A stretch of 64,000 nucleotides of DNA, from positions 45,241 through 109,240 of the forward strand of contig NZ_AXAR01000005.1 in NCBI RefSeq assembly GCF_000472905.1. Reading direction: 5' to 3'. The position numbers and the translations under genes were made by a program. Under the pieces are notes generated by a model. That model ran no database searches. It worked only from the letters and a program-made list of their open reading frames with translations, and had not been told where the DNA came from. This DNA is from Alicyclobacillus pomorum DSM 14955. Lineage in GTDB: Bacteria > Bacillota > Bacilli > Alicyclobacillales > Alicyclobacillaceae. Shown piece after piece: positions 1 through 64,000 of this stretch (within the stretch, counting starts at the first letter, position 1; each line of letters begins with the position of its first letter).

Positions 1-141
1 GGACGGAGACAAAGGCAGAACGGACGGAGACAAAGGCAGAACGGACGGAGACAAAGGCAGAACGGACGGAGACAGAACGGACGGGGACGAAGGTAGATCG
101 GAACGGGACGAGGGTAGTATGGACGGGAACGAAGACAGTAC
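1..141 (+). repeat. 21-bp tandem repeat array (about 7 units)
   Basis: The unit ggacggagacaaaggcagaac occurs three times exactly at 1-63. It is followed by a 15-bp short copy (64-78) and three diverged 21-bp copies (79-99, 100-120, 121-141). The period is a multiple of three and has no stop in two of the three plus frames, so it is most likely coding. One such frame ends at the TGA that overlaps the next gene. The array runs off the left edge, so the total copy number is unknown. Confidence 0.9.
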
Positions 142-182
142 GGACGCGGACAAAGGCACAAAGGAAGGGAGGCAACGAGTGA
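3..182 (+). CDS. repeat-encoded C-terminal tail of an upstream gene (5' partial)
   Basis: Reading from base 3, the repeat array gives TETKAER heptads that decay into a Thr/Lys/Arg-rich tail and stop at TGA 180-182. That TGA shares its A with the ATG of the next gene (TGATG), the usual signature of translationally coupled operon genes, and this is why I prefer this frame. The frame starting at base 2 is also open and runs straight into the glycosyltransferase, so an N-terminal extension of that protein cannot be excluded from this window alone. The body of the gene lies outside the window and its function is unknown. A second glycosyltransferase gene near 48.1 kb also ends in a repeat-encoded tail. 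Confidence 0.4.
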   Translation, partial: TETKAERTETKAERTETKAERTETERTGTKVDRNGTRVVWTGTKTVRTRTKAQRKGGNE

Positions 183-1321
183 TGAGAGTCTTGCTCATTG
201 TTACCGAAAAATTACCCGTTCCTCCGATTCGGGGTGGAGCGATTCAAACCTATATCGAAGGCGTCACAGCGTTCTTGGCGCAGCAACACGAGTTGACCAT
301 TTTGGGGATTCAGGACCCGGACCTGCCGACGGAAGCAGTTCGGAAGGGCGTCCGTTACGTGAGAATTCCAGGACGACTGTACGACCTGTACGAACAGGGG
401 GTTGTCGAATTCCTGAGCAATGAAAAACAGCCGTTTGACCTCATTCACATTTTCAATCGTCCGCGGATGGTGAATGCAGTCCGTCAGGTTGCACCGAATG
501 CACGGATTGTGCTCAGTATGCACAATGACATGTTTGTGCATGGAAAGATTACCCCGGACGAGGCGAAGAACGCCATCGAAAGCGTAGAGAGAATCGTAAC
601 CGTCAGTAACTACGTTGGGCAGCGGATTCTGGCAGATTATCCACAAGCCGAAAACAAGTTACGAACGATTTATTCGGGGGTCGATGTTGACCGGTACAGC
701 CCTCGAACACAAGATGCGGCGAGCGTTCGTAAAGAACTGCGCAAGTCATTCGAGATTGGAAATCGCGAAGTCGTTTTGTTTGTAGGGCGCCTTTCTCCGA
801 AAAAAGGAGCCGACATTTTGGTGCGCTCCATGTGGCACTTGGCCAAGTCCCATCGAAACACGGCTTTGGTTCTCGTTGGGAGCAAATGGTACAGCGACGA
901 CGAGATCACGGACTACGTTGCCTATGTGCGGGCGCTGGCTGCGCGCTGTCCCATTCCGGTGGTCACAACAGGATTTGTCGCACCGACCGAAGTGCACAAG
1001 TGGTTCTGGATTGGCGACGTGTTTGTCTGCCCGTCTCAGTGGGAGGAACCGCTGGCAAGAGTGCACTACGAGGCGATGGCGGCATGCCTGCCCATTGTGA
1101 CAACGGCGAGGGGCGGGAACCCAGAGATCATTGTTCCGGGCACGAACGGCGTCGTCGTGGATCAACCTGAGGATCCAAAGGCGCTCGCAAATCAGATAGG
1201 AAAGCTCTTGTCTGACAGTCAGTTGAGACAAACCATGGGACGAAACGGAAGAAGGCTTGCCAAGCAACACTACAAGTGGGATCGCGTAGCTCAGGACATC
1301 CTGGATGTCTGGGGGACCTAA
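182..1321 (+). CDS. GT4 glycosyltransferase, YtcC/CotSA-like
   Basis: This is a 379-residue retaining glycosyltransferase of the GT-B fold. The N-terminus MRVLLIVTEKLPVPP with the following GGAIQTY is the signature of the Bacillus spore-associated CotSA/YtcC group. The donor-site half holds VGRLSPKKG near residue 200 and the E-x7-E motif (EPLARVHYE) near residue 290. I place the start at ATG 182, preceded by AAGGAAGGGAGG; the frame is open further upstream through the repeats. It opens a run of co-directional sugar genes with the next start within or just past its stop. The likely role is transfer of a sugar, possibly a uronic acid derivative, to a spore-surface polymer. The acceptor is unknown. 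Confidence 0.85.
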   Translation: MRVLLIVTEKLPVPPIRGGAIQTYIEGVTAFLAQQHELTILGIQDPDLPTEAVRKGVRYVRIPGRLYDLYEQGVVEFLSNEKQPFDLIHIFNRPRMVNAVRQVAPNARIVLSMHNDMFVHGKITPDEAKNAIESVERIVTVSNYVGQRILADYPQAENKLRTIYSGVDVDRYSPRTQDAASVRKELRKSFEIGNREVVLFVGRLSPKKGADILVRSMWHLAKSHRNTALVLVGSKWYSDDEITDYVAYVRALAARCPIPVVTTGFVAPTEVHKWFWIGDVFVCPSQWEEPLARVHYEAMAACLPIVTTARGGNPEIIVPGTNGVVVDQPEDPKALANQIGKLLSDSQLRQTMGRNGRRLAKQHYKWDRVAQDILDVWGT

Positions 1322-1322
1322 A

Positions 1323-2267
1323 GTGGGCACGGTACTCGTCACCGGATGTGCAGGGTTTGTTGGCTCGCATCTCTGTGAAAGACTACTTTACGCAGGTGAG
1401 CAAGTCATCGGAATTGACGCGTTCAAGCCCAACTACGGACGGTGGGTGAAAGAGCGAAACCTATCGTTTCTGCGAGACCACCCAAATTTCACCTTTCTGG
1501 AGCAGGACCTGCTCAACTGTGATCTCCATGGTCTTCTACAAGGCGTTGACGTTGTGTATCACCAGGCCGCACTCCCCGGGGTGCGAACGAGTTGGGGACA
1601 TCAGTTTGTGGAGTACGTGGACCAGAATATTCTTGTCACACAGAAACTTCTGGATGCCGCAAAGGACGTCTCCCTGCAAAAAATCGTTTACGCCTCCTCG
1701 TCTTCTGTGTACGGGGGAGTGACCGGGCCTGTCGATGAAGAGGGGCCAACGCGACCTATTTCACCGTACGGCGTGACCAAGTTGTCTGCGGAGCAATTGT
1801 GCCAACTGTACGCCTACAACTTCGGTGTGCCGGTCGTCTCTCTTCGCTATTTCACCGTATTCGGTCCCCGGCAACGTCCTGACATGGCCATACATCGGTT
1901 TATTTATGCGGTGCTGCACGACGTTCCCATTACGGTGTACGGAAACGGCGAACAGACGCGCGATTTCACCTTTGTGGATGACGCCGTCGACGCCAACCTC
2001 ACTGCGGCCGCGACAAGTCGTTGGGGGACTGTGTTTAACATCGGCGGTGGGTGTCGCGCCAGCGTGAACGAACTGATTCAGCTGATAGAACAGTACACCG
2101 GGAAGCGGGCGATACGCCAGTACGTTCCCGAGCAACCCGGAGATCCCAAAGATACCTGGGCAGATGTGCGCAAGGCGAGACTGCAGTTGGGGTACACGCC
2201 AAAGTTCGATTTGGAAAAGGGAGTATATCTCCAAGTTCAAGACATGCGGTTACTCTACCGTTGTTGA
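1323..2267 (+). CDS. NAD-dependent nucleotide-sugar epimerase/dehydratase, YtcB-like
   Basis: This is an extended short-chain dehydrogenase of 314 residues. The NAD-binding loop TGCAGFVGSH is at the N-terminus and the catalytic Tyr-x3-Lys (YGVTK) near residue 150. The block GPRQRPDMAIHRFI resembles UDP-glucuronate/UDP-galacturonate 4-epimerases. GTG 1323 follows a GGGGG ribosome site, while ATG 1305, overlapping the previous gene, would add six residues. Its place between a GT4 gene and a UDP-glucose dehydrogenase matches the Bacillus subtilis ytcABC set. It probably interconverts the UDP-uronic acid made by the next enzyme. Exact substrate specificity cannot be read from the sequence. Confidence 0.85.
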   Translation: MGTVLVTGCAGFVGSHLCERLLYAGEQVIGIDAFKPNYGRWVKERNLSFLRDHPNFTFLEQDLLNCDLHGLLQGVDVVYHQAALPGVRTSWGHQFVEYVDQNILVTQKLLDAAKDVSLQKIVYASSSSVYGGVTGPVDEEGPTRPISPYGVTKLSAEQLCQLYAYNFGVPVVSLRYFTVFGPRQRPDMAIHRFIYAVLHDVPITVYGNGEQTRDFTFVDDAVDANLTAAATSRWGTVFNIGGGCRASVNELIQLIEQYTGKRAIRQYVPEQPGDPKDTWADVRKARLQLGYTPKFDLEKGVYLQVQDMRLLYRC

Positions 2268-2435
2268 TGCAGGTCTGTCTTCAGGTCGCTTTCGAAGTTC
2301 GGCCGAATTTCGGGCGCAAGAAGATGGTCAAAAGGCCACTCGGCTCTTGTACCCTTGCCGTGCCTTCGCTGCGTAGGCATTCATATTTCTACGAGTATGA
2401 ACTTGCGAAGACAGAAACGGCAAGAGGTGCGGCAA

Positions 2436-3755
2436 ATGAACATTGCTGTCATTGGCACGGGGTACGTTGGGGTCAGTACTTCCGTGTCGTTTGCAAAGTG
2501 GGGGCACGACGTCGTCGGAGTGGACGTTGACGAGCACAAAATCAAGCTACTGGAGGCTGGAACTCCTCCATTTTACGAAGAAGGCCTGGAAGACGAGTTG
2601 CAAATGTTGCGTAAAAACGGGAAGTTGAGCTTCACCACGTCGCTCGAAGAAGCAGTCGCAGGTAGTGAGATCCTGTACGTCACCGTGGGTACACCGTCTG
2701 ACGCCGACGGTGTCGCAGATTTGTCTTACGTGAGAGCCGTTATCCGACAAATTGGAACAGTCATGAATGCCTACAGGCTGGTTGTCGTGAAGAGCACAGT
2801 GCCGGTGGGAACCACCGATGAAGTGCGTCGCATCATTCGCGCAGAACTGGAGAATCGTGGGGTGAATTTTTCGTTTGACGTCGCTTCCAACCCGGAGTTT
2901 TTACGAGAAGGAAGAGCGCTCGAGGACGCCTTGTCCCCGGAGCGAATTGTCATTGGATGTGAATCCCCAAAAGCGATTCGTATGCTGCGCCAGATTTATG
3001 AAGAGGTGTCGAGCCCTGTTCTGTGTACCACAATCCGCAACGCAGAGATGATTAAGTACGCATCCAACGCATTTCTGGCCACGAAAATCTCGTTTGTCAA
3101 CGAATTGGCGCGATTGTGTGAGAGAACCGGAGCGGACATCGCCGACGTTGCTCGAGGGATGGGCATGGATTCGCGTATTGGATTTAAATTTCTGAACGCC
3201 GGGATTGGGTACGGCGGTTCCTGTTTCCCGAAGGATGTGAAGGCATTGATCCGGTTGGGCGGCGAACATGGAATCTCCATGCAGCTCTTGCAAAAAGTCC
3301 AGGAGGTCAACCAGACACAGGTCACCTGGTTTATGGGCAAAGTCAAGAACCGACTCCATGACCTGGCCGGAAAACGAATTGCCATTCTTGGACTCACATT
3401 CAAGCCCAATACGGATGACATACGTGAAGCACCTGCATTACGCGTTATCCCTTTGCTGTTGGAGCGACAGGCCGTGATTTCTGCTTACGATCCGAAAGGT
3501 ACAATCCACACGAAACCGATATTTACGGACATTGATTACGCGGACTCGCCATATGAGGCCGTTCGCGGGGCGGATGCCATCCTTTTGTTGACCGAATGGC
3601 CGGAGATCTTGGAAATGGATTGGCGACAGGTAAAACAGTTGGCCAGCGGCCCATTTCTATTCGATGCCAGAAACGCTTTAGATCCTCAACAAATGCATGC
3701 GCTCGGTTTTCAATACATGGGGATAGGGCGGCATGCAGCTTTCGATGGGAGGTGA
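2436..3755 (+). CDS. UDP-glucose 6-dehydrogenase, YtcA/TuaD-like
   Basis: This is a 439-residue enzyme oxidising UDP-glucose to UDP-glucuronate with two NAD+. It begins MNIAVIGTGYVGVSTSVSFA (Rossmann loop). Further on are NPEFLREG, the nucleophile Cys263 in GYGGSCFPKD, and the C-terminal half with GLTFKPNTDDIREAP, so all three domains and the usual length are present. ATG 2436 follows AAGAGGTG; upstream in-frame codons lack a ribosome site. A 168-bp gap separates it from the epimerase gene, with no clear terminator in it, so co-transcription is likely. In the ytc cluster of B. subtilis the equivalent gene serves spore-surface polysaccharide synthesis; that role here is inferred. Confidence 0.92.
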   Translation: MNIAVIGTGYVGVSTSVSFAKWGHDVVGVDVDEHKIKLLEAGTPPFYEEGLEDELQMLRKNGKLSFTTSLEEAVAGSEILYVTVGTPSDADGVADLSYVRAVIRQIGTVMNAYRLVVVKSTVPVGTTDEVRRIIRAELENRGVNFSFDVASNPEFLREGRALEDALSPERIVIGCESPKAIRMLRQIYEEVSSPVLCTTIRNAEMIKYASNAFLATKISFVNELARLCERTGADIADVARGMGMDSRIGFKFLNAGIGYGGSCFPKDVKALIRLGGEHGISMQLLQKVQEVNQTQVTWFMGKVKNRLHDLAGKRIAILGLTFKPNTDDIREAPALRVIPLLLERQAVISAYDPKGTIHTKPIFTDIDYADSPYEAVRGADAILLLTEWPEILEMDWRQVKQLASGPFLFDARNALDPQQMHALGFQYMGIGRHAAFDGR

Positions 3756-3764
3756 GGGCGCATT

Positions 3765-4778
3765 ATGAAAGGAGTCATTCTCTGCGCAGGAAGAGGTACT
3801 CGCTTGCAACCTTTTTCCTTTTCTCTTCCGAAAACGTTGCTGCCCGTGGCGAATCAACCAGTCATTGATTATTGCATCGAGAAATTCGTCAACGCGGACA
3901 TTCGCGAAATTGGCGTTGTTCTCAACCCGGGGCAAAGAGATGTCGCAGACTGTCTGTCGAAGTACACCGAACTCGACATTCAGTTGTTTTTTCAAAAGCA
4001 GCCACGCGGTATCGCCGATGCCATCAAAATGGCGCGTTCATTCGTAGGCGCTGATTCGTTTCTTGTGCTCCTTGGTGACAACCTGGTGGAGGAACCGCTG
4101 GTGACGACTCTAGACGCATTTTCTGGTCATTCCAGCGCCATTCTGTTGGCCCACGTGGAGAATCCATCCGACTACGGCGTTGCAAGTTTGGATCAAGACC
4201 GGGTGGTCAAGGTGGAGGAAAAGCCGAAGAAACCGCAGAGCAACCTCGCCATTGTCGGCATCTACGCTTTTACGCCGGACATCTTTGAGGCGATTGACGA
4301 CATTCGACCGTCGGCACGTGGCGAATACGAGATTACCGAGGCCATCCAGTGGTTGATAGACCACGGACAGGGCGTTTCCTACGCAGTCACATCAAATCCA
4401 TTTTTTGACGTGGGAACGGTGGAGCGGTGGTTGGAAGCGAACCGTTGGCTCCTTCGTGAACGGTTTGGACACGACGTGTTCGTCGGCAACAATACGCATT
4501 TGGAAAATTGCACGCTCAAGGGCCCGCTGGTGATAGGGGACAACTGCGTGATGAAGGATACGACGTTAGGCCCATATGTGTCCATTCAGGACGGCAGTAC
4601 GCTCGTCAATTGTTCGTTGACCAACAGTATCTGTCTGTCTCGCTCTACGCTGCAAAACATCAAGTTGCCAATTGTGTCAAGCATATTCGGGAGAGACTCC
4701 AGGTTCGAACTGGATCCCGGGATAGATACAGAGTTGCGCTGCATCGTCAGTGACAAGTCGCGGGTAGCACCGCACTAG
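3765..4778 (+). CDS. sugar-1-phosphate nucleotidyltransferase with left-handed beta-helix tail
   Basis: This is a 337-residue nucleotidyltransferase. The first strand-loop MKGVILCAGRGTRLQPFS has the G-x-G-T-R-x2-P signature, followed by PKTLLPVANQPVI and the metal-binding LLGDN. The C-terminal third (from about residue 240) is hexapeptide-like, with repeated I/L-x4-G spacing. This is the RmlA-long/GlmU-like layout and implies a trimer. It starts 9 bp after the dehydrogenase stop with AAAGGAG-type spacing, so it is operonic. It supplies an NDP-sugar to the cluster. Whether that is dTDP-glucose, UDP-glucose or another sugar cannot be told. Confidence 0.85.
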   Translation: MKGVILCAGRGTRLQPFSFSLPKTLLPVANQPVIDYCIEKFVNADIREIGVVLNPGQRDVADCLSKYTELDIQLFFQKQPRGIADAIKMARSFVGADSFLVLLGDNLVEEPLVTTLDAFSGHSSAILLAHVENPSDYGVASLDQDRVVKVEEKPKKPQSNLAIVGIYAFTPDIFEAIDDIRPSARGEYEITEAIQWLIDHGQGVSYAVTSNPFFDVGTVERWLEANRWLLRERFGHDVFVGNNTHLENCTLKGPLVIGDNCVMKDTTLGPYVSIQDGSTLVNCSLTNSICLSRSTLQNIKLPIVSSIFGRDSRFELDPGIDTELRCIVSDKSRVAPH

Positions 4779-4835
4779 GCCCCGTTCGCGTGGTGGGCCA
4801 CTGTATCAGGCAATTCGCCAAGTAGCCGCTGGGAT

Positions 4836-6110
4836 TTGCCTCATACCGTACGTGAGGGAGTGGGGGAGCTGAAAACGCTAATATTTTTGGGATGTACAAA
4901 ATCTGGTTCCAGCAAGGACGCCATCGAGGCGGCCAAACAGTTGGGCTTTTACAATATTCTCTTTACAAACCGCAAAAGTTTCTTGGAGAGACGAGGAGCG
5001 TTTCCCCATGTGGACAAGATGATTCTTGTGAACCTCGACAATCGCGATGCCATTCTGGCCAAACTTGACAAGTTGCAGTCCAACGGCGCGGACATCCGAG
5101 CGATTGTCAGTTTCATGGATTCCTACGTCTCGTTGGCTGCCAACCTTGGAGAGCAACTGGGTTTGCCGACGCAGTCCGGGGAAGCCATTGACCTGGTGCA
5201 GAACAAGATTGCGTTCCGAGAGTCACTCCAGGACACACAGTATTCGGTGCCCTTTCAAATCATACACGACGACAGTGAGGATACCGCACTCGACCTCAAT
5301 CTGCCGGTGGTTGTAAAATCACCCCGTTCCACAGGGTCGAAAGACGTGCTATTAGCCACCAGTCATGGCGACTTCAGGAAACACGTTGAATACCTGCAGA
5401 CCAAATACCCGGATCATGAGATCTTGGTTGAGGAATACATCATCGGTCAGCAGTACCTCGCGGAAGTGCTGGTTCACGATGGAATTCCTCATGTCGTTGC
5501 CATCGTCGAACAATCCATCACCCTGGACGAGCGATTTATCGTCACCGGCTACTGTGTACTGCCGACGTTGCCATCAGGTTTGATGGATCAGGTTCAGGAA
5601 ATGGTCAACACGGTACGAGAACTGATTGGAATGCAGGTGGGGGCCTTCCATGTGGAGTTTAAGGTGTCACAAAGGGGATGTAAGATTATAGAGGTCAATC
5701 CTCGCATTTCGGGCGCGGCGATGAATCGGATGATCTCTTATGCTTTTGGTATCAACCTCGTCAAGGAGACGATTCGATCCTTGTTTGGAGAGAAACCCGA
5801 CCTCATGCGCCAGAAGGAAAACTTTGTGTATACGCAGTACGTCACGGCAAAGCAATGCGGCGTCCTCACCAAAGCAACGGGGAAAGTTCAGGCCATGCGC
5901 GTGCCTTTCGTGCAGGAAGTGTTTATCATACAGCGCAAGAATGCCATCTTGTCCACACCTTTCTCCATGGGGCATCGTTATGCGTACGTCATCGCCGCGG
6001 CGGATTCCGCCCGTGAGGCAAAGACGGCTGCCATGCAGGCCGCAGCGCGCATACACTTCCACATTCGTCTTGCGAAATACGACGGATCTCGAAAGATGGG
6101 GAAACGGTAG
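4836..6110 (+). CDS. ATP-grasp ligase of the spore-surface sugar cluster
   Basis: This is a 424-residue ATP-grasp protein. The N-terminal Rossmann-like domain starts LIFLGCTKSGSSKDAIEAA. The ATP-grasp fold holds VVVKSPRSTGSKDV, then EILVEEYIIGQQYLAEV, and the metal site EVNPRISGAAM near residue 290. Such enzymes join a carboxylate to an amine through an acyl-phosphate, as in BacD-like ligases and carbamoyl-phosphate synthase. The start is uncertain: TTG 4836 gives the longest form, while GTG 4860 lies beside GAGGGA. Placement after the nucleotide-sugar genes suggests it modifies a sugar or a small precursor in the same pathway. I do not recognise its specific substrate. Confidence 0.75.
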   Translation: MPHTVREGVGELKTLIFLGCTKSGSSKDAIEAAKQLGFYNILFTNRKSFLERRGAFPHVDKMILVNLDNRDAILAKLDKLQSNGADIRAIVSFMDSYVSLAANLGEQLGLPTQSGEAIDLVQNKIAFRESLQDTQYSVPFQIIHDDSEDTALDLNLPVVVKSPRSTGSKDVLLATSHGDFRKHVEYLQTKYPDHEILVEEYIIGQQYLAEVLVHDGIPHVVAIVEQSITLDERFIVTGYCVLPTLPSGLMDQVQEMVNTVRELIGMQVGAFHVEFKVSQRGCKIIEVNPRISGAAMNRMISYAFGINLVKETIRSLFGEKPDLMRQKENFVYTQYVTAKQCGVLTKATGKVQAMRVPFVQEVFIIQRKNAILSTPFSMGHRYAYVIAAADSAREAKTAAMQAAARIHFHIRLAKYDGSRKMGKR

Positions 6111-6125
6111 ATCATCCAGAGGAAA

Positions 6126-6266
6126 ATGGGTCATGCGACGACGCACAAACCGAATGACATTCAAAAGAAGATGCAGTATGTTCAGTTGATCCACAAGTTT
6201 GACAGGCTGAACGCTTGGTCCAATTTGTGGGTCAACTTTTACACATCAGGCCGACGTATAATCTGA
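6126..6266 (+). CDS. putative 46-residue peptide after the ATP-grasp gene
   Basis: ATG 6126 follows CAGAGGAAA and opens a 46-codon frame ending at TGA 6264-6266, beginning 15 bp after the ATP-grasp stop. The peptide is basic and aromatic: MGHATTHKPNDIQKKMQYVQ, then a segment with three Trp/Phe-rich turns, ending RRII. It has no signal peptide or membrane segment. The stop overlaps the likely -10 box of the downstream oxidase gene. Spacing and ribosome site favour a real gene, but the length is short enough to be chance. Confidence 0.3.
   Translation: MGHATTHKPNDIQKKMQYVQLIHKFDRLNAWSNLWVNFYTSGRRII
6257..6262 (+). promoter_or_regulatory. candidate -10 box for the R2lox gene
   Basis: TATAAT lies 128 bp before the oxidase start. 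No good -35 hexamer is seen at 16-18 bp, the best being TCAACT at 19 bp, so the call is weak. Confidence 0.3.
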
Positions 6267-6390
6267 ATGAAACGAATATATTTTCAATGGTGCTGGGGAA
6301 AAGGACAGCGGAAGATTTGAATATGACCAGAACGGCAGGTCTCGCTTACATTCGAACGACTGGTCGTTTCGTGGATGAGGAGGATGATGC

Positions 6391-7281
6391 ATGGTACATG
6401 AATCGTTCGCGACAACCACGCGCGGATTGCGGCAGGACACATTACCTTATCGATTGTTTCAGAAGGCAAAGAAGTTGGGAGGATGGGACCCCAACGACAT
6501 TGATTTCAGTCAGGATATCGTCGACTGGAATTCCCTGACCGAGGTCCAACGCGCGGGGACGCTGCGTTTGCTGGCACAGTTCCAGGCAGGCGAAGAGGCT
6601 GTGACCTTGGATCTGTTGCCCTTGATCATGGCGATTGCGAAAGAAGGCCGACTTGAAGAGGAGATGTTCCTCACGACATTCCTGTTTGAGGAAGCGAAAC
6701 ACACCGAATTCTTTCGCTTACTGCTGAACGCGCTCGGAGTGACTGAGGACCTCACGCAATACCACTCTCCAACCTATCGGAAGATATTCTACGAAATTCT
6801 GCCGGAAAGCATGAATCGGTTGCTTACGGATCAGTCTCCGGAGGCCATCGCCGACGCTTCTGTCGTGTACAACATGTTCGTGGAAGGTGTTCTTGCGGAA
6901 ACGGGCTACTGGTCCTTCTACGAAGGTCTTCATAAGACGGGCAAAATGCCGGGATTGATGAAAGGGATTGGCTATTTGAAGCGGGATGAATCTCGCCACA
7001 TTGGCTATGGAACGTTTTTGCTGCAGCGGTTGATTTGCGAACATCCACCGCTGTTCGAGCGGATGGTCAATCGTCTGCAGCAGTTGGCGCCGCTGTCTCT
7101 CGCGTTGAACCAAGAAGGAGCACAAGGGAATGAGGGGAGCCCCTTTGGTGTTCCTGCGGAGGCGGTGATTCAATTCTCCATGACGCAGATTCACGCGCGG
7201 ATAGATGTACTCAAGAGGGCGCTGGGCAAGAGTATCGATGAGATCTACCGGATACCAGAGGCGGTTGTCGGCGTGGAGTAA
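6391..7281 (+). CDS. R2-like ligand-binding oxidase (R2lox)
   Basis: This is a 296-residue ferritin-fold protein of the ribonucleotide reductase R2 superfamily. The metal ligands expected for the Mn/Fe R2lox site are all present: Glu68, Glu101, His104, Glu165, Glu200 and His203 (motifs GEEAV, FEEAKH, VEGV, DESRH). Val71 and Tyr160 are at the positions that form the Val-Tyr ether crosslink in the Geobacillus and Mycobacterium proteins. This crosslink pair separates it from true R2 subunits, and no nrdE partner is nearby. ATG 6391 follows GAGGAGG. It is probably monocistronic, with a terminator at 7346. The physiological substrate of the family is unknown; a long-chain fatty acid ligand is typical. 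Confidence 0.9.
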   Translation: MVHESFATTTRGLRQDTLPYRLFQKAKKLGGWDPNDIDFSQDIVDWNSLTEVQRAGTLRLLAQFQAGEEAVTLDLLPLIMAIAKEGRLEEEMFLTTFLFEEAKHTEFFRLLLNALGVTEDLTQYHSPTYRKIFYEILPESMNRLLTDQSPEAIADASVVYNMFVEGVLAETGYWSFYEGLHKTGKMPGLMKGIGYLKRDESRHIGYGTFLLQRLICEHPPLFERMVNRLQQLAPLSLALNQEGAQGNEGSPFGVPAEAVIQFSMTQIHARIDVLKRALGKSIDEIYRIPEAVVGVE

Positions 7282-7345
7282 CAGATTCGTGGGTGTGGTC
7301 CAACCGAACCCGCGTGGCTCGCGTCTCAACACAAGTTGTCAAAGG

Positions 7346-7383
7346 GATGGATACGTCGTGAGGCCAACGTATCCATTCTTTTT
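7346..7383 (+). terminator. terminator after the R2lox gene
   Basis: GATGGATACGT pairs with ACGTATCCATT across a 10-nt loop and is followed by CTTTTT. Confidence 0.8.
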
Positions 7384-7470
7384 ATGCAGGCTGCAGCCAC
7401 TAAACATGTGGCATACACGTCCCCTGGCTATATGGCTGGATGATCTCAGGTGCCCCATACACTGGACGAT

Positions 7471-9129
7471 TCACACGGCTTCGACTGCCTCAGCCAACCG
7501 CTGCTCAAACGCTGCCTTGTACTGTGACAGAGTCTCGTCATCCCAGCCGAATAACGTTCCCATGTAAGCGACAACAGGGTCTTTCCACTGTCTTGCCCAC
7601 TGAATATTGAAATACGTGCTGCTCGTCCGGCGCGTGAAATAGTCTTCTGGTGTATATGCCATTTCGTGTTCGATGGCGTAGATGAGCGTCGCAAACACTT
7701 CCACTGACAGACCGTGTGCTTGTGCTTCCGCCCCTCGCTCCTGGACAATCTGATACACCGTTTCCACATTCGATCCATACCGATGTACTAGCTTCCTCGC
7801 CACCTTCTCCTCCAAGCCGAGTGACACACCTTCTTGGACTTTGGCATCGACGTAGGCTGGAAACCCTGCACTGCCACCCACGTGGCCGCCGGAAATGATC
7901 ACCTTGTCGGTGGTACATTGGGGGAACTGTCGATTTGTCTCCGCCGTCAATTCCGCCGCGACGAGGTTCACCACTTTCTCCGCCATCTTGCGGTATCCGG
8001 TCAGTTTCCCGCCAGCAATCGTAAACAGTCCGCTCTCGGAGCGGAAGATCTCGTCTTTGCGGGATATTTCCGATGGGTCCTTGCCCTCCTCGTGAATGAG
8101 CGGACGTACACCAGCCCAGCTGGATTCCACATCGGCCGCAGTCAGGTGCACACTCGGAAACATGAAGTTGACCGCGTGGATCAGATAATCCAGATCCGCT
8201 TTGGTCATTCTCGGGTGTGCCAAGTCATCTGTGTAATCGGTGTCCGTCGTCCCGACGTAGACTTTTCCGTCCCTTGGGATGGCAAACACCATGCGACCAT
8301 CTGGAACGTCAAAGTACACAGCGTTCTGCAAAGGGAAGCGCTGACCGTCAATGACGATATGCACGCCCTTGGTCAGGTGCAGCGTCTTGCCCGTCTTCGA
8401 GTGGTCCATTTCACGTAGTGAATCACCCCACGGCCCAGTGGCGTTCACAACTTTGCGGGCATATAGTTCATGCGTGTGGCCACTCACCAAGTCCTGAACT
8501 TTGACGCCCACCAGTTTCTTTCCGTCGTAGATCAAGTCGACCGCTTTCGTGTAATTGATGGCCAATCCACCACGGGATACCGCTTCTTTGATGATTTCAA
8601 GCGTCAGTCGGGCGTCATCCGTACGGTACTCGACGTAGTACCCGGCTCCTTTGAGTCCCTCTCTGCGCAACAGAGGTTCCTTGGCTAGCGTTTCTTGGAC
8701 ATTTAGCATTTTCCGACGCTCATGTTTTCGAACGCCGGCTAGAAAGTCGTACAGGCGAATGCCGACCGAAGTAGCCAGACGCCCATAGGTGCCGCCTTGA
8801 ATGATGGGCAGCAGCATCCATTCAGGCTTGGTCACGTGGGGGCCATTCTCGTAGACGATGGCCCGTTCCTTGCCGACCTCGGCAACGAGTCCGACTTCAA
8901 ACTGCTTCAAGTAGCGAAGGCCGCCGTGAACCAGTTTTGTGGATCGACTCGAAGTGCCCGCAGCGAAATCTTGCATTTCCACTAGGGCTGCGTTCATACC
9001 GCGCACAGTTGCATCTAAAAGAATGCCTGCGCCTGTCACGCCGCCGCCAATGATCAGCACGTCGAGTAGGTTGGAACACATTCTATCCAACACTTGTGTT
9101 CTCGCGTGGCTGGAGAACAAATTTGTCAT
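7471..9129 (-). CDS. glpD: aerobic glycerol-3-phosphate dehydrogenase
   Basis: This is a 552-residue membrane-associated FAD enzyme oxidising sn-glycerol-3-phosphate to dihydroxyacetone phosphate and passing electrons to menaquinone. The N-terminal FAD loop is DVLIIGGGVTGAGILLDA, and the DAO signature region includes STKLVHGGLRYLKQFE. The later IPRDGKVYVGTTDTDY and the C-terminal cap domain are typical of GlpD, and the length matches the family. ATG 9129 follows GAAGGAG at 8 bp; an in-frame GTG three codons earlier lacks a site. The gene is its own unit, with a sigma-A promoter at 9406-9434 and a GlpP-type leader terminator at 9266-9315. Confidence 0.96.
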   Translation of the reverse strand: MTNLFSSHARTQVLDRMCSNLLDVLIIGGGVTGAGILLDATVRGMNAALVEMQDFAAGTSSRSTKLVHGGLRYLKQFEVGLVAEVGKERAIVYENGPHVTKPEWMLLPIIQGGTYGRLATSVGIRLYDFLAGVRKHERRKMLNVQETLAKEPLLRREGLKGAGYYVEYRTDDARLTLEIIKEAVSRGGLAINYTKAVDLIYDGKKLVGVKVQDLVSGHTHELYARKVVNATGPWGDSLREMDHSKTGKTLHLTKGVHIVIDGQRFPLQNAVYFDVPDGRMVFAIPRDGKVYVGTTDTDYTDDLAHPRMTKADLDYLIHAVNFMFPSVHLTAADVESSWAGVRPLIHEEGKDPSEISRKDEIFRSESGLFTIAGGKLTGYRKMAEKVVNLVAAELTAETNRQFPQCTTDKVIISGGHVGGSAGFPAYVDAKVQEGVSLGLEEKVARKLVHRYGSNVETVYQIVQERGAEAQAHGLSVEVFATLIYAIEHEMAYTPEDYFTRRTSSTYFNIQWARQWKDPVVAYMGTLFGWDDETLSQYKAAFEQRLAEAVEAV

Positions 9130-9265
9130 GAAGACCACTCCTTCAATGCATCAGGTATATCTTTTCAACGCGAGTGCTTTGCAAAACGACGGGTGTGTTT
9201 CTGCAATGCCGGACACACGTTATGAAACCGCTGTTGGCCGGGATGATGCAAATTGCTGGACATTG

Positions 9266-9315
9266 CAAAAAAGACCACATGGCCCTATGCAATTCTGCAT
9301 AAAGCTTGTGGTCTT
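9266..9315 (-). promoter_or_regulatory. GlpP-type leader terminator/antiterminator of glpD
   Basis: On the minus strand AAGACCACA opens and TGTGGTCTTTTTT closes a hairpin with an inner perfect stem TATGCA/TGCATA. It sits between the glpD promoter and start codon, about 140 nt upstream of the gene. Its outer stem matches the glpF and dhaK leaders, supporting control by GlpP antitermination, as is established for glpD in B. subtilis. Confidence 0.8.
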
Positions 9316-9405
9316 CTCCTTGGCTCAACCCACGTATTAACTTGTATTGAATGGCGGCCGACAATCGGCGTCACGTACATCGTCGTGATGATGATTTGTA
9401 CCTCC

Positions 9406-9434
9406 ATTATATAACTGATGAGGATGGTTGTCAT
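9406..9434 (-). promoter_or_regulatory. sigma-A promoter of glpD
   Basis: On the minus strand ATGACA, 17 bp, TATAAT. This places the transcript start near 9399 and gives a leader of about 270 nt that contains the antiterminator. Confidence 0.65.
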
Positions 9435-9452
9435 GCGCTATTGGCAAATCGC

Positions 9453-10946
<1,494 letters not shown>

Positions 10947-11023
10947 TCATCCCTCCGACACACGGTAAAACTACGTACTTGCGCTGAAACATAGAACAAG
11001 TTGAGCCATTTTTTTCACATGTT

Positions 11024-11737
11024 TCAGTGAAATAGTCCGATAAACGCCCATGCTGCAAGGACGGCGCCTACTACCGGCCCGACAACAGGAATCCAAGCGT
11101 AGCCCCAATCCGAACTTCCCTTTCCTGGTATCGGTAGAATCGCATGAGCGATACGCGGCCCTAGGTCACGTGCGGGGTTAATGGCGTATCCGGTTGTGCC
11201 TCCGAGTGACATACCGATGGAAACAATCAGCCATCCAACCACGAACGTCTGAAGTCCGGGGCCAAATTCTACACCTTTTGCACCAAAGGCCAGCAGTGCC
11301 AGAACGAGTACAAAGGTCCCGACCACCTCGCTGATGAGGTTCGAAAAAGGGCTACGGATGGCTGGTCCAGTACAGAAAACCGCGAGTTTTGCTGCAGCGT
11401 CATCCGTTTCCTTCCAATGCGGAAAGTAGTGAATGAAGACGACGACCGCACCGAGAAACGCACCAATCATTTGCGCAACAATCATCGGAAAAACCTGTGA
11501 CCAGGCAAGTTTACCGGCAACGGCAAAGCCAATGGTCAACGCTGGATTGAGGTAAGCACCACTATAGTGTCCGACCATGTAGGCTGCAACCATCACTGCG
11601 AGGCCCCAGCCAATCGAAATGACAACCCAGCCAGCGTTTTCAGCCTTAGATTTTTTCAACACCACTCCAGCGACGACACCGTCTCCGAGTAAGATCAGGA
11701 TAAACGTTCCAATGGCCTCCGCCAGAAAATTTGACAT
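11024..11737 (-). CDS. glpF: glycerol uptake facilitator (aquaglyceroporin)
   Basis: This is a 237-residue MIP-family channel with six membrane helices. Both half-helix motifs are present: LNPALTIGFA near residue 65 and INPARDLGPR near residue 190. The Asp after NPAR is typical of glycerol-conducting rather than water-only channels. ATG 11737 follows GCAGGAGG; an earlier in-frame ATG has no site. It is first in the glpFK transcription unit and brings glycerol across the membrane for GlpK to trap. A cre-like sequence (11780-11793) lies between leader and start. Confidence 0.95.
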   Translation of the reverse strand: MSNFLAEAIGTFILILLGDGVVAGVVLKKSKAENAGWVVISIGWGLAVMVAAYMVGHYSGAYLNPALTIGFAVAGKLAWSQVFPMIVAQMIGAFLGAVVVFIHYFPHWKETDDAAAKLAVFCTGPAIRSPFSNLISEVVGTFVLVLALLAFGAKGVEFGPGLQTFVVGWLIVSIGMSLGGTTGYAINPARDLGPRIAHAILPIPGKGSSDWGYAWIPVVGPVVGAVLAAWAFIGLFH

Positions 11738-11779
11738 GTTCGTTTCCTCCTGCATCCCAATTGCTAGTTGGATTGTCGT

Positions 11780-11793
11780 TGCAAGCGCTTAAG
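11780..11793 (-). promoter_or_regulatory. cre-like site just upstream of glpF
   Basis: TGCAAGCGCTTAAG has the core AAGCGCTT of CcpA operators but misses the conserved CA end. It lies between the leader terminator and the glpF ribosome site, where a bound protein would act as a roadblock. Confidence 0.3.
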
Positions 11794-11840
11794 TTCGATG
11801 CCCGATATGAGCGGTTTCGTTCCTTCACCCCCCCTTCACG

Positions 11841-11890
11841 ACAAAAAACCACAAGACCTAGACCAAACGGTCAAGGCAACTTGTGGTTCT
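11841..11890 (-). promoter_or_regulatory. GlpP-type leader terminator/antiterminator of glpFK
   Basis: On the minus strand AGAACCACAAG pairs with CTTGTGGTTTTTT, enclosing a second stem CCTTGACC/GGTCTAGG with a 4-nt loop. It is a strong intrinsic terminator inside the 5' leader. GlpP bound to glycerol-3-phosphate is known to prevent termination at such sites in Bacillus. Confidence 0.85.
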
Positions 11891-11928
11891 CCCAATCTCA
11901 CATAAATATGAACTTGAATATTATGATA

Positions 11929-11942
11929 AGAAAGCGGATTCA
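11929..11942 (-). promoter_or_regulatory. cre-like site at the glpF transcript start
   Basis: On the minus strand TGAATCCGCTTTCT matches the CcpA consensus at 12 of 14 positions. It lies about +11 to +24 relative to the predicted start, a repressing position. Confidence 0.45.
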
Positions 11943-11959
11943 AACCGCTGCTGGTTGTC

Positions 11960-11988
11960 AGTATAGTTTGCGGACGATGCCGTGTCAA
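11960..11988 (-). promoter_or_regulatory. sigma-A promoter of glpFK
   Basis: On the minus strand a perfect -35 TTGACA, a 17-bp spacer and -10 TATACT. It is the best promoter match in the window. Confidence 0.85.
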
Positions 11989-12053
11989 CAGGTTCATTGT
12001 GATTCGAGCTAAGTAATCTACGGCCGGAACAACCTATGCGCAGCGGAGTGCTA

Positions 12054-12626
12054 TCACGTTTTTAGGCCTTTTCGAGCGTAATGATTCCAAATTTGTCTCG
12101 ACGAAGTTGTAACGCCGCTAGCACCGCTTTGCAGGACGCGGTTGACGTCCTCCACACTACGAATAAAACCACCAGCCAGGACTGGCCGTCTAGCTCTATC
12201 AGAAATTTCCCGTATGACTTCTGGCATTACACCGGGAAGGACCTCGATGTAATCGGGGTCAGATGCGTTGATAATTCGATAACTGGTTTCCAATGAATGT
12301 GAATCAAGAAGGAAAACACGCTGAATACTAATCAGTCCGTGTTTCTTTGCTGTCAATACGACATTAGAGTGCGTAGAAATCAACCCGGCTGGTTTAATCA
12401 CCTGGCAGAGAAACTGTGCACCCGCCTCGTCATTTCGCAATCCCTGCACCAGGTCCGCATGTAACAAGAGTTTTTTCCCGTGATCCCGTGCCATTCTGCG
12501 AAGATACACCAGTTGCGCGATGTATACGTCCAACAACACGACGAATTCAAAATCGGTCTTCATGAGAAATTCAAAGTCTTTCACTGATCTCGCAGCGGGG
12601 ATGACGGTTTGGTCGTGCATACGCAT
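12054..12626 (-). CDS. glpP: glycerol-3-phosphate-responsive transcription antiterminator
   Basis: This is a 190-residue GlpP-family RNA-binding regulator. It has a TIM-barrel-like layout including LKTDFEFVVLLDVYIAQL, LLHADLVQGLRNDEAG and the phosphate-binding end PVLAGGFIRSVEDVNRVLQSGA. With glycerol-3-phosphate it binds leader RNA and blocks intrinsic termination. ATG 12626 follows GGAGGT; GTG 12641 overlaps that ribosome site. It lies upstream of glpF on the same strand but is separated from it by the glpF promoter. Three candidate target leaders are in this window (glpFK, glpD, dhaK). Confidence 0.93.
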   Translation of the reverse strand: MRMHDQTVIPAARSVKDFEFLMKTDFEFVVLLDVYIAQLVYLRRMARDHGKKLLLHADLVQGLRNDEAGAQFLCQVIKPAGLISTHSNVVLTAKKHGLISIQRVFLLDSHSLETSYRIINASDPDYIEVLPGVMPEVIREISDRARRPVLAGGFIRSVEDVNRVLQSGASGVTTSSRQIWNHYARKGLKT

Positions 12627-12847
12627 ATTGACTACCTCCACACCTACGATGCTTGCCTACGCACTGACAAGGGTTCACGGTGTCAGTGGTAGAAGAGCTT
12701 ATTTCGACATAACGAGTACCCGCACGCGTTTTGTGCCCTTAGTGATGAAAGAAACGGGAATTGTATTCCGAAAGACTACAATATAAAGAATACTTTCTAT
12801 TATCTCTACACAACCGTCACAATGCAAGCATAGTCTTTCAGGTCTGC

Positions 12848-12867
12848 ATCATGGGACGCCCCATGAT
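12848..12867. promoter_or_regulatory. 20-bp inverted repeat upstream of the dhaK promoter
   Basis: ATCATGGG-ACGC-CCCATGAT is a perfect 8-4-8 palindrome, 23 bp before the -35 box of dhaK and about 220 bp upstream of glpP. The lack of a U-run argues for a protein operator over a terminator. Confidence 0.35.
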
Positions 12868-12889
12868 TTGATACTGATACTCTTGAAGT

Positions 12890-12919
12890 TTGTGAAAATC
12901 CAGTGTACTTTACTATATA
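12890..12919 (+). promoter_or_regulatory. candidate sigma-A promoter of dhaKLM
   Basis: TTGTGA, 18 bp, TATATA (with TATAAT two bases further at 12916). It gives a leader of about 200 nt holding the terminator and the cre site. Confidence 0.5.
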
Positions 12920-12964
12920 ATCAGGCAGATGAGACAAACAAGTTCATGCTTGGTGGAGACGTAG

Positions 12965-13010
12965 AGAACCACAGATTGCCCTGTCATCCGTACAGGGTCT
13001 GTGGTTTTTC
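12965..13010 (+). promoter_or_regulatory. GlpP-type leader terminator/antiterminator of dhaKLM
   Basis: AGAACCACAGA pairs with TCTGTGGTTTTT around an inner stem CCCTGT/ACAGGG. Sequence and layout match the glpFK and glpD leaders. It lies after the dhaK promoter and 115 bp before the gene, so readthrough would be needed for expression. Confidence 0.8.
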
Positions 13011-13023
13011 TGTTCTGCACGCG

Positions 13024-13037
13024 TGAAATCGGTTACA
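13024..13037 (+). promoter_or_regulatory. CcpA cre site before dhaK
   Basis: TGAAATCGGTTACA fits the degenerate cre consensus TGWAANCGNTNWCA at every position. It lies downstream of the leader terminator and about 90 bp before dhaK, where CcpA would block elongating polymerase. Confidence 0.65.
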
Positions 13038-13124
13038 CGCAGTCTGAACATGCATCTTTGCATAAGCAGATGAGACCAGCCCGTGTCTCACTGATCCGCC
13101 GAGACCTACATGGAGGTGTTCGCT

Positions 13125-14105
13125 GTGAAGAAAATCCTGAACGACGTAAGTCAGTATGTTGACGACATGCTGGAGGGGCTGGTGACCGCACACCCGCACC
13201 TGAAGCGGATTCCAGGTACCCAAGTCATTGTTCGCACAGAAAAAGGGGATAAGGTCGCGTTGGTGAGTGGGGGAGGGAGCGGGCATGAACCGGCTCACGC
13301 GGGATTTGTCGGACAAGGAATGTTGGACGGCGCCGTAGCTGGTGAAGTGTTCACGTCACCTACTCCAGATCAAGTGTTGGAAGCCATCAGGGCCGTCGAC
13401 AGTGGCAAGGGTGTACTCTTGGTCATTAAAAACTACACTGGAGATGTCATGAACTTTGAGATGGCGGCCGAACTTGCGCGTGCCGAAGGCATCGAGGTCG
13501 AGCAAGTCATTGTCAACGACGACGTCGCCGTCGAGGGAAGCACCTACACGGTCGGTCGAAGAGGCATTGCGGGAACCGTCTTTGTGCACAAGATTGCAGG
13601 TGCTGCTGCGGAATCTGGCCAGAGTCTCCAAGAAGTAAAGCGAATTGCACAAAAAGTCATTGACAACGTGCACTCCATGGGTATGGCACTGCTGCCTTGC
13701 ACCGTGCCTGCGAGCGGCCAACCGAGTTTCGACATTGGGGAACACGAAATGGAAATTGGTTTGGGCATTCACGGCGAACCAGGCACTGAGAGAATCCCGT
13801 TAACGGATGCGGACAGCATCGTCTCTATGCTTCTCGACCGAATTTTTGCTCACACAACGGCTGTCCCAGGGGACAGTGTGGCTGTGCTCGTCAATGGGCT
13901 CGGCGCGACACCGCTGAGTGAACTTTACATTGCAAATCGCAGTGTCTCGCGCATTTTGGCTGAAAAAGGGTACAAGGTCCTTAGAACCTTGATTGGAGAA
14001 TACATGACCTCGCTTGAAATGGCTGGGTTCTCCATTTCGATACTGAAACTGGACGACGAATTGACTGCCCTGCTGGATGCGCCCACAACCGCTCCAGCGT
14101 GGTGA
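13125..14105 (+). CDS. dhaK: PEP-dependent dihydroxyacetone kinase, substrate subunit DhaK
   Basis: This is a 326-residue subunit that binds dihydroxyacetone covalently through a His hemiaminal. His216 in LGIHGEPGTER is that residue. The glycine-rich LVSGGGSGHEPAHAGFVG near residue 45 completes the site. GTG 13125 follows GGAGGTG and gives the usual VKKILND start; ATG 13110 overlaps the ribosome site. dhaL starts 22 bp after the stop. Dihydroxyacetone phosphate enters glycolysis, the same product as GlpD. The leader suggests induction by GlpP and repression by CcpA. Confidence 0.95.
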   Translation: MKKILNDVSQYVDDMLEGLVTAHPHLKRIPGTQVIVRTEKGDKVALVSGGGSGHEPAHAGFVGQGMLDGAVAGEVFTSPTPDQVLEAIRAVDSGKGVLLVIKNYTGDVMNFEMAAELARAEGIEVEQVIVNDDVAVEGSTYTVGRRGIAGTVFVHKIAGAAAESGQSLQEVKRIAQKVIDNVHSMGMALLPCTVPASGQPSFDIGEHEMEIGLGIHGEPGTERIPLTDADSIVSMLLDRIFAHTTAVPGDSVAVLVNGLGATPLSELYIANRSVSRILAEKGYKVLRTLIGEYMTSLEMAGFSISILKLDDELTALLDAPTTAPAW

Positions 14106-14126
14106 CAGTGGAAAGGTGGAATTTCC

Positions 14127-14786
14127 GTGAACCATCTATCGACAGACACGTTCGTCTCGTTCGTCGAAGCCTATGCGAACCGCTTGGTGGAGATGAGAGA
14201 TGTTTTGAACAACCTGGATAACCGTATTGGAGATGGGGACCACGGCACCAACATGGCGCGAGGATTTTCCGCAGCTGTAGACAAATTGAAGTCCACCCCG
14301 CCGCCCGACGTCGCTGTCGGATGTCAGCTCGTGGCCATGACGTTGCTGGGGAGCGTCGGCGGGGCCTCCGGTCCCTTGTACAGCACGGTTTTCATGAAGC
14401 TCATGGCCGAATGGAAAGGGCTCACAGAGGTCAACAGGGTCCAGTTGCAACAGGGGTTGCAGGCGGCGCTTGACGGACTCATCGCGCGCGGCAAGGCCAG
14501 TGTTGGGGATAAGACCATGGTCGATCTATGGACGCCTGTCGTGCGACGTCTCGCTGAAACCGAGTCCGTGTGGGACGGGGCGGACCTCATGGCTGTCGTC
14601 AAGGAAGCAGTCCTTGGAACAAAAGACATGATTGCAAAAAAGGGGCGCGCTGCTTACCTTGGCGCTCGTAGTCAAGGCACGTGTGATCCCGGAAGCCTTT
14701 CCAGTGCTTTGTTCTTTGAAGAACTGTTTGCAGCAGTCTTGCCGAAGGGAGCCGAGCGAATACAGTGGCACACGTTAGCATTGTAG
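14127..14786 (+). CDS. dhaL: dihydroxyacetone kinase, ADP-binding subunit DhaL
   Basis: This is a 219-residue all-helical subunit holding a permanently bound ADP that shuttles phosphate from DhaM to DhaK-bound dihydroxyacetone. The Mg-ADP signature IGDGDHGTNMARG is near residue 35, with a later SVGGASGPLYSTVFM. GTG 14127 follows AAAGGTGGA. The 3' end overlaps dhaM by 22 bp, so translation is likely coupled. Length is typical. Confidence 0.95.
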   Translation: MNHLSTDTFVSFVEAYANRLVEMRDVLNNLDNRIGDGDHGTNMARGFSAAVDKLKSTPPPDVAVGCQLVAMTLLGSVGGASGPLYSTVFMKLMAEWKGLTEVNRVQLQQGLQAALDGLIARGKASVGDKTMVDLWTPVVRRLAETESVWDGADLMAVVKEAVLGTKDMIAKKGRAAYLGARSQGTCDPGSLSSALFFEELFAAVLPKGAERIQWHTLAL

Positions 14787-15169
14787 TTGTCTCGCATAGC
14801 GCAAAGCTGGGGCAAGGCCTCATTGAGTTGCTAAAGCAGTTGGCTGGCGGTTCTTCCATACATATTGTCAGCGCCTCGGGCTTGGGAGATGAGCTCGGTA
14901 CGGATGCGACGCTTGTGCTGCGAACCTTGGAAGACTGTCCCGCAGATAGTGACATTGTCGTCTTGTTTGACCTTGGAAGTGCCCTGTTGAGCTGCGAAAT
15001 GGCAGTTGAGATGCTTCCGGAAGGATGCCGTCAGCGCGTGCACATTGTGGATGCACCGCTGGTTGAAGGCGCTATTGCGGCTGCGGTCGAGGCCAGTATC
15101 GGAGGTACTGTTGACCAAGTCATTCGCCGAGCCGTGGAAGCGAAACAACTGGCCAAGGTGAATCACTGA
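14765..15169 (+). CDS. dhaM: phosphocarrier subunit DhaM (EIIA-Man domain only)
   Basis: This is a 134-residue EIIA-mannose-type domain beginning VAHVSIVVVSHSAKLGQG. His11 is the phosphorylation site accepting phosphate from HPr. LFDLGSALLSCEMAVEML matches the DhaM helix that contacts DhaL. The HPr and EI-like domains of the E. coli protein are absent, which is the common Firmicute form. It makes the kinase PEP-dependent and shows that a PTS phosphorelay (HPr/EI) must exist elsewhere. It starts at GTG 14765 inside dhaL. Confidence 0.93.
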   Translation: MAHVSIVVVSHSAKLGQGLIELLKQLAGGSSIHIVSASGLGDELGTDATLVLRTLEDCPADSDIVVLFDLGSALLSCEMAVEMLPEGCRQRVHIVDAPLVEGAIAAAVEASIGGTVDQVIRRAVEAKQLAKVNH

Positions 15170-15196
15170 GGTGCGTTACGGCGGCAAATGACGAAA

Positions 15197-15221
15197 GACG
15201 GCACCCTCTCTGGGTGCCGTC
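15197..15221 (+). terminator. hairpin after dhaM
   Basis: GACGGCACCC and GGGTGCCGTC form a perfect 10-bp stem with a 5-nt loop 27 bp after the stop. The U-run is missing, so termination may be inefficient. Confidence 0.55.
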
Positions 15222-15290
15222 CGTGTTGATGGCTCAAGCGATTTGCAAATCGCTGGGGTGATGTAAAAGTATATGCCCTACGAGTGTCGG

Positions 15291-16268
15291 TCACCAAGCA
15301 TACGCTTCTGGCGCAGGTTTCCCGGGGCCTGGAAAGATTTCATTGAGTCGCTGCATCACGTCGTCCGTCAGCTTGACTTCGAATACCCGCAAGCTGTCTT
15401 CCAATTGCTTGACCGTGCGCGGCCCGATGATGGGTGCCGTTACCGCTGGGTTGGCCAGTAGCCAAGCCAGAGCAATCGTATCCTGGGGCTCGCCCAATTC
15501 CTGGGCCAACTTCGAAAAGGCCTCCAACTGCGGGCGGTACTTCTCGACTTCACGGTGTGCGCGGGCACTTCGGGCTCCGCCGCCCGTCAGAGCATTTCGA
15601 CCCAACAAACCGCCATACAACGGGCTCCAAGGGATGACGCCGAGCCCGTGCGCCTGGGCGGATGGCAACACTTCCAACTCCGCCTCGCGCCGTAACAGGT
15701 TGTACAGGTGTTGCTCCGATACGAGGCCGAGGAAATGCCGTTCCTTTGCCGCTGCCTGGGCTACTGCGATATGCCATCCAGCAAAGTTGCTAGACCCGAC
15801 ATAGCCGATTTTCCCCTGGTAAACCGCGACCTCGAAGGCCTCCCACAATTCATCCCACGGGGCGTTCCGGTCTACGTGGTGCATTTGGTAGAGCTCAATA
15901 TGGTCCGTCTGCAAGCGCCGCAGTGACCCTTCCAGATGTCTGCGAATTTTGTAGGCTGACAAGCCTTCCCCATTGTTCGGTCCATCCAAAGGATCTTCCA
16001 TGGAATTGTGGACTTTGGTTGCGAGCACGACCTTTTCGCGACGGCCGCCGCCAAGTTTGAACCAGCGACCGATAATTTCTTCCGTCCATCCGCGATGGCC
16101 TTCGCCACCGTACACGTTCGCCGTGTCAAAGAAGTTGATGCCCGCATCGAGTGCCGCATCCATGATGCGATAGGCTTCTTTTTCTTCGGTTTCCGGTCCA
16201 AAGTTCATGGTGCCCAGACACAGTCGGCTCACCTTTAGACCTGTTCTGCCTAAATAGGTAAACTCCAT
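15291..16268 (-). CDS. aldo/keto reductase
   Basis: This is a 325-residue NADPH-dependent (beta/alpha)8-barrel reductase. It begins MEFTYLGRTGLKVSRLCLGT. The catalytic tetrad Asp/Tyr/Lys/His is represented by FFDTANVYGGEG, LATKVH and MHHVDR. The C-terminal nucleotide-binding segment is APIIGPRTVKQLEDSL. ATG 16268 follows GAGAGGTG. It is the last gene of a minus-strand series of redox proteins. The closest named relatives would be the YdbC/YccK-type general stress AKRs. The substrate is not determinable. Confidence 0.9.
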   Translation of the reverse strand: MEFTYLGRTGLKVSRLCLGTMNFGPETEEKEAYRIMDAALDAGINFFDTANVYGGEGHRGWTEEIIGRWFKLGGGRREKVVLATKVHNSMEDPLDGPNNGEGLSAYKIRRHLEGSLRRLQTDHIELYQMHHVDRNAPWDELWEAFEVAVYQGKIGYVGSSNFAGWHIAVAQAAAKERHFLGLVSEQHLYNLLRREAELEVLPSAQAHGLGVIPWSPLYGGLLGRNALTGGGARSARAHREVEKYRPQLEAFSKLAQELGEPQDTIALAWLLANPAVTAPIIGPRTVKQLEDSLRVFEVKLTDDVMQRLNEIFPGPGKPAPEAYAW

Positions 16269-16409
16269 CTGTAACACCTCTCACCGCAGGATGGTATCGC
16301 GCGTTGGGTCAGCGCGCGTCTCTTTTTATTATGTGGAGAATTCGGCGACAGATCAAAGGAACGCCTCGTTGTTCGAAGTGCGGCATGCGCAGCGGTTCTC
16401 TCGAGCCGA

Positions 16410-16847
16410 TTACCGCTTCTCTTCGAACAATCGCAAGTATTCGCCGTATCCTTCTCGCTCCATGTCTTCTTTCGGAATGAAGCGCAGTGCAGCGGAGTTG
16501 ATACAGTAGCGGAGCCCTCCTGCTTCCAGCGGCCCATCGTCGAAGACGTGCCCTAAATGGGAATCCGCTGTTTTGCTTCGCACTTCCGTCCGTACCATGC
16601 CGTGGCTGTAGTCGGGCTTTGCCAGAATGCGCTGCTTGTCAATTGGCTTTGTGAAACTCGGCCAACCGCACCCGGCGTCGTACTTATCCAACGAGCAAAA
16701 GAGGGGCTCTCCGGATACGACGTCGACGTAGATGCCATCCCTGTGATTGTCCCAGTACTCGTTGTGGAACGGGGGCTCCGTCGCGTTGTTCTGCGTGACC
16801 TCGTACTGCAGTGGCGTGAGCTTCTGCTTCAGTTCTTCCTTATCCAA
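16410..16847 (-). CDS. msrB: peptide methionine (R)-S-oxide reductase
   Basis: This is a 145-residue MsrB reducing methionine-R-sulfoxide in proteins with thioredoxin. The catalytic Cys is in [12 protein letters not shown] near residue 117, and the resolving Cys in DAGCGWPSF near residue 60. The two CxxC zinc pairs of the zinc form are absent, so this is the non-zinc type. It stands alone, without msrA next to it. The minus-strand ribosome site AAAGGAG precedes ATG 16847. Confidence 0.95.
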
Positions 16848-16895
16848 CGCGTGGTCTCCTTTCTTATCGCACAGCGGCCATTGGCGATGTGCACT

Positions 16896-17909
16896 TCAGT
16901 GTGAACGGCCTTTGGGTAAGCCAAACGCTTCTGCCACGAGTTCAAACGAGCGCTGTCGATGTTCAAACTGAGCCGTGTTCGTGACAATCATCACCTCATC
17001 GGTGTGATAGGCACGGGCAAGCTCTTCAATCTGCTGTTTCACCGTCGACGGACTGCCTACAATCATACGCTTGCGGTTCTCACGTACCAAGGCCAGCTCG
17101 TACTTACTGTAGGGGTACGACAGAGCCATCTCAATGGTCGGGATACCGTCTCGCCTTTGTCCGTTGGCGAGCATGACCAGGGCCAAATCCAGGCTCGAAG
17201 CAATGCGATCCGCCTCTGCGTCTGTGTCTGCACAAATCACGAAGATGGCTACACTCGCCTTTGGCTTGTCGTATAGCACAGACGGCTTGAATCGGCGTTG
17301 ATACGCCTCCACTGCCTCGACACCGCCGTCGCCGTTGATAAAATGGGCAAACATGTAGGCTGTTCCCTTGTCTGCAGCCGTGATGGCGCTGAAGTCACTG
17401 GAGCCAAGTAGCCACATCTCCGGCACGGTATCTACCACGGGGGCAGCCGTCAATCCAGCAAAGCGATGGTCAGCAGGGAGGGTGTCCGTCAAATACGCCA
17501 TCAGGTCTTCAACTTGTTGGGCATAGTCGGGTTCCCGAAGTTTTCCCTCTTGTAACGCCATGGTGGATCTCGGCATTCCCCCAGGGGCTCGCCCGAGTCC
17601 AACGTCAATTCGGTTTGGGTACAACGCTTCTAACATACGAAAGTTTTCGGCAACCTTGTAGGCACTGTAGTGAGGCAGCATCACGCCACCCGAGCCTACC
17701 CGGATGGTGTTTGTCTTCGCTGCAAGGTGGGTGATCAGGATCTCCGGTGTGGATCCCGCCAACGCCGACGAATCGTGGTGTTCCGAAACCCAAAAACGGT
17801 GATAACCCAGGCGTTCTGCCAGTTGTGCGATTTGGACGGTTTGCAACAGCGCCGCTCGCGCGTTACTCCCATGTGCGATAGGGGATTGGTCAAGAACACT
17901 GAGTTTCAT
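16896..17909 (-). CDS. LLM-class flavin-dependent oxidoreductase
   Basis: This is a 337-residue luciferase-like monooxygenase. It opens MKLSVLDQSPIAHGSNARAA and has YHRFWVSEHHDSSALAGSTP, the typical substrate/flavin edge of the family, followed by GSGGVMLPHYSAYKVAE and PNRIDVGLGRAPGG. It starts 40 bp downstream of the pirin gene and ends 49 bp before msrB, consistent with one minus-strand transcript of redox genes. Similar proteins are annotated as alkanal monooxygenase-like (YwcH/YddN types). The true substrate is unknown. Confidence 0.9.
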   Translation of the reverse strand: MKLSVLDQSPIAHGSNARAALLQTVQIAQLAERLGYHRFWVSEHHDSSALAGSTPEILITHLAAKTNTIRVGSGGVMLPHYSAYKVAENFRMLEALYPNRIDVGLGRAPGGMPRSTMALQEGKLREPDYAQQVEDLMAYLTDTLPADHRFAGLTAAPVVDTVPEMWLLGSSDFSAITAADKGTAYMFAHFINGDGGVEAVEAYQRRFKPSVLYDKPKASVAIFVICADTDAEADRIASSLDLALVMLANGQRRDGIPTIEMALSYPYSKYELALVRENRKRMIVGSPSTVKQQIEELARAYHTDEVMIVTNTAQFEHRQRSFELVAEAFGLPKGRSH

Positions 17910-17948
17910 TTGGTCACCTGCTTCCAGTCAGTCCTGAAGACGTCGAGC

Positions 17949-18794
17949 CTAGTCTGTGAACTTTCCGTTCCGGTAGTCTTCAAACGCTTGTTTGATTTCT
18001 TCCATCGTATTCATGACAAACGGTCCGTACGCGGCAACTGGCTCTCGTAACGGCCGACCCGCATAGAGGAGTGCACGGAGCTTCTCGGTGCTTTGAATGA
18101 CCACCTCGCTGCGGGGGCTTCCGTTCGCAGATCCCAGCCACAGTACGTGTCCCTTTTGACCTGCGACTCGGTTGGCTCCAAACGTTCCTTTCCCCTCGAG
18201 AACATAGATAAACCCGTTGTAATCACCTGGGAGATCCTGAGAAACCGTCGCCCCAGGCTCCAAGTTCACCTCGACCATGGTGACCGGTACGTAATTTTGC
18301 GTGGGGGCGTGGGTTCCCGCCGAAGATCCCGAAAAGACGCGAATGAGCGCGCCCTCTTCTCGACGTACAGGCATGTCCTTGGCACGTAGATTTTGATATC
18401 GTGGCTCCGTCATTTTGTGCTCGCGCGGCAGGTTCACCCAAAGTTGCAGACTATGCACCGTCTCGCCTGCGGCGGGGTCCTCCTTGTGAATCACGCCGTG
18501 ACCGGCAGTCATCCACTGAACATCGCCTGGAAGTAACTCTCCTTCTCCAGCCTTGTTGTCGTAGTGCTTCAGCCGTCCTTCAATCACGTATGTGACCGTT
18601 TCAATGCCTCGGTGTGGATGAACATCAAATGTTCCCTGTTGAAACCAATCCTCTGCGAGAAATAGGAACGGATCGTAGTCTGACCAATTTCCAGGTTCAA
18701 GAATCATGGCGGCTGTGTGAATGGAGCTTTGTTTCTGCGGTATTGCCGTCCAAACCCGTTCGATGTCCCGTTGCACGGTTTGTTGGCTCATCAT
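17949..18794 (-). CDS. pirin family protein
   Basis: This is a 281-residue bicupin. The N-terminal cupin has the pirin metal ligands in HPHRGIETVTYVIEG and WMTAGHGVIHKE (His, His, His, Glu). The C-terminal cupin region includes GPFVMNT, typical of the family. ATG 18794 follows AAGGATGG. Bacterial pirins of this type often show quercetinase or redox-sensing activity; none can be assigned here. It heads the minus-strand redox group, and a dyad within its promoter (18859-18879) hints at repressor control. Confidence 0.9.
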   Translation of the reverse strand: MMSQQTVQRDIERVWTAIPQKQSSIHTAAMILEPGNWSDYDPFLFLAEDWFQQGTFDVHPHRGIETVTYVIEGRLKHYDNKAGEGELLPGDVQWMTAGHGVIHKEDPAAGETVHSLQLWVNLPREHKMTEPRYQNLRAKDMPVRREEGALIRVFSGSSAGTHAPTQNYVPVTMVEVNLEPGATVSQDLPGDYNGFIYVLEGKGTFGANRVAGQKGHVLWLGSANGSPRSEVVIQSTEKLRALLYAGRPLREPVAAYGPFVMNTMEEIKQAFEDYRNGKFTD

Positions 18795-18852
18795 AGAACC
18801 ATCCTTCTCTCTGTGTGTACGTGAGTTGGCACAATGCTTCATTATTCTTGCT

Positions 18853-18879
18853 ATTATAACTTAGTATCTAAAAATAAGT
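18853..18879 (-). promoter_or_regulatory. pirin promoter with dyad operator
   Basis: On the minus strand TATAAT (18853-18858) lies beside ACTTA-11 bp-TAAGT (18859-18879), an A/T-rich dyad in the -10/-35 spacer. Position and composition resemble operators of redox-sensing HxlR/MarR repressors. The -35 is poor. Confidence 0.4.
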
Positions 18880-19009
18880 AAGAGACAGTTGCGTACCTTG
18901 TCTGTCCCGCTTTGGACACATCCACTGCCCTTCGTGTATCATGGGGTGTTGCCACCCATCAATCCAACGGGTGTACATACGAGTCCCAACACGAGGTGGA
19001 ATGTATATC

Positions 19010-19459
19010 ATGTCAACGGTGGAGCACGGTATCGTCGTCACTGAAACGGAAGAGGAGAAAACCTTACGTCTGAAGCTGGAAGAGAAAGTCTTGCGTTACT
19101 TCCAAAATAAAGAGATTGCAAAAGAGCGAAATGAGGAAAACAAGCTCTTGTTTGAAGAACTTGAGGCATTGTTTGAGGAGAGCGGAGAAGAGGAGATTGT
19201 CATCCCATTGCCGAACGGGGAAAACGCTGTGTTGTCTCCCCAAATCCGAGAAAAAGAAGTTCTAGACAAAGAAGCGTTGGCTGATGAAATGCAAGTGCCG
19301 AAAGATGAACTGAAAACCCCTTTTGACTTCTCCATGTTCACGGCGCAAGGAAAGCTGACGCCGGCTATGATTACGAAGCACACAACGATTGAGCGGGAAG
19401 TCAAAATGAAAATCACAAAGCGCAAAGCGACGAGCAAACGCCGACGCGCCAAACGATAA
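19010..19459 (+). CDS. hypothetical coiled-coil protein with basic tail
   Basis: This is a 149-residue protein I do not recognise. Residues 12-60 are strongly helical and Glu/Lys/Leu-rich (EEEKTLRLKLEEKVL, LFEELEALFEES), suggesting a coiled coil. A short strand-like stretch (EIVIPLPNGENAVL) follows, and the last 20 residues are very basic (KRKATSKRRRAKR), as in nucleic-acid- or membrane-binding tails. ATG 19010 follows GAGGTGG at good spacing; ATG 19001 is too close. It is flanked by a divergent pirin promoter and a strong terminator, so it is monocistronic. No phage genes are nearby. Confidence 0.7.
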   Translation: MSTVEHGIVVTETEEEKTLRLKLEEKVLRYFQNKEIAKERNEENKLLFEELEALFEESGEEEIVIPLPNGENAVLSPQIREKEVLDKEALADEMQVPKDELKTPFDFSMFTAQGKLTPAMITKHTTIEREVKMKITKRKATSKRRRAKR

Positions 19460-19519
19460 CGTCGGATTCCCCATGCAAAGCTGCTGTTTTGGAATCAACG
19501 AGTCTAGCCAATCATTCGG

Positions 19520-19553
19520 AAGAGGAAGGGGCCAGCAGCCCCCTCCTCTTTTT
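19520..19553 (+). terminator. terminator after the coiled-coil gene
   Basis: AAGAGGAAGGGGC and GCCCCCTCCTCTT form a stem with loop cagca, followed by TTTTT. Apart from a promoter-like dyad at 19708, the rest of the 420-bp gap to the next gene holds nothing recognisable. Confidence 0.85.
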
Positions 19554-19692
19554 GCTCTTTGAGTCGGGTGTTCGAGAAGGTAGAAAGCATTGATCGTCTA
19601 TGGATTTGAGGAATCCCGTTGACGGCAATCCAGAGGCAGGTCAATAATGGGATTGAGTCGTCGTGAAACCTCCTTTGAACCAGGAAGCGAGT

Positions 19693-19724
19693 TTGCATCG
19701 GTTTGAGATGAAACGTAGTTTCAT
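19693..19724 (+). promoter_or_regulatory. candidate promoter and palindromic operator for the acyl-CoA dehydrogenase
   Basis: TTGCAT, 17 bp, TAGTTT overlaps a perfect palindrome ATGAAAC-GTA-GTTTCAT (19708-19724). The dyad covers the -10 box, a repressor position. It does not match the known Bacillus FadR operator. Confidence 0.4.
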
Positions 19725-19880
19725 ATATGAATTCACTGAGGGTTGTCTCGGTACCTCATGGTGAAATCTTGATGCCGATGCATTGAAAACGCTTTCTTCA
19801 AATGGATGGGAGCCGGAGCGCATGCTCGGAGGATGCAGTTGTTCATTGACCCAGTTTTAAACCAGGAAGGAGACAGTGGT

Positions 19881-21071
19881 GTGCTCGATTTCTCTTTAAG
19901 TCAGGAACAGTTGGAACTTCAGGACTTGGTGCGTAAGTTCGCGAAATCTGAGATACTTCCATACATTCGGCAATGGGACGAGGATCACCATTTTGAATTA
20001 GGCGTCGTCAAGAAACTGGCGTCGCTCGGACTGATGGGCGTCTGTATCCCGGAACAATACGGTGGAGCGGGAATGGACTACAATGCACTGGCCATTGTCT
20101 GTGAGGAACTGGAATACGCAGACACGGCCTATCGTACGGCAGTGTCCGTGCACACAGGATTGAACAGCATGACGTTGCTGCAGTGGGGGACAGAGGAGCA
20201 GAAGCAAAAGTATCTGGTACCTCAGGCAAAAGGAGAACAACTTGCGGCGTTTGCTTTAACCGAACCCGATGCCGGTTCGGACGCTGGGGCCTTGCGGACT
20301 CGCGCCGTGCGGGATGGGGACAGTTATATCCTAAATGGATCGAAAATTTGGATTTCTATGGCGGACTACGCCGATAACCTGCTTGTTTTTGCGACGGTGG
20401 ATGCGGACAAGGGACACAGGGGTATCACTGCCTTCATTGTTGAACGATCTTTCCCTGGCGTGACCACGAGGCCCATCAAGGGCAAACTGGGCATACATGG
20501 CGGAGACACGGGGGAAGTCATCCTCGAAGATGTTCGAGTTCCGGCGGGGAATCGGCTCGGTGAAGAGGGAGAAGGGTTCAAGATTGCGATGTCGGCGCTG
20601 GACAACGGACGTTTTACGGTGGGGGCTGGAGCTGTTGGGCTGACGCGGGCTTGCCTCGATGCGTCTGTGGAATACGCACACACGCGCAAGACGTTCGGCG
20701 TCGAAATTGGGCGGCATCAACTCGTGCAACAGATGATTGCCAATATGGAAGCTGGACTGCAGAGTTCGCAATTGTTGGTCTACCGCGCGGGCTGGTTGAA
20801 GAACCAAGGGGTGAGAAACACGCGTGAGACGTCATTGGCGAAGTGGATTGCGTGCGACGTCGCATTTCGCAGTGCCTGCGACGCGGTACAGATTCACGGT
20901 GCGTACGGCTATTCCAACGAGTATCCGGTGGAGCGGTTTTTGCGCAACGCAAAAGCGCTGGTCATCTACGAAGGAACGCGCGAGATCCACACGGTCATGC
21001 AGGCGGAATATGCGTTGGGGTACCGTATCGACAAGCCGCTGAATCGGATGCTGCCGGCGTGGGAGGGATAA
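19881..21071 (+). CDS. acyl-CoA dehydrogenase
   Basis: This is a 396-residue FAD-dependent dehydrogenase introducing a trans-2,3 double bond into an acyl-CoA. The family signatures are AFALTEPDAGSDAGALRT near residue 130, KIWISMADYAD, and the C-terminal QIHGAYGYSNEYPVERFLRN. The catalytic Glu sits in IYEGTREIH near the end. GTG 19881 follows AAGGAG by 8 bp; the earlier in-frame ATG lacks a site. Sequence style is close to the glutaryl/short-chain group. No other beta-oxidation gene is adjacent, so chain-length preference is open. Confidence 0.93.
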   Translation: MLDFSLSQEQLELQDLVRKFAKSEILPYIRQWDEDHHFELGVVKKLASLGLMGVCIPEQYGGAGMDYNALAIVCEELEYADTAYRTAVSVHTGLNSMTLLQWGTEEQKQKYLVPQAKGEQLAAFALTEPDAGSDAGALRTRAVRDGDSYILNGSKIWISMADYADNLLVFATVDADKGHRGITAFIVERSFPGVTTRPIKGKLGIHGGDTGEVILEDVRVPAGNRLGEEGEGFKIAMSALDNGRFTVGAGAVGLTRACLDASVEYAHTRKTFGVEIGRHQLVQQMIANMEAGLQSSQLLVYRAGWLKNQGVRNTRETSLAKWIACDVAFRSACDAVQIHGAYGYSNEYPVERFLRNAKALVIYEGTREIHTVMQAEYALGYRIDKPLNRMLPAWEG

Positions 21072-21087
21072 TTGTACATCGAGGAAA

Positions 21088-21130
21088 CAACAAAGACCGC
21101 CAGTCCCTTGCGACGGCGGTCTTGTTGGAG
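21088..21130. terminator. terminator between convergent genes
   Basis: CAACAAAGACCGCC pairs with GGCGGTCTTGTTG across 13 nt between the acyl-CoA dehydrogenase and the convergent DUF1641 gene. The arms are T-poor, so strength is moderate. Confidence 0.6.
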
Positions 21131-21149
21131 TGCTCTGCACACTACATCG

Positions 21150-21572
21150 TTATTTTTCTGTCTTTGCAGCCGCACTTCTACGTTCGGAGGCTACGTCGAC
21201 CAACGCTTGGACGTAACGAAGCGCATACTGTACGGTTGGATCCTTCAGCAGTCTCAGCAAACCGAACATTCCAATGTACTGGTTGCTGCGCTCTGCGCGT
21301 TGTTTTGCCTCTTGCAGCATGGATGTAAGGTCGGAAGCCTTTCCTTGCAGTGGCTTCACCTTTTCGAGGACAACCTCCTCGAGACCACCCATCAAATCTG
21401 GGTCGGAGATGGCTTCGCGAGCCGCCTCAACGCCTTTACCTGCCAATACCAAGAGAGGAGCAAACTTCGGAAGTTGTTCCAGAACGTCAATGAGGGCCTT
21501 TTGAACGTCGGCTCGCATGAGAAGTTCAGTGACATCAACAGTTGGTTTGTCCAACGTCGTCGTTTCCGGCAT
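21150..21572 (-). CDS. DUF1641 domain protein
   Basis: This is a 140-residue helical protein of the DUF1641 family (YrhD-like). It has the typical ALIDVLEQLPKFAPLLVLAGKGVEAAREA and a GMFGLLRLLKDPTVQYALRYVQ C-terminal motif. In many Bacilli this family lies beside a formate dehydrogenase or NADH dehydrogenase-like gene; neither is next to it here. ATG 21572 follows GGAAGGG; an upstream in-frame ATG would add an unsupported 31 residues. Function unknown. Confidence 0.8.
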   Translation of the reverse strand: MPETTTLDKPTVDVTELLMRADVQKALIDVLEQLPKFAPLLVLAGKGVEAAREAISDPDLMGGLEEVVLEKVKPLQGKASDLTSMLQEAKQRAERSNQYIGMFGLLRLLKDPTVQYALRYVQALVDVASERRSAAAKTEK

Positions 21573-21710
21573 AGCATACACGCCCTTCCAAGCAAGTATC
21601 CTCAAGTAGGATACCACAATTAGAAGCGAAATACGCAATGGAAACATGTTGTGAAATGCACTCACAAATCTGATGTGAGACGACTGTAGATTTCGGACGA
21701 CGCGCTGTGC

Positions 21711-21744
21711 TATACTCGTTTTAGAATTAGATTTAGTCTAATTC
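21711..21744 (+). promoter_or_regulatory. peroxiredoxin promoter with PerR-like box
   Basis: An extended -10 (TGC-TATACT, 21711-21716) is followed by TTAGATTTAGTCTAA (21727-21741), which keeps the TTA-A-T-N-A-T-TAA frame of the PerR box. The wider GAATTAGA/TCTAATTC dyad spans 21724-21744. A metal-bound Fur-family repressor here would block transcription until peroxide stress. Confidence 0.55.
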
Positions 21745-21772
21745 ATCATGAGCGAAGGGGAGTGCGTAGAGA

Positions 21773-22312
21773 ATGCCATTGGTCGGACAACCAGCTCCGG
21801 ATTTTGACATGCTTTCGACCAAGAATTTGAAAACGTTGGAGGAACGCGTCAAGCTGAGCGATTACCGTGGCAAGTGGTTGGTCATGTTCTTTTACCCTGC
21901 AGATTTCACATTTGTTTGCCCAACTGAAATTATCGCCATGAATGATCGGCTCGCAGAATTTAAAGACCTAGATGCAGAAGTGCTGGGTGTCAGTTGCGAC
22001 AGCGTCCACAGTCACAAAGCTTGGATTGAAACTCCGAGAGAGAAAAACGGCTTAGGTGGTCTCGACTATCCACTCGCTGCTGACTTCACGAAGGAAGTTG
22101 CGCGGAAATACGATGTGCTCGTCGAGAGCGAGGGCCAAGCGCTGCGCGGGCTGTTCATTATTGATCCCGAAGGTGTTCTGCGCTATCAGGTGGTGCACGA
22201 CATGAACATTGGTCGCAGCGTGGATGAAACGCTGCGCGTGTTGGAGGCTCTCCAGGCTGGCGGCCTCTGTCCTGCGAACTGGAAGCCAGGTCAAAAGTTG
22301 CTCGAGGTATGA
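21773..22312 (+). CDS. typical 2-Cys peroxiredoxin (AhpC/Prx1 type)
   Basis: This is a 179-residue peroxidase reducing H2O2 and organic peroxides. The peroxidatic Cys49 is in DFTFVCPTE and the resolving Cys166 in GGLCPANWKPG, so it is a 2-Cys enzyme. RGLFIIDPEG is also diagnostic. No ahpF is adjacent, so thioredoxin is the likely reductant. ATG 21773 follows AGGGGAG at a long spacing. It is monocistronic, with a PerR-like box in the promoter and a terminator directly after the gene. Confidence 0.95.
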   Translation: MPLVGQPAPDFDMLSTKNLKTLEERVKLSDYRGKWLVMFFYPADFTFVCPTEIIAMNDRLAEFKDLDAEVLGVSCDSVHSHKAWIETPREKNGLGGLDYPLAADFTKEVARKYDVLVESEGQALRGLFIIDPEGVLRYQVVHDMNIGRSVDETLRVLEALQAGGLCPANWKPGQKLLEV

Positions 22313-22330
22313 GCAAGCGTTCAACCTGAC

Positions 22331-22377
22331 AAACAGCGGCGTCGTCTCACCGCGGTGTGAGATGCCGCTGTTTCTTC
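22331..22377 (+). terminator. terminator after the peroxiredoxin gene
   Basis: AAACAGCGGC...GCCGCTGTTT with an inner GTCTCAC/GTGTGAG stem, followed by TTTCTTC. Confidence 0.85.
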
Positions 22378-22514
22378 ATTCCCATGACATGACATCACGT
22401 GGTAGATGGAATATCGAAATCTAGCGGAATTTTTCAAATCGCTCAGTTATGAGATAATTGGTATATATTCTTGGCTATTGGAAAGCAATGGTCGTGTTTG
22501 CGAGGAGAGGGAGT

Positions 22515-23720
22515 ATGAACAAACGTAGTCATCATGAAGAGCGAATTCTCGATTCATTCCAAAATGAAACCTTGGTAATACATGCCGACGATGCGGTGAC
22601 CAATGACAGAACGGTGGCTCCAGCGATTTATTACTCAGCTACATTCCGTGCACACAATGCCACTGAATTCGCGGACATGGCGAAAACGCCTCACCATCCT
22701 CAGTATTACACGCGTTACGGCAATCCAGTGCATGAGCGCGTAGAGAAAGTGATGGCTGAGCTTGAAGGAACCGAAACCGCCCTGGTCACTGGGTCAGGGA
22801 TGGGGGCCATTTCTACGACCCTTCTCGCGTTGGTCAGCGCAGGTGACCATGTGATTGCACAGACGCGGCATTATATGAGTACCGCCAAGATCATGGACGA
22901 GATGCTGCCGCGATTTGGTGTCGAAGTGACATTAGTCGAGCAAGCTGACGTCACAGCCTTTGCCGAAGCGATTCGGCCCAACACAAAGCTCATCATGTTG
23001 GAGACACCAGCCAATCCAACGCTGGTGGTGACTGATATCGCCGCCGTGGCGGAGATGGCCCGCTCGCGCGGCATCATCGTCGTGGTTGACAACACGTTTG
23101 CGTCGCCCATCAACCAGCGTCCCCATGATCTAGGTGCCGATGTCATTGTTCACAGTGCAACGAAATACTTGGGCGGTCACCACGACTTGACGGCTGGCGT
23201 CATCTGCACCAGCGAGGCGCTGGCCGAGCGGATTTGGCACACGCACATCTCCATTGGCGCGGTTCTCTCGCCGATGGACGCGTGGTTGCTATTGCGAGGT
23301 CTGCGTACGCTTCCAATTCGGATGGAGCGAATCAATGCCAATGCCCTCGCCTTGGCTGAATTTCTGGAGGCGCAGCCGCAAGTCGAGCGGGTGTATTACC
23401 CCGGTCTTGCGAGCCATCCGCAACACGAGTTAGCAAAACGCCAGATGCGCGGTTTTGGCGCGGTGATTGCGTTTGCCATCAAAGGTGGTTATGAGGAGAC
23501 GGAGCGTTTCGTTTCTGCCCTGAAATTGCCACCAAACGCTGTCAGTCTGGGCGGGGTCGATTCGCTCGTGGTACACACAGCAGCGATGTGGGGAGGCGTG
23601 ATGACCGAGGAGCAAATGCGGACCGCTGGGATTCCGACCAATTTTGTGCGCTACTCGGTCGGCCTCGAGCATATCGAAGATCTCAAAGCGGATCTGTTGC
23701 AAGCGCTGCAGGTGGTTTGA
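22515..23720 (+). CDS. trans-sulfuration PLP enzyme (cystathionine synthase/lyase or methionine gamma-lyase type)
   Basis: This is a 401-residue Cys/Met-metabolism PLP enzyme. Tyr and Arg of the phosphate site are in YYTRYGNPVHERVE, and the Schiff-base Lys is in VIVHSATKYLGGHHDLTAG. MLETPANPTLVVTDI is family-typical. ATG 22515 follows GGAGAGGGAG. It stands alone with its own terminator. No SAM riboswitch or S-box leader is visible in the 200 bp upstream. The family cannot be split reliably by eye into gamma-synthase, gamma-lyase or methionine gamma-lyase. Confidence 0.88.
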   Translation: MNKRSHHEERILDSFQNETLVIHADDAVTNDRTVAPAIYYSATFRAHNATEFADMAKTPHHPQYYTRYGNPVHERVEKVMAELEGTETALVTGSGMGAISTTLLALVSAGDHVIAQTRHYMSTAKIMDEMLPRFGVEVTLVEQADVTAFAEAIRPNTKLIMLETPANPTLVVTDIAAVAEMARSRGIIVVVDNTFASPINQRPHDLGADVIVHSATKYLGGHHDLTAGVICTSEALAERIWHTHISIGAVLSPMDAWLLLRGLRTLPIRMERINANALALAEFLEAQPQVERVYYPGLASHPQHELAKRQMRGFGAVIAFAIKGGYEETERFVSALKLPPNAVSLGGVDSLVVHTAAMWGGVMTEEQMRTAGIPTNFVRYSVGLEHIEDLKADLLQALQVV

Positions 23721-23793
23721 GCGTTCACAACGAGAAAATGTATCAGTGCTCCTCTTGCACAAATCGTCTTGACAGATTCGTTCTCATGACAAC

Positions 23794-23832
23794 AAGCGGC
23801 GTCGCACCAAAGGTGTGATAGGCCGCTTTTTC
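23794..23832 (+). terminator. terminator after the trans-sulfuration gene
   Basis: AAGCGGC...GCCGCTTTTT with an inner CACC/GGTG stem. Confidence 0.8.
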
Positions 23833-23860
23833 ATCCTTCGCATTTTCCATTGAAGATGTA

Positions 23861-24101
23861 TTGCGTTATCCGTTACGAATTGATACACTCATTAGGCATC
23901 AAACATGACTAATTTAGTCAACATTTATGCATGAGCGCAGGAGATGTAGTAAGCTTGTCATGTTCACCGATTGACGAAATAGAACTGGAACTGCGTTCTC
24001 TCGTCAAGAGGGAATCGACATTGCGACGCCACTTGCAACACGACTGATTGTGACCCCGTGAAATGCAAGGGAACGAATAGACAAGGAGATGTAAAGAATC
24101 A
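23861..24101 (+). promoter_or_regulatory. rpsD promoter and 5' leader
   Basis: TTGCGT, 17 bp, TACACT (23861-23889) is a plausible sigma-A promoter and gives a leader of about 205 nt. Firmicute rpsD mRNAs normally carry a structured leader to which S4 binds for autoregulation. The length fits that, but I did not fold it to the known model. Confidence 0.5.
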
Positions 24102-24707
24102 ATGTCCAGAAGAACCGGACCCAAGCACAAATTATGTCGAACTGTGGGAGTGGCACTGTGTGGATCACCCAAGTGCCCTGTTCATAAACGTCCTTATCCT
24201 CCGGGGCAACACGGCCCGAACAAGCGCGTGAAGCGCAGTGAATACGGAACGCAGCTCTTGGAGAAACAGAAGTTGCGTTACATCTACGGCGTACAGGAAA
24301 AGCAGTTCCGCCGTTATTACGAAGAAGCCGCCCGACGCCCCGGCGTCACGGGTGACAACCTACTGCAATTGCTGGAAACTCGCTTGGACAACCTCGTCTA
24401 CCGGCTGGGTTTTGCACCGACGTTGGACGCAGCACGGCAGTTGGTGAATCACGGACACGTGCAGGTCAACGGCCACCGAGTGGATATCGCCTCCTATCAC
24501 GTGAAGCCGGGAGACGTCATCGGGCTGTCCGAACGCGGATATCAAATGCCGGTCGTGCAAACCAGCATGGAAAACAAGTCGTCGTTCGAGCCGTACTTGT
24601 CATTTGACGCGTCGTCGAAGACAGGGCGTCTGGAACGCTACCCGACCCGGGATGAGATTCCGGTTCCTGTCAACGAAACGCTGGTTGTGGAATTCTACTC
24701 GCGCTAA
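24102..24707 (+). CDS. rpsD: 30S ribosomal protein S4
   Basis: This is a 201-residue primary 16S rRNA-binding protein. The conserved RRPYPPGQHG-like block appears as KRPYPPGQHGP, and the S4 RNA-binding domain as ETRLDNLVYRLGFAPTLDAARQLVNHGHVQVNG. The N-terminus has His9, Cys12, Cys20 and Cys25, spaced x2, x7, x4. Thermus S4 holds zinc with Cys at 9-x2-12 and a second Cys-x4-Cys pair, so this looks like a zinc-knuckle form with His replacing the first Cys. B. subtilis S4 lacks these residues. It stands alone rather than in the alpha operon, as is usual in Bacilli. Confidence 0.97.
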   Translation: MSRRTGPKHKLCRTVGVALCGSPKCPVHKRPYPPGQHGPNKRVKRSEYGTQLLEKQKLRYIYGVQEKQFRRYYEEAARRPGVTGDNLLQLLETRLDNLVYRLGFAPTLDAARQLVNHGHVQVNGHRVDIASYHVKPGDVIGLSERGYQMPVVQTSMENKSSFEPYLSFDASSKTGRLERYPTRDEIPVPVNETLVVEFYSR

Positions 24708-24747
24708 CAGCCCATTCCACCAGCAGACCATACGCTGTCAGCGTCAA

Positions 24748-24784
24748 CAAAAGCTGCCGAGCGCATTTCCTCGGCAGCTTTTGT
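24748..24784 (+). terminator. terminator after rpsD
   Basis: ACAAAAGCTGCCGAG and CTCGGCAGCTTTTGT form a near-perfect long stem with a U-run in the right arm. Confidence 0.9.
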
Positions 24785-24904
24785 CATATCCGGCAAGCGT
24801 CGCATCCTGTCATTTGGATGACTGGTTACCGATACGCAAAAAATGTAACCAGGAGGCGTGCATGTATGTGCACCGTTAAACCAATGTATGGGAGGCGATG
24901 GCAA

Positions 24905-25594
24905 ATGCGGTGGTGGACATCCGTGACCCGGGTGTTATACGTGGTGGTGATGGCATTTTGGGCTCTGGGATTCAATGCAAAGCCGGTGCAGGCGAGTGTA
25001 TTGCAGGGGGGGCCTTATGAGATTCGGATTGACACGAATCATCCCGAACTCAAGTTGTATGCACGGGGGCATCTCTACCGCACGTACCCTGTGGCGCTCG
25101 GAAAGCTGGATACGCAAACCCCTGTCGGCTCCTGGCGGATTGTTGACAAACAGAAGGAATGGGGTTCTGGGTTCGGTTCTCGTTGGCTAGGTCTCAATGT
25201 GCCTTGGGGGACCTACGGGATTCACGGCACCAACCGTCCACGGTCCATCGGCCAGTACGCCAGCCATGGATGCATTCGGATGTACAACGCCGACGTGGAA
25301 CAGTTGTACGACCTGGTGCCGTTCGGAACGCCGGTCATCATCACTGGGGATCCTCTGAAGCACCAGAGAACGCTGGAGTTCGGGGACATCGGCGCAGATG
25401 TTCAATGGGTACAGCAGCGGCTCCGACACGCCGGATACTTTCGCGGGGATTGTAACGGCCGGTTTGAGCAAAGCACGCAGTTTGCGCTCCTGTTCTACCA
25501 GTTGTCGCGCGGATTGCCGATGGATGGAGAGGTGGGGCCGGACGATTACCAAGCACTCGGATTGGCTTCCAGCGAGAAACACTATCATTTGTAA
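24905..25594 (+). CDS. L,D-transpeptidase (YkuD) with C-terminal peptidoglycan-binding domain
   Basis: This is a 229-residue exported enzyme. A signal peptide of about 35 residues (basic RWWTS then a hydrophobic core ending KPVQAS) precedes the YkuD domain. The catalytic motif is HGTNRP...ASHGCIRM, with the nucleophilic Cys in SHGCIR near residue 128. Residues 160-225 form a PG_binding_1 domain (GDIGADVQWVQQRLRHAGYF). It forms 3-3 crosslinks or attaches stems in peptidoglycan, often in spore cortex or stationary phase. ATG 24905 follows GGGAGGCG; upstream in-frame codons would bury the signal peptide. Confidence 0.9.
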   Translation: MRWWTSVTRVLYVVVMAFWALGFNAKPVQASVLQGGPYEIRIDTNHPELKLYARGHLYRTYPVALGKLDTQTPVGSWRIVDKQKEWGSGFGSRWLGLNVPWGTYGIHGTNRPRSIGQYASHGCIRMYNADVEQLYDLVPFGTPVIITGDPLKHQRTLEFGDIGADVQWVQQRLRHAGYFRGDCNGRFEQSTQFALLFYQLSRGLPMDGEVGPDDYQALGLASSEKHYHL

Positions 25595-25613
25595 ATCGCT
25601 CATCGTAAAAAAC

Positions 25614-25678
25614 TTCACTCGGCCTTTGTACACCCTTCACATAACCTTCACGGGATATATACACAAGCCTCGTATACT
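25614..25678 (+). promoter_or_regulatory. Pho-box array and promoter of the secreted phosphoesterase
   Basis: Four hexamers TTCACT, TTTGTA, TTCACA and TTCACG begin at 25614, 25625, 25636 and 25647, exactly 11 bp apart. This is the direct-repeat geometry of PhoP binding sites. The -10 TATACT follows at 25673-25678, 20 bp after the last unit, with no good -35, as expected for an activator-dependent promoter. The target encodes a secreted phosphoesterase, which fits phosphate-starvation control. Confidence 0.65.
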
Positions 25679-25724
25679 CGGATTGCGAGAATCAAGAATC
25701 CGAAGGATACGGAGGGGACTATTG

Positions 25725-27365
25725 ATGAATCGACGGTTTCACAAGCCGATGGCTGTGTTGGCCAGTGTGGCAGGACTCGGATCAGTCATTGCTGCAGGCG
25801 TGCCGGTATGGGCTTCTGCGAAGCCATTTTCCAGCAGTCACAAGACGGTCGTCGTTGCACCGAACTCGCCAGACTCGAAGACGACGACGCCGATTAAACA
25901 CCTGGTCGTCATTTTCCAGGAGAACGTCTCGTTTGACCACTACTTTGGAACGTATCCGAAAGCGGCCAATCCTGCCGGCGAGCCGAAGTTCACTGCGGCT
26001 CCGAACACCCCAAGCGTCAATGGGCTGAACGGACCGTTGCTGACCAACAATCCCAATGGAGTCAATCCCCAACGGCTCGACCGTTCGCAGGCCGTCACGG
26101 CGGATATGGATCACGGATACACGGACGAGCAAAAAGCGTATGACGGTGGACTGGTCGACCAGTTTGTCAAGGAAGGCGGCCGCGGGCAGAGTCTCGTGAT
26201 GGATTACTACGACGGCAACACGGTCACTGCCATGTGGAACTACGCGCAACACGGCGCTTTGAACGACAACTCATTTGGCACCGTATTTGGTCCGTCCACC
26301 CCTGGTGCGCTCAACCTGATCTCTGGACAGACGCATGGAGCGTTGATGTACTCCGACAACGTCGACAAGAATGGTACGTTGATTCCCAATGCGTCCGTGT
26401 CGGGCGAAGTAGGCAACGGGACTGTCTACGGAGATCCAGACCCCTACTACGACAAGACCTCCAAAGGCAAGACCGTGGCGATGACGGGCACCAATGTTGG
26501 CGACCTGCTCAACAAGAAGGGGATCACGTGGGGCTGGTTCGAAGGCGGCTTCCACAATGCTTCGGAGCAACACAAGAACATCGCGGGCGGCGCGTCGACC
26601 GACTACATTCCGCACCACGAACCCTTCCAATACTACAAGTCGACGGCAAACCCAGAACACCTTCCGCCATCCTCGGCGAAGGCCATTGGCCACACAGATC
26701 AAGCCAACCACCAGTACGATTTGACCGACTTCTGGACGGCTGCAGACAGTGGCAACTTGCCCGCCGTGAGTTTCCTGAAGGCCCCGGCTTACCAGGATGG
26801 GCATGCTGGTTATTCCGATCCGCTCGACGAGCAGACCTTCCTGGTCAACACCATAAACCATCTGCAACAGCTGCCCACGTGGAGCAGCACAGCTGTGGTC
26901 ATCTGCTACGACGACTCGGACGGCTGGTATGACCACGTCATGCCACCGATTGTAAATCCCTCGAACGACCCGAACGCGGATGCGCTCGATGGTCAAGGGA
27001 AGGCAGGCACGCCGAAGTCTGGCGCGTATTTGGATAGGTTGGGATATGGTCCGCGCTTGCCGCTGCTCGTCATATCGCCGTATGCTAAGAAGAACTACGT
27101 GGACAGCACGCTGACCGACCAATCTTCCGTGCTGCGCTTCATTGAGGACAATTGGAACCTCGGCCGAATCGGAGACCAATCGTTTGATGCCATCGCCGGT
27201 ACGCTCGACAACATGTTTGATTTCTCACAGAAACCAGATACCAAGCCGCTGTTCCTGAACCCATCCACGGGTGAACCGGAAAGCAAGAAGGACGCAGAGG
27301 CACAGGTAGCGTCGTATTTGAAGGCCCTGTACGCGGACGCAGGGGTACCGCTTCCAAAGCACTGA
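25725..27365 (+). CDS. secreted alkaline phosphatase-superfamily phosphoesterase (phospholipase C/acid phosphatase type)
   Basis: This is a 546-residue exported enzyme of the PF04185 phosphoesterase family. A signal peptide of about 35 residues (MNRRFHKPMAVLASVAGL, ending near VWASA) is followed by the family start IKHLVVIFQENVSFDHYFGTYP, where Glu-Asn are metal ligands. The C-terminal metal block is YDDSDGWYDHVMPP, then LGYGPRLPLLVISPYAKKNYVD and SVLRFIEDNWNL. ATG 25725 follows ACGGAGGGG. It would release phosphate from phospholipids or phosphomonoesters outside the cell. The Pho-box array upstream supports a phosphate-scavenging role. Confidence 0.9.
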   Translation: MNRRFHKPMAVLASVAGLGSVIAAGVPVWASAKPFSSSHKTVVVAPNSPDSKTTTPIKHLVVIFQENVSFDHYFGTYPKAANPAGEPKFTAAPNTPSVNGLNGPLLTNNPNGVNPQRLDRSQAVTADMDHGYTDEQKAYDGGLVDQFVKEGGRGQSLVMDYYDGNTVTAMWNYAQHGALNDNSFGTVFGPSTPGALNLISGQTHGALMYSDNVDKNGTLIPNASVSGEVGNGTVYGDPDPYYDKTSKGKTVAMTGTNVGDLLNKKGITWGWFEGGFHNASEQHKNIAGGASTDYIPHHEPFQYYKSTANPEHLPPSSAKAIGHTDQANHQYDLTDFWTAADSGNLPAVSFLKAPAYQDGHAGYSDPLDEQTFLVNTINHLQQLPTWSSTAVVICYDDSDGWYDHVMPPIVNPSNDPNADALDGQGKAGTPKSGAYLDRLGYGPRLPLLVISPYAKKNYVDSTLTDQSSVLRFIEDNWNLGRIGDQSFDAIAGTLDNMFDFSQKPDTKPLFLNPSTGEPESKKDAEAQVASYLKALYADAGVPLPKH

Positions 27366-27417
27366 GATGAGACGCATCATCCAATGGTGACGTTTTCCCA
27401 CAATGAATAAGTCCATG

Positions 27418-27456
27418 ACACACCGCTGCCCACACAACGTTGGCAGCGGTGTTGCT
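27418..27456. terminator. shared terminator between convergent phosphoesterase and purU
   Basis: ACACCGCTGCC and GGCAGCGGTGT form an 11-bp perfect stem with an 11-nt loop, followed by TGCTG. It lies between the two convergent genes. Confidence 0.65.
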
Positions 27457-27485
27457 GTTCATCCGTTCCCTACGACGGCTGAGCG

Positions 27486-28394
27486 TCACGCAAAGACAAT
27501 CGTTTTGTTGTTATGGACGAGAATCCTATCTTCCAGGTGCCATTTCACCGCACGTGCCAGTACGACCCGTTCAATGTGGCGACCAATGCGCTTTAAGTCC
27601 TTCACATCCATCCGGTGGTTTACGCGTTGCACGTCCTGTTCAATGATTGGGCCCTCGTCCAGTTCCTCCGTGACGTAGTGAGCGGTTGCTCCAATGAGCT
27701 TGACGCCGCGGCGATACGCCTGTTGATACGGATTGTTGCCGATAAACGCGGGCAAGAACGAGTGATGGATGTTGATGATTTGGTTCGGTCGGTGCTGCAC
27801 AAACTGGGGAGAGAGAATTTGCATGTACCGGGCCAGCACGATGACATCCGCACACTCGTCCACAAGTGCGATTTGCTGTCGTTCCACGTCGGCCTTGGAG
27901 TCTGGTGTCACTGGCGTGTGGTAAAAGGGAATGTGAGCTGCCGCAGCGATGTCTGCCGCGTCTGGATGGTTGCTGACAATGGCCGTGATGTCTGCGTGCA
28001 GCTCGCCCATTTGCCATTGCCAGAGCAGTTCGTTCAGGCAATGAAGCTCCTTGGAGACGAAGATGGCCACACGTTTTTTCACACTTGCCAGCGTGAATTC
28101 ACATGTCATGTGAAAGGACTTTGCCAATGGTTCAAATCCGAATTGCAATTCCTGAAAGCGGTGGGGCAAGTCCTCGAGGTCAAACTCCACACGCATGAAA
28201 AACAGCCCGGTATCCGGGTGCGTACTGTACTGATCCGATTGAACGATGTTTGCTCCTTTGTCATACAAATACTGGGAAACAGTTGCTACAATACCAGGGC
28301 GGTCCGGGCAGACAATGCGCAAGCGCCCCCGGTTGTCGTTCGGGTCATGATGTTCCGTGGACGATTTCGATGATATGGAGTGATGACTGGTCAT
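27486..28394 (-). CDS. purU: formyltetrahydrofolate deformylase
   Basis: This is a 302-residue enzyme hydrolysing 10-formyl-THF to formate and THF. An N-terminal ACT domain (RLRIVCPDRPGIVATVSQYLYD) precedes the formyltransferase-fold domain. The catalytic residues lie in IINIHHSFLPAFIGNNPY (Asn, His) and in LIGATAHYVTEELDEGPIIEQD (His, Asp). The ACT domain and length separate PurU from PurN. ATG 28394 follows GAGGAGGAG at a rather long spacing. It balances the one-carbon pool and supplies formate for PurT-type steps. No purine gene is adjacent. Confidence 0.95.
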   Translation of the reverse strand: MTSHHSISSKSSTEHHDPNDNRGRLRIVCPDRPGIVATVSQYLYDKGANIVQSDQYSTHPDTGLFFMRVEFDLEDLPHRFQELQFGFEPLAKSFHMTCEFTLASVKKRVAIFVSKELHCLNELLWQWQMGELHADITAIVSNHPDAADIAAAAHIPFYHTPVTPDSKADVERQQIALVDECADVIVLARYMQILSPQFVQHRPNQIINIHHSFLPAFIGNNPYQQAYRRGVKLIGATAHYVTEELDEGPIIEQDVQRVNHRMDVKDLKRIGRHIERVVLARAVKWHLEDRILVHNNKTIVFA

Positions 28395-28541
28395 GATGGG
28401 TATGGACTCCTCCTCTAGTGTGACGCAATCTGGGGCATCGGCCGTGATTTTCCTCATCGTACACGGGAAATGTGCTGTTTGTCTATCGTTATAACGCGTG
28501 CGGATGTAGGACATCCTAAACGCGAAGCAGGAAGGAGGAAC

Positions 28542-28895
28542 ATGATGAGCTGGATGGGAACCATCATTCGTTTCGTTGTTTCCGCATTGATTTTGATGTT
28601 TGTGGGCTTCCTCGTGCCCGGATTCGCCATTGCGAACTTTTGGACTGCCATCATGGCAGCCATTGTGATTGCACTTCTGGGCTGGGCCGTTGAAGCCATG
28701 ATGGGCCGCCGCGTCAACCGCATGGGCAGAGGGGTTGTCGGATTCATTGCGACTGCGGTGGTCATCTACGTGACTTCCTGGATTGTTCCAGGAATGCGAG
28801 TCACCATCTTGGGGGCTTTGCTGGCAGCGTTGGTCGTGGGTATCATCGACCTGTTCATTCCTGTCGACATCGGAGTGAATCGACGCGAGGCCTAA
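28542..28895 (+). CDS. phage-holin-like membrane protein (PF04020, YvlD family)
   Basis: This is a 117-residue membrane protein with four hydrophobic segments: residues about 8-28 (VSALILMFVGFLVPGF), 33-52, 62-82 and 88-105. The second segment is followed by a short basic loop (GRRVNRMGRG). The pattern matches the YvlD/PF04020 group, named holin-like on sequence only. ATG 28542 or 28545 follows AAGGAGG. A hairpin and a strong terminator follow it, so it is not co-transcribed with the yhb genes downstream. In B. subtilis yvlD sits beside yvlB, which is structurally similar to the bactofilins found here. Confidence 0.8.
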   Translation: MMSWMGTIIRFVVSALILMFVGFLVPGFAIANFWTAIMAAIVIALLGWAVEAMMGRRVNRMGRGVVGFIATAVVIYVTSWIVPGMRVTILGALLAALVVGIIDLFIPVDIGVNRREA

Positions 28896-28914
28896 CACCC
28901 CAGTGTGAACAAAA

Positions 28915-28984
28915 GCGTCCACGTAGAACGGTGGACGCAATAGGAATTCGAAGGGCATGATGGCAGCCATCATGCCCTTTGTTA
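28915..28984 (+). terminator. double hairpin after the holin-like gene
   Basis: GCGTCCAC/GTGGACGC (28915-28938) and a perfect 14-bp stem AAGGGCATGATGGC/GCCATCATGCCCTT (28951-28979) ending in TTTGTT. The second is the stronger terminator. Confidence 0.8.
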
Positions 28985-29056
28985 TGTACTTCGCATTCCG
29001 CGACAGGCACCCTGTTACACATCGGTTTCGCATAGAAACCAAAATCACAACGTATG

Positions 29057-29092
29057 TTGTATTGATCAATGTAACATTGTTATGTTACATTG
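29057..29092 (+). promoter_or_regulatory. yhbDEF promoter with 26-bp palindrome
   Basis: TTGTAT, 18 bp, TATGTT forms a plausible promoter. A perfect inverted repeat CAATGTAACAT-TGTT-ATGTTACATTG (29067-29092) fills the spacer and the -10. A dyad within an extended spacer is the operator layout used by MerR-type regulators. YhbD, encoded immediately downstream, begins with a MerR-like helix-turn-helix, so autoregulation is a natural guess. Confidence 0.6.
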
Positions 29093-29116
29093 TTGCTTGC
29101 AGGAGGTGCCACTGTG

Positions 29117-29740
29117 ATGGAGCAGGACTTAATCTCCAAGAAGGAGCTGCTGGAACTGACAGGCATATCCTATGGGCAGTTGTATCGCTGGAAGCGGAAA
29201 AACCTGATTCCGGAAGAGTGGTTTATTCGTAAATCCACGTTTACGGGCCAGGAGACGTTTTTTCCGAAAGAAAAAATCCTCGCTCGGATTCACCAGATTA
29301 AGAATATGAAGGAAGACTTGTCTCTGGATGAGCTCGCAGACATGTTTTCGCCAAATCCTTCTGAAATCGCCGTACGATACAAAGATGTAGTGGAACGAAA
29401 CATTGTTTCAAAAATCGCGTTGGATCTGTATCAGGAGGGTCGTGGTGACATCAAGGAATTCCCTTTTGAGAACCTGCTTTACGTCTACGTACTAGACGCC
29501 GCGTTGCAGTCGGGAGAAATCAGTTTGGACGAAGGGAAGATCTTGTTGCAAACATTGGAGGAGCACTACGCCAAGTTTCAACACCGGAACTGCGAACTGA
29601 TGCTCATTCGGAAACTCGGTATCGCCACTTGCCTGCTGGTCTCGACGCCAAACGAAGTCCACGTCGAGCGGGGGGCCCGCGTTGTCGTTCGGCTTCACAT
29701 GCCGACGTACGTAGAACAGTTGAAGATGAAACTAGCTTGA
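29117..29740 (+). CDS. yhbD: YhbD-like DUF4004 protein with MerR-type helix-turn-helix
   Basis: This is a 207-residue protein. Residues 4-35 (LISKKELLELTGISYGQLYR then WKRKNLIPEEWF) read as a winged helix-turn-helix of MerR type. A basic recognition loop and KEKILARIHQIKNMKE helix follow. The C-terminal half is all-helical with no known ligand motif. In B. subtilis yhbD precedes the bactofilin genes yhbE and yhbF, and the same order is seen here. The start is at ATG 29117 (or GTG 29114), after AGGAGGTG. It is probably the operon regulator, and the palindrome 25 bp upstream is a candidate operator. Confidence 0.85.
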   Translation: MEQDLISKKELLELTGISYGQLYRWKRKNLIPEEWFIRKSTFTGQETFFPKEKILARIHQIKNMKEDLSLDELADMFSPNPSEIAVRYKDVVERNIVSKIALDLYQEGRGDIKEFPFENLLYVYVLDAALQSGEISLDEGKILLQTLEEHYAKFQHRNCELMLIRKLGIATCLLVSTPNEVHVERGARVVVRLHMPTYVEQLKMKLA

Positions 29741-29753
29741 GGAGGAAATGAGC

Positions 29754-30359
29754 ATGGAACACAAGGCGAGACATGATCTAAGCCTGTCTGGCGTTGGTTC
29801 GGCGTCTGGTGGCACGTACCACGACGTGAGAATCAACGGCGTCGGCAAGGTGCACGGGGACTTGGAGTGTGTCCATTGCCGGGTGGACGGCGTCGCTGAT
29901 ATCTACGGCAACGTCAAAGCCACGACCGTCCAGATTCGAGGAAGGGCCCGCGTACAAGGCAGCGTTTCTGGGGATGAAGTCAGACTCGAAGGTGACACGA
30001 CGATTGACGGCAATTGTGAAGCAGAGACCTTTCACGCAGCGGGGGCGTTTCGCGTCGACGGGCTCGTCAATGCAGATCAAGTGTCCATTCGATTGCACGG
30101 ATCGGCCAAAGTCAAAGAAATTGGCGGAGAACATATCCGCGTTGTGAAGCACCACAAATTTGGGCTGTTTAGCCGCTTCAAGAAGTTGACTGCAGAGACC
30201 ATCGAAGGTGATGACGTTCACCTGGAGTTTACCAAGGCCGACGTCGTGCGTGGAAATCGCGTCACAATCGGTCCGGGGTGCGAGATTGAATGCGTCGAGT
30301 ATCGCACGGATTTTCAACAGGCTCCGGAAGCGCGAGTCACAGAAAGCCGGAAGTTGTGA
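29754..30359 (+). CDS. yhbE: bactofilin-like polymer-forming protein (YhbE-like)
   Basis: This is a 201-residue right-handed beta-helix protein with repeated short strands: G-x-V-x-G-x-L/V-x-C, for example GKVHGDLECVHCRVDGVADIY and IRGRARVQGSVSGDEVRLEG. The C-terminal region (AKVKEIGGEHIRVVKHH to VVRGNRVTIGPGCEIECVEY) is a second domain shared with the next gene. No signal or membrane segment is present, consistent with a cytosolic, filament-forming scaffold. ATG 29754 lies 8 bp after GGAGG. The gene starts 14 bp after yhbD. Its exact role in Bacilli (motility or envelope) is not settled. Confidence 0.85.
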   Translation: MEHKARHDLSLSGVGSASGGTYHDVRINGVGKVHGDLECVHCRVDGVADIYGNVKATTVQIRGRARVQGSVSGDEVRLEGDTTIDGNCEAETFHAAGAFRVDGLVNADQVSIRLHGSAKVKEIGGEHIRVVKHHKFGLFSRFKKLTAETIEGDDVHLEFTKADVVRGNRVTIGPGCEIECVEYRTDFQQAPEARVTESRKL

Positions 30360-30376
30360 AAACGGGGGTGTTCTCT

Positions 30377-30976
30377 GTGGAGAAACAGACGAGGCGAGAC
30401 CTCAAAATGAGCGGTACCGGGACATCGTCCGGGGGCGTATTTGACAAGGTGAACATCCTCGGGGAATGCGATATTGACGGGGACATCGAGTGCGACAAGT
30501 TCAAGGCCATGGGTACGGCGAATGTTCGCGGCAACATGAGAGCTGGTAGCGTTCGCATCGTTGGCACAGTCGACGTGGACGGCAAACTGGAGGCAGAACA
30601 GGTAAAAGTCACGGGTGAACTCAATGTAAAGGGAGATTGCAGTGCCGAATCCATTCACCTTCGCGGCGCCTTTTCTATTGACGGACTGCTCAATGCAGGT
30701 ACGGTGGATATCCGGTTGTACGGTCCAGCGAACGCCAAGGAAATCGGCGGCGGCTTCATTCGAGTCAGGCCACATTTAAGGATGTTTTCCGGAGGCAAGG
30801 AGCTGTCCGTGGATACCGTGGAAGGCGATGACATCCATCTGGAATACACCACGGCGAAGGTGGTTCGCGGCAACACAGTTTATATCGGGCCTGGTTGTGA
30901 CATTGCCTTGGTTGAATTTCAAAAGGAATTCAAGCAGTATCCGAAAGCGAAGGTTACGGAATCGAACAAAGTGTGA
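30377..30976 (+). CDS. yhbF: bactofilin-like polymer-forming protein (YhbF-like)
   Basis: This is a 199-residue paralogue of the preceding protein, with the same beta-helix repeats (NILGECDIDGDIECDKFKAM) and a matching C-terminal domain: NAKEIGGGFIRVRPH, TVEGDDIHLEYTTAKVVRGN and VYIGPGCDI align with the upstream gene. The N-terminus is a short charged tail (EKQTRRDLKMSGTGTSSGG). GTG 30377 follows GGGGGTG, 17 bp after the upstream stop. Two bactofilins in tandem usually co-polymerise or build alternating filaments; that is inference. The MFS gene 51 bp on may belong to the same transcript. Confidence 0.85.
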   Translation: MEKQTRRDLKMSGTGTSSGGVFDKVNILGECDIDGDIECDKFKAMGTANVRGNMRAGSVRIVGTVDVDGKLEAEQVKVTGELNVKGDCSAESIHLRGAFSIDGLLNAGTVDIRLYGPANAKEIGGGFIRVRPHLRMFSGGKELSVDTVEGDDIHLEYTTAKVVRGNTVYIGPGCDIALVEFQKEFKQYPKAKVTESNKV

Positions 30977-31027
30977 TATGGTCAGGCGAGTGACCGCCGT
31001 CTGCGGAAAGAGAGGAGATGAAAATCG

Positions 31028-32554
31028 ATGAATGGTCAGCAGACACGCCTTGGGTGGATCATCACGGGACTCTTACTTGGTATTTTTGTATCGGCGATGG
31101 ACAATACGATTGTCTCGACGGCCATGGGTACCATCGTCGCACAACTCGGTGGTCTCGACAAATTTGTCTGGGTCACATCGGCCTACATGGTCACGGAAAT
31201 GGCGGGGATGCCGATTTTCGGCAAGCTTTCCGACATGTATGGGCGAAAGCGGTTTTTCATGTTCGGGGTGGTTGTGTTCCTGCTCGGATCTGCGCTTTGC
31301 GGGACCGCTCACAACATCGTACAGCTCGCAATCTACCGGGCCATCCAAGGTCTCGGTGGCGGCGCCTTGGCACCCATTGCGTTCACGATTATATTTGACG
31401 TAGTTCCGCCGGACAGGGCAGGGAAGTTCTCCGGTATGTTTGGCGCCGTGTTCGGCATGTCCAGCATCATCGGTCCTCTGCTCGGCTCTTACATCACGGA
31501 TCACATCAATTGGCGCTGGGTGTTCTACATCAACTTACCGATTGGCATTGTCGCGTTCTTCATCATCTTATTGTGCTACCACGAGTCTCGGCGCCATATG
31601 AAGCAGAGCATCGACTGGCTCGGAGCAGCCACCCTCGTGCCGGCCATCGTGTGCCTGATGTTCGGCCTGGAGTTTGGGGGCAACAAGTACGCGTGGAACT
31701 CGTTCCCGATTATCAGCTTGTTTACTGCGGCTGCCGTGCTGTTTGCTGCTTTCCTTTACATCGAGACGAAGGCGGCAGATCCCATTGTCTCCTACAGTAT
31801 GTTTCGCAAGCGTCTGTTTGCCGGTAGCATCTGGGTCGGACTGTTTTCCAGTGCCGCCTTTATTATCGCTGTCGTGTACATCCCGATTTACGTGCAAGGC
31901 GTGCTCGGAGGGTCAGCAACAAACTCTGGATTGATTCTGCTTCCGATGATGCTCGGCAGTTCCGTGTCTGCGCCACTCGGCGGAAACCTGGTCAGCAAAA
32001 TGGGCTATCGCAAAATTATGTTTGTGTCCTGTATGGTCTTTGCAGTGGGCATCTATCTGCTCAGCACATTGACCGCGGATACGTCGCGATGGATGCTGAC
32101 GCTGTACATGGTGCTGGTGGGACTCGGCATTGGCCCATCGTTTTCCGTGCTGGGGATGGCGGGGATGCACCATTTTGATGAGCGTCAACGGGGCGCTGCG
32201 GGTGCTACACAGTCCTTCATTCGGGAACTCGGGATGACCGTTGGCATCACCGTATTCGGCATCATGCAGCGAAACTTGTTCACGCACGATTTGAAAACTG
32301 CTTTCGGAGGCATGTCGCAGGTCGTTCAGCGCTGGCAAGGGGCCGATCCGCACGCGATGCTGTCACCGGAGACACGCACCCAAATTCCTCCCTTCATCCT
32401 CGACAAATTGAAGGTCGCGTTGGCTTCTTCCATTGCGCATACCTTCGCATGGACGATGATTCTTGCCGTCCTCGCCCTGCTGTTTGTGTTCTGGTTGAGC
32501 AAGGAACGGTGGGAGGGATTTCGTCAATCCTCTCAAGCCCCCGTGCACGACTAA
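31028..32554 (+). CDS. MFS drug:H+ antiporter, DHA2 (EmrB/QacA) family
   Basis: This is a 508-residue transporter with 14 predicted membrane helices. Motif A appears as GKLSDMYGRKRFFM in loop 2-3, and the antiporter motif C-like GAVFGMSSIIGPLLGSYITDH in helix 5. The early SAMDNTIVSTAMGTI motif (Asp in helix 1) is typical of the DHA2 group. ATG 31028 follows GAGAGGAGATG. The substrate is unknown; such pumps export lipophilic or cationic toxins. It lies 51 bp after yhbF with no terminator between, and ends in a strong hairpin. Confidence 0.92.
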   Translation: MNGQQTRLGWIITGLLLGIFVSAMDNTIVSTAMGTIVAQLGGLDKFVWVTSAYMVTEMAGMPIFGKLSDMYGRKRFFMFGVVVFLLGSALCGTAHNIVQLAIYRAIQGLGGGALAPIAFTIIFDVVPPDRAGKFSGMFGAVFGMSSIIGPLLGSYITDHINWRWVFYINLPIGIVAFFIILLCYHESRRHMKQSIDWLGAATLVPAIVCLMFGLEFGGNKYAWNSFPIISLFTAAAVLFAAFLYIETKAADPIVSYSMFRKRLFAGSIWVGLFSSAAFIIAVVYIPIYVQGVLGGSATNSGLILLPMMLGSSVSAPLGGNLVSKMGYRKIMFVSCMVFAVGIYLLSTLTADTSRWMLTLYMVLVGLGIGPSFSVLGMAGMHHFDERQRGAAGATQSFIRELGMTVGITVFGIMQRNLFTHDLKTAFGGMSQVVQRWQGADPHAMLSPETRTQIPPFILDKLKVALASSIAHTFAWTMILAVLALLFVFWLSKERWEGFRQSSQAPVHD

Positions 32555-32583
32555 CGATTCAGCCCTGTCCACATCGAATCCCA

Positions 32584-32622
32584 CAGACCGGCGAGTCCCA
32601 GCGGACTTCGCCGGTCTCGTTG
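32584..32622. terminator. terminator after the MFS gene
   Basis: GACCGGCGAGTCC pairs with GGACTTCGCCGGTC over a 4-nt loop, followed by TCGTTGTGTTCTT. It lies between this gene and a convergent small gene. Confidence 0.75.
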
Positions 32623-32644
32623 TGTTCTTCACGAATGACCCACC

Positions 32645-32839
32645 TCAAAGTACCGCCAACAGCAGACAGACCAACGTCAAGAACAAAAACAGAAATGTCA
32701 CGTGGCGGCTATCGTAGGTTGTTGTGCGGGCTGTCGCTTCCTCCGCAGGTAAGACCACGTCGGTCATGGACAGCGTCGCGCCACCCTCGGATACCAAGGC
32801 TTCATCACCGAATGCACGCAGTTCACTGGGCTCTTGCAT
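32645..32839 (-). CDS. putative 64-residue tail-anchored membrane protein
   Basis: ATG 32839 follows AAAAAGGAGCG at good spacing on the minus strand. The protein starts MQEPSELRAFGDEALVSEGG, has an acidic soluble part of about 45 residues, then ends in one hydrophobic helix FLFLFLTLVCLLLAVL with no residues after it. This is the topology of a tail-anchored protein with its N-terminus in the cytosol. I recognise no family. The gene is isolated, convergent to the MFS gene. Confidence 0.5.
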   Translation of the reverse strand: MQEPSELRAFGDEALVSEGGATLSMTDVVLPAEEATARTTTYDSRHVTFLFLFLTLVCLLLAVL

Positions 32840-33077
32840 GTTTTCGACTCGCTCCTTTTTCACAGACTCAATCGAACAATCACAGTATGCGCCACCTCTC
32901 TCGCGTTCTTTCACAAATTAGACAAAAACCTGTGCTCGTATCACCACCTGTGAAACCACGCGCGCATGAGAATCTGCCATCTTGCGCAATATAGGGCGTG
33001 GAAAAAGGTGGCTTTGGGTGGTTGAATGCGATTCAATACCGAAGGTTCGAACGATGGCACGTTGGAGGGACATCAGG

Positions 33078-33200
33078 ATGCCGAAATCTGCGAACAAAGG
33101 GCTTCCGAAGGTTTACTGGATCACGGTTGTATGCATTCTAGCGCTCGTGGTGCTTGGCGCCATCTTGTGGTGGTACGACGCCTACGTCATTCGGTCGTAG
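33078..33200 (+). CDS. 40-residue single-span membrane protein, candidate small oxidase subunit
   Basis: ATG 33078 follows GGAGGG by 7 bp. The peptide has a basic N-terminus (MPKSANKGLPK), one hydrophobic helix (VYWITVVCILALVVLGAIL) and an aromatic end WWYDAYVIRS. The distance to qoxA is under 300 bp, with a similar small gene between. The size and topology recall subunit IIa/CydS-type small oxidase subunits, but no direct homology is claimed. The last 10 residues align with those of the next micro-protein. Confidence 0.65.
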   Translation: MPKSANKGLPKVYWITVVCILALVVLGAILWWYDAYVIRS

Positions 33201-33276
33201 TTTCCATGAGGCGGGATACCTTGCTTTCATGACAGCGCGATGTACTCAGTATCAGGGGAAATCGGAGGATGTGACA

Positions 33277-33396
33277 ATGAAGACGAAGCGCCGCAATACG
33301 CGCAATCTGCGAATTGGTATCTCCATTCTCGTCTTAGTGGCCATTTTGATTGTACTGTGGGAGTTTCGCGTGTATCACCTGTTTTCGGCACATTAA
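33277..33396 (+). CDS. 39-residue single-span membrane protein, paralogue of the previous gene
   Basis: ATG 33277 follows GGAGG by 8 bp. The N-terminus is very basic (MKTKRRNTRNLR), followed by one hydrophobic helix (IGISILVLVAILIV) and the end LWEFRVYHLFSAH. The block I/V-L-W-x-Y/F-x-A/V-Y is shared with the 40-residue protein just upstream, suggesting tandem duplication. It lies 100 bp before qoxA in the same orientation and is probably on the same transcript. The role is inferred only from position. Confidence 0.65.
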   Translation: MKTKRRNTRNLRIGISILVLVAILIVLWEFRVYHLFSAH

Positions 33397-33496
33397 ATGC
33401 TCGTCACGTTGGAGCGGTCTACTTATGCAATTGTGTTCGTCTGTTTTCACACTAGGTTTTCTGAAGGATACGCCGGATCCAAGTGAGGTGGATGTG

Positions 33497-34411
33497 ATGA
33501 ACAAGCAAGTCCTGAGAAGACCAACGACGAATCGAAGCCGTGCGGTTTGGAGATGCGGGACGCTACTGATGTTGATACCTCTGCTCGCCACCGGATGCAG
33601 CCCTCAGGTGGTGATGCTTCACCCGGTCGGTCCTGTCGGCCGCATCGAGGAACGTCTGATTATCCTGTCGATTGTACTGGTGACCATCGTCATCGTTCCG
33701 GTGTTTGTGTTGCTCTGGTATATCGTCCGGCGATACCGAGACGTTCCTGGGAATGATGCGCCCTATCGACCTGAATTTTCCGAAAGTAGGACGCTTGAGA
33801 TCGTTTGGTGGGGTGTGCCCATCTTGATTATTGGGATTCTCGCGGTTTTTACCGCGCGGGATACATTCGCACTGACTAAACCACCCGAAAGGTCGGCACC
33901 ACCGCTGACAGTTCAAGTGACGTCGCTCGACTGGAAGTGGCTGTTCCAGTACCCGGGTCAGAAGATTGCCACAGTGAATTACTGCTACATACCGACCAAT
34001 CGGCCTATCCAATTCATTCTGACAGCGAATGCGCCGATGAACTCCTTTTGGGTTCCGCAGTTAGGTGGGCAGGAGTACACCATGCCAGGCATGGCGATGC
34101 AATTGTGGCTACAGGCAGATAAGCCCGGCGTCTACCACGGGCGGGGGGCGCAGTTTACTGGAAAGGGATTTGCTCACATGACGTTTGATGTGACAGCGAC
34201 CTCGCAGGCGCAGTTTGATGCATGGGCCAAACAGATTCAGAAGACGGCTCCAGCCTTGACGGAAGCTGGGTATACCAACCTTGCCCATCCAGGTCTCGTC
34301 GGGAAAATGTCGTTCTCATCCTATCCGCCGAACATTTTTCACGACGTCATCATGAAAGAAGGCGGGATGTACATGAAACACGATAAGGCCGTCCTCGAAG
34401 GCGAAAAATAA
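33497..34411 (+). CDS. qoxA: aa3-type menaquinol oxidase subunit II
   Basis: This is a 304-residue lipoprotein subunit. The signal sequence ends in the lipobox LLATGC (Cys34). Two membrane helices follow: LIILSIVLVTIVIVPVFVLL and TLEIVWWGVPILIIGILAVF. A cupredoxin domain comes next, with VTSLDWKWLFQYP. In the region corresponding to the CuA site (GRGAQFTGKGFAHMTFDV) the Cys ligands are absent, so it takes electrons from quinol, not cytochrome c. ATG 33497 follows GAGGTGG. It is first of four qox genes. Confidence 0.95.
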   Translation: MNKQVLRRPTTNRSRAVWRCGTLLMLIPLLATGCSPQVVMLHPVGPVGRIEERLIILSIVLVTIVIVPVFVLLWYIVRRYRDVPGNDAPYRPEFSESRTLEIVWWGVPILIIGILAVFTARDTFALTKPPERSAPPLTVQVTSLDWKWLFQYPGQKIATVNYCYIPTNRPIQFILTANAPMNSFWVPQLGGQEYTMPGMAMQLWLQADKPGVYHGRGAQFTGKGFAHMTFDVTATSQAQFDAWAKQIQKTAPALTEAGYTNLAHPGLVGKMSFSSYPPNIFHDVIMKEGGMYMKHDKAVLEGEK

Positions 34412-34437
34412 ATTTCTCGGTGGAAAGAGGGAAGAGT

Positions 34438-36411
34438 ATGGCTTTGCCTGGATACGTAGGGAACGCACCAACGTCTTTCTTCGTCACGGGCGATCCCATG
34501 ATCTACGCGTCGGATGTGCTGATTGTGTTGACGGTGATTGGGATTGTGTTTGTGCTGACGTACTACAAGAAATGGGGATGGCTGTGGCGGGAGTGGCTGA
34601 CCACGGTCGACCACAAAAAGATTGGGATTATGTATTTGATTGCGGCCTTACTCATGCTGTTCCGGGGTGGCACGGATGCGGTATTGATGCGAACGCAATT
34701 GGCGTTGCCCAATATGCATTTCCTGGAGGCCGAACACTACGACCAGATCTTCACTACGCACGGTACCATCATGATTTTGTTCATGGCCATGCCACTCGTC
34801 TTCGCTATGATGAACATCGCTGTACCGCTCCAAATTGGTGCGCGAGATGTGGCGTTTCCTTATCTGAATGCCATTAGTTTCTGGTTGTTTTTCTTCGGGG
34901 CGCTGTTACTGAATCTGTCGTTCGTGATTGGCGGATCTCCGGATGGAGGCTGGACGAGTTACCCTCCGCTGGTAGAAAACCCAACTGACCCTGGGCCAGG
35001 CGAGAACTTTTATTTACTCGCGTTGCAGATTTCCGGAATCGGCAGTATGGCCACGGGGATCAACTTCCTGGTCACCATTCTCAAGATGCGGGCACCGGGG
35101 ATGACCCTGATGCGCATGCCGCTGTTTTGCTGGTCCATCTTAGCGACGTCCATTCTCATTATCTTTTCGTTCCCAGCGTTGACCATTGCGCTCGCGCTCG
35201 TACTGATTGACCGCCTGTTTGACGCGCACTTCTTCACAATGCTACAAGGTGGCAACCCGATGATGTACATCAACTTGTTCTGGGTTTGGGGACACCCCGA
35301 AGTGTACATTGTCGTACTGCCCGCGTTCGGCATTTTTTCTGAAGTGATTGCCACATTTTCACGTAAACGGACGTTCGGGTATTCATCGATGGTGGCCTCC
35401 ATGTTGGCCATCGCCGTCATCAGCTACCTGGTTTGGTTGCACCACTTTTTCACCATGGGTGCCGGGCCTGGCGTCAACACATTTTTCGCGATATCGACGA
35501 TGTGCGTGGGCATCCCGACCGGCGTGAAAGTGTTTAACTGGCTGTTTACGATGTATCAAGGCCGAATACGCATGACTGTGCCGATGTTGTGGTCCATCGG
35601 GTTTATTCCAACCTTTGCAATTGGCGGCGCAACGGGTGTCATGCTCGCGGTGGCTCCCGCCGATTATCAGTACCACAACAGCTACTTCCTGATTGCGCAC
35701 TTCCACCAGACTCTTATTGGCGGCGTGGTGTACGGCATGTTCGCAGGGCTGTATTACTGGTGGCCGAAAATGTTCGGATTTATCTTGAACGAGAGGATTG
35801 GCCGCTGGGCGTTCTGGTTCTTCAACATCGGTTTCTACGTGTGTTTCTTGCCACAGTATCAACTTGGTTTTATGGGGATGACGCGCCGCATTTACGTCTA
35901 TCCGGCTGGTATGGGGTGGACGGCGCTCAATCTGATTTCGACCATTGGCGCGTACCTCATGGCCGTCGGTTTCGTCCTGATTGTCGTCGACATTCTGTAC
36001 AGCATTCGCTACGGTGAACGGGATGTGACGGGAGACCCTTGGGACGGGCGGACGTTGGAGTGGTCTTTGCCGTCGCCAGCGCCGCACTACAACTTCGCCC
36101 GCATCCCCACCGTCACAGCGCGCGATGCTTGGTGGGTGATGAAGGGGGAGAGAAAACGAGGAGAAGTGAAACGCGAACTGGAGCCGCTGGAACCGATTCA
36201 CATGCCGAACAACTCGGGCCGGCCTTTCATCCTCTCCGTGCTCTTCTTCCTGGGGGGCTTTGGACTCGTGTTTGAATGGTACTGGCTCGCCATTCCCAGC
36301 GGCATTGGCGTGATGGTGTGCTTACTGTTGAGGTCCTTGGAGTACAACATGGATCACTACATTCCAGTGAGCGAAATCAAGCGGACCGAAGCTGCGTTGG
36401 GGAGGTCGTAG
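34438..36411 (+). CDS. qoxB: aa3-type menaquinol oxidase subunit I
   Basis: This is a 657-residue heme-copper catalytic subunit with about 15 membrane helices. The heme a ligands are in TTHGTIMILFMAMP and HFHQTLIGG. CuB ligands are WGHPEVYIVVLP (His-Tyr crosslink pair) and LHHFFTMG. The fused extra C-terminal helices (about residues 590-635) are typical of QoxB. It reduces O2 to water and pumps protons. ATG 34438 follows AGAGGGAAG; an upstream GTG lacks spacing. It sits 26 bp after qoxA. Confidence 0.97.
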   Translation: MALPGYVGNAPTSFFVTGDPMIYASDVLIVLTVIGIVFVLTYYKKWGWLWREWLTTVDHKKIGIMYLIAALLMLFRGGTDAVLMRTQLALPNMHFLEAEHYDQIFTTHGTIMILFMAMPLVFAMMNIAVPLQIGARDVAFPYLNAISFWLFFFGALLLNLSFVIGGSPDGGWTSYPPLVENPTDPGPGENFYLLALQISGIGSMATGINFLVTILKMRAPGMTLMRMPLFCWSILATSILIIFSFPALTIALALVLIDRLFDAHFFTMLQGGNPMMYINLFWVWGHPEVYIVVLPAFGIFSEVIATFSRKRTFGYSSMVASMLAIAVISYLVWLHHFFTMGAGPGVNTFFAISTMCVGIPTGVKVFNWLFTMYQGRIRMTVPMLWSIGFIPTFAIGGATGVMLAVAPADYQYHNSYFLIAHFHQTLIGGVVYGMFAGLYYWWPKMFGFILNERIGRWAFWFFNIGFYVCFLPQYQLGFMGMTRRIYVYPAGMGWTALNLISTIGAYLMAVGFVLIVVDILYSIRYGERDVTGDPWDGRTLEWSLPSPAPHYNFARIPTVTARDAWWVMKGERKRGEVKRELEPLEPIHMPNNSGRPFILSVLFFLGGFGLVFEWYWLAIPSGIGVMVCLLLRSLEYNMDHYIPVSEIKRTEAALGRS

Positions 36412-36414
36412 ACA

Positions 36415-37041
36415 GTGTCATTGGCGCACGAGGAAGTTCTTTCTCACCCTGATCACGATATTCCGTTGGAGTACTCGACGGAAGACGGGGTTCTGAAGAT
36501 TTTTGGGTTCTGGATTTTCCTGGCGACTGACTTGATTTTGTTCGCTTGTTTGTTCAGCATGTACCAAATTTTACACTTGAACACGGCCGGCGGTCCGACG
36601 GAGCAAGACCTGTACAATGTTCCGGAATTTATGGCGGAAACGTTAATCCTGCTGGTCAGCAGTTTCACGTGCGGATTGGCGACGCTGGAAATGCGCAAGG
36701 GTCACCGAGGCGCGCTGATGGCGTGGCTGATTGTGACCGTGTTGCTCGGCCTGTCGTTTATCTTCCTCGAAGTCCGCGAGTTTGTGGACTACGTGGGGCG
36801 CGGTGCCACGATGCAGCGAAGCGCGTTTTTGTCGTCGTTCTTCACACTGGTCGGTACGCACGGCTGTCACGTTTCGCTCGGCATCTTGTGGATGCTGTCC
36901 ATTTTGTATCAATTGGGACGACGTGGCATTCAGGCCATCACAGCGCGCAAGGTGTTCATTGTCGGGCTCTACTGGCACTTCCTTGACGTCGTGTGGGTGT
37001 TTATCTTCACAGTTGTCTACTTGCAAGGGGTGATGCATTAA
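36415..37041 (+). CDS. qoxC: aa3-type menaquinol oxidase subunit III
   Basis: This is a 208-residue membrane protein with five helices, the short quinol-oxidase form. FGFWIFLATDLILFACLFS and the C-terminal GLYWHFLDVVWVFIFTVVYL are the COX3 hallmarks, and ETLILLVSSFTCGLA is also conserved. GTG 36415 lies three bases after qoxB and follows GGGGAGGT within its 3' end. It stabilises subunit I and supports proton pumping. No oddity seen. Confidence 0.95.
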   Translation: MSLAHEEVLSHPDHDIPLEYSTEDGVLKIFGFWIFLATDLILFACLFSMYQILHLNTAGGPTEQDLYNVPEFMAETLILLVSSFTCGLATLEMRKGHRGALMAWLIVTVLLGLSFIFLEVREFVDYVGRGATMQRSAFLSSFFTLVGTHGCHVSLGILWMLSILYQLGRRGIQAITARKVFIVGLYWHFLDVVWVFIFTVVYLQGVMH

Positions 37042-37042
37042 C

Positions 37043-37381
37043 ATGTCGTCCATCCATCACGAAGAGATGAAAGGCTATCACGGCGCCGAGCGGGGATTCC
37101 CGTGGAGGCACGTGATGGGCCTGGTCGTGTCGATTGTACTCACTTTGCTTGCACTCTGGGTCGTGCAGGCGCACGCCCTGTCACACGCCATGCTGCTGGC
37201 CGTCATCCTGGTCTTGGCGGTGCTGCAAATTGTGGTGCAGCTGGCGTTCTTCATGCACTTTACGGAAAGCGCTGGGCCAAGGTATCACGTTTCCGCGTTG
37301 GCACTTGGGTTTGTGTTTACGTTCTGCATCGTCGCCGGATCCATCTGGATTATGACGTTTGGCGGCACGCAGCCGTACTGA
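37043..37381 (+). CDS. qoxD: aa3-type menaquinol oxidase subunit IV
   Basis: This is a 112-residue membrane protein of the CyoD/QoxD family. It has three helices: HVMGLVVSIVLTLLALWVVQ, MLLAVILVLAVLQIVVQLAF and LGFVFTFCIVAGSIWIM. FFMHFTES follows the second. It overlaps the qoxC region closely (1-bp gap), with ATG 37043 after AAGGGGTG. It completes the qoxABCD set. No heme A or assembly gene is found in the window. Confidence 0.93.
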   Translation: MSSIHHEEMKGYHGAERGFPWRHVMGLVVSIVLTLLALWVVQAHALSHAMLLAVILVLAVLQIVVQLAFFMHFTESAGPRYHVSALALGFVFTFCIVAGSIWIMTFGGTQPY

Positions 37382-37429
37382 CGACCATGGCTTGGACTGG
37401 ATGAACTCCAATTTGCATCGCAATTTCAT

Positions 37430-37464
37430 GGGGTCACACCGCGGGTCATGCGGAGGTGACCCTT
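37430..37464 (+). terminator. weak hairpin after qoxD
   Basis: GGGTCAC pairs with GTGACCC across 18 nt, followed by TTCGG. The rest of the 304-bp gap to the next gene shows nothing else recognisable. Confidence 0.4.
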
Positions 37465-37685
37465 CGGCCGTGGATAAACCTTCTGGACGTGTTGCGTGTG
37501 CGAGGACGAACGCGGAAGGTTGTGCTGGGCCCTCCACATTTCCTTCACACACAGTCCATCCCGAGTCCACAGTCTATTGTTACAGTAGGAATGTGATAAC
37601 ATAGGTACATGCTCTTCCACACTGGCCAGCGTTGACCATGTCGTGACAAGAGTATGAATCTGATTGATTCGAGAGGGGTACAGTT

Positions 37686-38417
37686 TTGGGAGACACGGAA
37701 AAAGGGAAGTCTGGCAATTTGACGACAAAACAAGACGTGGCAGATGCAGTGAAGCGCCCCGCCCAGGTGTGGTCCTGGCTGCTTGGCGCGGTCGGAGGTG
37801 CTGTCATTGTGGGGGCCGTTTGGGCAACCGTTGCACATGTGCAGTCGAAGCCTGTTGTGATTGCGAAAGTTGGAAACAACACGATTGATCAGGACGCCTT
37901 TTACAGCAAATTGGAGGCCAACTCCGGATTGCAAATGTTGGAACAGATGATTACGACGCAATTGATCAAGGACGGCGCGGCAAAGTACCATATTACGGCG
38001 ACGCAGGACGACATCAACAAAGCCACGCAACAGTTTGAATCCCAGTATGGGGTGAGCAGCCCGGATCAGCTCAATGTGATGCTGGCACAGTACCACATGA
38101 CGATGAGCGATTTTCAAGACATCATGAAGACGCAAGTGCTCGAGCAGAAACTCGCTGTCAAGGATGTCAAAGTGACCGATAAGGACATTCAGGACTTCTA
38201 CAACGCGCACAAGGCGAACTACACCAAGCCTGGTTCGAAGACGCCTCAGCCGCTGAGTGCCGTGCGCAACCAGGTGATAAACGATTACAAACAATCGAAG
38301 GCCGTTCCGTCAACTCAGCTGATAGCCAACCTCGCCAAGGAAGACCCCATCACGATTCTCGATCCGAAATACACCAGCATCAAAACGATGTTAGAAAGTC
38401 CTGCTTCAGCGCAGTAA
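37686..38417 (+). CDS. membrane-anchored SurA/PrsA N-terminal-domain protein without PPIase
   Basis: This is a 243-residue protein. After about 30 charged residues comes one membrane helix (WLLGAVGGAVIVGAVWATVA). A SurA_N/PrsA-type chaperone domain follows, with AKVGNNTIDQDAFYSKLEA and MLEQMITTQLIKDGAAKYHITATQDDINKA. The parvulin isomerase domain expected next in PrsA is missing: residues after NAHKANYTKPG run straight into the C-terminal helix. It could assist folding of exported proteins at the outer membrane face of the cytoplasmic membrane. TTG 37686 follows AGAGGGG. It is monocistronic. Confidence 0.75.
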   Translation: MGDTEKGKSGNLTTKQDVADAVKRPAQVWSWLLGAVGGAVIVGAVWATVAHVQSKPVVIAKVGNNTIDQDAFYSKLEANSGLQMLEQMITTQLIKDGAAKYHITATQDDINKATQQFESQYGVSSPDQLNVMLAQYHMTMSDFQDIMKTQVLEQKLAVKDVKVTDKDIQDFYNAHKANYTKPGSKTPQPLSAVRNQVINDYKQSKAVPSTQLIANLAKEDPITILDPKYTSIKTMLESPASAQ

Positions 38418-38430
38418 ATGACTCCATCAG

Positions 38431-38466
38431 GCCGTCGACCCAAGTCTGGGTTGACGGTCTTGCTCT
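38431..38466 (+). terminator. terminator after the SurA_N gene
   Basis: CCGTCGACCCA and TGGGTTGACGG form an 11-bp stem with loop agtc, followed by TCTTGCTCTT. Confidence 0.8.
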
Positions 38467-38511
38467 TGTGAGTCGGTGTGGTCATCTCTGGGGCAGCAAG
38501 GAGGTTCAAGC

Positions 38512-39441
38512 ATGAAAGCTGTGTACATCCAAAACTATGGCGGCAGAGACCAACTGATGTACGGCGATTTGCCAAAGCCGGAAGTCGGAGACAACGATGT
38601 CTTGATTGAAGTGCACGCTGCGTCCGTGAATCCAGTGGACTGGAAGATTCGCGAGGGGTACCTGCAGAAATTCCTGACTTACGAATTCCCGCTCATTTTG
38701 GGCTGGGACGTCGCGGGCGTGGTTGCTGCAGTGGGCGCAAAAGTAACGCGGTTCCGAGTTGGAGACGAGGTGTTCTCGCGCCCGGCCATCGAGCGAAACG
38801 GCAGTTACGCCGAATACATCGCCGTTGACGAGCGCCTCGTCGCACGAAAGCCAAAGAACCTCTCTTTTGAAGAATCTGCTGCGGTACCATTGGCTGGACT
38901 GACTGCCTGGGAAGCGATGGTAGAGATTGCCGATGTGAAACCGGGACAGAAGGTATTGGTGCACGCGGGGGCAGGAGGCGTTGGCATCTATGCGATACAA
39001 CTGGCAAAGGCCTTTGGGGCACATGTGGCAACCACGGTCAGTCAGCGGAATGTCGAGTTTGTTCGGACACTGGGCGCCGACGAAGTGATAGATTACAATG
39101 CACGGGATTTTTCAAAAGAGTTGTCTGGATACGACGTCGTGTTTGACACCATGGGTGGGGACGTACAGGAAAAAAGCTTTCAGGTATTGAAAAAGGATGG
39201 GCTTCTCGTGTCCATCGTTTCGCAGCCGAATGCAGAGAAAGCGAAGCAACTTGGGGTTCGTTTGGCGTATTTCTTCCTACAGCCGGACGGGGAGAAGTTG
39301 GCGAAGCTCGGTCAGTTAATTGAACGTGGCCTGGTTCGGCCGGTGGTTGGTGCAGTGTTTCCACTGCAGGACGCAGCGAAGGCCCACGAACTGAGTGAAA
39401 GCCATCATGCGCGAGGTAAAATCGTACTCTCCATTCGATGA
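38512..39441 (+). CDS. zinc-independent NADPH:quinone oxidoreductase-like (MDR family)
   Basis: This is a 309-residue medium-chain reductase. It begins MKAVYIQNYGGRDQLMYGDL, with the catalytic-domain motif SVNPVDWKIREG and PLILGWDVAGVVAAVGA. The nucleotide-binding loop is VHAGAGGVGIYAIQLAKAFGA. Zinc ligands of alcohol dehydrogenases are missing, so it is the quinone oxidoreductase (zeta-crystallin) type. ATG 38512 follows AAGGAGG. It is monocistronic with a strong terminator after it. The substrate is unknown. Confidence 0.9.
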   Translation: MKAVYIQNYGGRDQLMYGDLPKPEVGDNDVLIEVHAASVNPVDWKIREGYLQKFLTYEFPLILGWDVAGVVAAVGAKVTRFRVGDEVFSRPAIERNGSYAEYIAVDERLVARKPKNLSFEESAAVPLAGLTAWEAMVEIADVKPGQKVLVHAGAGGVGIYAIQLAKAFGAHVATTVSQRNVEFVRTLGADEVIDYNARDFSKELSGYDVVFDTMGGDVQEKSFQVLKKDGLLVSIVSQPNAEKAKQLGVRLAYFFLQPDGEKLAKLGQLIERGLVRPVVGAVFPLQDAAKAHELSESHHARGKIVLSIR

Positions 39442-39451
39442 AAACATGGCA

Positions 39452-39490
39452 AGAGGCCGCCGTGGCGAAGCGCCGCGATGGCCTCTCTGT
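39452..39490 (+). terminator. terminator after the quinone oxidoreductase
   Basis: AGAGGCC-GCCGTGGCG and CGCCGCGAT-GGCCTCT form a long imperfect stem with loop aag. Confidence 0.7.
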
Positions 39491-39538
39491 CTTTCGAAGC
39501 ATGTGCTGAGAACAAGGGTGACATATCACAAGAATCAG

Positions 39539-39621
39539 TTGACTTGAGAGGAATCTTCGGGTAAATTCATAGTACGATTTTATGAAACCGTTTCATGAAA
39601 ATGTATCAGTAAGCGTTTTCT
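39539..39621 (+). promoter_or_regulatory. promoter, LacI-type operator and cre of the alpha-glucoside operon
   Basis: TTGACT, 17 bp, TAAATT (39539-39567) is the promoter. A perfect palindrome ATGAAAC-C-GTTTCAT (39582-39596) lies at about +8 to +22, the expected operator for the adjacent LacI regulator. AGTAAGCGTTTTCT (39608-39621) matches the CcpA cre consensus at 12 of 14 positions. The operon is thus probably induced by sugar and repressed by glucose. Confidence 0.65.
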
Positions 39622-39670
39622 TTACAGGGGGTATGCCTGCGTTCGGCATGGAACGAGCGGGAGGAGCAGG

Positions 39671-40711
39671 ATGTCTGACGTGAAGATCACCATTCGCGAT
39701 GTAGCGAAACACGCCGGAGTGTCCGCGGCCACGGTTTCGCGCGTGCTGAACAAACCCGATATGGTAGACCCGGAGACGAAGGCGCGTGTCCGGCAAGCCA
39801 TGGAGACTCTGAATTTCCAACCGAATGCGATTGCGAGGGGACTCAGCTCGCAGCGGATGGACACGATTGGCGTCGTGGTGCCCGGAATCAACGACCTTTT
39901 CTTCGATGAGCTGTACAGGGGAATTGAACGGGAGACGCGCCATAACAACATGAAAGTCCTGCTGTTTGACACGCAGCATGACCGCCATCGGGCGCAAGAA
40001 GGATTCGTCTTTTTGAAACAGCACCAAGTAGGCGGCATCATCTTTACGAGCAGGCTGGTGGACGAGAACTATGATCCCGTCATTTCCCGCCTTGGTATTC
40101 CGATTGTGTTAGCGCTTACGGAGGCGACTGGAAAGACGCCGTTACCTGCATACAAGGTCGACGATGTAAAGGCTGTGTTTGACGCTGTGTCCTATCTGGT
40201 TTCCCGTGGACACCGGCGCATCGGCATGATTAGTGGAGAACTCCTCGGTGACCGTACCAGTGAGTTGCGGCTACAGGGATTCAAGGCGGGACTTTCACAT
40301 TACGGAATTCCCTACCGCGAAGGCATTGTGGAAGCCGGGGATTATCGCTTTGAAGGTGGTTATACAGCAATGCGCAAGTTGCTGGAGCGCCAAGAAGAAA
40401 ATCGCTTGACCGCGATTTTCGCCGCCAGTGACGAAATGGCTATCGGAGCCATGCGTTGCTTGTATGATAATGGTCTGCGCGTGCCGGACGATATTTCGGT
40501 CGTGGGTTTTGACGACCTCAGTGTCGCAAGGATGGTCATGCCGTCCCTGACCACGGTCGCTCAGCCGTTCGTCACCATTGGTGAACAGGTTGTACGTTGC
40601 CTGCTACAGATGATTCACTCACGCGGGGAGTACAGCCCGACGGGCACGTACTATTTGCCTCACACCTTGGTCGAACGCGAATCTGTCCGTGCCATGGATG
40701 CAGACAACTAG
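39671..40711 (+). CDS. LacI-family regulator of the alpha-glucoside operon (MalR-like)
   Basis: This is a 346-residue repressor. Residues 6-30 are the LacI helix-turn-helix ([20 protein letters not shown]), with the hinge helix [10 protein letters not shown] after it. The effector domain resembles periplasmic sugar-binding proteins, with [20 protein letters not shown] and [18 protein letters not shown] 39671 follows GGAGGAG. It is the first gene of the sugar operon and lies 33 bp before the binding-protein gene, so it is autoregulated through the palindrome at 39582. The inducer is likely maltose, isomaltose or a related disaccharide, inferred from the glucosidase gene. Confidence 0.9.
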
Positions 40712-40744
40712 TTTCTCAAGTGTCATTGAGGAGGGGGCAAAGGT

Positions 40745-42103
40745 ATGAGAGGAATCAAGAAAACTGCGGCCATCGCCGGTTCGGTCCTGATGGTCAGCGG
40801 ACTGGTCGCGGGGTGCGGATCCGGGAACAGCACCGGGAATCAAACATCGTCACAGAACACAACGAGTACGAAAACATCGAGTAGTGGCGTGGTCGATTTT
40901 TCGCATGCAAGCGGTACCATCGTCTGGGCCGCACCGCCTATTACAACAGGGACCGACCTTCGGACAGCACTCATCAAACAATTCGAAAAGGAATACCCAA
41001 ATATTCACGTGCAGTTGCAAAGTCAAAACAGTAACACCGATACGAACAAAGCCAGCTTGACCACGACCATCGGCGGTGGATCAGCCACCCCAGACGTGTA
41101 CTTGGGAGACGTCGTATGGCCGGCTCAGTTTGCAAATTCACAACTGGCGATGCCACTGAACAACGTTCTGCCGAAGGATTTCTGGAGTCGCTTCTCCAAC
41201 GGTCTGGTGAGCGGCGCGACCTACAAAGGACAAATCTACGCAGCCCCATTCTTTGTGGACTCGAGCTTCCTGTTCTACAGAAAGGATTTGCTGAAAAAGG
41301 CGGGTCTGCCCGTACCAACCAGTTGGGAGCAAGTGCAACAAGAGGCGTCTCAACTTCAAAAATCCGGACTCGTCAAATACGGATTTGTTTGGCAGGGGGC
41401 TTCCTACGAAGGATTAACCTGTGACTTTACGGAATTCCTGGCCGATGCGGGCGGACAAGTGTTGGATTCGAGCGGGAAGCCGCAGTTGGACTCGGCCCAG
41501 GCGAACAAGGCCCTCGCCTTTTTGCGGGGGCTGATTACGAGCGGCGTATCGCCGGCTGCGGAGGACACCTTCCAGGAGCCACAGGCTGAAGATGTGTTTG
41601 TGCAGGGAAATGCAGCGTTCATGCGCAACTGGTCGTACTCCTGGAACGACTCGCAGAGCGCGACGAACTCCAAAGTCGTGGGCAAGGTCGGTGTGACAGT
41701 ATTGCCGAAGTTTGGCGGCGGTGCAGGGTACAGCACCATCGGCGGATGGGATCTCTACGTCAACCCACATACGAAGAATTTGCCGGCTGCATTGGCCTTC
41801 ATCAATTGGATGACAGGGACAGAAGCCCAGAGCATCATGGCGAAGCAGTTCTCGGAAATCCCGGCCAACGCGTCTGTCGCGGCAGATCCGTCGATTCAGT
41901 CGACCAGTCCGGTGTTTAAAGCGGCGAGCCAGACACACTACGTGTCCCGCCCAAGTCAGAGCCCGAACTACGCGCAAATTTCCCAAGCCATCTACACGAA
42001 TGTAAACGCTGCACTCGCTGGAAGTGACAGCATCAGTGATGCGCTGAAGAAAGCGCAGCAACGGATTGAGAGCGTCCAGTCGTCAGCGGGTGGAGGTCTC
42101 TAA
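40745..42103 (+). CDS. sugar ABC transporter substrate-binding lipoprotein
   Basis: This is a 452-residue family 1 solute-binding lipoprotein. The signal sequence ends in the lipobox LVAGC (Cys near residue 24), followed by a Ser/Thr/Asn-rich linker of 25 residues. The mature domain shows VYLGDVVWPAQFANSQLAMP, YAAPFFVDSSFLFYRKDLL and VTVLPKFGGGAGYSTIGGWDL, typical of maltose/trehalose-type binding proteins. ATG 40745 follows GAGGAGGGG. A strong hairpin after it should raise its level relative to the permeases. Confidence 0.92.
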   Translation: MRGIKKTAAIAGSVLMVSGLVAGCGSGNSTGNQTSSQNTTSTKTSSSGVVDFSHASGTIVWAAPPITTGTDLRTALIKQFEKEYPNIHVQLQSQNSNTDTNKASLTTTIGGGSATPDVYLGDVVWPAQFANSQLAMPLNNVLPKDFWSRFSNGLVSGATYKGQIYAAPFFVDSSFLFYRKDLLKKAGLPVPTSWEQVQQEASQLQKSGLVKYGFVWQGASYEGLTCDFTEFLADAGGQVLDSSGKPQLDSAQANKALAFLRGLITSGVSPAAEDTFQEPQAEDVFVQGNAAFMRNWSYSWNDSQSATNSKVVGKVGVTVLPKFGGGAGYSTIGGWDLYVNPHTKNLPAALAFINWMTGTEAQSIMAKQFSEIPANASVAADPSIQSTSPVFKAASQTHYVSRPSQSPNYAQISQAIYTNVNAALAGSDSISDALKKAQQRIESVQSSAGGGL

Positions 42104-42144
42104 TCCAAATCGTTCAGGCATCCGTACAAGGGCGGATTTGAGAC

Positions 42145-42184
42145 AAGGCGGAGGCTGCATGCAGCTGCACCCTCCGCCGTTTCA
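42145..42184 (+). terminator. intercistronic hairpin between binding protein and permease genes
   Basis: GGCGGAGG-c-TGCA and TGCA-c-CCTCCGCC pair over a 6-nt loop, followed by GTTTC. Placement inside the operon suggests partial termination or mRNA protection, a common way to make excess binding protein. Confidence 0.75.
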
Positions 42185-42199
42185 CTGGAGGTGATACGC

Positions 42200-43138
42200 G
42201 TGCAGACGGTTCCTGCACAGTCGGCATCCATCGCACGACGCCAGTCTCTGGAAAAAACCGATAGGAACGCGGGGTACCGGATGTTGTTGCCCGCTGCCAT
42301 CGTGATTGCAGCCGTCACGCTGTTCCCAATTGTCTATTCCATATTCATGAGTTTGAACAATATCAGTCTAACGACGAATGGGTTCACCGAGCAATTTGTC
42401 GGGCTCGCCAACTACGGCATCTTGGTGAAGAGTGGGGAGTTCTGGCACAGTGTCTGGTTCACAGTGTACTACGCAGTCGTCACCGTCCTTGTTGAATTAG
42501 TGCTCGGCATGCTCATTGCCCTTGCCATCAACAATGTGGAACGCTTAAAAAACGTTTCTTTGGTCATCATGCTCATCCCGTGGTCCCTCATTACAGTCGT
42601 CTCTGCCCAAATGTGGGATTACATCTACAACGGCGTGTACGGTGTACTCAACTATCTCTTGCAGGCGTTGCACGTGATTGGTGCGCCGGTGACGTGGCTC
42701 GGTTCCCCGACCAGTGCCGTCATCGCCATGATGGTCGCGGACATCTGGAAGACCACGCCGTTTGTCGTCATCATTCTGCTGAGCGGTCTGCAGATGATTT
42801 CGCAGGAGTATTACGAAGCCGCTTACATCGACGGTGCAAATCGTTGGCAGACGTTCTGGAATGTCACCTTCCCGCTGCTGCGCGGAAGTATTGCCTTGGC
42901 CGGTTTGTTCCGCATCCTTCAGGCGTTCGGTGTGTTTGACCTGCCATTCGTCCTCACCAGCGGTGGGCCTGGAACAGCTACCGAATCCCTTGCCATGCTC
43001 GGCGAGCAGGTACTCTTTGGGCGCCTTCACTTCGGGACAGGGTCCGCCATTGCGGTGAGCACGGTCATCCTCGTTCTCGCAGTCTGCTTGGTGTTCCTCT
43101 CCGCGTTTAAGTCGATGGTGAAGGGGGAAACGGCGTGA
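42200..43138 (+). CDS. sugar ABC transporter permease (MalF-like)
   Basis: This is a 312-residue inner-membrane permease with six helices. The N-terminal 30 residues are cytoplasmic. The EAA loop YYEAAYIDGANRWQTFWNVTFPLL, which docks the ATPase, is near residue 215. GTG 42200 follows GGAGGTGAT; an earlier GTG overlaps the site. The gene ends in GTGA, overlapping the next start by 4 bp. No ATPase gene lies in the operon, so a shared MsmX-like ATPase must serve it. Confidence 0.93.
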   Translation: MQTVPAQSASIARRQSLEKTDRNAGYRMLLPAAIVIAAVTLFPIVYSIFMSLNNISLTTNGFTEQFVGLANYGILVKSGEFWHSVWFTVYYAVVTVLVELVLGMLIALAINNVERLKNVSLVIMLIPWSLITVVSAQMWDYIYNGVYGVLNYLLQALHVIGAPVTWLGSPTSAVIAMMVADIWKTTPFVVIILLSGLQMISQEYYEAAYIDGANRWQTFWNVTFPLLRGSIALAGLFRILQAFGVFDLPFVLTSGGPGTATESLAMLGEQVLFGRLHFGTGSAIAVSTVILVLAVCLVFLSAFKSMVKGETA

Positions 43139-43965
43139 TCCAGACCAAGACACAGCGCGTCATCGGTTATGTCGTTCTCATCCTGTTCCTTGTTGCCATC
43201 ATTCTGCCGTTTTACTGGATGGTGGTTACGTCGTTCAAACCGAATACGGACATTACCGCGTATCCGCCTTCGCTCGTTCCGAAGCACTGGACATTGATTC
43301 ACTACGCCACGGCGTTCGGACACTTCAGCTTTGGCATGTACATTCGCAACAGCGTCATTGTTGCGGTCTCTACGACGTTCTTCGTGCTGCTGTTTGCCAG
43401 CATGGCGGGGTTTGCCATCGCCCGCTTGCCGATACGTGCCAAGACGCCGATGCTCATTGCCTTGCTCATCATTTCGGTGTTCCCACCGATTGCAGTCATC
43501 ACTCCGCTGTACATGTTGTTGCGGACCATTGGCTGGCTGAACTCCTATCAGGCGTTGATTGTGCCGTATACGGCGTTCAACTTGCCGTTTGCGATTTGGA
43601 TTTTGCGCAACTATTTCTTGCAAGTTCCTGGCGCGCTGTTTGAAGCCGCCAAAATAGACGGAGCCACCGTGTTTCAGACGTTTTACCGGATCTTCGTCCC
43701 GCTCACGAAGCCGGGGCTGTTTGCGGCTGCCGTCTTCACGTTTGTGGCAGCCTGGACCGAATTTTTCATGGCGCTCGTGTTCAACTCGGCCAATCAGATG
43801 CGGACCATCCCGGTTGGAATCGCGTTGTTCAGTGGGCAGTTCAACGTCCCATACGGGGAAATATTCGCCGGGTCCGTGATTTCCATTGTTCCCATCGTTA
43901 TTTTGGTTGTCATCTTCCGCAAGTGGATTGTTTCGGGGCTCACGTCTGGCGCCGTAAAGGGATAA
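43135..43965 (+). CDS. sugar ABC transporter permease (MalG-like)
   Basis: This is a 276-residue second permease subunit with six helices. The EAA motif is LFEAAKIDGATVFQTFYRIFVPL near residue 185, and the segment NTDITAYPPSLVPKHWTLIHY is common to the MalG group. Translation starts at GTG 43135, coupled to the stop of the first permease gene. The C-terminus ends LTSGAVKG, typical of MalG-type proteins. It forms the channel with the preceding permease. Confidence 0.93.
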   Translation: MIQTKTQRVIGYVVLILFLVAIILPFYWMVVTSFKPNTDITAYPPSLVPKHWTLIHYATAFGHFSFGMYIRNSVIVAVSTTFFVLLFASMAGFAIARLPIRAKTPMLIALLIISVFPPIAVITPLYMLLRTIGWLNSYQALIVPYTAFNLPFAIWILRNYFLQVPGALFEAAKIDGATVFQTFYRIFVPLTKPGLFAAAVFTFVAAWTEFFMALVFNSANQMRTIPVGIALFSGQFNVPYGEIFAGSVISIVPIVILVVIFRKWIVSGLTSGAVKG

Positions 43966-44030
43966 GTGGAGATGGAACATGGCACTGACAAAACATCTAG
44001 ATATTTGACAAGCAGTGGGGGGACAACTCT

Positions 44031-45716
44031 GTGAAGCGTGCATGGTGGAAAGAAGCCGTGGTGTACCAGATTTACCCGCGCAGTTTTATGGACAGCAATG
44101 GAGACGGCATCGGTGACTTGAAGGGAATCACGTCAAAGTTGGATTACCTGAAACAGCTCGGCGTGGACGTGGTCTGGCTGAGCCCGGTGTACAAGTCTCC
44201 GAACGACGACAACGGCTATGATATCAGTGACTACCGCACCATCATGGACGAGTTTGGGACCATGGAAGACTTCGATGAAATGCTCGAAGCCATGCATGCG
44301 CGCGGAATCAAACTCGTCATGGATCTCGTCGCCAATCACACGTCCGATGAACATCCGTGGTTTATCGAATCGCGAAAGTCCAAAGACAATCCATACCGCG
44401 ACTACTACATTTGGCGCCCTGGCAAAGATGGCGCGGAACCGAACAACTGGCTCTCCTATTTCGGTGGTTCCGCCTGGCAGTACGATGAGACGACCGGCGA
44501 GTATTACCTTCACTTGTTCAGCAAGCGGCAACCGGACTTGAATTGGGAAAACCCCAAGGTACGGGACGAAATTTACGACATGATGACGTTCTGGCTGGAC
44601 AAGGGGATTGACGGATTCCGGATGGACGTCATTAATGCGATTTCGAAAGTGGAAGGTCTGCCCGATGCGCCGAATCCGAACGGCGAGAAATACGTCTGGG
44701 GCGGACAGTACTTCCTCAACGGGCCGAAAGTGCACGACTACCTTCAGGAGATGCATGAACGCGTCCTGTCAAAATACGACATCATGACCGTCGGCGAAAC
44801 GGGAGGTGTCACGACACAGGATGCGCTCCTGTACGCCGGGGAAGAGCGACGCGAGCTGAACATGGTGTTTCAGTTCGAGCACACCGAGAAGCTCGATTCC
44901 GGTCCTGGCGGCAAGTGGGATATTCGACCTTGGAAGCTCACTGATCTCAAAGCCATTATGAGCCGTTGGCAGTACGACTTGCATGGGAAGGCCTGGAACA
45001 GCCTGTACCTAAACAACCATGACCAACCGCGGTCCGTATCCCGGTGGGGCGACGACAAGCGCTACAGGGTAGAATCGGCCAAGATGTTGGCAACGTTCCT
45101 GCACATGCAGCAAGGTACACCGTTCATCTACCAAGGCGAAGAAATTGGAATGACGAACGTTCAGTTTGATTCCATTGAGGACTACCGCGACGTGGAGATC
45201 CACAATCTTTGGCAAGATAGGGTCGTTCGGGGTGGGCAAGACCCGGACGTCGTCATGCGCGCCATTCACGCCAAGGGTCGCGATAATGCCCGTACGCCCA
45301 TGCAGTGGGATGACAGCGAGAACGCGGGCTTCACCACTGGGACGCCGTGGATCAAGGTCAATCCGAACTACAAGGAAATCAATGTGAAGAACGCGTTGGC
45401 GGATCCTCAGTCGATATTCTACTACTACCAATCGCTCATCCGACTGCGCCATGAACATCCTGTGGTCGTTTACGGAAGGTATGATCTCATCCTGGAAGAT
45501 CATCCTGAAATTTACGCGTTTACACGGACCCTGGGCGATGAGTGTTGGCTGGTCATCAACAACTTCTTTTCAGGCACACCGGTGTTTGAATTGCCGGACC
45601 ACCTTCCGTCCGAGGCACCACAATTGATGATTTCGAACTATGAAGTCCCAGAGAACGACGACATTCGGCGCATCCAGCTTCGTCCGTACGAAAGCCGCGT
45701 CTATCGCCTGTCATAA
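44031..45716 (+). CDS. malL: GH13 alpha-glucosidase, oligo-1,6-glucosidase type
   Basis: This is a 561-residue intracellular (no signal peptide) glycoside hydrolase. Region I is DLVANHTSDEH. Region II GFRMDVIN holds the nucleophile Asp199. Region III TVGETGG holds the acid/base Glu256, and region IV is NNHDQPR. Val directly after Asp199 is the residue linked to alpha-1,6 preference; maltases carry Thr. GTG 44031 follows GGGGGG. Being last in the uptake operon, it hydrolyses the imported disaccharide to glucose. MalL-type enzymes often accept maltose and sucrose too. Confidence 0.92.
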   Translation: MKRAWWKEAVVYQIYPRSFMDSNGDGIGDLKGITSKLDYLKQLGVDVVWLSPVYKSPNDDNGYDISDYRTIMDEFGTMEDFDEMLEAMHARGIKLVMDLVANHTSDEHPWFIESRKSKDNPYRDYYIWRPGKDGAEPNNWLSYFGGSAWQYDETTGEYYLHLFSKRQPDLNWENPKVRDEIYDMMTFWLDKGIDGFRMDVINAISKVEGLPDAPNPNGEKYVWGGQYFLNGPKVHDYLQEMHERVLSKYDIMTVGETGGVTTQDALLYAGEERRELNMVFQFEHTEKLDSGPGGKWDIRPWKLTDLKAIMSRWQYDLHGKAWNSLYLNNHDQPRSVSRWGDDKRYRVESAKMLATFLHMQQGTPFIYQGEEIGMTNVQFDSIEDYRDVEIHNLWQDRVVRGGQDPDVVMRAIHAKGRDNARTPMQWDDSENAGFTTGTPWIKVNPNYKEINVKNALADPQSIFYYYQSLIRLRHEHPVVVYGRYDLILEDHPEIYAFTRTLGDECWLVINNFFSGTPVFELPDHLPSEAPQLMISNYEVPENDDIRRIQLRPYESRVYRLS

Positions 45717-45775
45717 CGGCCACTCCACGCGCAAGCGAGTGCTGGAACAGAACTGAGGATGGCACGGCTTTTTGC

Positions 45776-45964
45776 TTTACTTTTGTCATACCTGTGTGTA
45801 TAATGACATTGTTCAGGAGCCATTCGTAGCTATAGCCAAACTTATGAGCCGTCTTTTCTGCGCCTCATAGTGAGGTCAGGGAAGGCGGTTTGTTATATTT
45901 CCCGCACGATGCACGAGCAAATGAACAAGTGATGTGCTGAAACATGCACGAGGAGGACAATTAC
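45776..45964 (+). promoter_or_regulatory. cold-shock gene promoter and long 5' leader
   Basis: TTTACT, 17 bp, TATAAT (45776-45804) is the promoter, giving a leader of about 150 nt. The leader can form a hairpin CCGTCTTTTC...GGGAAGGCGG (45849-45888) with an inner CCTCA/TGAGG stem, followed by a U-rich stretch. Long structured leaders acting as RNA thermoswitches are known for csp genes. Confidence 0.55.
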
Positions 45965-46162
45965 ATGCAAGAAGGTATCGTCAAGTGGTTTAATGCAGAC
46001 AAGGGATTCGGTTTCATTTCTCGGGAAAATGGCGACGACGTGTTTGTACATTACAGCGCTATCCTCGGAAACGGCTACAGAGCCCTGGAAGAGGGACAAC
46101 GCGTGACGTTTGAAGTAGTGCAAGGTCCGAAAGGCCCCCAAGCGGCAAACGTAACCATCTGA
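45965..46162 (+). CDS. cold-shock protein
   Basis: This is a 65-residue OB-fold RNA chaperone. RNP1 is present as KGFGFI and RNP2 as VFVHYSAI. It starts [19 protein letters not shown] at ATG 45965, 8 bp after GAGGAGG. The length and motifs are those of CspA/CspB. It is monocistronic with its own terminator. The variant [13 protein letters not shown] replaces the more usual KTLxEGQxV, with no obvious loss of function. Confidence 0.96.
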
Positions 46163-46268
46163 TTGACCCGTCATCCAAGCTTACGTAAAACAGTGGAACA
46201 GATTCAAGTCGAGTGATCCCTGGCCGTATGGAAGTGAACACGGTTTGGGCAGCGGAAGCTAACCACTC

Positions 46269-46311
46269 TACCGCCACGTGAGACCCAGTGCTCATGTGGC
46301 GGTATTTTTTT
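46269..46311 (+). terminator. terminator after the cold-shock gene
   Basis: TACCGCCACGTGAG and CTCATGTGGCGGTA form a 14-bp stem with an 8-nt loop, followed by seven T. Confidence 0.92.
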
Positions 46312-46413
46312 GTGGGACACGCGCAATTTTGGGCACAGACGTGTGCGTTTGCCCTTTGTCAGTGATGAGTTAGTGGCATTGTATAGGCGTGAGTGGGAAC
46401 GGGGGAGAACCGG

Positions 46414-47169
46414 ATGACTACGCACGGAGTGTCCATCATCACTTGTAGCAAGCGATCCGACTGCATCGACAACTTATTGCAAAACTACGTTCGTCAGCGC
46501 GTTACACCCATAGAGCTGATTATCGTGGTCAACAAGGACGGGGCTGCCAAGCGGAAGTATGAGGAAAGAGCCAAATCGTACAAGAACGTTGTCGTGTACC
46601 AGCTACCAGAGGCGGTTTCTCTCGGAACGTGCTTAAATTTTGCAGTGGGCAAAGCGCGGTACCCATTGATTGCGAAGTTTGACGACGATGATTACTATGG
46701 CCCAAAGTACCTCCATCGCTGTATCCGCACGTTGCGGAAAACTGGGGCGGACGTGGTGGGGAAGCGCGCACACTTCTTGTACTTGCAAGGGCTTCGGACG
46801 CTTTTGCTCCGGTTTCCAAAGGCGGAAAACAAATTTGTGCGCAGCGTGGCCGGAGCCACTTTGGTCGTCAGAAAAAGGGTCTTCAGCAAGGTTGCTTTTC
46901 CGGACAGGACCGTCGGTGAAGATGTGCACTTTTGTCGAGCGTGTGTTGCGAAAGGGTTCAAGATATACTCCGGGGATCGGTATGACTTTGTCGGCATTCG
47001 CAGGAAGCACTTGAAAACGCACACTTGGAAAGCGACGTATCGCCACTTGTTGTCGCTCAACAATGCCATCGTCATCCCCAACGTGCACAGTGTCCGAAAG
47101 TACGTCCATCATTCCTTCCAAAACCATTCGGTCGGCCGAATGAAACGTAGTATCGACGGGGAGAGGTGA
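46414..47169 (+). CDS. GT2-like glycosyltransferase (first of a paralogous pair)
   Basis: This is a 251-residue GT-A fold enzyme. The N-terminal strand is GVSIITCSKRSDCIDNLLQN. The DxD site is AKFDDDDYYGPKYL near residue 95. The acceptor-side TVGEDVHFCRACVAKGFKIY is followed by FVGIRRKHLKTHTW. ATG 46414 follows GGGGGAG. The last 61 bp overlap the 3' end of the convergent PIG-L gene. It is clearly paralogous to the gene at 48088. These proteins resemble CgeD-like glycosyltransferases linked to the spore surface. Acceptor and donor are not known. Confidence 0.85.
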   Translation: MTTHGVSIITCSKRSDCIDNLLQNYVRQRVTPIELIIVVNKDGAAKRKYEERAKSYKNVVVYQLPEAVSLGTCLNFAVGKARYPLIAKFDDDDYYGPKYLHRCIRTLRKTGADVVGKRAHFLYLQGLRTLLLRFPKAENKFVRSVAGATLVVRKRVFSKVAFPDRTVGEDVHFCRACVAKGFKIYSGDRYDFVGIRRKHLKTHTWKATYRHLLSLNNAIVIPNVHSVRKYVHHSFQNHSVGRMKRSIDGER

Positions 47170-47903
47170 TACTGGGACCGATGAAGACGGAACGCCGCGC
47201 GTTTTTGCTCCACTTCTGACTTGGATAGGGTGAGTTCCCGCACCCGCTTCGATTGCAACGCGACTGGGGGGATGAGGGGACCTCGCTGACTTGGATAATG
47301 AGGATAGTGAATGAGGTAACTCAACACCGTTGGCTGGATTTTCGTGCTACGAATGGCGGCCAACGCGAATCTGCGCGTTGCCCTGTGATCTGGGTGCGTG
47401 TCACTACGATGCGGCAACACGACCGTACCTGGCTTCACGTTCGTCACGACCGATGTCAGGGTTTTTAGTACACCCCGATACGAGTACGCGGCTCCACGCT
47501 CAAACGCGAATGCGTAGTTTGCGCGTACCTTCTTTGTGAAGGGCGACTGAATGGTGCGATGGGTCTTCTTGCTCGCCTCGAGCACATGCAGTTTCCCGTC
47601 TGGGAATCCAAGGAAAAACAGGTGGCTCGGGGGTACGCCCAAACAGCGCATCGCCTGCGAAGCTTCATTGAACCGCAGTTTCCCAAGCTGAACAAATGAC
47701 GCCTTGCTTTCTGGCAGGTGGAGGGATTCCCGCACCGCGTCCGCAAATCCATCCCCAACCGTCATGAACACCACATACACATCGTGCCCTGCGCGAAGTG
47801 CTTGTTGGATGAGTCCTGCCGCTGCCAGCACCTCATCGTCGGGGTGCGGCGCCACGACCAATAAGGGAGAAGTCAGCCGAGATCCATGTATGGTTGAAAA
47901 CAT
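47109..47903 (-). CDS. PIG-L family deacetylase
   Basis: This is a 264-residue zinc-dependent N-acetylsugar deacetylase of the LmbE/PIG-L family. The metal motif is LLVVAPHPDDEVLAAAGLIQ, with the second His in HRSDTHPDHRATRRFAL. ATG 47903 follows GGGGTGGG on the minus strand. It lies between two GT2 genes: convergent and overlapping with one, divergent from the other. A natural role is removing acetyl groups from GlcNAc-type residues added by those transferases, possibly on the spore surface. No signal peptide, so it acts in the cytosol. Confidence 0.9.
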   Translation of the reverse strand: MFSTIHGSRLTSPLLVVAPHPDDEVLAAAGLIQQALRAGHDVYVVFMTVGDGFADAVRESLHLPESKASFVQLGKLRFNEASQAMRCLGVPPSHLFFLGFPDGKLHVLEASKKTHRTIQSPFTKKVRANYAFAFERGAAYSYRGVLKTLTSVVTNVKPGTVVLPHRSDTHPDHRATRRFALAAIRSTKIQPTVLSYLIHYPHYPSQRGPLIPPVALQSKRVRELTLSKSEVEQKRAAFRLHRSQYHLSPSILRFIRPTEWFWKE

Positions 47904-48087
47904 TGTGCACCCACCCCACACGTTCTACAGCGTCGCCCTCCTCGTGCCGCCATGCTCTGTACACGGTATTCGGCGAGCCACACCGCTGTCTAGTGAATTT
48001 GCCCACCCGAGTACTTGCCCACATCAGGGGGCCTTGTCCCAGCATACGGTGTATAGATGAGGTCGGTGAGACGGAGAGGGTGGGTTC

Positions 48088-48951
48088 ATGGCCCAGCGCG
48101 ACGACCGAACAAGACGGTTCCGGGGTATCACCGTGGTCACGTGTACAAAGCGACCGGGGAATATCGATACCATTTTGCGCAACTTCAAGCGGCAAACGGT
48201 AGATCCAAAGGAACTCATCGTTGTTCTCAACAACGACGCATTGGATATCCGAATGTACCAGCAGCGGGCTGAGGCGTACGAGAACGTATCTGTTTTCCAA
48301 TTGTCGGAGGACACATCTCTGGGCCTGTGCTTGAACTTTGCCATTACGAAGGCACGCTATCCCTATATTGCGAAATTGGATGACGATGACTACTACGCTC
48401 GCGACTACCTTCACGAAAGTGTGATGGCACTGCGTGAAAACAAGGCGGATGTGGTCGGAAAGCATGCGCACTATCTGTACCTGACAGGCAAAAAACTGCT
48501 CGTGATTCGCTTTCCAAAAGGGGAGCACCGCTTTGTGAAGTCGGTTTCTGGTGCAACACTGGTGGCTCGGAAAGCCGTGTTCAACAAGGTGCGGTTTCGG
48601 GATCTGTGGGTTGGAGAAGACGACCGGTTTTGCGAGGATTGTAGACGCAAAGGATTTCGCATTTACTCCACCAGTCGATACAACTTCGTGGGGATTCGGC
48701 AAAAGGACACGGATACCCACACTTGGAAGATTACGGCCCGCCGACTGCTGTCACTGCCCAGCGTGGAAATCGTTGCCCGGACCAAGAACTACAGGCGCCT
48801 GGTGCGGTGGCCCGAACCGGATCAAGCGGAACAAGTGGATGCATCGCCGGGAAACGAGGCGCCGAGCGGCCAAGGCGAGGTGGATGTACGGCCAGGGAAC
48901 GAGTTGCTCAGCGGCCAAGACGAGAGAGAAGTCACCGACAAGTACGAGTGA
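48088..48951 (+). CDS. GT2-like glycosyltransferase with repeat tail (second of a paralogous pair)
   Basis: This is a 287-residue GT-A enzyme. ITVVTCTKRPGNIDTILRNF opens the fold, the DxD site is AKLDDDDYYARDYL near residue 100, and WVGEDDRFCEDCRRKGFRIY lies on the acceptor side. It aligns along its length with the protein encoded at 46414, so the two arose by duplication. Unlike its paralogue it carries a C-terminal extension with two 15-residue repeats (VDASPGNEAPSGQGE and VDVRPGNELLSGQDE). ATG 48088 follows GAGAGGGTGGG. The 5' arm of its terminator is inside the second repeat. Confidence 0.87.
   Translation: MAQRDDRTRRFRGITVVTCTKRPGNIDTILRNFKRQTVDPKELIVVLNNDALDIRMYQQRAEAYENVSVFQLSEDTSLGLCLNFAITKARYPYIAKLDDDDYYARDYLHESVMALRENKADVVGKHAHYLYLTGKKLLVIRFPKGEHRFVKSVSGATLVARKAVFNKVRFRDLWVGEDDRFCEDCRRKGFRIYSTSRYNFVGIRQKDTDTHTWKITARRLLSLPSVEIVARTKNYRRLVRWPEPDQAEQVDASPGNEAPSGQGEVDVRPGNELLSGQDEREVTDKYE
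48835..48924 (+). repeat. two 45-bp in-frame repeats at the 3' end of the GT2 gene
   Basis: Copies at 48835-48879 and 48880-48924 encode V-D-x2-P-G-N-E-x2-S-G-Q-x-E. The DNA copies have diverged, but the shared block AGCGGCCAAG is identical in both. Confidence 0.8.
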
Positions 48952-48976
48952 ATCCAGCTTGGCCGTTTTTTTTTTT
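48912..48976 (+). terminator. terminator overlapping the GT2 coding region
   Basis: CGGCCAAG at 48912-48919, inside the last coding repeat, pairs with CTTGGCCG at 48958-48965, which is followed by eleven T. The loop is long (38 nt) but the U-run is excellent. Confidence 0.65.
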
Positions 48977-48997
48977 GATAGGCCTGTTTTTGTTATC

Positions 48998-50290
48998 ATG
49001 GAAGAAGTTTCGGTCACTTCACCTCGAGGGGAGTTGCAGCAAGTCGTGAACGAGTCATTGAGAAAGTACGCCGAATTAGCCATTAAGGTCGGTGTCAACC
49101 TGCAGCCAGGTCAGCATCTCGTCATTGGTTACGGACAACGGCAGGTGCTCCCGGAGCACGTCGAGTTTGTTCGATTGTTGATTGAAGCCGGTTACGATTC
49201 CGGCGCAAAGTTCGTGCAAGTGGACTGGGGCGACGAGTGGTGGATGCGCGAAACGGTGAAGCGCGGATCGCTCGAAACCCTGGAAGCTCGCGCGCGCTGG
49301 CAGGCTCAATGGGTGGAGCAGCTGGCGAAAGAGGGCGCTGCGTACATCGCACTTCCTGCCACCAATCCGGATTTGTACGCTGGACTGGATCCGGTTCGCG
49401 TCGCGAAGGCCACTCGCTCCATCCAAGCCTCGCTGCGCGAGTTCAACAAGAGGCGGACGAACGACGAGTACAGCTGGTCGTTGTTGTCGGCGCCAACGCA
49501 GGCTTGGGCAGACAAAGTCTATCCCGAGTTGCCAGAGAGTGAACGCGTGCCCGCGCTGTGGCGGGACATTCTGAAATGCGCCCGCGCAGCCGGTGACGAC
49601 CCGATTGCAGATTGGCGTGAACATTTGAAGAACCTGAAACGGCGGAGTGACTGGTTGAACAGCCTTGGCATCCGCAAACTCCACTATCGCTCGCCGGGTA
49701 CCGATTTGACGATTGAAATGCCCAATGGCTACTTCTGGACAAGCGCGTCGAAAGACACACCGCAGGGTGTCCCGTTTGTCCCCAACATTCCAACCGAAGA
49801 AGTGTTTGCTACACCTCTGAAGACCGGGGTGAACGGCACGGTGACCAGCACGCTTCCACTCAATCACAATGGTGCACTGATTGAGGAATTGACGCTGCGC
49901 TTCGAAAACGGACGGATTGTCGAATACTCTGCCAAATCGGGACGGGAAGCCTTGAAGAACATCATCGAGGCGGACGAAGGCAGCCATTACCTGGGCGAAG
50001 TGGCGCTGGTTCCGGTAAATTCGCCGATTGCGAAGATGGGGCGCTTGTTCTACAACACGCTATTTGACGAAAACGCGTCTTGCCACCTAGCCATTGGTGA
50101 AGCGTATCCGCTGATTGAAGGAGGCCGCGAATTGCCCCGCAGTGAATGGGACAAGCACGGCCTGAACGAGAGCATGATGCACGTGGACTTCATGATTGGT
50201 TCTCCGGAATTGGATATTGACGCAACTACGCAGTCCGGCGAAGTCGTGCCGATTTTCCGCGCGGGCAACTGGGCAATGGACATCCAGTGA
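48998..50290 (+). CDS. M29-family aminopeptidase (AmpS/PepS type)
   Basis: This is a metallo-aminopeptidase of up to 430 residues. The family start region is RKYAELAIKVGVNLQPGQHL. The metal ligands expected for M29 lie in PTEEVFATP (Glu), LGEVALVP (Glu), ASCHLAIGEAYP (His) and MHVDFMIGS (His, Asp). The start is uncertain: ATG 48998 lacks a ribosome site and sits next to a likely -10 box, while TTG 49034 and GTG 49046 follow GAGGGGAG. GTG 49046 would give 414 residues, the normal length for AmpS. It is cytosolic and releases N-terminal residues from peptides. Confidence 0.92.
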   Translation: MEEVSVTSPRGELQQVVNESLRKYAELAIKVGVNLQPGQHLVIGYGQRQVLPEHVEFVRLLIEAGYDSGAKFVQVDWGDEWWMRETVKRGSLETLEARARWQAQWVEQLAKEGAAYIALPATNPDLYAGLDPVRVAKATRSIQASLREFNKRRTNDEYSWSLLSAPTQAWADKVYPELPESERVPALWRDILKCARAAGDDPIADWREHLKNLKRRSDWLNSLGIRKLHYRSPGTDLTIEMPNGYFWTSASKDTPQGVPFVPNIPTEEVFATPLKTGVNGTVTSTLPLNHNGALIEELTLRFENGRIVEYSAKSGREALKNIIEADEGSHYLGEVALVPVNSPIAKMGRLFYNTLFDENASCHLAIGEAYPLIEGGRELPRSEWDKHGLNESMMHVDFMIGSPELDIDATTQSGEVVPIFRAGNWAMDIQ

Positions 50291-50311
50291 TCACCATGCT
50301 CTACGGTGGAT

Positions 50312-50356
50312 GGGGCCTGTCCCACAAGTGACGACTGGTGGGCAGGTCCCTTTTTG
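50312..50356 (+). terminator. terminator after the aminopeptidase
   Basis: GGGGCCTGTCCCAC pairs with GTGGGCAGGTCCC, followed by TTTTT. Confidence 0.85.
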
Positions 50357-50450
50357 TGTACCTGGTTCTTATGGGGGGGCATTGGCATCAGCGTCATGAG
50401 GCATCGATAGATAGGCATGGGGAATTTGGATGGGAAGGTCCTGAGTCAAC

Positions 50451-50484
50451 AAAAAGGGATGCACCTGAGAAGGCACATCCCTTT
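50451..50484 (-). terminator. terminator of the small Gly/Tyr-rich gene
   Basis: On the minus strand AAAGGGATGTG and CATCCCTTTTT form a hairpin ending in a U-run, 27 bp beyond the stop of the gene at 50511-50834. Confidence 0.75.
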
Positions 50485-50510
50485 GCACTGCGTTTGAGGT
50501 TCTTGATTTA

Positions 50511-50834
50511 TCAATAATATCCTGGATATCCATAGCCCCCACCAAACGCGAGCGCACCAAGCGTCAGTCCCGTCAGCGCGCCGAATCCGAAGAACGCTGT
50601 CGGGGCAAAAACCTGCTCCAACTCCAAGTGGCTCTGGTTCGCGATGGCGTGCTGAGTTTCCAAGCGGGACGGATCACTTGTTTCGTAGCCCACCCGCCTA
50701 GCATGGGGGAGCAAGTAAATCCCGTGGTGTTGAACGGATTGCAAATACCCTGGATATGTGCGACCGCTCACGTGATGCGCAATGACTGACCGCCCAACCA
50801 TCCGACTCGCGACGGGGTACAGTGGATGACACAT
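50511..50834 (-). CDS. hypothetical protein with Gly/Tyr-rich end (possible spore coat-type)
   Basis: This is a 107-residue protein I do not recognise. The N-terminal part is His/Tyr/Arg-rich (MCHPLYPVASRMVGRSVIAH, then SGRTYPGYLQSVQHHGIYL). A hydrophobic stretch AFFGFGALTGLTLGALAF follows near residue 85, and the end is GGGYGYPGYY. Such Gly/Tyr tails are common in small spore coat or inner-coat proteins and in hydrophobic coat-associated peptides. ATG 50834 follows GGAAGGGAGGG on the minus strand. The link to spores is inference. Confidence 0.65.
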   Translation of the reverse strand: MCHPLYPVASRMVGRSVIAHHVSGRTYPGYLQSVQHHGIYLLPHARRVGYETSDPSRLETQHAIANQSHLELEQVFAPTAFFGFGALTGLTLGALAFGGGYGYPGYY

Positions 50835-50943
50835 AGCAATACCCTCCCTTCCTTTTCTACACCGTATGCCCTTTTGTGCAGCCCTGTACAGGCGTTCATA
50901 CCAGCATACCGATGTGATGGGGGATTGTACCGATGTGACGCCA

Positions 50944-51396
50944 CTATCGCGCCTTCTTGCCGCCGTGAAAGACCAGTCGAACATGTTCTAATCCGTGCTT
51001 TTGGAACTCCTGGTCATACTGTTCCTTGCGCCTCCACAACCGCATTTCCATTTCCTTCGACATTTCCTTGGTTGGGCCCGCGGTCACCATGACGTCCCGG
51101 TACGCCAGGTGATGCGAGAGCACGTCCCAGAATACGTCTTCATCGTATTCGTCCAGGATGGGAAGTAATGCCTCTTCCATTGCTTGGCTTGGGTGATATG
51201 CACCGCAATCTTCGCAGTACTCAACCCAGTCCTCAGCGTCGAACTCACGGGCGAACGAGAAGATGTAGTCCACGACTTCTTGCAAATCTTTTCGCCTATC
51301 TTCATACGGTGTCGGGCCATTTGCGACCCATTCACCAAGAAAAAGTAGAGCCAGGAGGCGGCGATATTGTTCATTGGTTAGTTCAATTTTCATCAT
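50944..51396 (-). CDS. hypothetical acidic protein
   Basis: This is a 150-residue cytosolic protein with no recognised domain. It is acidic and helical: KIELTNEQYRRLLALLFLGE, then EVVDYIFSFAREFDAEDWVEY. A conserved-looking Cys pair lies in YCEDCGAYHPSQ, and the C-terminal half is charged (EMSKEMEMRLWRRKEQYDQE). Similar short proteins occur in many Firmicutes with no known role. ATG 51396 or 51393 follows GGGGTGAG on the minus strand. No neighbour gives a clue. Confidence 0.75.
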   Translation of the reverse strand: MMKIELTNEQYRRLLALLFLGEWVANGPTPYEDRRKDLQEVVDYIFSFAREFDAEDWVEYCEDCGAYHPSQAMEEALLPILDEYDEDVFWDVLSHHLAYRDVMVTAGPTKEMSKEMEMRLWRRKEQYDQEFQKHGLEHVRLVFHGGKKAR

Positions 51397-51474
51397 CTCA
51401 CCCCACAACCATGCTGAAGCTTCTTCATTGTACAAGAATGTACCATCTCGCCAAAGTTGACACACCCATCGCAC

Positions 51475-51512
51475 AAAAAAGGCCACCACCAGCCGGAGAA
51501 GCTGTGGGGCCT
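51475..51512 (-). terminator. terminator of the aminotransferase gene
   Basis: On the minus strand GGCCCCACAGC and GCTGGTGGTGGCC form a stem followed by TTTTTTGT. Confidence 0.8.
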
Positions 51513-51547
51513 TACATCGCGTGTCATAGAAAGTTGGGCGGTGAACG

Positions 51548-52732
51548 CTACGCTCTGGCGAGCTCTGGTGTATGCAGGAATTGCTCGATTCTATCGGCTG
51601 CTTTGCGCAGAATCTCTGGCGGGTGTACAAGCGCCAACCGCACGTATCCTTCACCGTGGCGACCGAACGCATGTCCGGGCGTGACGGCCACACCCGCGTA
51701 GTTCAAGACGTCAAAGGCAAACTTGTGGGAGGTCCAACCCTCCGGAATCTTCGCCCAAACAAACATGGTGGCAGGTGGTTTGGACACAGTCCAGCCTGCC
51801 TTCGTCAACCCTTCGCAGAGCGCGTCCCGCCGCACTGTGTACTCTGTCACCAGCGTGTCGAGCGAGGTGTAGTCAGATGTCAGTGCAGCGATAGCCGCCT
51901 TTTGAATCGGTAGAAACACACCGAAGTCCACATGGGACTTGAAGACCGATAGTGTGTGGATGACGTCCGGGTTGCCGACGACGTATCCAACGCGGCATCC
52001 TGCCATATTGAATGTCTTTGACAAGGAATTGAATTCTACGCCCACCTCTTTTGCCCCGGGTAACGAGAGAAAACTGCATGGGCGGATGCCGTCGAAGACG
52101 AGCTCCGAATAGGCAAAGTCGTGGACCACGAGAATGTTGTACCGCTTTGCAAACGCGATGACATCTGCGAAGAACGACGCCGGGGCGAGCGCCGCAACAG
52201 GGTTCCCTGGATAATTGATAATCATCATTTTTGCTCGACGGGCGACTTCCTCAGGAATGGCTGTCAAGTCGGGCAAAAAGTCATTTTCTGCGAGCAATGG
52301 CATTGGAAACAGTTCTGCGCCAGAGAGCCGGATGCTCGATTCATAGACGGTGTACCCGGGATCTGGAGACAGGACAATGTCGCCTGGGTTCAGAACAGCC
52401 ATGCCCAAATGCACGAGACCGTCCTGAGAGCCCATGAGCTGTAAGACTTCACACTTCGGGTCCAGCTTCACGTTATAACGATGCTGATAAAAGTGCGCGA
52501 CAGCATCATGGAATTCGGGAATTCCAGTGACCGTATATCCGTACATGGTTGGATCGGATACGCCTTCGCGAAGCACGTCCATGACAACAGGGGGTGGAGG
52601 TAAATCTGGGCTGCCAATGCTCAGATCAATGACATCTACGCCTCGTGCCATGGCAGCTCGCTTCTCCAAAACAAGTTCAGTAAAGATGGATGTTGTCACC
52701 TTGTCCAGTTTGTCTGACCGAACCATGGACAT
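51548..52732 (-). CDS. class I/II aminotransferase (LL-diaminopimelate/alanine type)
   Basis: This is a 394-residue fold-type I PLP enzyme. VDVIDLSIGSPDLPPPPVV opens the first domain, and the PLP Lys is in FNSLSKTFNMAGCRVGY near residue 240. NYPGNPVAAL holds the conserved Asn, and GYVRLALVHPPE the C-terminal Arg that binds the substrate carboxylate. ATG 52732 follows AAGGGGGG. The general style matches DapL- and AlaT-like enzymes. It is divergent from the MarR gene, and its substrate cannot be fixed by eye. Confidence 0.88.
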   Translation of the reverse strand: MSMVRSDKLDKVTTSIFTELVLEKRAAMARGVDVIDLSIGSPDLPPPPVVMDVLREGVSDPTMYGYTVTGIPEFHDAVAHFYQHRYNVKLDPKCEVLQLMGSQDGLVHLGMAVLNPGDIVLSPDPGYTVYESSIRLSGAELFPMPLLAENDFLPDLTAIPEEVARRAKMMIINYPGNPVAALAPASFFADVIAFAKRYNILVVHDFAYSELVFDGIRPCSFLSLPGAKEVGVEFNSLSKTFNMAGCRVGYVVGNPDVIHTLSVFKSHVDFGVFLPIQKAAIAALTSDYTSLDTLVTEYTVRRDALCEGLTKAGWTVSKPPATMFVWAKIPEGWTSHKFAFDVLNYAGVAVTPGHAFGRHGEGYVRLALVHPPEILRKAADRIEQFLHTPELARA

Positions 52733-52905
52733 TGCACCCATTCCCCCCTTCGAACGATTTTCTCCTATGGTATCACGGGAAGCGTTGTCTGTTCGATATG
52801 TTTCTGAACGTTTCACGACATTCGATATTATTCGACTTCAGTTTACCATTCGTCGATTTGCAAAATGACGACGAACAAACAACACGCGAATCGGACAGGC
52901 CACAC

Positions 52906-52934
52906 TTTACTTATTTAGTTTCGCTACATAAAAT
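52906..52934 (+). promoter_or_regulatory. sigma-A promoter of the marR-ABC operon
   Basis: TTTACT, 17 bp, TAAAAT. A 7-bp inverted repeat TTCGTCG...CGACGAA with a 13-bp spacer lies just upstream (52849-52875) and might be an operator, though that spacing is unusual for MarR proteins. Confidence 0.55.
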
Positions 52935-52955
52935 AGTGGTGTGAGGTGTTGAAAG

Positions 52956-53390
52956 GTGAGCCATCGGGACAGTCTTGAGCTGTTTTCTCAGTCATTGCAG
53001 GCAGTTCACCGATATCTGAGGCGGAACGGAGACACGGGGCGCGACGGAATCACGCGTGTGCAGTGGCTCATCCTCTGGGACTTGTGGCGGCACGAGAAGC
53101 GCACGATTGGAGAGTTGGCGGAAAAGCTGGACGTGCGCCCGAGCACGATGTCGCAAATGATAGACCGCTTGGAGTTGGCTGGCCTAGTCTATCGGTGTCA
53201 GGACGTCCACGATGCGCGCACGCGAATTGTTCGGTTGACGGACTCGGGGAAAGAGCGAATTCAACGCCTGAAGGACATGCGGACACAGTTGTTGGCCGAA
53301 CCATTTCAACAACTGGACGAAGACGAACAGGCGACTCTGGTCGAATTGATGGCGAAGCTCGCCAGCTTTCTACCGAAACGGGGGGACTGA
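52956..53390 (+). CDS. MarR-family transcriptional regulator
   Basis: This is a 144-residue winged helix-turn-helix protein. The DNA-binding part is TIGELAEKLDVRPSTMSQMIDRLELAGLV, and the wing CQDVHDARTRIVRLTDSGKE has the D-x-R-x3 pattern of the family. GTG 52956 follows GAGGTG. The downstream ABC ATPase gene starts two bases after its stop, so the three genes form one operon. It presumably represses this operon and is released by a compound that the pump exports. Confidence 0.92.
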   Translation: MSHRDSLELFSQSLQAVHRYLRRNGDTGRDGITRVQWLILWDLWRHEKRTIGELAEKLDVRPSTMSQMIDRLELAGLVYRCQDVHDARTRIVRLTDSGKERIQRLKDMRTQLLAEPFQQLDEDEQATLVELMAKLASFLPKRGD

Positions 53391-53391
53391 C

Positions 53392-54195
53392 ATGAGCGAG
53401 GTAACCGTCCGGGTGAGCCATGTATCGAAGCGGTTTGGCGACGTGCACGCCGTGCGGGATGTGAGTTTTGAAGTGTCTGCGGGTGAATGTTTCGGCCTGT
53501 TGGGACCCAACGGTGCGGGCAAGTCCACCACCTTGAAGATGCTGACCACCTTGCTGCGGTCGGACGAGGGCGAGATTGAGATTGCCGGACGCGCTCTTGC
53601 AAAGGAGCCGACGCGGATCCGCGAGTGCATCGGTTATGTGCCACAGATGCTGTCGGTCGATGGAAACCTCACCGGGTACGAGAATTTGCTGATTTTCGCC
53701 AAGCTGTATGGGCTTCGGCGCCGGGAGCGCGAGGAGCGGATTATCGAGATTTTAGAGATGACTGGGTTGGAGGAAGCGGCCGACAGGCTTGTGAAGACAT
53801 ATTCCGGCGGCATGATCCGCAAGCTCGAAATCGGGCAAGCCATCCTTCATCACCCAAAAGTATTGTTCCTTGACGAACCGACGGTGGGGCTAGACCCGGT
53901 GGCGCGCAAAGGCGTATGGGAACATATCGAGCGACTGCAGCACGAGCAAAACATGACCATTCTCCTGACGACACATTACATGGAAGAGGCGGAGTCACTG
54001 TGCACGCGCATTGCCATCATGAGCCGCGGACAGATTGCAGCGCTGGGTACCGCCGCTGAATTGCGCGAGCAAATGGGCAACCCGGATGCCACGATGGATG
54101 ACGTGTTCACGCATTACGCAGGTAAGTTCGACAACCAAGAGGGGGGGATGAAGAGTGTCTTCCGGAGTCGCCGAACCGCAAAACGCCTGGGCTAA
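53392..54195 (+). CDS. ABC exporter ATPase (DrrA type)
   Basis: This is a 267-residue ATPase. Walker A is GPNGAGKSTT near residue 43, the Q-loop VPQ, the signature YSGGMIRKLEI, Walker B VLFLDEPTVGLD and the H-loop TTHYMEEAE. The C-terminal 35 residues are an extension typical of the DrrA/daunorubicin group. It overlaps the permease gene by 41 bp. ATG 53392 follows GGGGGGA. With the permease it forms a two-gene ABC-2 exporter for a hydrophobic compound. Confidence 0.94.
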   Translation: MSEVTVRVSHVSKRFGDVHAVRDVSFEVSAGECFGLLGPNGAGKSTTLKMLTTLLRSDEGEIEIAGRALAKEPTRIRECIGYVPQMLSVDGNLTGYENLLIFAKLYGLRRREREERIIEILEMTGLEEAADRLVKTYSGGMIRKLEIGQAILHHPKVLFLDEPTVGLDPVARKGVWEHIERLQHEQNMTILLTTHYMEEAESLCTRIAIMSRGQIAALGTAAELREQMGNPDATMDDVFTHYAGKFDNQEGGMKSVFRSRRTAKRLG

Positions 54196-54976
54196 GGGCC
54201 GCTCCCGGGTGTGGTTGTACTTCAGCCACGTGTTCACCATCCTGGAGATGGAAGTGTGGAAGTTGCGCAAAGATCCTTCTGAGTTGATCATGCGGGGGAT
54301 TCAGCCCGCGTTGTGGCTGCTGGTGTTTGGGCAGGCGTTCAGCCGGTTTCGTGTTCTGCCTAGTGGAAACGTCAGCTACAAGGCGTTTTTGACCCCCGGT
54401 ATCTTGGCGCAATCCGTTACGTTCATTTCCATCTTTTATGGGATCTCTATCATCTGGGAGCGGGATATGGGCCTCCTGCAAAAAGTCGCAACCACGCCCA
54501 TTCGCAAGTCGGCACTTGCTCTGGGGAAAATGTTATCCGCTTCGGTCCGCTCGCTAGGGCAGGCCATCATCATCATCCTGTTGGCGCTGATTCTCGGCAT
54601 CCATATGAATTTCGGCGTTGGCGCTGTCGCCGGCGTGTTGCTGATGGTGATTCTCGGAGGGGCGTTTTTCTCCGGATTGTCCATGGTCATTGCAGCGATT
54701 GTACGGACGCGGGAGCGGATGATGGGCATTGGGCAGCTGATTACCATGCCCTTGTTTTTCTCGTCGAACGCGCTGTACCCAATGTCGGTGATGCCCGTGT
54801 GGCTGAAAGTGATTGCGACCATCAATCCCATGAGTTACCTTGTCGACGGTCTCCGCGGATTGCTGATTGCCACGCCAGATGCCCACTTTGGCCTCGATGT
54901 CCTTGTGCTGGTGGCCGCGGGCCTTGTCGTGCTTGGATTGAATACGGTGCTGTACCCGCGTATTCTTTCCGGTTGA
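54155..54976 (+). CDS. ABC-2 type exporter permease (DrrB type)
   Basis: This is a 273-residue membrane protein with six helices. The amphipathic N-terminal region (LEMEVWKLRKDPSELIMRGI) is followed by QPALWLLVFGQAFS, and the family block is FFSGLSMVIAAIVRTRERMMGIGQLITMPLFFSSNALYP. GTG 54155 is inside the ATPase gene and follows GGGGGGGATGA. The pair resembles DrrAB. The exported compound is unknown. Confidence 0.92.
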   Translation: MSSGVAEPQNAWAKGRSRVWLYFSHVFTILEMEVWKLRKDPSELIMRGIQPALWLLVFGQAFSRFRVLPSGNVSYKAFLTPGILAQSVTFISIFYGISIIWERDMGLLQKVATTPIRKSALALGKMLSASVRSLGQAIIIILLALILGIHMNFGVGAVAGVLLMVILGGAFFSGLSMVIAAIVRTRERMMGIGQLITMPLFFSSNALYPMSVMPVWLKVIATINPMSYLVDGLRGLLIATPDAHFGLDVLVLVAAGLVVLGLNTVLYPRILSG

Positions 54977-55067
54977 GCAACCTTTGGGGAGCGTTGGTCG
55001 TGATTTTGCAAATCACTGGCGTGTGAAACGGTTCAGTATACGTGGTTACAGATGGAGGTCGAGATTT

Positions 55068-55646
55068 GTGGCACAAACGTTGCAACTGGATCCGAAAACG
55101 ACCGCACTCGTTGTGATTGACATGCAGAAAGGCATTGTGCAGCTTCCGTGTCAACCGCATAGTACGGAACAAGTTCTCCAGCAGACGGTCAAATTGGCCG
55201 ACGCGTTTCGGGCAGCCGGTGCATTTGTCGTACTCGTGAACGTCGGCTCGCGCGACGGCAAGGACATGCTTCACCCCATCACCGATGCACCCCCGGTGGT
55301 TTCCGGTGAGCGACCCAAGGACTACGCACAGATTGTCCCTGCACTCGGCCCCAAGGAAACAGACCATCTCGTGACAAAGCACCAGTGGGGCGCGTTTTAT
55401 GGGACCGACCTAGATTTGCAGTTGCGCAGGCGGGGCATCCAGACCATCGTCCTGTGCGGCATTGCCACCAACATTGGGGTCGAAACCACGGCCCGCGAGG
55501 CGTTCCAGCACAACTACCAGCAGGTATTTGCGGAAGACGCCATGACCGCGCTGTCCGCAGTGGAACACGAGCACACTGTGAAGTACATCTTCCCACGGAT
55601 GGGGCGCGTGCGGCGGACGGACGAGATCATTGCGGCGCTGAAGTAG
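55068..55646 (+). CDS. isochorismatase-family cysteine hydrolase
   Basis: This is a 192-residue protein of the isochorismatase/nicotinamidase superfamily. The catalytic Asp is in LVVIDMQKGIV, Lys in VTKHQWGAFYGTDL, and the nucleophile Cys in IVLCGIATNIGVETTAREAF near residue 130. A cis-peptide GIATN follows it. GTG 55068 follows GGAGGTCG. It is 91 bp after the permease gene and may have its own promoter. The substrate is unknown; YecD-type hydrolases are the nearest group by look. Confidence 0.9.
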   Translation: MAQTLQLDPKTTALVVIDMQKGIVQLPCQPHSTEQVLQQTVKLADAFRAAGAFVVLVNVGSRDGKDMLHPITDAPPVVSGERPKDYAQIVPALGPKETDHLVTKHQWGAFYGTDLDLQLRRRGIQTIVLCGIATNIGVETTAREAFQHNYQQVFAEDAMTALSAVEHEHTVKYIFPRMGRVRRTDEIIAALK

Positions 55647-55656
55647 GATAGCATGA

Positions 55657-55696
55657 GGAACGGCCTACCGTATGGATTACGGTAGGCCGTTTGATT
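55657..55696. terminator. bidirectional terminator
   Basis: AACGGCCTACCGTA and TACGGTAGGCCGTT form a perfect 14-bp stem with loop tggat. It lies between the hydrolase and the convergent hom gene. Confidence 0.85.
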
Positions 55697-55716
55697 TCAT
55701 CATTGGGGGTTGCGGC

Positions 55717-57000
55717 CTAGGATGCTTCCACCGGCAGGACGCAACAGATGGTCTGCACGTGCTCGGAAGCTGCCAGGGCGTCCAACACCTGTTGCAGCGA
55801 GGCCGAGGAGACGTGGTGCGTGACAATGACAATCTCCGCCCGCCCACTTTCGATGGGCTTTTGCAACACGGTTTCCATGCTCACGCAGGCTTCCCCGAAG
55901 ATCCCCGCAATTTCTGCGAATACGCCGGGCCGGTCTACGGCGAACAATCGAACGTAATGCCGTTGCGGGGGCGCCTGGTTTTGTTCTACTGGCTTCTGGG
56001 AGAGGCAGACGTGAGGTACTGGACAGCGCACGCCTGACTTTACGTTCCGCAAAATTTCGATAATATCGCCGACGACCGCACTGGCTGTCGGCAACGATCC
56101 CGCGCCTCGACCGTAGAACATCAAGTCTCCGGCCGCATCTCCGCGTACGTACAGCGCGTTGTTCGCGTCCGACACATGAGCAAGTGGGTGTTCCTTCGGA
56201 ATCAGCGTTGGATGCACGCGGAGGACCAATTTACCATCCCTGTCCATGCCTTGTGCAATCAGCTTAATCACCGCGCCGAGCTCACGTGCGTATTCAACGT
56301 CTGTGGCACTCACGCTGCGAATGCCACGCACGATGACATCACTCAGGCGCACGTTTGTGTTGAATGCGAGAGATGCTAGAATCACAAGCTTGCGCGCGGC
56401 GTCCAAGCCGTCGACGTCGCTCGAAGGATCCGCCTCGGCATATCCGAGCGCCTGCGCCTCACGCAAGACGTCGTCGAAGTCGGCGCCTGTCTCCGTCATT
56501 TTCGACAGAATGTAGTTGGACGTGCCATTGACAATTCCCTTGACGTCCGTGATGTCGTTGCCGGCTAAGCATTCCTTGAGCGGCCGGATGAGCGGAATGG
56601 CGCCTCCGACCGCCGCCTCGTACATCACGTGGACGCCCGCTTCTTCGGCCGCTGCGTAAATGTCTGGGCCGTGGAGGGCCATCAAATCTTTGTTGGCTGT
56701 TACGACGTGCTTCCCAGCGCGCAGCGCTGCCAGGATATATTCACGCGCAGGCTCAATCCCACCGATGGTTTCCACAATCACGGATACGTCCGGATCTGCC
56801 AGGACATCCTGGGCGGACGCGGTCAGCCAGGATGGGTCCAGCGGGACGTCTCGCGGTTTCGTCACGTCGCGAACAAGAATCCGTTTAATGACCGGCCGAA
56901 TGCCCGTCAAATCGGCAATTTTCCCTTGCCTGCGGTGCAGCAGTTCCACCACGCCAGATCCGACTGTTCCACAGCCGAGCAACCCGATGTAGATGTTCAT
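55717..57000 (-). CDS. hom: homoserine dehydrogenase
   Basis: This is a 427-residue NAD(P)-dependent enzyme reducing aspartate semialdehyde to homoserine. The nucleotide loop is IGLLGCGTVGSGVVELL. NGTSNYILSKMTETGADFDDVL and the AEADPSSDVDGLDAARKL block are catalytic signatures. A C-terminal ACT domain (about residues 350-425, LFAVDRPGVFAEIAGIFGE) gives feedback control by threonine. ATG 57000 follows GAGGAGAGG. It lies directly downstream of the pheB-like gene, on the same transcript. thrB and thrC are not in the window. Confidence 0.96.
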   Translation of the reverse strand: MNIYIGLLGCGTVGSGVVELLHRRQGKIADLTGIRPVIKRILVRDVTKPRDVPLDPSWLTASAQDVLADPDVSVIVETIGGIEPAREYILAALRAGKHVVTANKDLMALHGPDIYAAAEEAGVHVMYEAAVGGAIPLIRPLKECLAGNDITDVKGIVNGTSNYILSKMTETGADFDDVLREAQALGYAEADPSSDVDGLDAARKLVILASLAFNTNVRLSDVIVRGIRSVSATDVEYARELGAVIKLIAQGMDRDGKLVLRVHPTLIPKEHPLAHVSDANNALYVRGDAAGDLMFYGRGAGSLPTASAVVGDIIEILRNVKSGVRCPVPHVCLSQKPVEQNQAPPQRHYVRLFAVDRPGVFAEIAGIFGEACVSMETVLQKPIESGRAEIVIVTHHVSSASLQQVLDALAASEHVQTICCVLPVEAS

Positions 57001-57053
57001 CGTCATCCTCTCCTCGTCTCCCTGTCTCTTTGACCGTTTTGCAAACCGCTGTT

Positions 57054-57497
57054 CTACGCACTTTGCCCAACCACGACGACGTTTTCGACGCCACCCACGC
57101 GGCGCAAGTCGTCCAGGGCACTGTCCAGGTCCCCAGACATCTGCCTCGTCTCTACCGAGACAATCACCGTAGCGGCACCTTGCAAAGGCAGCGATTGATT
57201 GATGGTCAGGATGTTCACGTGCCGACCCGCCAACGTGTTGAGCACTTCGGACAACACGCCTGGGGTGTGCCGCAAGGTCAGGGCCAGTGTCACAATGTGT
57301 CCTTGAACCGCGCTGTAAAACGGCCGAACGACGTCTTTGTACTTGTAGTAGGAGCTTCTGGAAATCCCGACTTGCTGCACCGCTTCTGAAACACTCCAGT
57401 CCGGGTGCCGCTGCAGCAATTCCGTCACTTCTACCGTTTTCCGAATCACTTCCGGCAAGTGGGAACGCCGAATGAGGTAGTAGGGATCTTCCGGCAT
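57054..57497 (-). CDS. pheB: UPF0735 ACT-domain protein (PheB-like)
   Basis: This is a 147-residue protein. An N-terminal helix-turn-helix-like stretch (SVSEAVQQVGISRSSYYKYK) is followed by one ACT domain (VTLALTLRHTPGVLSEVLNT). This layout defines UPF0735/PheB, found in Bacilli beside pheA or hom. ATG 57497 follows AGAGGTG on the minus strand. The gap to hom is 53 bp. It probably binds an amino acid and may be a transcriptional or enzyme-linked regulator; that is not shown. Confidence 0.9.
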   Translation of the reverse strand: MPEDPYYLIRRSHLPEVIRKTVEVTELLQRHPDWSVSEAVQQVGISRSSYYKYKDVVRPFYSAVQGHIVTLALTLRHTPGVLSEVLNTLAGRHVNILTINQSLPLQGAATVIVSVETRQMSGDLDSALDDLRRVGGVENVVVVGQSA

Positions 57498-57697
57498 GGA
57501 ATCACCTCTCGGTGTCTACACAGCAGAAACATTTGTTTTTGTATTGCGTACATTTTACGTGTGTACGCTTCGGTTGGCAAGAGGCAATTTGCCTCACATC
57601 GTACAATGTCGTAAAACGGGAGAACAGAGGTACCGCACGACCGAGAGGATACGCGCGGCCAAAACGTTTGGGCAGTGCGTGGCAGGAGGTGAATACA

Positions 57698-58570
57698 TTG
57701 AACACGAAGACGGTGAAAACTGCACTCAACCGGCAGTCCGGGGGGTATCTCCACACATTCACACACACTCTCCAGCCGTACACAGGGTGTGCGTTCGGCA
57801 AGACCATCGGCACGGGGCAAGGGTGTCCTTATTGCTACGTTCGCAGGCTGCCCGTGGCACTGTTCAAGGCACAGCCGTGGGGGGAATGGGTGGAAGCCAA
57901 AGAGAACGTAGCGTTGGTCCTGCGGCGCGAGCTGCAAAGGCATGCACAGCAGGGGACGCTCGGTACGTTGCGGATCTTCATGAGTTCCGCCACAGACCCA
58001 TACCAAGGGGCCGAGTCCAGGTTCAAGTTGACCCGAGCCTGCTTGGAAGCGTTCGTAGACTATCCCCCGGGGCTGCTTGTGGTTCAAACCAGATCTCCAC
58101 TCGTCCTCCGTGACGTGGACCTCCTGCAACACCTCGGCCGCCACGTGTGGGTGAGCCTCACGATTGAGACCAATGACGAGGAAGTACGCAGGCGGTTCAC
58201 GCCGACGTCACCGACAGTGGCCAGTCGCTTGCGTGCGCTGCAGACCCTTTACGATGCGGGGATACAGGTCCAGGCCGCCATCAGTCCGATGCTGCCAAAC
58301 GTGCCTGAACCGTTTGCGGAGGCGTTGAACAGCCGCTGCACGAGGGCGGTGGTAGACACCTTGTTTGAGGGGGATGGAGCACACGGCAAACGCTCCGAGG
58401 CCCTTGGGATGCGCTCGCTGTTCGAACGACTTGGCTACGGAGCATGGTATCACCCAGCAGCACATGTGCCGCTGTTGCGCGCGCTGCGTGAACGCCTTGG
58501 TGAAGACAGGGTCGTGTTCAGCCAGGACGGATTTAATGATATAGGGGGGTGTAGAGATGACTGTGTATGA
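57698..58570 (+). CDS. SPL-family radical SAM protein with expanded cysteine spacing
   Basis: This is a 290-residue radical SAM protein of the spore photoproduct lyase-like (Rv2578c/COG1533) group. The cluster Cys are at 31, 43 and 46: PYTGCAFGKT then GTGQGCPYCYVRRL. That is CX11CX2C, not the canonical CX3CX2C. Other family marks are FMSSATDPYQGAE and LLVVQTRSPLVLRD, and VSLTIETNDEEVRRRFTP. TTG 57698 follows AGGAGGTGA; a GTG three codons upstream overlaps the site. The last 14 bp overlap the glutathione peroxidase gene, so translation is coupled. Function unknown. Confidence 0.85.
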   Translation: MNTKTVKTALNRQSGGYLHTFTHTLQPYTGCAFGKTIGTGQGCPYCYVRRLPVALFKAQPWGEWVEAKENVALVLRRELQRHAQQGTLGTLRIFMSSATDPYQGAESRFKLTRACLEAFVDYPPGLLVVQTRSPLVLRDVDLLQHLGRHVWVSLTIETNDEEVRRRFTPTSPTVASRLRALQTLYDAGIQVQAAISPMLPNVPEPFAEALNSRCTRAVVDTLFEGDGAHGKRSEALGMRSLFERLGYGAWYHPAAHVPLLRALRERLGEDRVVFSQDGFNDIGGCRDDCV

Positions 58571-59036
58571 CTTCCATGCCACGACCATTGACGGGCGGGT
58601 ACAGTCATTGGAGGCGTACCGGGGCAAGGTACTGCTCATCGTCAATACCGCCAGTCGGTGCGGATTTACTCCGCAGTACCAGGGGTTGCAGGCGTTGTAT
58701 GAGAAGTACCGGGACCAGGGCTTTGTCGTGCTCGGCTTTCCTTGCAATCAGTTCGGCCATCAGGAGCCGGGCGACAATGAGGAGATTCAGACGTTTTGCA
58801 GCTTGAATTACAATGTGTCGTTCCCAATGTTTGCAAAGGTGGACGTGAAAGGTGACACAGCGCATCCGCTGTTTCAGTTCCTGACACAGGCGTGTCCAGG
58901 CGTCCTCTCGCGGACGATAAAATGGAATTTTACGAAGTTCCTCGTGGATGGCGATGGACAACCCGTTCGCCGGTTCGCGCCGACCACCCCTCCAGAAAAG
59001 CTAGAACCTGCGGTAGAACAGCTTCTATCCCGATGA
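58557..59036 (+). CDS. glutathione peroxidase-family peroxidase
   Basis: This is a 159-residue thioredoxin-fold peroxidase (BsaA-like). Catalytic Cys35 is in VNTASRCGFTPQY, with the Gln in LGFPCNQFGHQEPG and Trp in IKWNFTKFLVD. It is a Cys and not a Sec enzyme. Bacillales lack glutathione, so thioredoxin or bacillithiol is the likely reductant. The ATG 58557 is inside the radical SAM gene, with GGGGGGTG upstream. A bidirectional terminator follows. Confidence 0.94.
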   Translation: MTVYDFHATTIDGRVQSLEAYRGKVLLIVNTASRCGFTPQYQGLQALYEKYRDQGFVVLGFPCNQFGHQEPGDNEEIQTFCSLNYNVSFPMFAKVDVKGDTAHPLFQFLTQACPGVLSRTIKWNFTKFLVDGDGQPVRRFAPTTPPEKLEPAVEQLLSR

Positions 59037-59063
59037 ACCTCTCCCATGCAGCGTATACGCGAC

Positions 59064-59096
59064 AAGGGTACGATGACGCGCAGTCACCGTACCCTT
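59064..59096. terminator. terminator between glutathione peroxidase and pyc
   Basis: AAGGGTACGATGAC and GTCACCGTACCCTT pair over a 5-nt loop with one mismatch, between the convergent genes. Confidence 0.75.
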
Positions 59097-59132
59097 GCGC
59101 GAGCCTACAGCCTATCAGCGACGCCGAAGGCT

Positions 59133-62100
59133 CTATTCCAACAAGACAAGCAAATCTCCGGGTTGGACGCTGTCGCCCGGCTTGCAGAAAACTTCCTTGA
59201 CCACACCGTTCTTCGGTGCTTGCACCTGTATCTCCATTTTCATAGACTCCGTGACCAGTAACACGCTGCCCTTCTCAACTCGGTCTCCTTCACGGAACAG
59301 CACGGAGACCACGGTACCTGGCATCACAGCGCCGACTTCTCCAGGCTGTCCACTGACTTTCCGGCGTTCGCTGACATCCGCAGGAACCGTTCTGTCGACA
59401 ACCTCCACTTCGCGGGGTTGGCCATTCAGCTCGAAGAACACGGTGCGTCGGCCATCCGGTTGCAAATCGCCAATGGACAACAGCTTCACGATGAGCGTTT
59501 TGCCTGGCTCAATCGTGACACAGGTCTCTTCTCCAGGCCGCATACCGTAGAAGAAGGTCAGCGTGTCCAGAGGCGTCAAGTTGCCAAAGCGCTCGCGATG
59601 CAACAAGAGTTCCTCGGTGACCTTCGGATACAGGACGTAGGAGAGCACCTGTTCATCGGTCGGTTCATGGCCTACGCGGTCAGCCAGCGCTTTCTTCTCG
59701 GCTGCAAAATCCACAGGAGGCAGCAGCTCTCCAGGTCTAGAGGACAGCGGCGTGCGACCTTTCAGCACTGCCTTTTGGAGCTGTTCCGGGAATCCGCCGT
59801 AGGGTTTCCCCATGTAGCCCATGAAGTAATCGACGACGGAGGCTGGGAAATCCAGCTCCTCTGCGCGTTCCATCAGAGTTTTCGCGGTCAGCCCATTCTG
59901 TACCAGGAAGATGGCGAAGTCGCCGACCATTTTCGACGACGGCGTGACTTTGACAATGTCGCCGAGCAGTTGATTGACCTCGATGTACGCGCGCTTAACG
60001 TCTTCAAATTTGTCGCCGAGGCCAAGCGCAATGGCTTGTTCACGCAGATTGGTGTACTGTCCGCCCGGCATCTCGTGCCGGTATACTTCGGCCGACGACG
60101 TCTTCATACCACTCTCAAACTTTCCGTAGTAGGCGCGCACCGTCTCCCAGTAGTCGGCCAGGACTTGAAGTTGTTCGAGGTCGTCCGGCACTTCTCTACC
60201 AGATCCGTGCAGTGCCGCCACAAACGCGTTCCAGCTTGGCTGCGACGTCTGTCCGGCCAGGGAACTGATGGCCACATCGACGATGTCCACACCGGCTTCC
60301 GCAGCGGCCAGCAGGGTGGCAATCCCGTTGCCGCTCGTGTCGTGTGTATGCAGGTGAATCGGAATGCCCACGTGGTCCCGCAGCGCTTTGATCAGCTGCT
60401 TGGCAGCGTACGGCTTTAACAACCCGGCCATGTCTTTGATGGCGAGGATGTTGGCCCCGCACTTCTCCAACTCTTCGGCCAGTTTCACGTAGTAGGACAG
60501 AGTGTACTTCGTACGGGTCGGATCCAGGATATCCCCTGTGTAACAGATGGCTGCTTCTGCAATCTTTCCGCTTGCGCGGACTTCTTCGATGGCGACGCGC
60601 ATGTTGGGAACCCAGTTTAGACTGTCGAAGATGCGAAAGACGTCAATCCCGTTCTCCGCAGCTTTTCGAGTAAACGCTTGCACCACGTTGTCGGGATAGT
60701 TTTTGTAACCAACGGCGTTGGCGCCGCGCAGCAACATCTGAAACAGCACGTTGGGAATCGCTTGGCGGAGCATTGCGAGCCGCTCCCACGGATCTTCCTT
60801 TAGAAAGCGCATACTGGCGTCAAACGTGGCACCGCCCCACACTTCCATGGAGAACAGGTTGTGTCCGATGTGCGAGGTGGCCTCGGCAATGGCAGCCAGG
60901 TCACGTGTGCGCACTCGCGTGGCGAGGAGCGATTGGTGTGCGTCTCGAAAGGTGGTATCGGTCAGCCAAACGCGGCGCTGCTGTCGAATATGTTGCAGCA
61001 GTCCATCGACGCCCTGTTCGTGCAGGAGGTCGCGCGTACCGCGAGGCCGTTGCTCTTCGTAGCGGAAGTGCGGGATGTTTGGCTTCGGTACTTGCGGTTT
61101 CGGTTCGGGGCCAAGTCCTTCCGGTCCGTTGACGGTGACGTCGGCGATGTAGGTCAATAGCTTTGTCCCGCGGTCTTTGCGCTGTGGGAACAGGAACAAT
61201 TCCGGGTGCGAGTCAATGTAGTGGACGTCGCAACGCCCCTCCAGAAATTTCGGATGGTTGACGACGTTGACCAGGAAGGGGATGTTCGTTTTGACGCCGC
61301 GAATTCGGAACTCCTGCAGGGCCCGGTGCATCTTTTGGGCCGCTTGGTGGAAGGTCAGTCCATGTGCGCTGATTTTGACCAGCAGGGAATCGTAGTACGG
61401 GAGCACGCGAGCTCCGTTGTATCCGTTGCCCGTGTCTAGGCGGATGCCGAAGCCAGCTGCGGATCGGTACGTGGCAATACGACCCGTGTCGGGCAGAAAC
61501 CCGTTTTGGGGATCTTCTGTAGTGACGCGACACTGAATGGCGTATCCTCGCGTGCGCACGTCTTCCTGCGACTTGATGCCAATCTCCGGAGCGCTGAGCG
61601 CGTACCCTTCGGCCACTCGGATCTGCGCCTGTACCAGATCAATCCCCGTGATGAGCTCGGTGATGGTATGCTCTACCTGAATGCGAGGATTCACTTCGAT
61701 GAAGTAATAGTCACCATCTTCTGTCAACAGGAACTCCACGGTCCCGGCGTTTTGGTATCCCACGTGTTGCATCAGACGGACGGCTGTGTTGCAGATGGAT
61801 TCGCGCAGGTCCGATGCAATCAGGCTCGGGGCGATTTCCACTACCTTCTGGTGCCGCCGCTGAATCGAGCAGTCCCGTTCGTAGAGGTGCACGAGGTTGC
61901 CGAAGGCGTCGCCGAGGATTTGGACTTCGATGTGCTTCGGATGATCAATGTACTTTTCTACGTATACGCCGGCGGATCCAAACGCGGCCTGTGCCTCGCT
62001 GCTGGCGCGCTCGAACGCTTCCACCAACTCTTCACGGGTTTGTACCACGCGCATGCCGCGGCCACCACCGCCGCTGATGGCTTTGACAATGACAGGGAAG

Positions 62101-62576
62101 CCGACCGATTCCGCGAAAGCCATGGCTCCGTCGACGTCGACAGCCCCCTCGGTTCCAGGTACCACCGGCACTCCGGCTGCCATAGCGGCTTTGCGGGCTG
62201 CTGCCTTGTCGCCGAACATGCGCAGGTGTTCGGGGCGTGGGCCGATGAAGGTAATCCCTGACCGCTCGCAGGCGAGTGCCAATTCTTCGCTCTCTGACAA
62301 GAATCCATAACCCGGATGGATGGCATCGCAGTTCGTGCGGAGGGCGACGTCGATGATGCTGTCCACGTCCAAGTAGGCGCCGACTGGGCTCTTTCCTTGC
62401 CCAATCAAATACGCCTCGTCCGCCTTGTAACGATGCAAGGACAACTTGTCTTCTTCCGAATACACTGCAACGGTTTGAATGCCCAGCTCTGTGCACGCAC
62501 GGCAGATGCGGATGGCAATCTCCCCGCGGTTCGCGACTAAGACCCTCTGAAACGGCTTACTCCCCATAATTTTCAT
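59133..62576 (-). CDS. pyc: pyruvate carboxylase
   Basis: This is an 1147-residue biotin enzyme converting pyruvate, bicarbonate and ATP to oxaloacetate. Domains in order are biotin carboxylase (about 1-455; RVLVANRGEIAIRICRA, KAISGGGGRGMRVVQ, FIEVNPRIQVEHT), carboxyltransferase (about 535-1000; LTDTTFRDAHQSLLATRVRT), and biotin carrier (last 75 residues). Lys1113 in TESMKMEI carries biotin. ATG 62576 follows GAGAGGTGAG. It is monocistronic. It replenishes the TCA cycle and starts gluconeogenesis. Size and layout are fully standard. Confidence 0.98.
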   Translation of the reverse strand: MKIMGSKPFQRVLVANRGEIAIRICRACTELGIQTVAVYSEEDKLSLHRYKADEAYLIGQGKSPVGAYLDVDSIIDVALRTNCDAIHPGYGFLSESEELALACERSGITFIGPRPEHLRMFGDKAAARKAAMAAGVPVVPGTEGAVDVDGAMAFAESVGFPVIVKAISGGGGRGMRVVQTREELVEAFERASSEAQAAFGSAGVYVEKYIDHPKHIEVQILGDAFGNLVHLYERDCSIQRRHQKVVEIAPSLIASDLRESICNTAVRLMQHVGYQNAGTVEFLLTEDGDYYFIEVNPRIQVEHTITELITGIDLVQAQIRVAEGYALSAPEIGIKSQEDVRTRGYAIQCRVTTEDPQNGFLPDTGRIATYRSAAGFGIRLDTGNGYNGARVLPYYDSLLVKISAHGLTFHQAAQKMHRALQEFRIRGVKTNIPFLVNVVNHPKFLEGRCDVHYIDSHPELFLFPQRKDRGTKLLTYIADVTVNGPEGLGPEPKPQVPKPNIPHFRYEEQRPRGTRDLLHEQGVDGLLQHIRQQRRVWLTDTTFRDAHQSLLATRVRTRDLAAIAEATSHIGHNLFSMEVWGGATFDASMRFLKEDPWERLAMLRQAIPNVLFQMLLRGANAVGYKNYPDNVVQAFTRKAAENGIDVFRIFDSLNWVPNMRVAIEEVRASGKIAEAAICYTGDILDPTRTKYTLSYYVKLAEELEKCGANILAIKDMAGLLKPYAAKQLIKALRDHVGIPIHLHTHDTSGNGIATLLAAAEAGVDIVDVAISSLAGQTSQPSWNAFVAALHGSGREVPDDLEQLQVLADYWETVRAYYGKFESGMKTSSAEVYRHEMPGGQYTNLREQAIALGLGDKFEDVKRAYIEVNQLLGDIVKVTPSSKMVGDFAIFLVQNGLTAKTLMERAEELDFPASVVDYFMGYMGKPYGGFPEQLQKAVLKGRTPLSSRPGELLPPVDFAAEKKALADRVGHEPTDEQVLSYVLYPKVTEELLLHRERFGNLTPLDTLTFFYGMRPGEETCVTIEPGKTLIVKLLSIGDLQPDGRRTVFFELNGQPREVEVVDRTVPADVSERRKVSGQPGEVGAVMPGTVVSVLFREGDRVEKGSVLLVTESMKMEIQVQAPKNGVVKEVFCKPGDSVQPGDLLVLLE

Positions 62577-62723
62577 CTCACCTCTCCCACCTCATTGTAC
62601 AATCCGCGATTCGCACTTAAAAGTGGGAGTTTTATGAAGAATGGTAGATGAATCAATGGAAGAAATTATTGGAACTTCATTCAATTTCATTGTACACTCG
62701 CATCAAGTGAGGTGAGGGGTTAC

Positions 62724-62966
62724 GTGGCATTGGAAGTCAACAACGTCACCAAGCGGTTTGGCGACAAAATCGCAGTGCAAGATCTCAACTTCAAGGTCGA
62801 ACGCGGACAAGTGTTTGGACTGCTCGGCCTGAACGGAGCAGGAAAGTCCACGACCATCCGAATCATCCTGAACATCCTGCAGCCAGATGAAGGCACTGTA
62901 GCCTGGAATGGACGCCCAGCTGAGGGTGCGCACCACCGTTTCGGGTATTTGCCGGAAGAGAGGGGA
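62724..62966 (+). pseudogene. truncated ABC transporter ATPase (broken 5' fragment)
   Basis: The first 81 codons read as a good ABC ATPase (NatA/YhaQ-like): EVNNVTKRFGDKIAVQDLNF, Walker A LLGLNGAGKSTTIR, and the Q-loop region FGYLPEERG. After that point the frame continues to 63119, but the protein bears no resemblance to the family: the signature, Walker B and H-loop are missing. GTG 62724 follows GAGGTGAGGGG, so the 5' end looks intact. A hairpin (62972-63001) begins directly after the break. It looks like a deletion or recombination scar. Confidence 0.7.
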
Positions 62967-62971
62967 TGTGA

Positions 62972-63001
62972 AAAGCTGTCACACTATCCTGTGGCAGCTT
63001 T
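62972..63001 (+). terminator. hairpin at the breakpoint of the ABC ATPase fragment
   Basis: AAAGCTGTCACA and TGTGGCAGCTTT form a 12-bp stem with one mismatch, followed by CTTC. It may be the terminator of the lost gene, fused to its 5' end by deletion. Confidence 0.6.
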
Positions 63002-63269
63002 CTTCATCTCAAACTCGGCGCATGCATGGTGTGATGGTCCGTGGAGATCCATGTCGTGTTTGCTGTCGCAATTCCCCGGGAAATGTCAGATACCGGTACT
63101 CCTCGCACTTACGCGATGATCATTGGTGGTAAATTGGGCGCGTGGGTGCACTGAATATCAATGAGAGCGGTTGGATTACGTTTTGATGGCGTAGGGCGCG
63201 CGATGCGCATGAAATTGGCGCCCAGAAAAATTCTGGACGCCAGCGGTGTGTCGATTCGTGTCTTTCGGC
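63002..63269. other. intergenic stretch without recognised genes
   Basis: I see no convincing coding sequence here. A GGCGCCCAGAA/TTCTGGACGCC hairpin at 63219-63243 may end proS transcription from the right. Remnants of an ABC permease were looked for and not found. Confidence 0.5.
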
Positions 63270-64000
63270 TCAGTACGATCTTGCAAACCACACGGTATGC
63301 TGAGCAGGTTTTCCGCAGTTGATGCAATGTTTCATCTCCTGCGGCGGCTGGAACGGGATGTTCCGACTGGTGGCGCTGCACTCGTCTTTGACAGCTTTTT
63401 CGCAAGCTTCGTCGCCGCACCAGCCGGCCAGGACGAACCCGCGTTTTTCTCGGATGATGTCCGCGAGTTCAGGCAATGTGTCCGCTGTGTAGGAGTGCTC
63501 GTCCCGGAACGCTTTGGCCTTTGCGTACATGTTCGCCTGGATATCGTCCAAGAGCTGTGGCAGCGCGGACAGCAGGCTGTCCGTGGATACCGGCGTTTTT
63601 TCACCTGTGTCGCGGCGGACAAGCACCACCTGGCCATTGTCCATGTCGCGCGGGCCGACTTCCAACCGTACAGGGATTCCACGCATCTCATATTCGTTGA
63701 ATTTCCAACCCGGACTCAAGTCTTCCCGGGCGTCCATGCGGACGCGGATGTTGGCGGCCAACAAACGCTGACGCAGATCTTCCGCATGATTTACGACCCG
63801 CTCGCGTTCCTTCTGAGGGCCGATGGGAATGATGATGACTTGCGTCGGTGCCACCCGCGGCGGCAATGCCAATCCTCTGTCATCCCCGTGAACCATGATA
63901 AGGGCTCCCAAAAGACGTGTGCTGACACCCCACGAGGTTGTATAGGCGTACTTTAATTGATTGTCCTTGTCCAAAAACTTGATGTCGAACGCCTGTGCGA
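63270..64000 (-). CDS. proS: prolyl-tRNA synthetase (3' part; 5' end outside the window)
   Basis: This is the C-terminal 243 codons of a class II aminoacyl-tRNA synthetase; the frame stays open through the right edge. Motif 3 is WGVSTRLLGALIMVHGDDRG, followed by the anticodon-binding domain (QVIIIPIGPQKERERVVNHA). The C-terminal domain ends KHCINCGKPAQHTVWFARSY with the earlier WCGDEACEKAVKDEC, a zinc-site-like Cys set, and the terminal Tyr. These features define the eukaryote/archaeon-like ProS (no insertion domain), used by some Firmicutes. It charges tRNA-Pro. Confidence 0.95.
   Translation of the reverse strand, partial: AQAFDIKFLDKDNQLKYAYTTSWGVSTRLLGALIMVHGDDRGLALPPRVAPTQVIIIPIGPQKERERVVNHAEDLRQRLLAANIRVRMDAREDLSPGWKFNEYEMRGIPVRLEVGPRDMDNGQVVLVRRDTGEKTPVSTDSLLSALPQLLDDIQANMYAKAKAFRDEHSYTADTLPELADIIREKRGFVLAGWCGDEACEKAVKDECSATSRNIPFQPPQEMKHCINCGKPAQHTVWFARSY

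Follow-up and report, generated by a model that had tools for sequence, protein, structure and literature searches.

Known Pho-Box Systems and the Present Locus

Phosphorylated PhoB or PhoP occupies tandem 11-nt Pho-box units in a head-to-tail arrangement, by which RNA polymerase is recruited, and the typical members of the regulon are phosphatases and Pst (PMC4415409). The boxes of Bacillus subtilis PhoP and Escherichia coli PhoB (PMC4415409) resemble the promoter described here, which precedes a phosphoesterase gene of Alicyclobacillus pomorum DSM 14955, as they have head-to-tail 11-bp units, a poor -35 and an array placed just upstream of the -10. Phosphate-related targets are common to both, and a two-component regulator is encoded with the pst genes, as is probably the case in the present genome. 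The differences lie in the consensus, about TTYAC(A/G), in the five successive units and in the last unit being 9 bp before the -10; moreover, the regulator of the present promoter is a predicted one. In the literature collection searched, none of the papers dealt with PhoP control in Alicyclobacillus.

As judged from its sequence, the promoter is very probably activated by PhoP~P without a -35 hexamer and induced by phosphate limitation, its array being the predicted operator of a PhoB-family regulator. It would be an added case of this well-known control network. The window mentioned below is the whole 64-kb stretch of DNA that was analysed.

Array and Promoter Architecture

The array is located in the 130-bp gap between the L,D-transpeptidase gene, ending at 25594, and the phosphoesterase ATG at 25725. 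The features are as follows, in window coordinates:

25614..25619, + strand: Pho unit 1, TTCACT, weak, by direct sequence reading
25625..25630, + strand: Pho unit 2, TTTGTA, weak, 3.7 bits
25636..25641, + strand: Pho unit 3, TTCACA, 8.3 bits
25647..25652, + strand: Pho unit 4, TTCACG, 6.8 bits
25658..25663, + strand: Pho unit 5, TATACA, 6.9 bits, promoter-proximal, 9 bp before the -10
25650..25655, + strand: ACGGGA at the would-be -35 position, 17-bp spacer, 2/6 matches to TTGACA, by inspection
25673..25678, + strand: -10 element TATACT, beginning 15 bp after the first base of Pho unit 5
25711..25717, + strand: Shine-Dalgarno-like GGAGGGG preceding the ATG, by inspection
25725..27365, + strand: target gene for an AcpA-type acid phosphatase, a PF04185 phosphoesterase of 546 aa whose N-terminal stretch (MNRRFHKPMAVLASVAGLGSVIAAGVPVWASA) resembles a signal peptide

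Direct reading of the sequence gives five 6-bp units on the + strand with a spacing of exactly 11 bp. The preliminary description had listed the first four, and their sequences and spacing are correct, but its count was too low, as the in-register fifth unit was overlooked; this unit occupies the position of the promoter-proximal unit conserved among the orthologues. The TATACT placed there 20 bp after the fourth unit is found at that position, and the -35 is indeed poor, the region being covered by the array and having no acceptable hexamer. Regarding the -10 register, it is the same as at the pst promoters and in the orthologues. Several features expected of a Pho box are seen here, namely more than the minimum of two direct 11-bp repeats in the same orientation, a unit shared with pst and a -35 replaced at a fixed distance from the -10.

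The frame of the phosphoesterase remains open upstream to 25398, across the promoter (25398-27365, + strand, 655 aa), so that automatic gene calling could choose too early a start and hide the operator. The start at ATG 25725 is supported by an orthologue with 74% identity, whose alignment begins at residue 1 of that reading.

The Encoded Phosphoesterase

The 546-aa product matches PF04185 at 293.7 bits, against a gathering score of 23, and its closest solved relative is the acid phosphatase PDB 2d1g (phmmer E = 6.5e-144, residues 47-517). The motifs FQEN.SFD.YFG, GPSTPGALNL and YDDSDG..DHV, which hold the nucleophile and the metal ligands, are retained in this alignment to 2d1g, an AcpA-type enzyme within PF04185. 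The curated NCBIfam cut-offs were missed both for the Burkholderia-type acid phosphatase TIGR03397 (182.3 vs 362.75 bits) and for the phosphocholine phospholipase C (164 vs 580 bits). The protein had been described as a secreted phosphoesterase: the enzyme family is confirmed as a PF04185 phosphoesterase/acid phosphatase, while the secretion side comes from a signal-peptide-like stretch at the N-terminus, judged by eye, with which the protein is probably exported. A secreted acid phosphatase suits phosphate scavenging.

Related Arrays in the Same Genome

Five other arrays of this genome (pstB, pstS, pit, GDPD and a propeller-phosphoesterase gene) supplied 20 units for a weight matrix, with the phosphoesterase site excluded. 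With this matrix from other loci, the phosphoesterase array scores 22.1 for units 1-4, 25.6 for units 2-5 and 29.0 for all five, being rank 1 across the window, where the best independent array elsewhere reaches 16.5 and other spacings at most 15.3. For a consensus scan, lenient and with a pattern adapted to the site, the expectation by chance is 0.07 matches in the window when up to three mismatches are allowed, and the site has zero mismatches.

The pst locus, on contig C33, is organized as pstB-phoU-regulator, then pstS-pstC-pstA, a DUF5317 gene and a PAS histidine kinase, and its PstB, PstS, PstC and PstA are above the curated NCBIfam cut-offs. The arrays behind the matrix are located as follows:

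C33:51973: before pstB (pstB-phoU-phoP), four units, 11-bp spacing
C33:54423: before pstS (pstS-pstC-pstA), four units, 11-bp spacing
C4:8727: before the PhoU_div-pit pair, five units
C31:189949: before the GDPD gene
C35:10499, reverse strand: before the propeller-PF04185 fusion gene

The preliminary description had proposed looking for the same repeats at pst and phoPR, and they are present before both pst operons, including the one that carries the putative phoP gene, in the same -10 register, an outcome that speaks for the PhoP reading. The pstS and pstB promoters equal the phosphoesterase promoter in unit, period, strand and -10 register; unlike it, their units are TTTACA-rich and higher-scoring (29.0 and 32.5, both arrays being in the training set).

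Places across the whole genome were counted by pattern searches, with reversed patterns as controls. Three units followed after 9 bp by a -10 occur, with at most one mismatch, at only five places in 3.4 Mb: the phosphoesterase promoter, the pstB operon, the pstS operon, the propeller-phosphoesterase gene and a single member of a small-RNA-like family. At up to two mismatches there are 14 places, against 4 for the reversed control pattern. As a negative control, among the 123 genes in the stretches taken from this genome, no 11-bp array is seen beyond the six loci for which the stretches were chosen. Since three further PF04185 genes of the genome have no array, the array is not simply tied to this protein family.

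Some other elements were also observed. The propeller gene (L033:5053-7416, - strand, on C35), with its array at L033:7501-7538 (- strand), encodes a beta-propeller/lactonase-like part fused to the PF04185 domain; a PF04185 gene of similar length on C24 has no array. At L034:8060-8097 (- strand), equivalent to C32:46059-46096, TTTACA, TTTAAC, TTGACA and TTTACT stand in register before a HAD-type hydrolase gene, which may be another Pho member, although its -10 is less clear. In the window, positions 37533-37571 (+ strand) hold TCCACA, TTCACA, TCCATC and TCCACA, spaced by 11 bp. TACAGT stands in the same -10 register, and the gene that follows (about 37686-38417) resembles a PrsA-like foldase; this second-best array of the window (16.5) falls between the 95th and 99th percentile of the shuffle maxima. 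A lysine riboswitch is located at L036:10834-11010 (- strand), directly upstream of a permease-like gene. The arrays at C2:103794, C24:153117, C32:203577 and C9:22768, with no clear phosphate gene behind them, were set aside as probable noise.

Conservation Among Relatives

Orthologues of the phosphoesterase were found in 28 of the 101 genomes searched, giving 30 loci, to which two genomes contribute two copies each and among which some pairs are closely related; an array was counted when it had four units, at least 12 bits and a spacing of 11. An upstream array at 11 bp is present in 22 of the 30 loci, compared to 0 or 1 at spacings 7-10 and 12-16, and none at 11 bp lies inside the genes or on the opposite strand in the same 30 loci. 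In the other 8 loci a clear array is lacking, and no orthologue of the phosphoesterase occurs in the one further genome of the genus. Of the 24 orthologue loci scoring at least 11 bits, 15 have their best -10 match exactly 15 bp downstream of the first base of the last unit, as in the window. Among named genomes, this arrangement precedes orthologues in Alicyclobacillus suci, herbarius, fastidiosus and sendaiensis, Ectobacillus, Aneurinibacillus, Sporolactobacillus putidus, Neobacillus and Ktedonobacteraceae bins. Because the flanks differ between loci, the arrays have been kept and not merely inherited in long identical DNA. As a positive control, the pstS array is seen in 27 of 30 loci from relatives, mostly in the same -10 register.

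The promoter had been called a confident new PhoP target on the grounds that gene function and site geometry agree. This agreement is found, with a PF04185 phosphatase behind an array in the pst-like -10 register, and the wording is fair for a predicted site; the array matches the genome's own pst promoters and is kept in orthologues.

Regulator and Proposed Mode of Action

Following the reading as a Pho promoter, the phosphorylated regulator encoded between phoU and pstS would bind the five head-to-tail 11-bp units as tandem copies when phosphate is limiting. The bound PhoP~P would cover the missing -35 region and recruit RNA polymerase to the -10 at 25673-25678, resulting in the production of a probably exported AcpA-type acid phosphatase/phosphoesterase, which may free phosphate from organic phosphate outside the cell.

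The protein encoded between phoU and pstS is a PhoB-family response regulator, and the PAS histidine kinase gene follows pstA. The PhoB equivalog gives the regulator 238 bits (cut-off 296), and the YycF/WalR and MtrA models give it nearly as much; since it is below the curated PhoB cut-off, as the kinase is below that of PhoR, the name PhoP is given from the operon context.

WalR/YycF-type regulators likewise recognise 6-bp units 11 bp apart, and the array could be read by another OmpR/PhoB-family regulator of this kind, in which case the gene would answer another signal, such as envelope stress. This is unlikely, though several observations are in line with it: the genome encodes at least ten other OmpR-family regulators that match the pst-linked one, which is itself about equally close to the PhoB and YycF models; the upstream neighbour is an L,D-transpeptidase, a cell-wall gene; and a second, somewhat different set of 11-bp arrays, CCACA-rich, precedes a small-RNA family. 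However, the array agrees in unit sequence, strand and -10 register with the pstB and pstS promoters of this genome and with the pstS promoters of relatives, and the target is a phosphatase whose orthologues retain the array. The WalR (YycF) box has the consensus TGTWAH-N5-TGTWAH, and by eye none of the five units (0/5) fits TGTWAH on the other strand, where the reverse complements AGTGAA, TACAAA, TGTGAA, CGTGAA and TGTATA all break it; the array was thus rejected as a WalR box.

It is very improbable that PhoP binds here but represses, or binds with no regulatory effect, even if other bacteria are known to have Pho boxes for which no phosphate regulation is apparent (PMC4415409), because the array takes the place of the -35 and leaves 9 bp to the -10, just as at the pst promoters, which is the usual position of an activator, and a scavenging phosphatase suits activation. 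Finally, despite degenerate hexamers and two weak units among the five, a chance run of TTCAC-like words before the gene is a negligible explanation, ruled out by the spacing controls and by the shuffles, as none of 200 dinucleotide shuffles of the window attained the observed four- or five-unit scores (top four-unit score 20.6), and by arrays that are conserved independently in orthologues whose flanks diverge.

A Small-RNA-like Family with 11-bp Arrays

The motif search also uncovered a multicopy family of short small-RNA-like transcription units, some of them in tandem. In each, a CCACA-rich array with an 11-bp period and a -10 resembling TGTAYACT, in the Pho register, are followed by a hairpin body of 110-140 nt and a Rho-independent terminator, the promoters having CCACA/TTCACA arrays with 11-bp spacing. 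The units are located as follows:

C33: 43311-43427; 2334-2472 (- strand); 4021-4136
Other contigs: C3:44003-44373; C35:107650-108076 (- strand); C15:3277-3615; C2:19390-19502 (- strand)
Further loci: L161, L162, L163, L172, L174, L176

A covariance model matches 16 places in the genome and 5 in the genus's other genome, while the matches in further genera of the family are weaker; some of the weakest matches may be spurious, and the copy number in the genome is about 13-16. None of the matches lies inside the window, and Rfam has no match to the family in the loci scanned. The hairpins are supported by covariation: 98.9% of the cells in two helices are paired among 19 core sequences, and these show 60 two-sided changes, whereas shuffles give 20.3 +/- 4.9 and slid controls no more than 8. 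In the genus of the window the copies are preceded by arrays, as are some, not all, copies in two other genera. Tentatively, the Pho-type operator architecture might also drive this structured multicopy family in the Alicyclobacillus-related lineage, a possibility that we regard as somewhat doubtful.

Implications for Phosphate Scavenging

The analysis provides a well-supported definition of the Pho box, as TTYACR-N5 units with the last one 9 bp before the -10, for an acidophile-rich and little-studied lineage. It predicts that an AcpA-type acid phosphatase is part of phosphate scavenging in the Alicyclobacillus-related lineage, and the motif gives access to the rest of the regulon, namely pit, GDPD, the propeller-phosphoesterase and possibly the small-RNA family. 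If the latter is true, the Pho regulon of the Alicyclobacillus-related group would include undescribed paralogous phosphate-starvation small RNAs.
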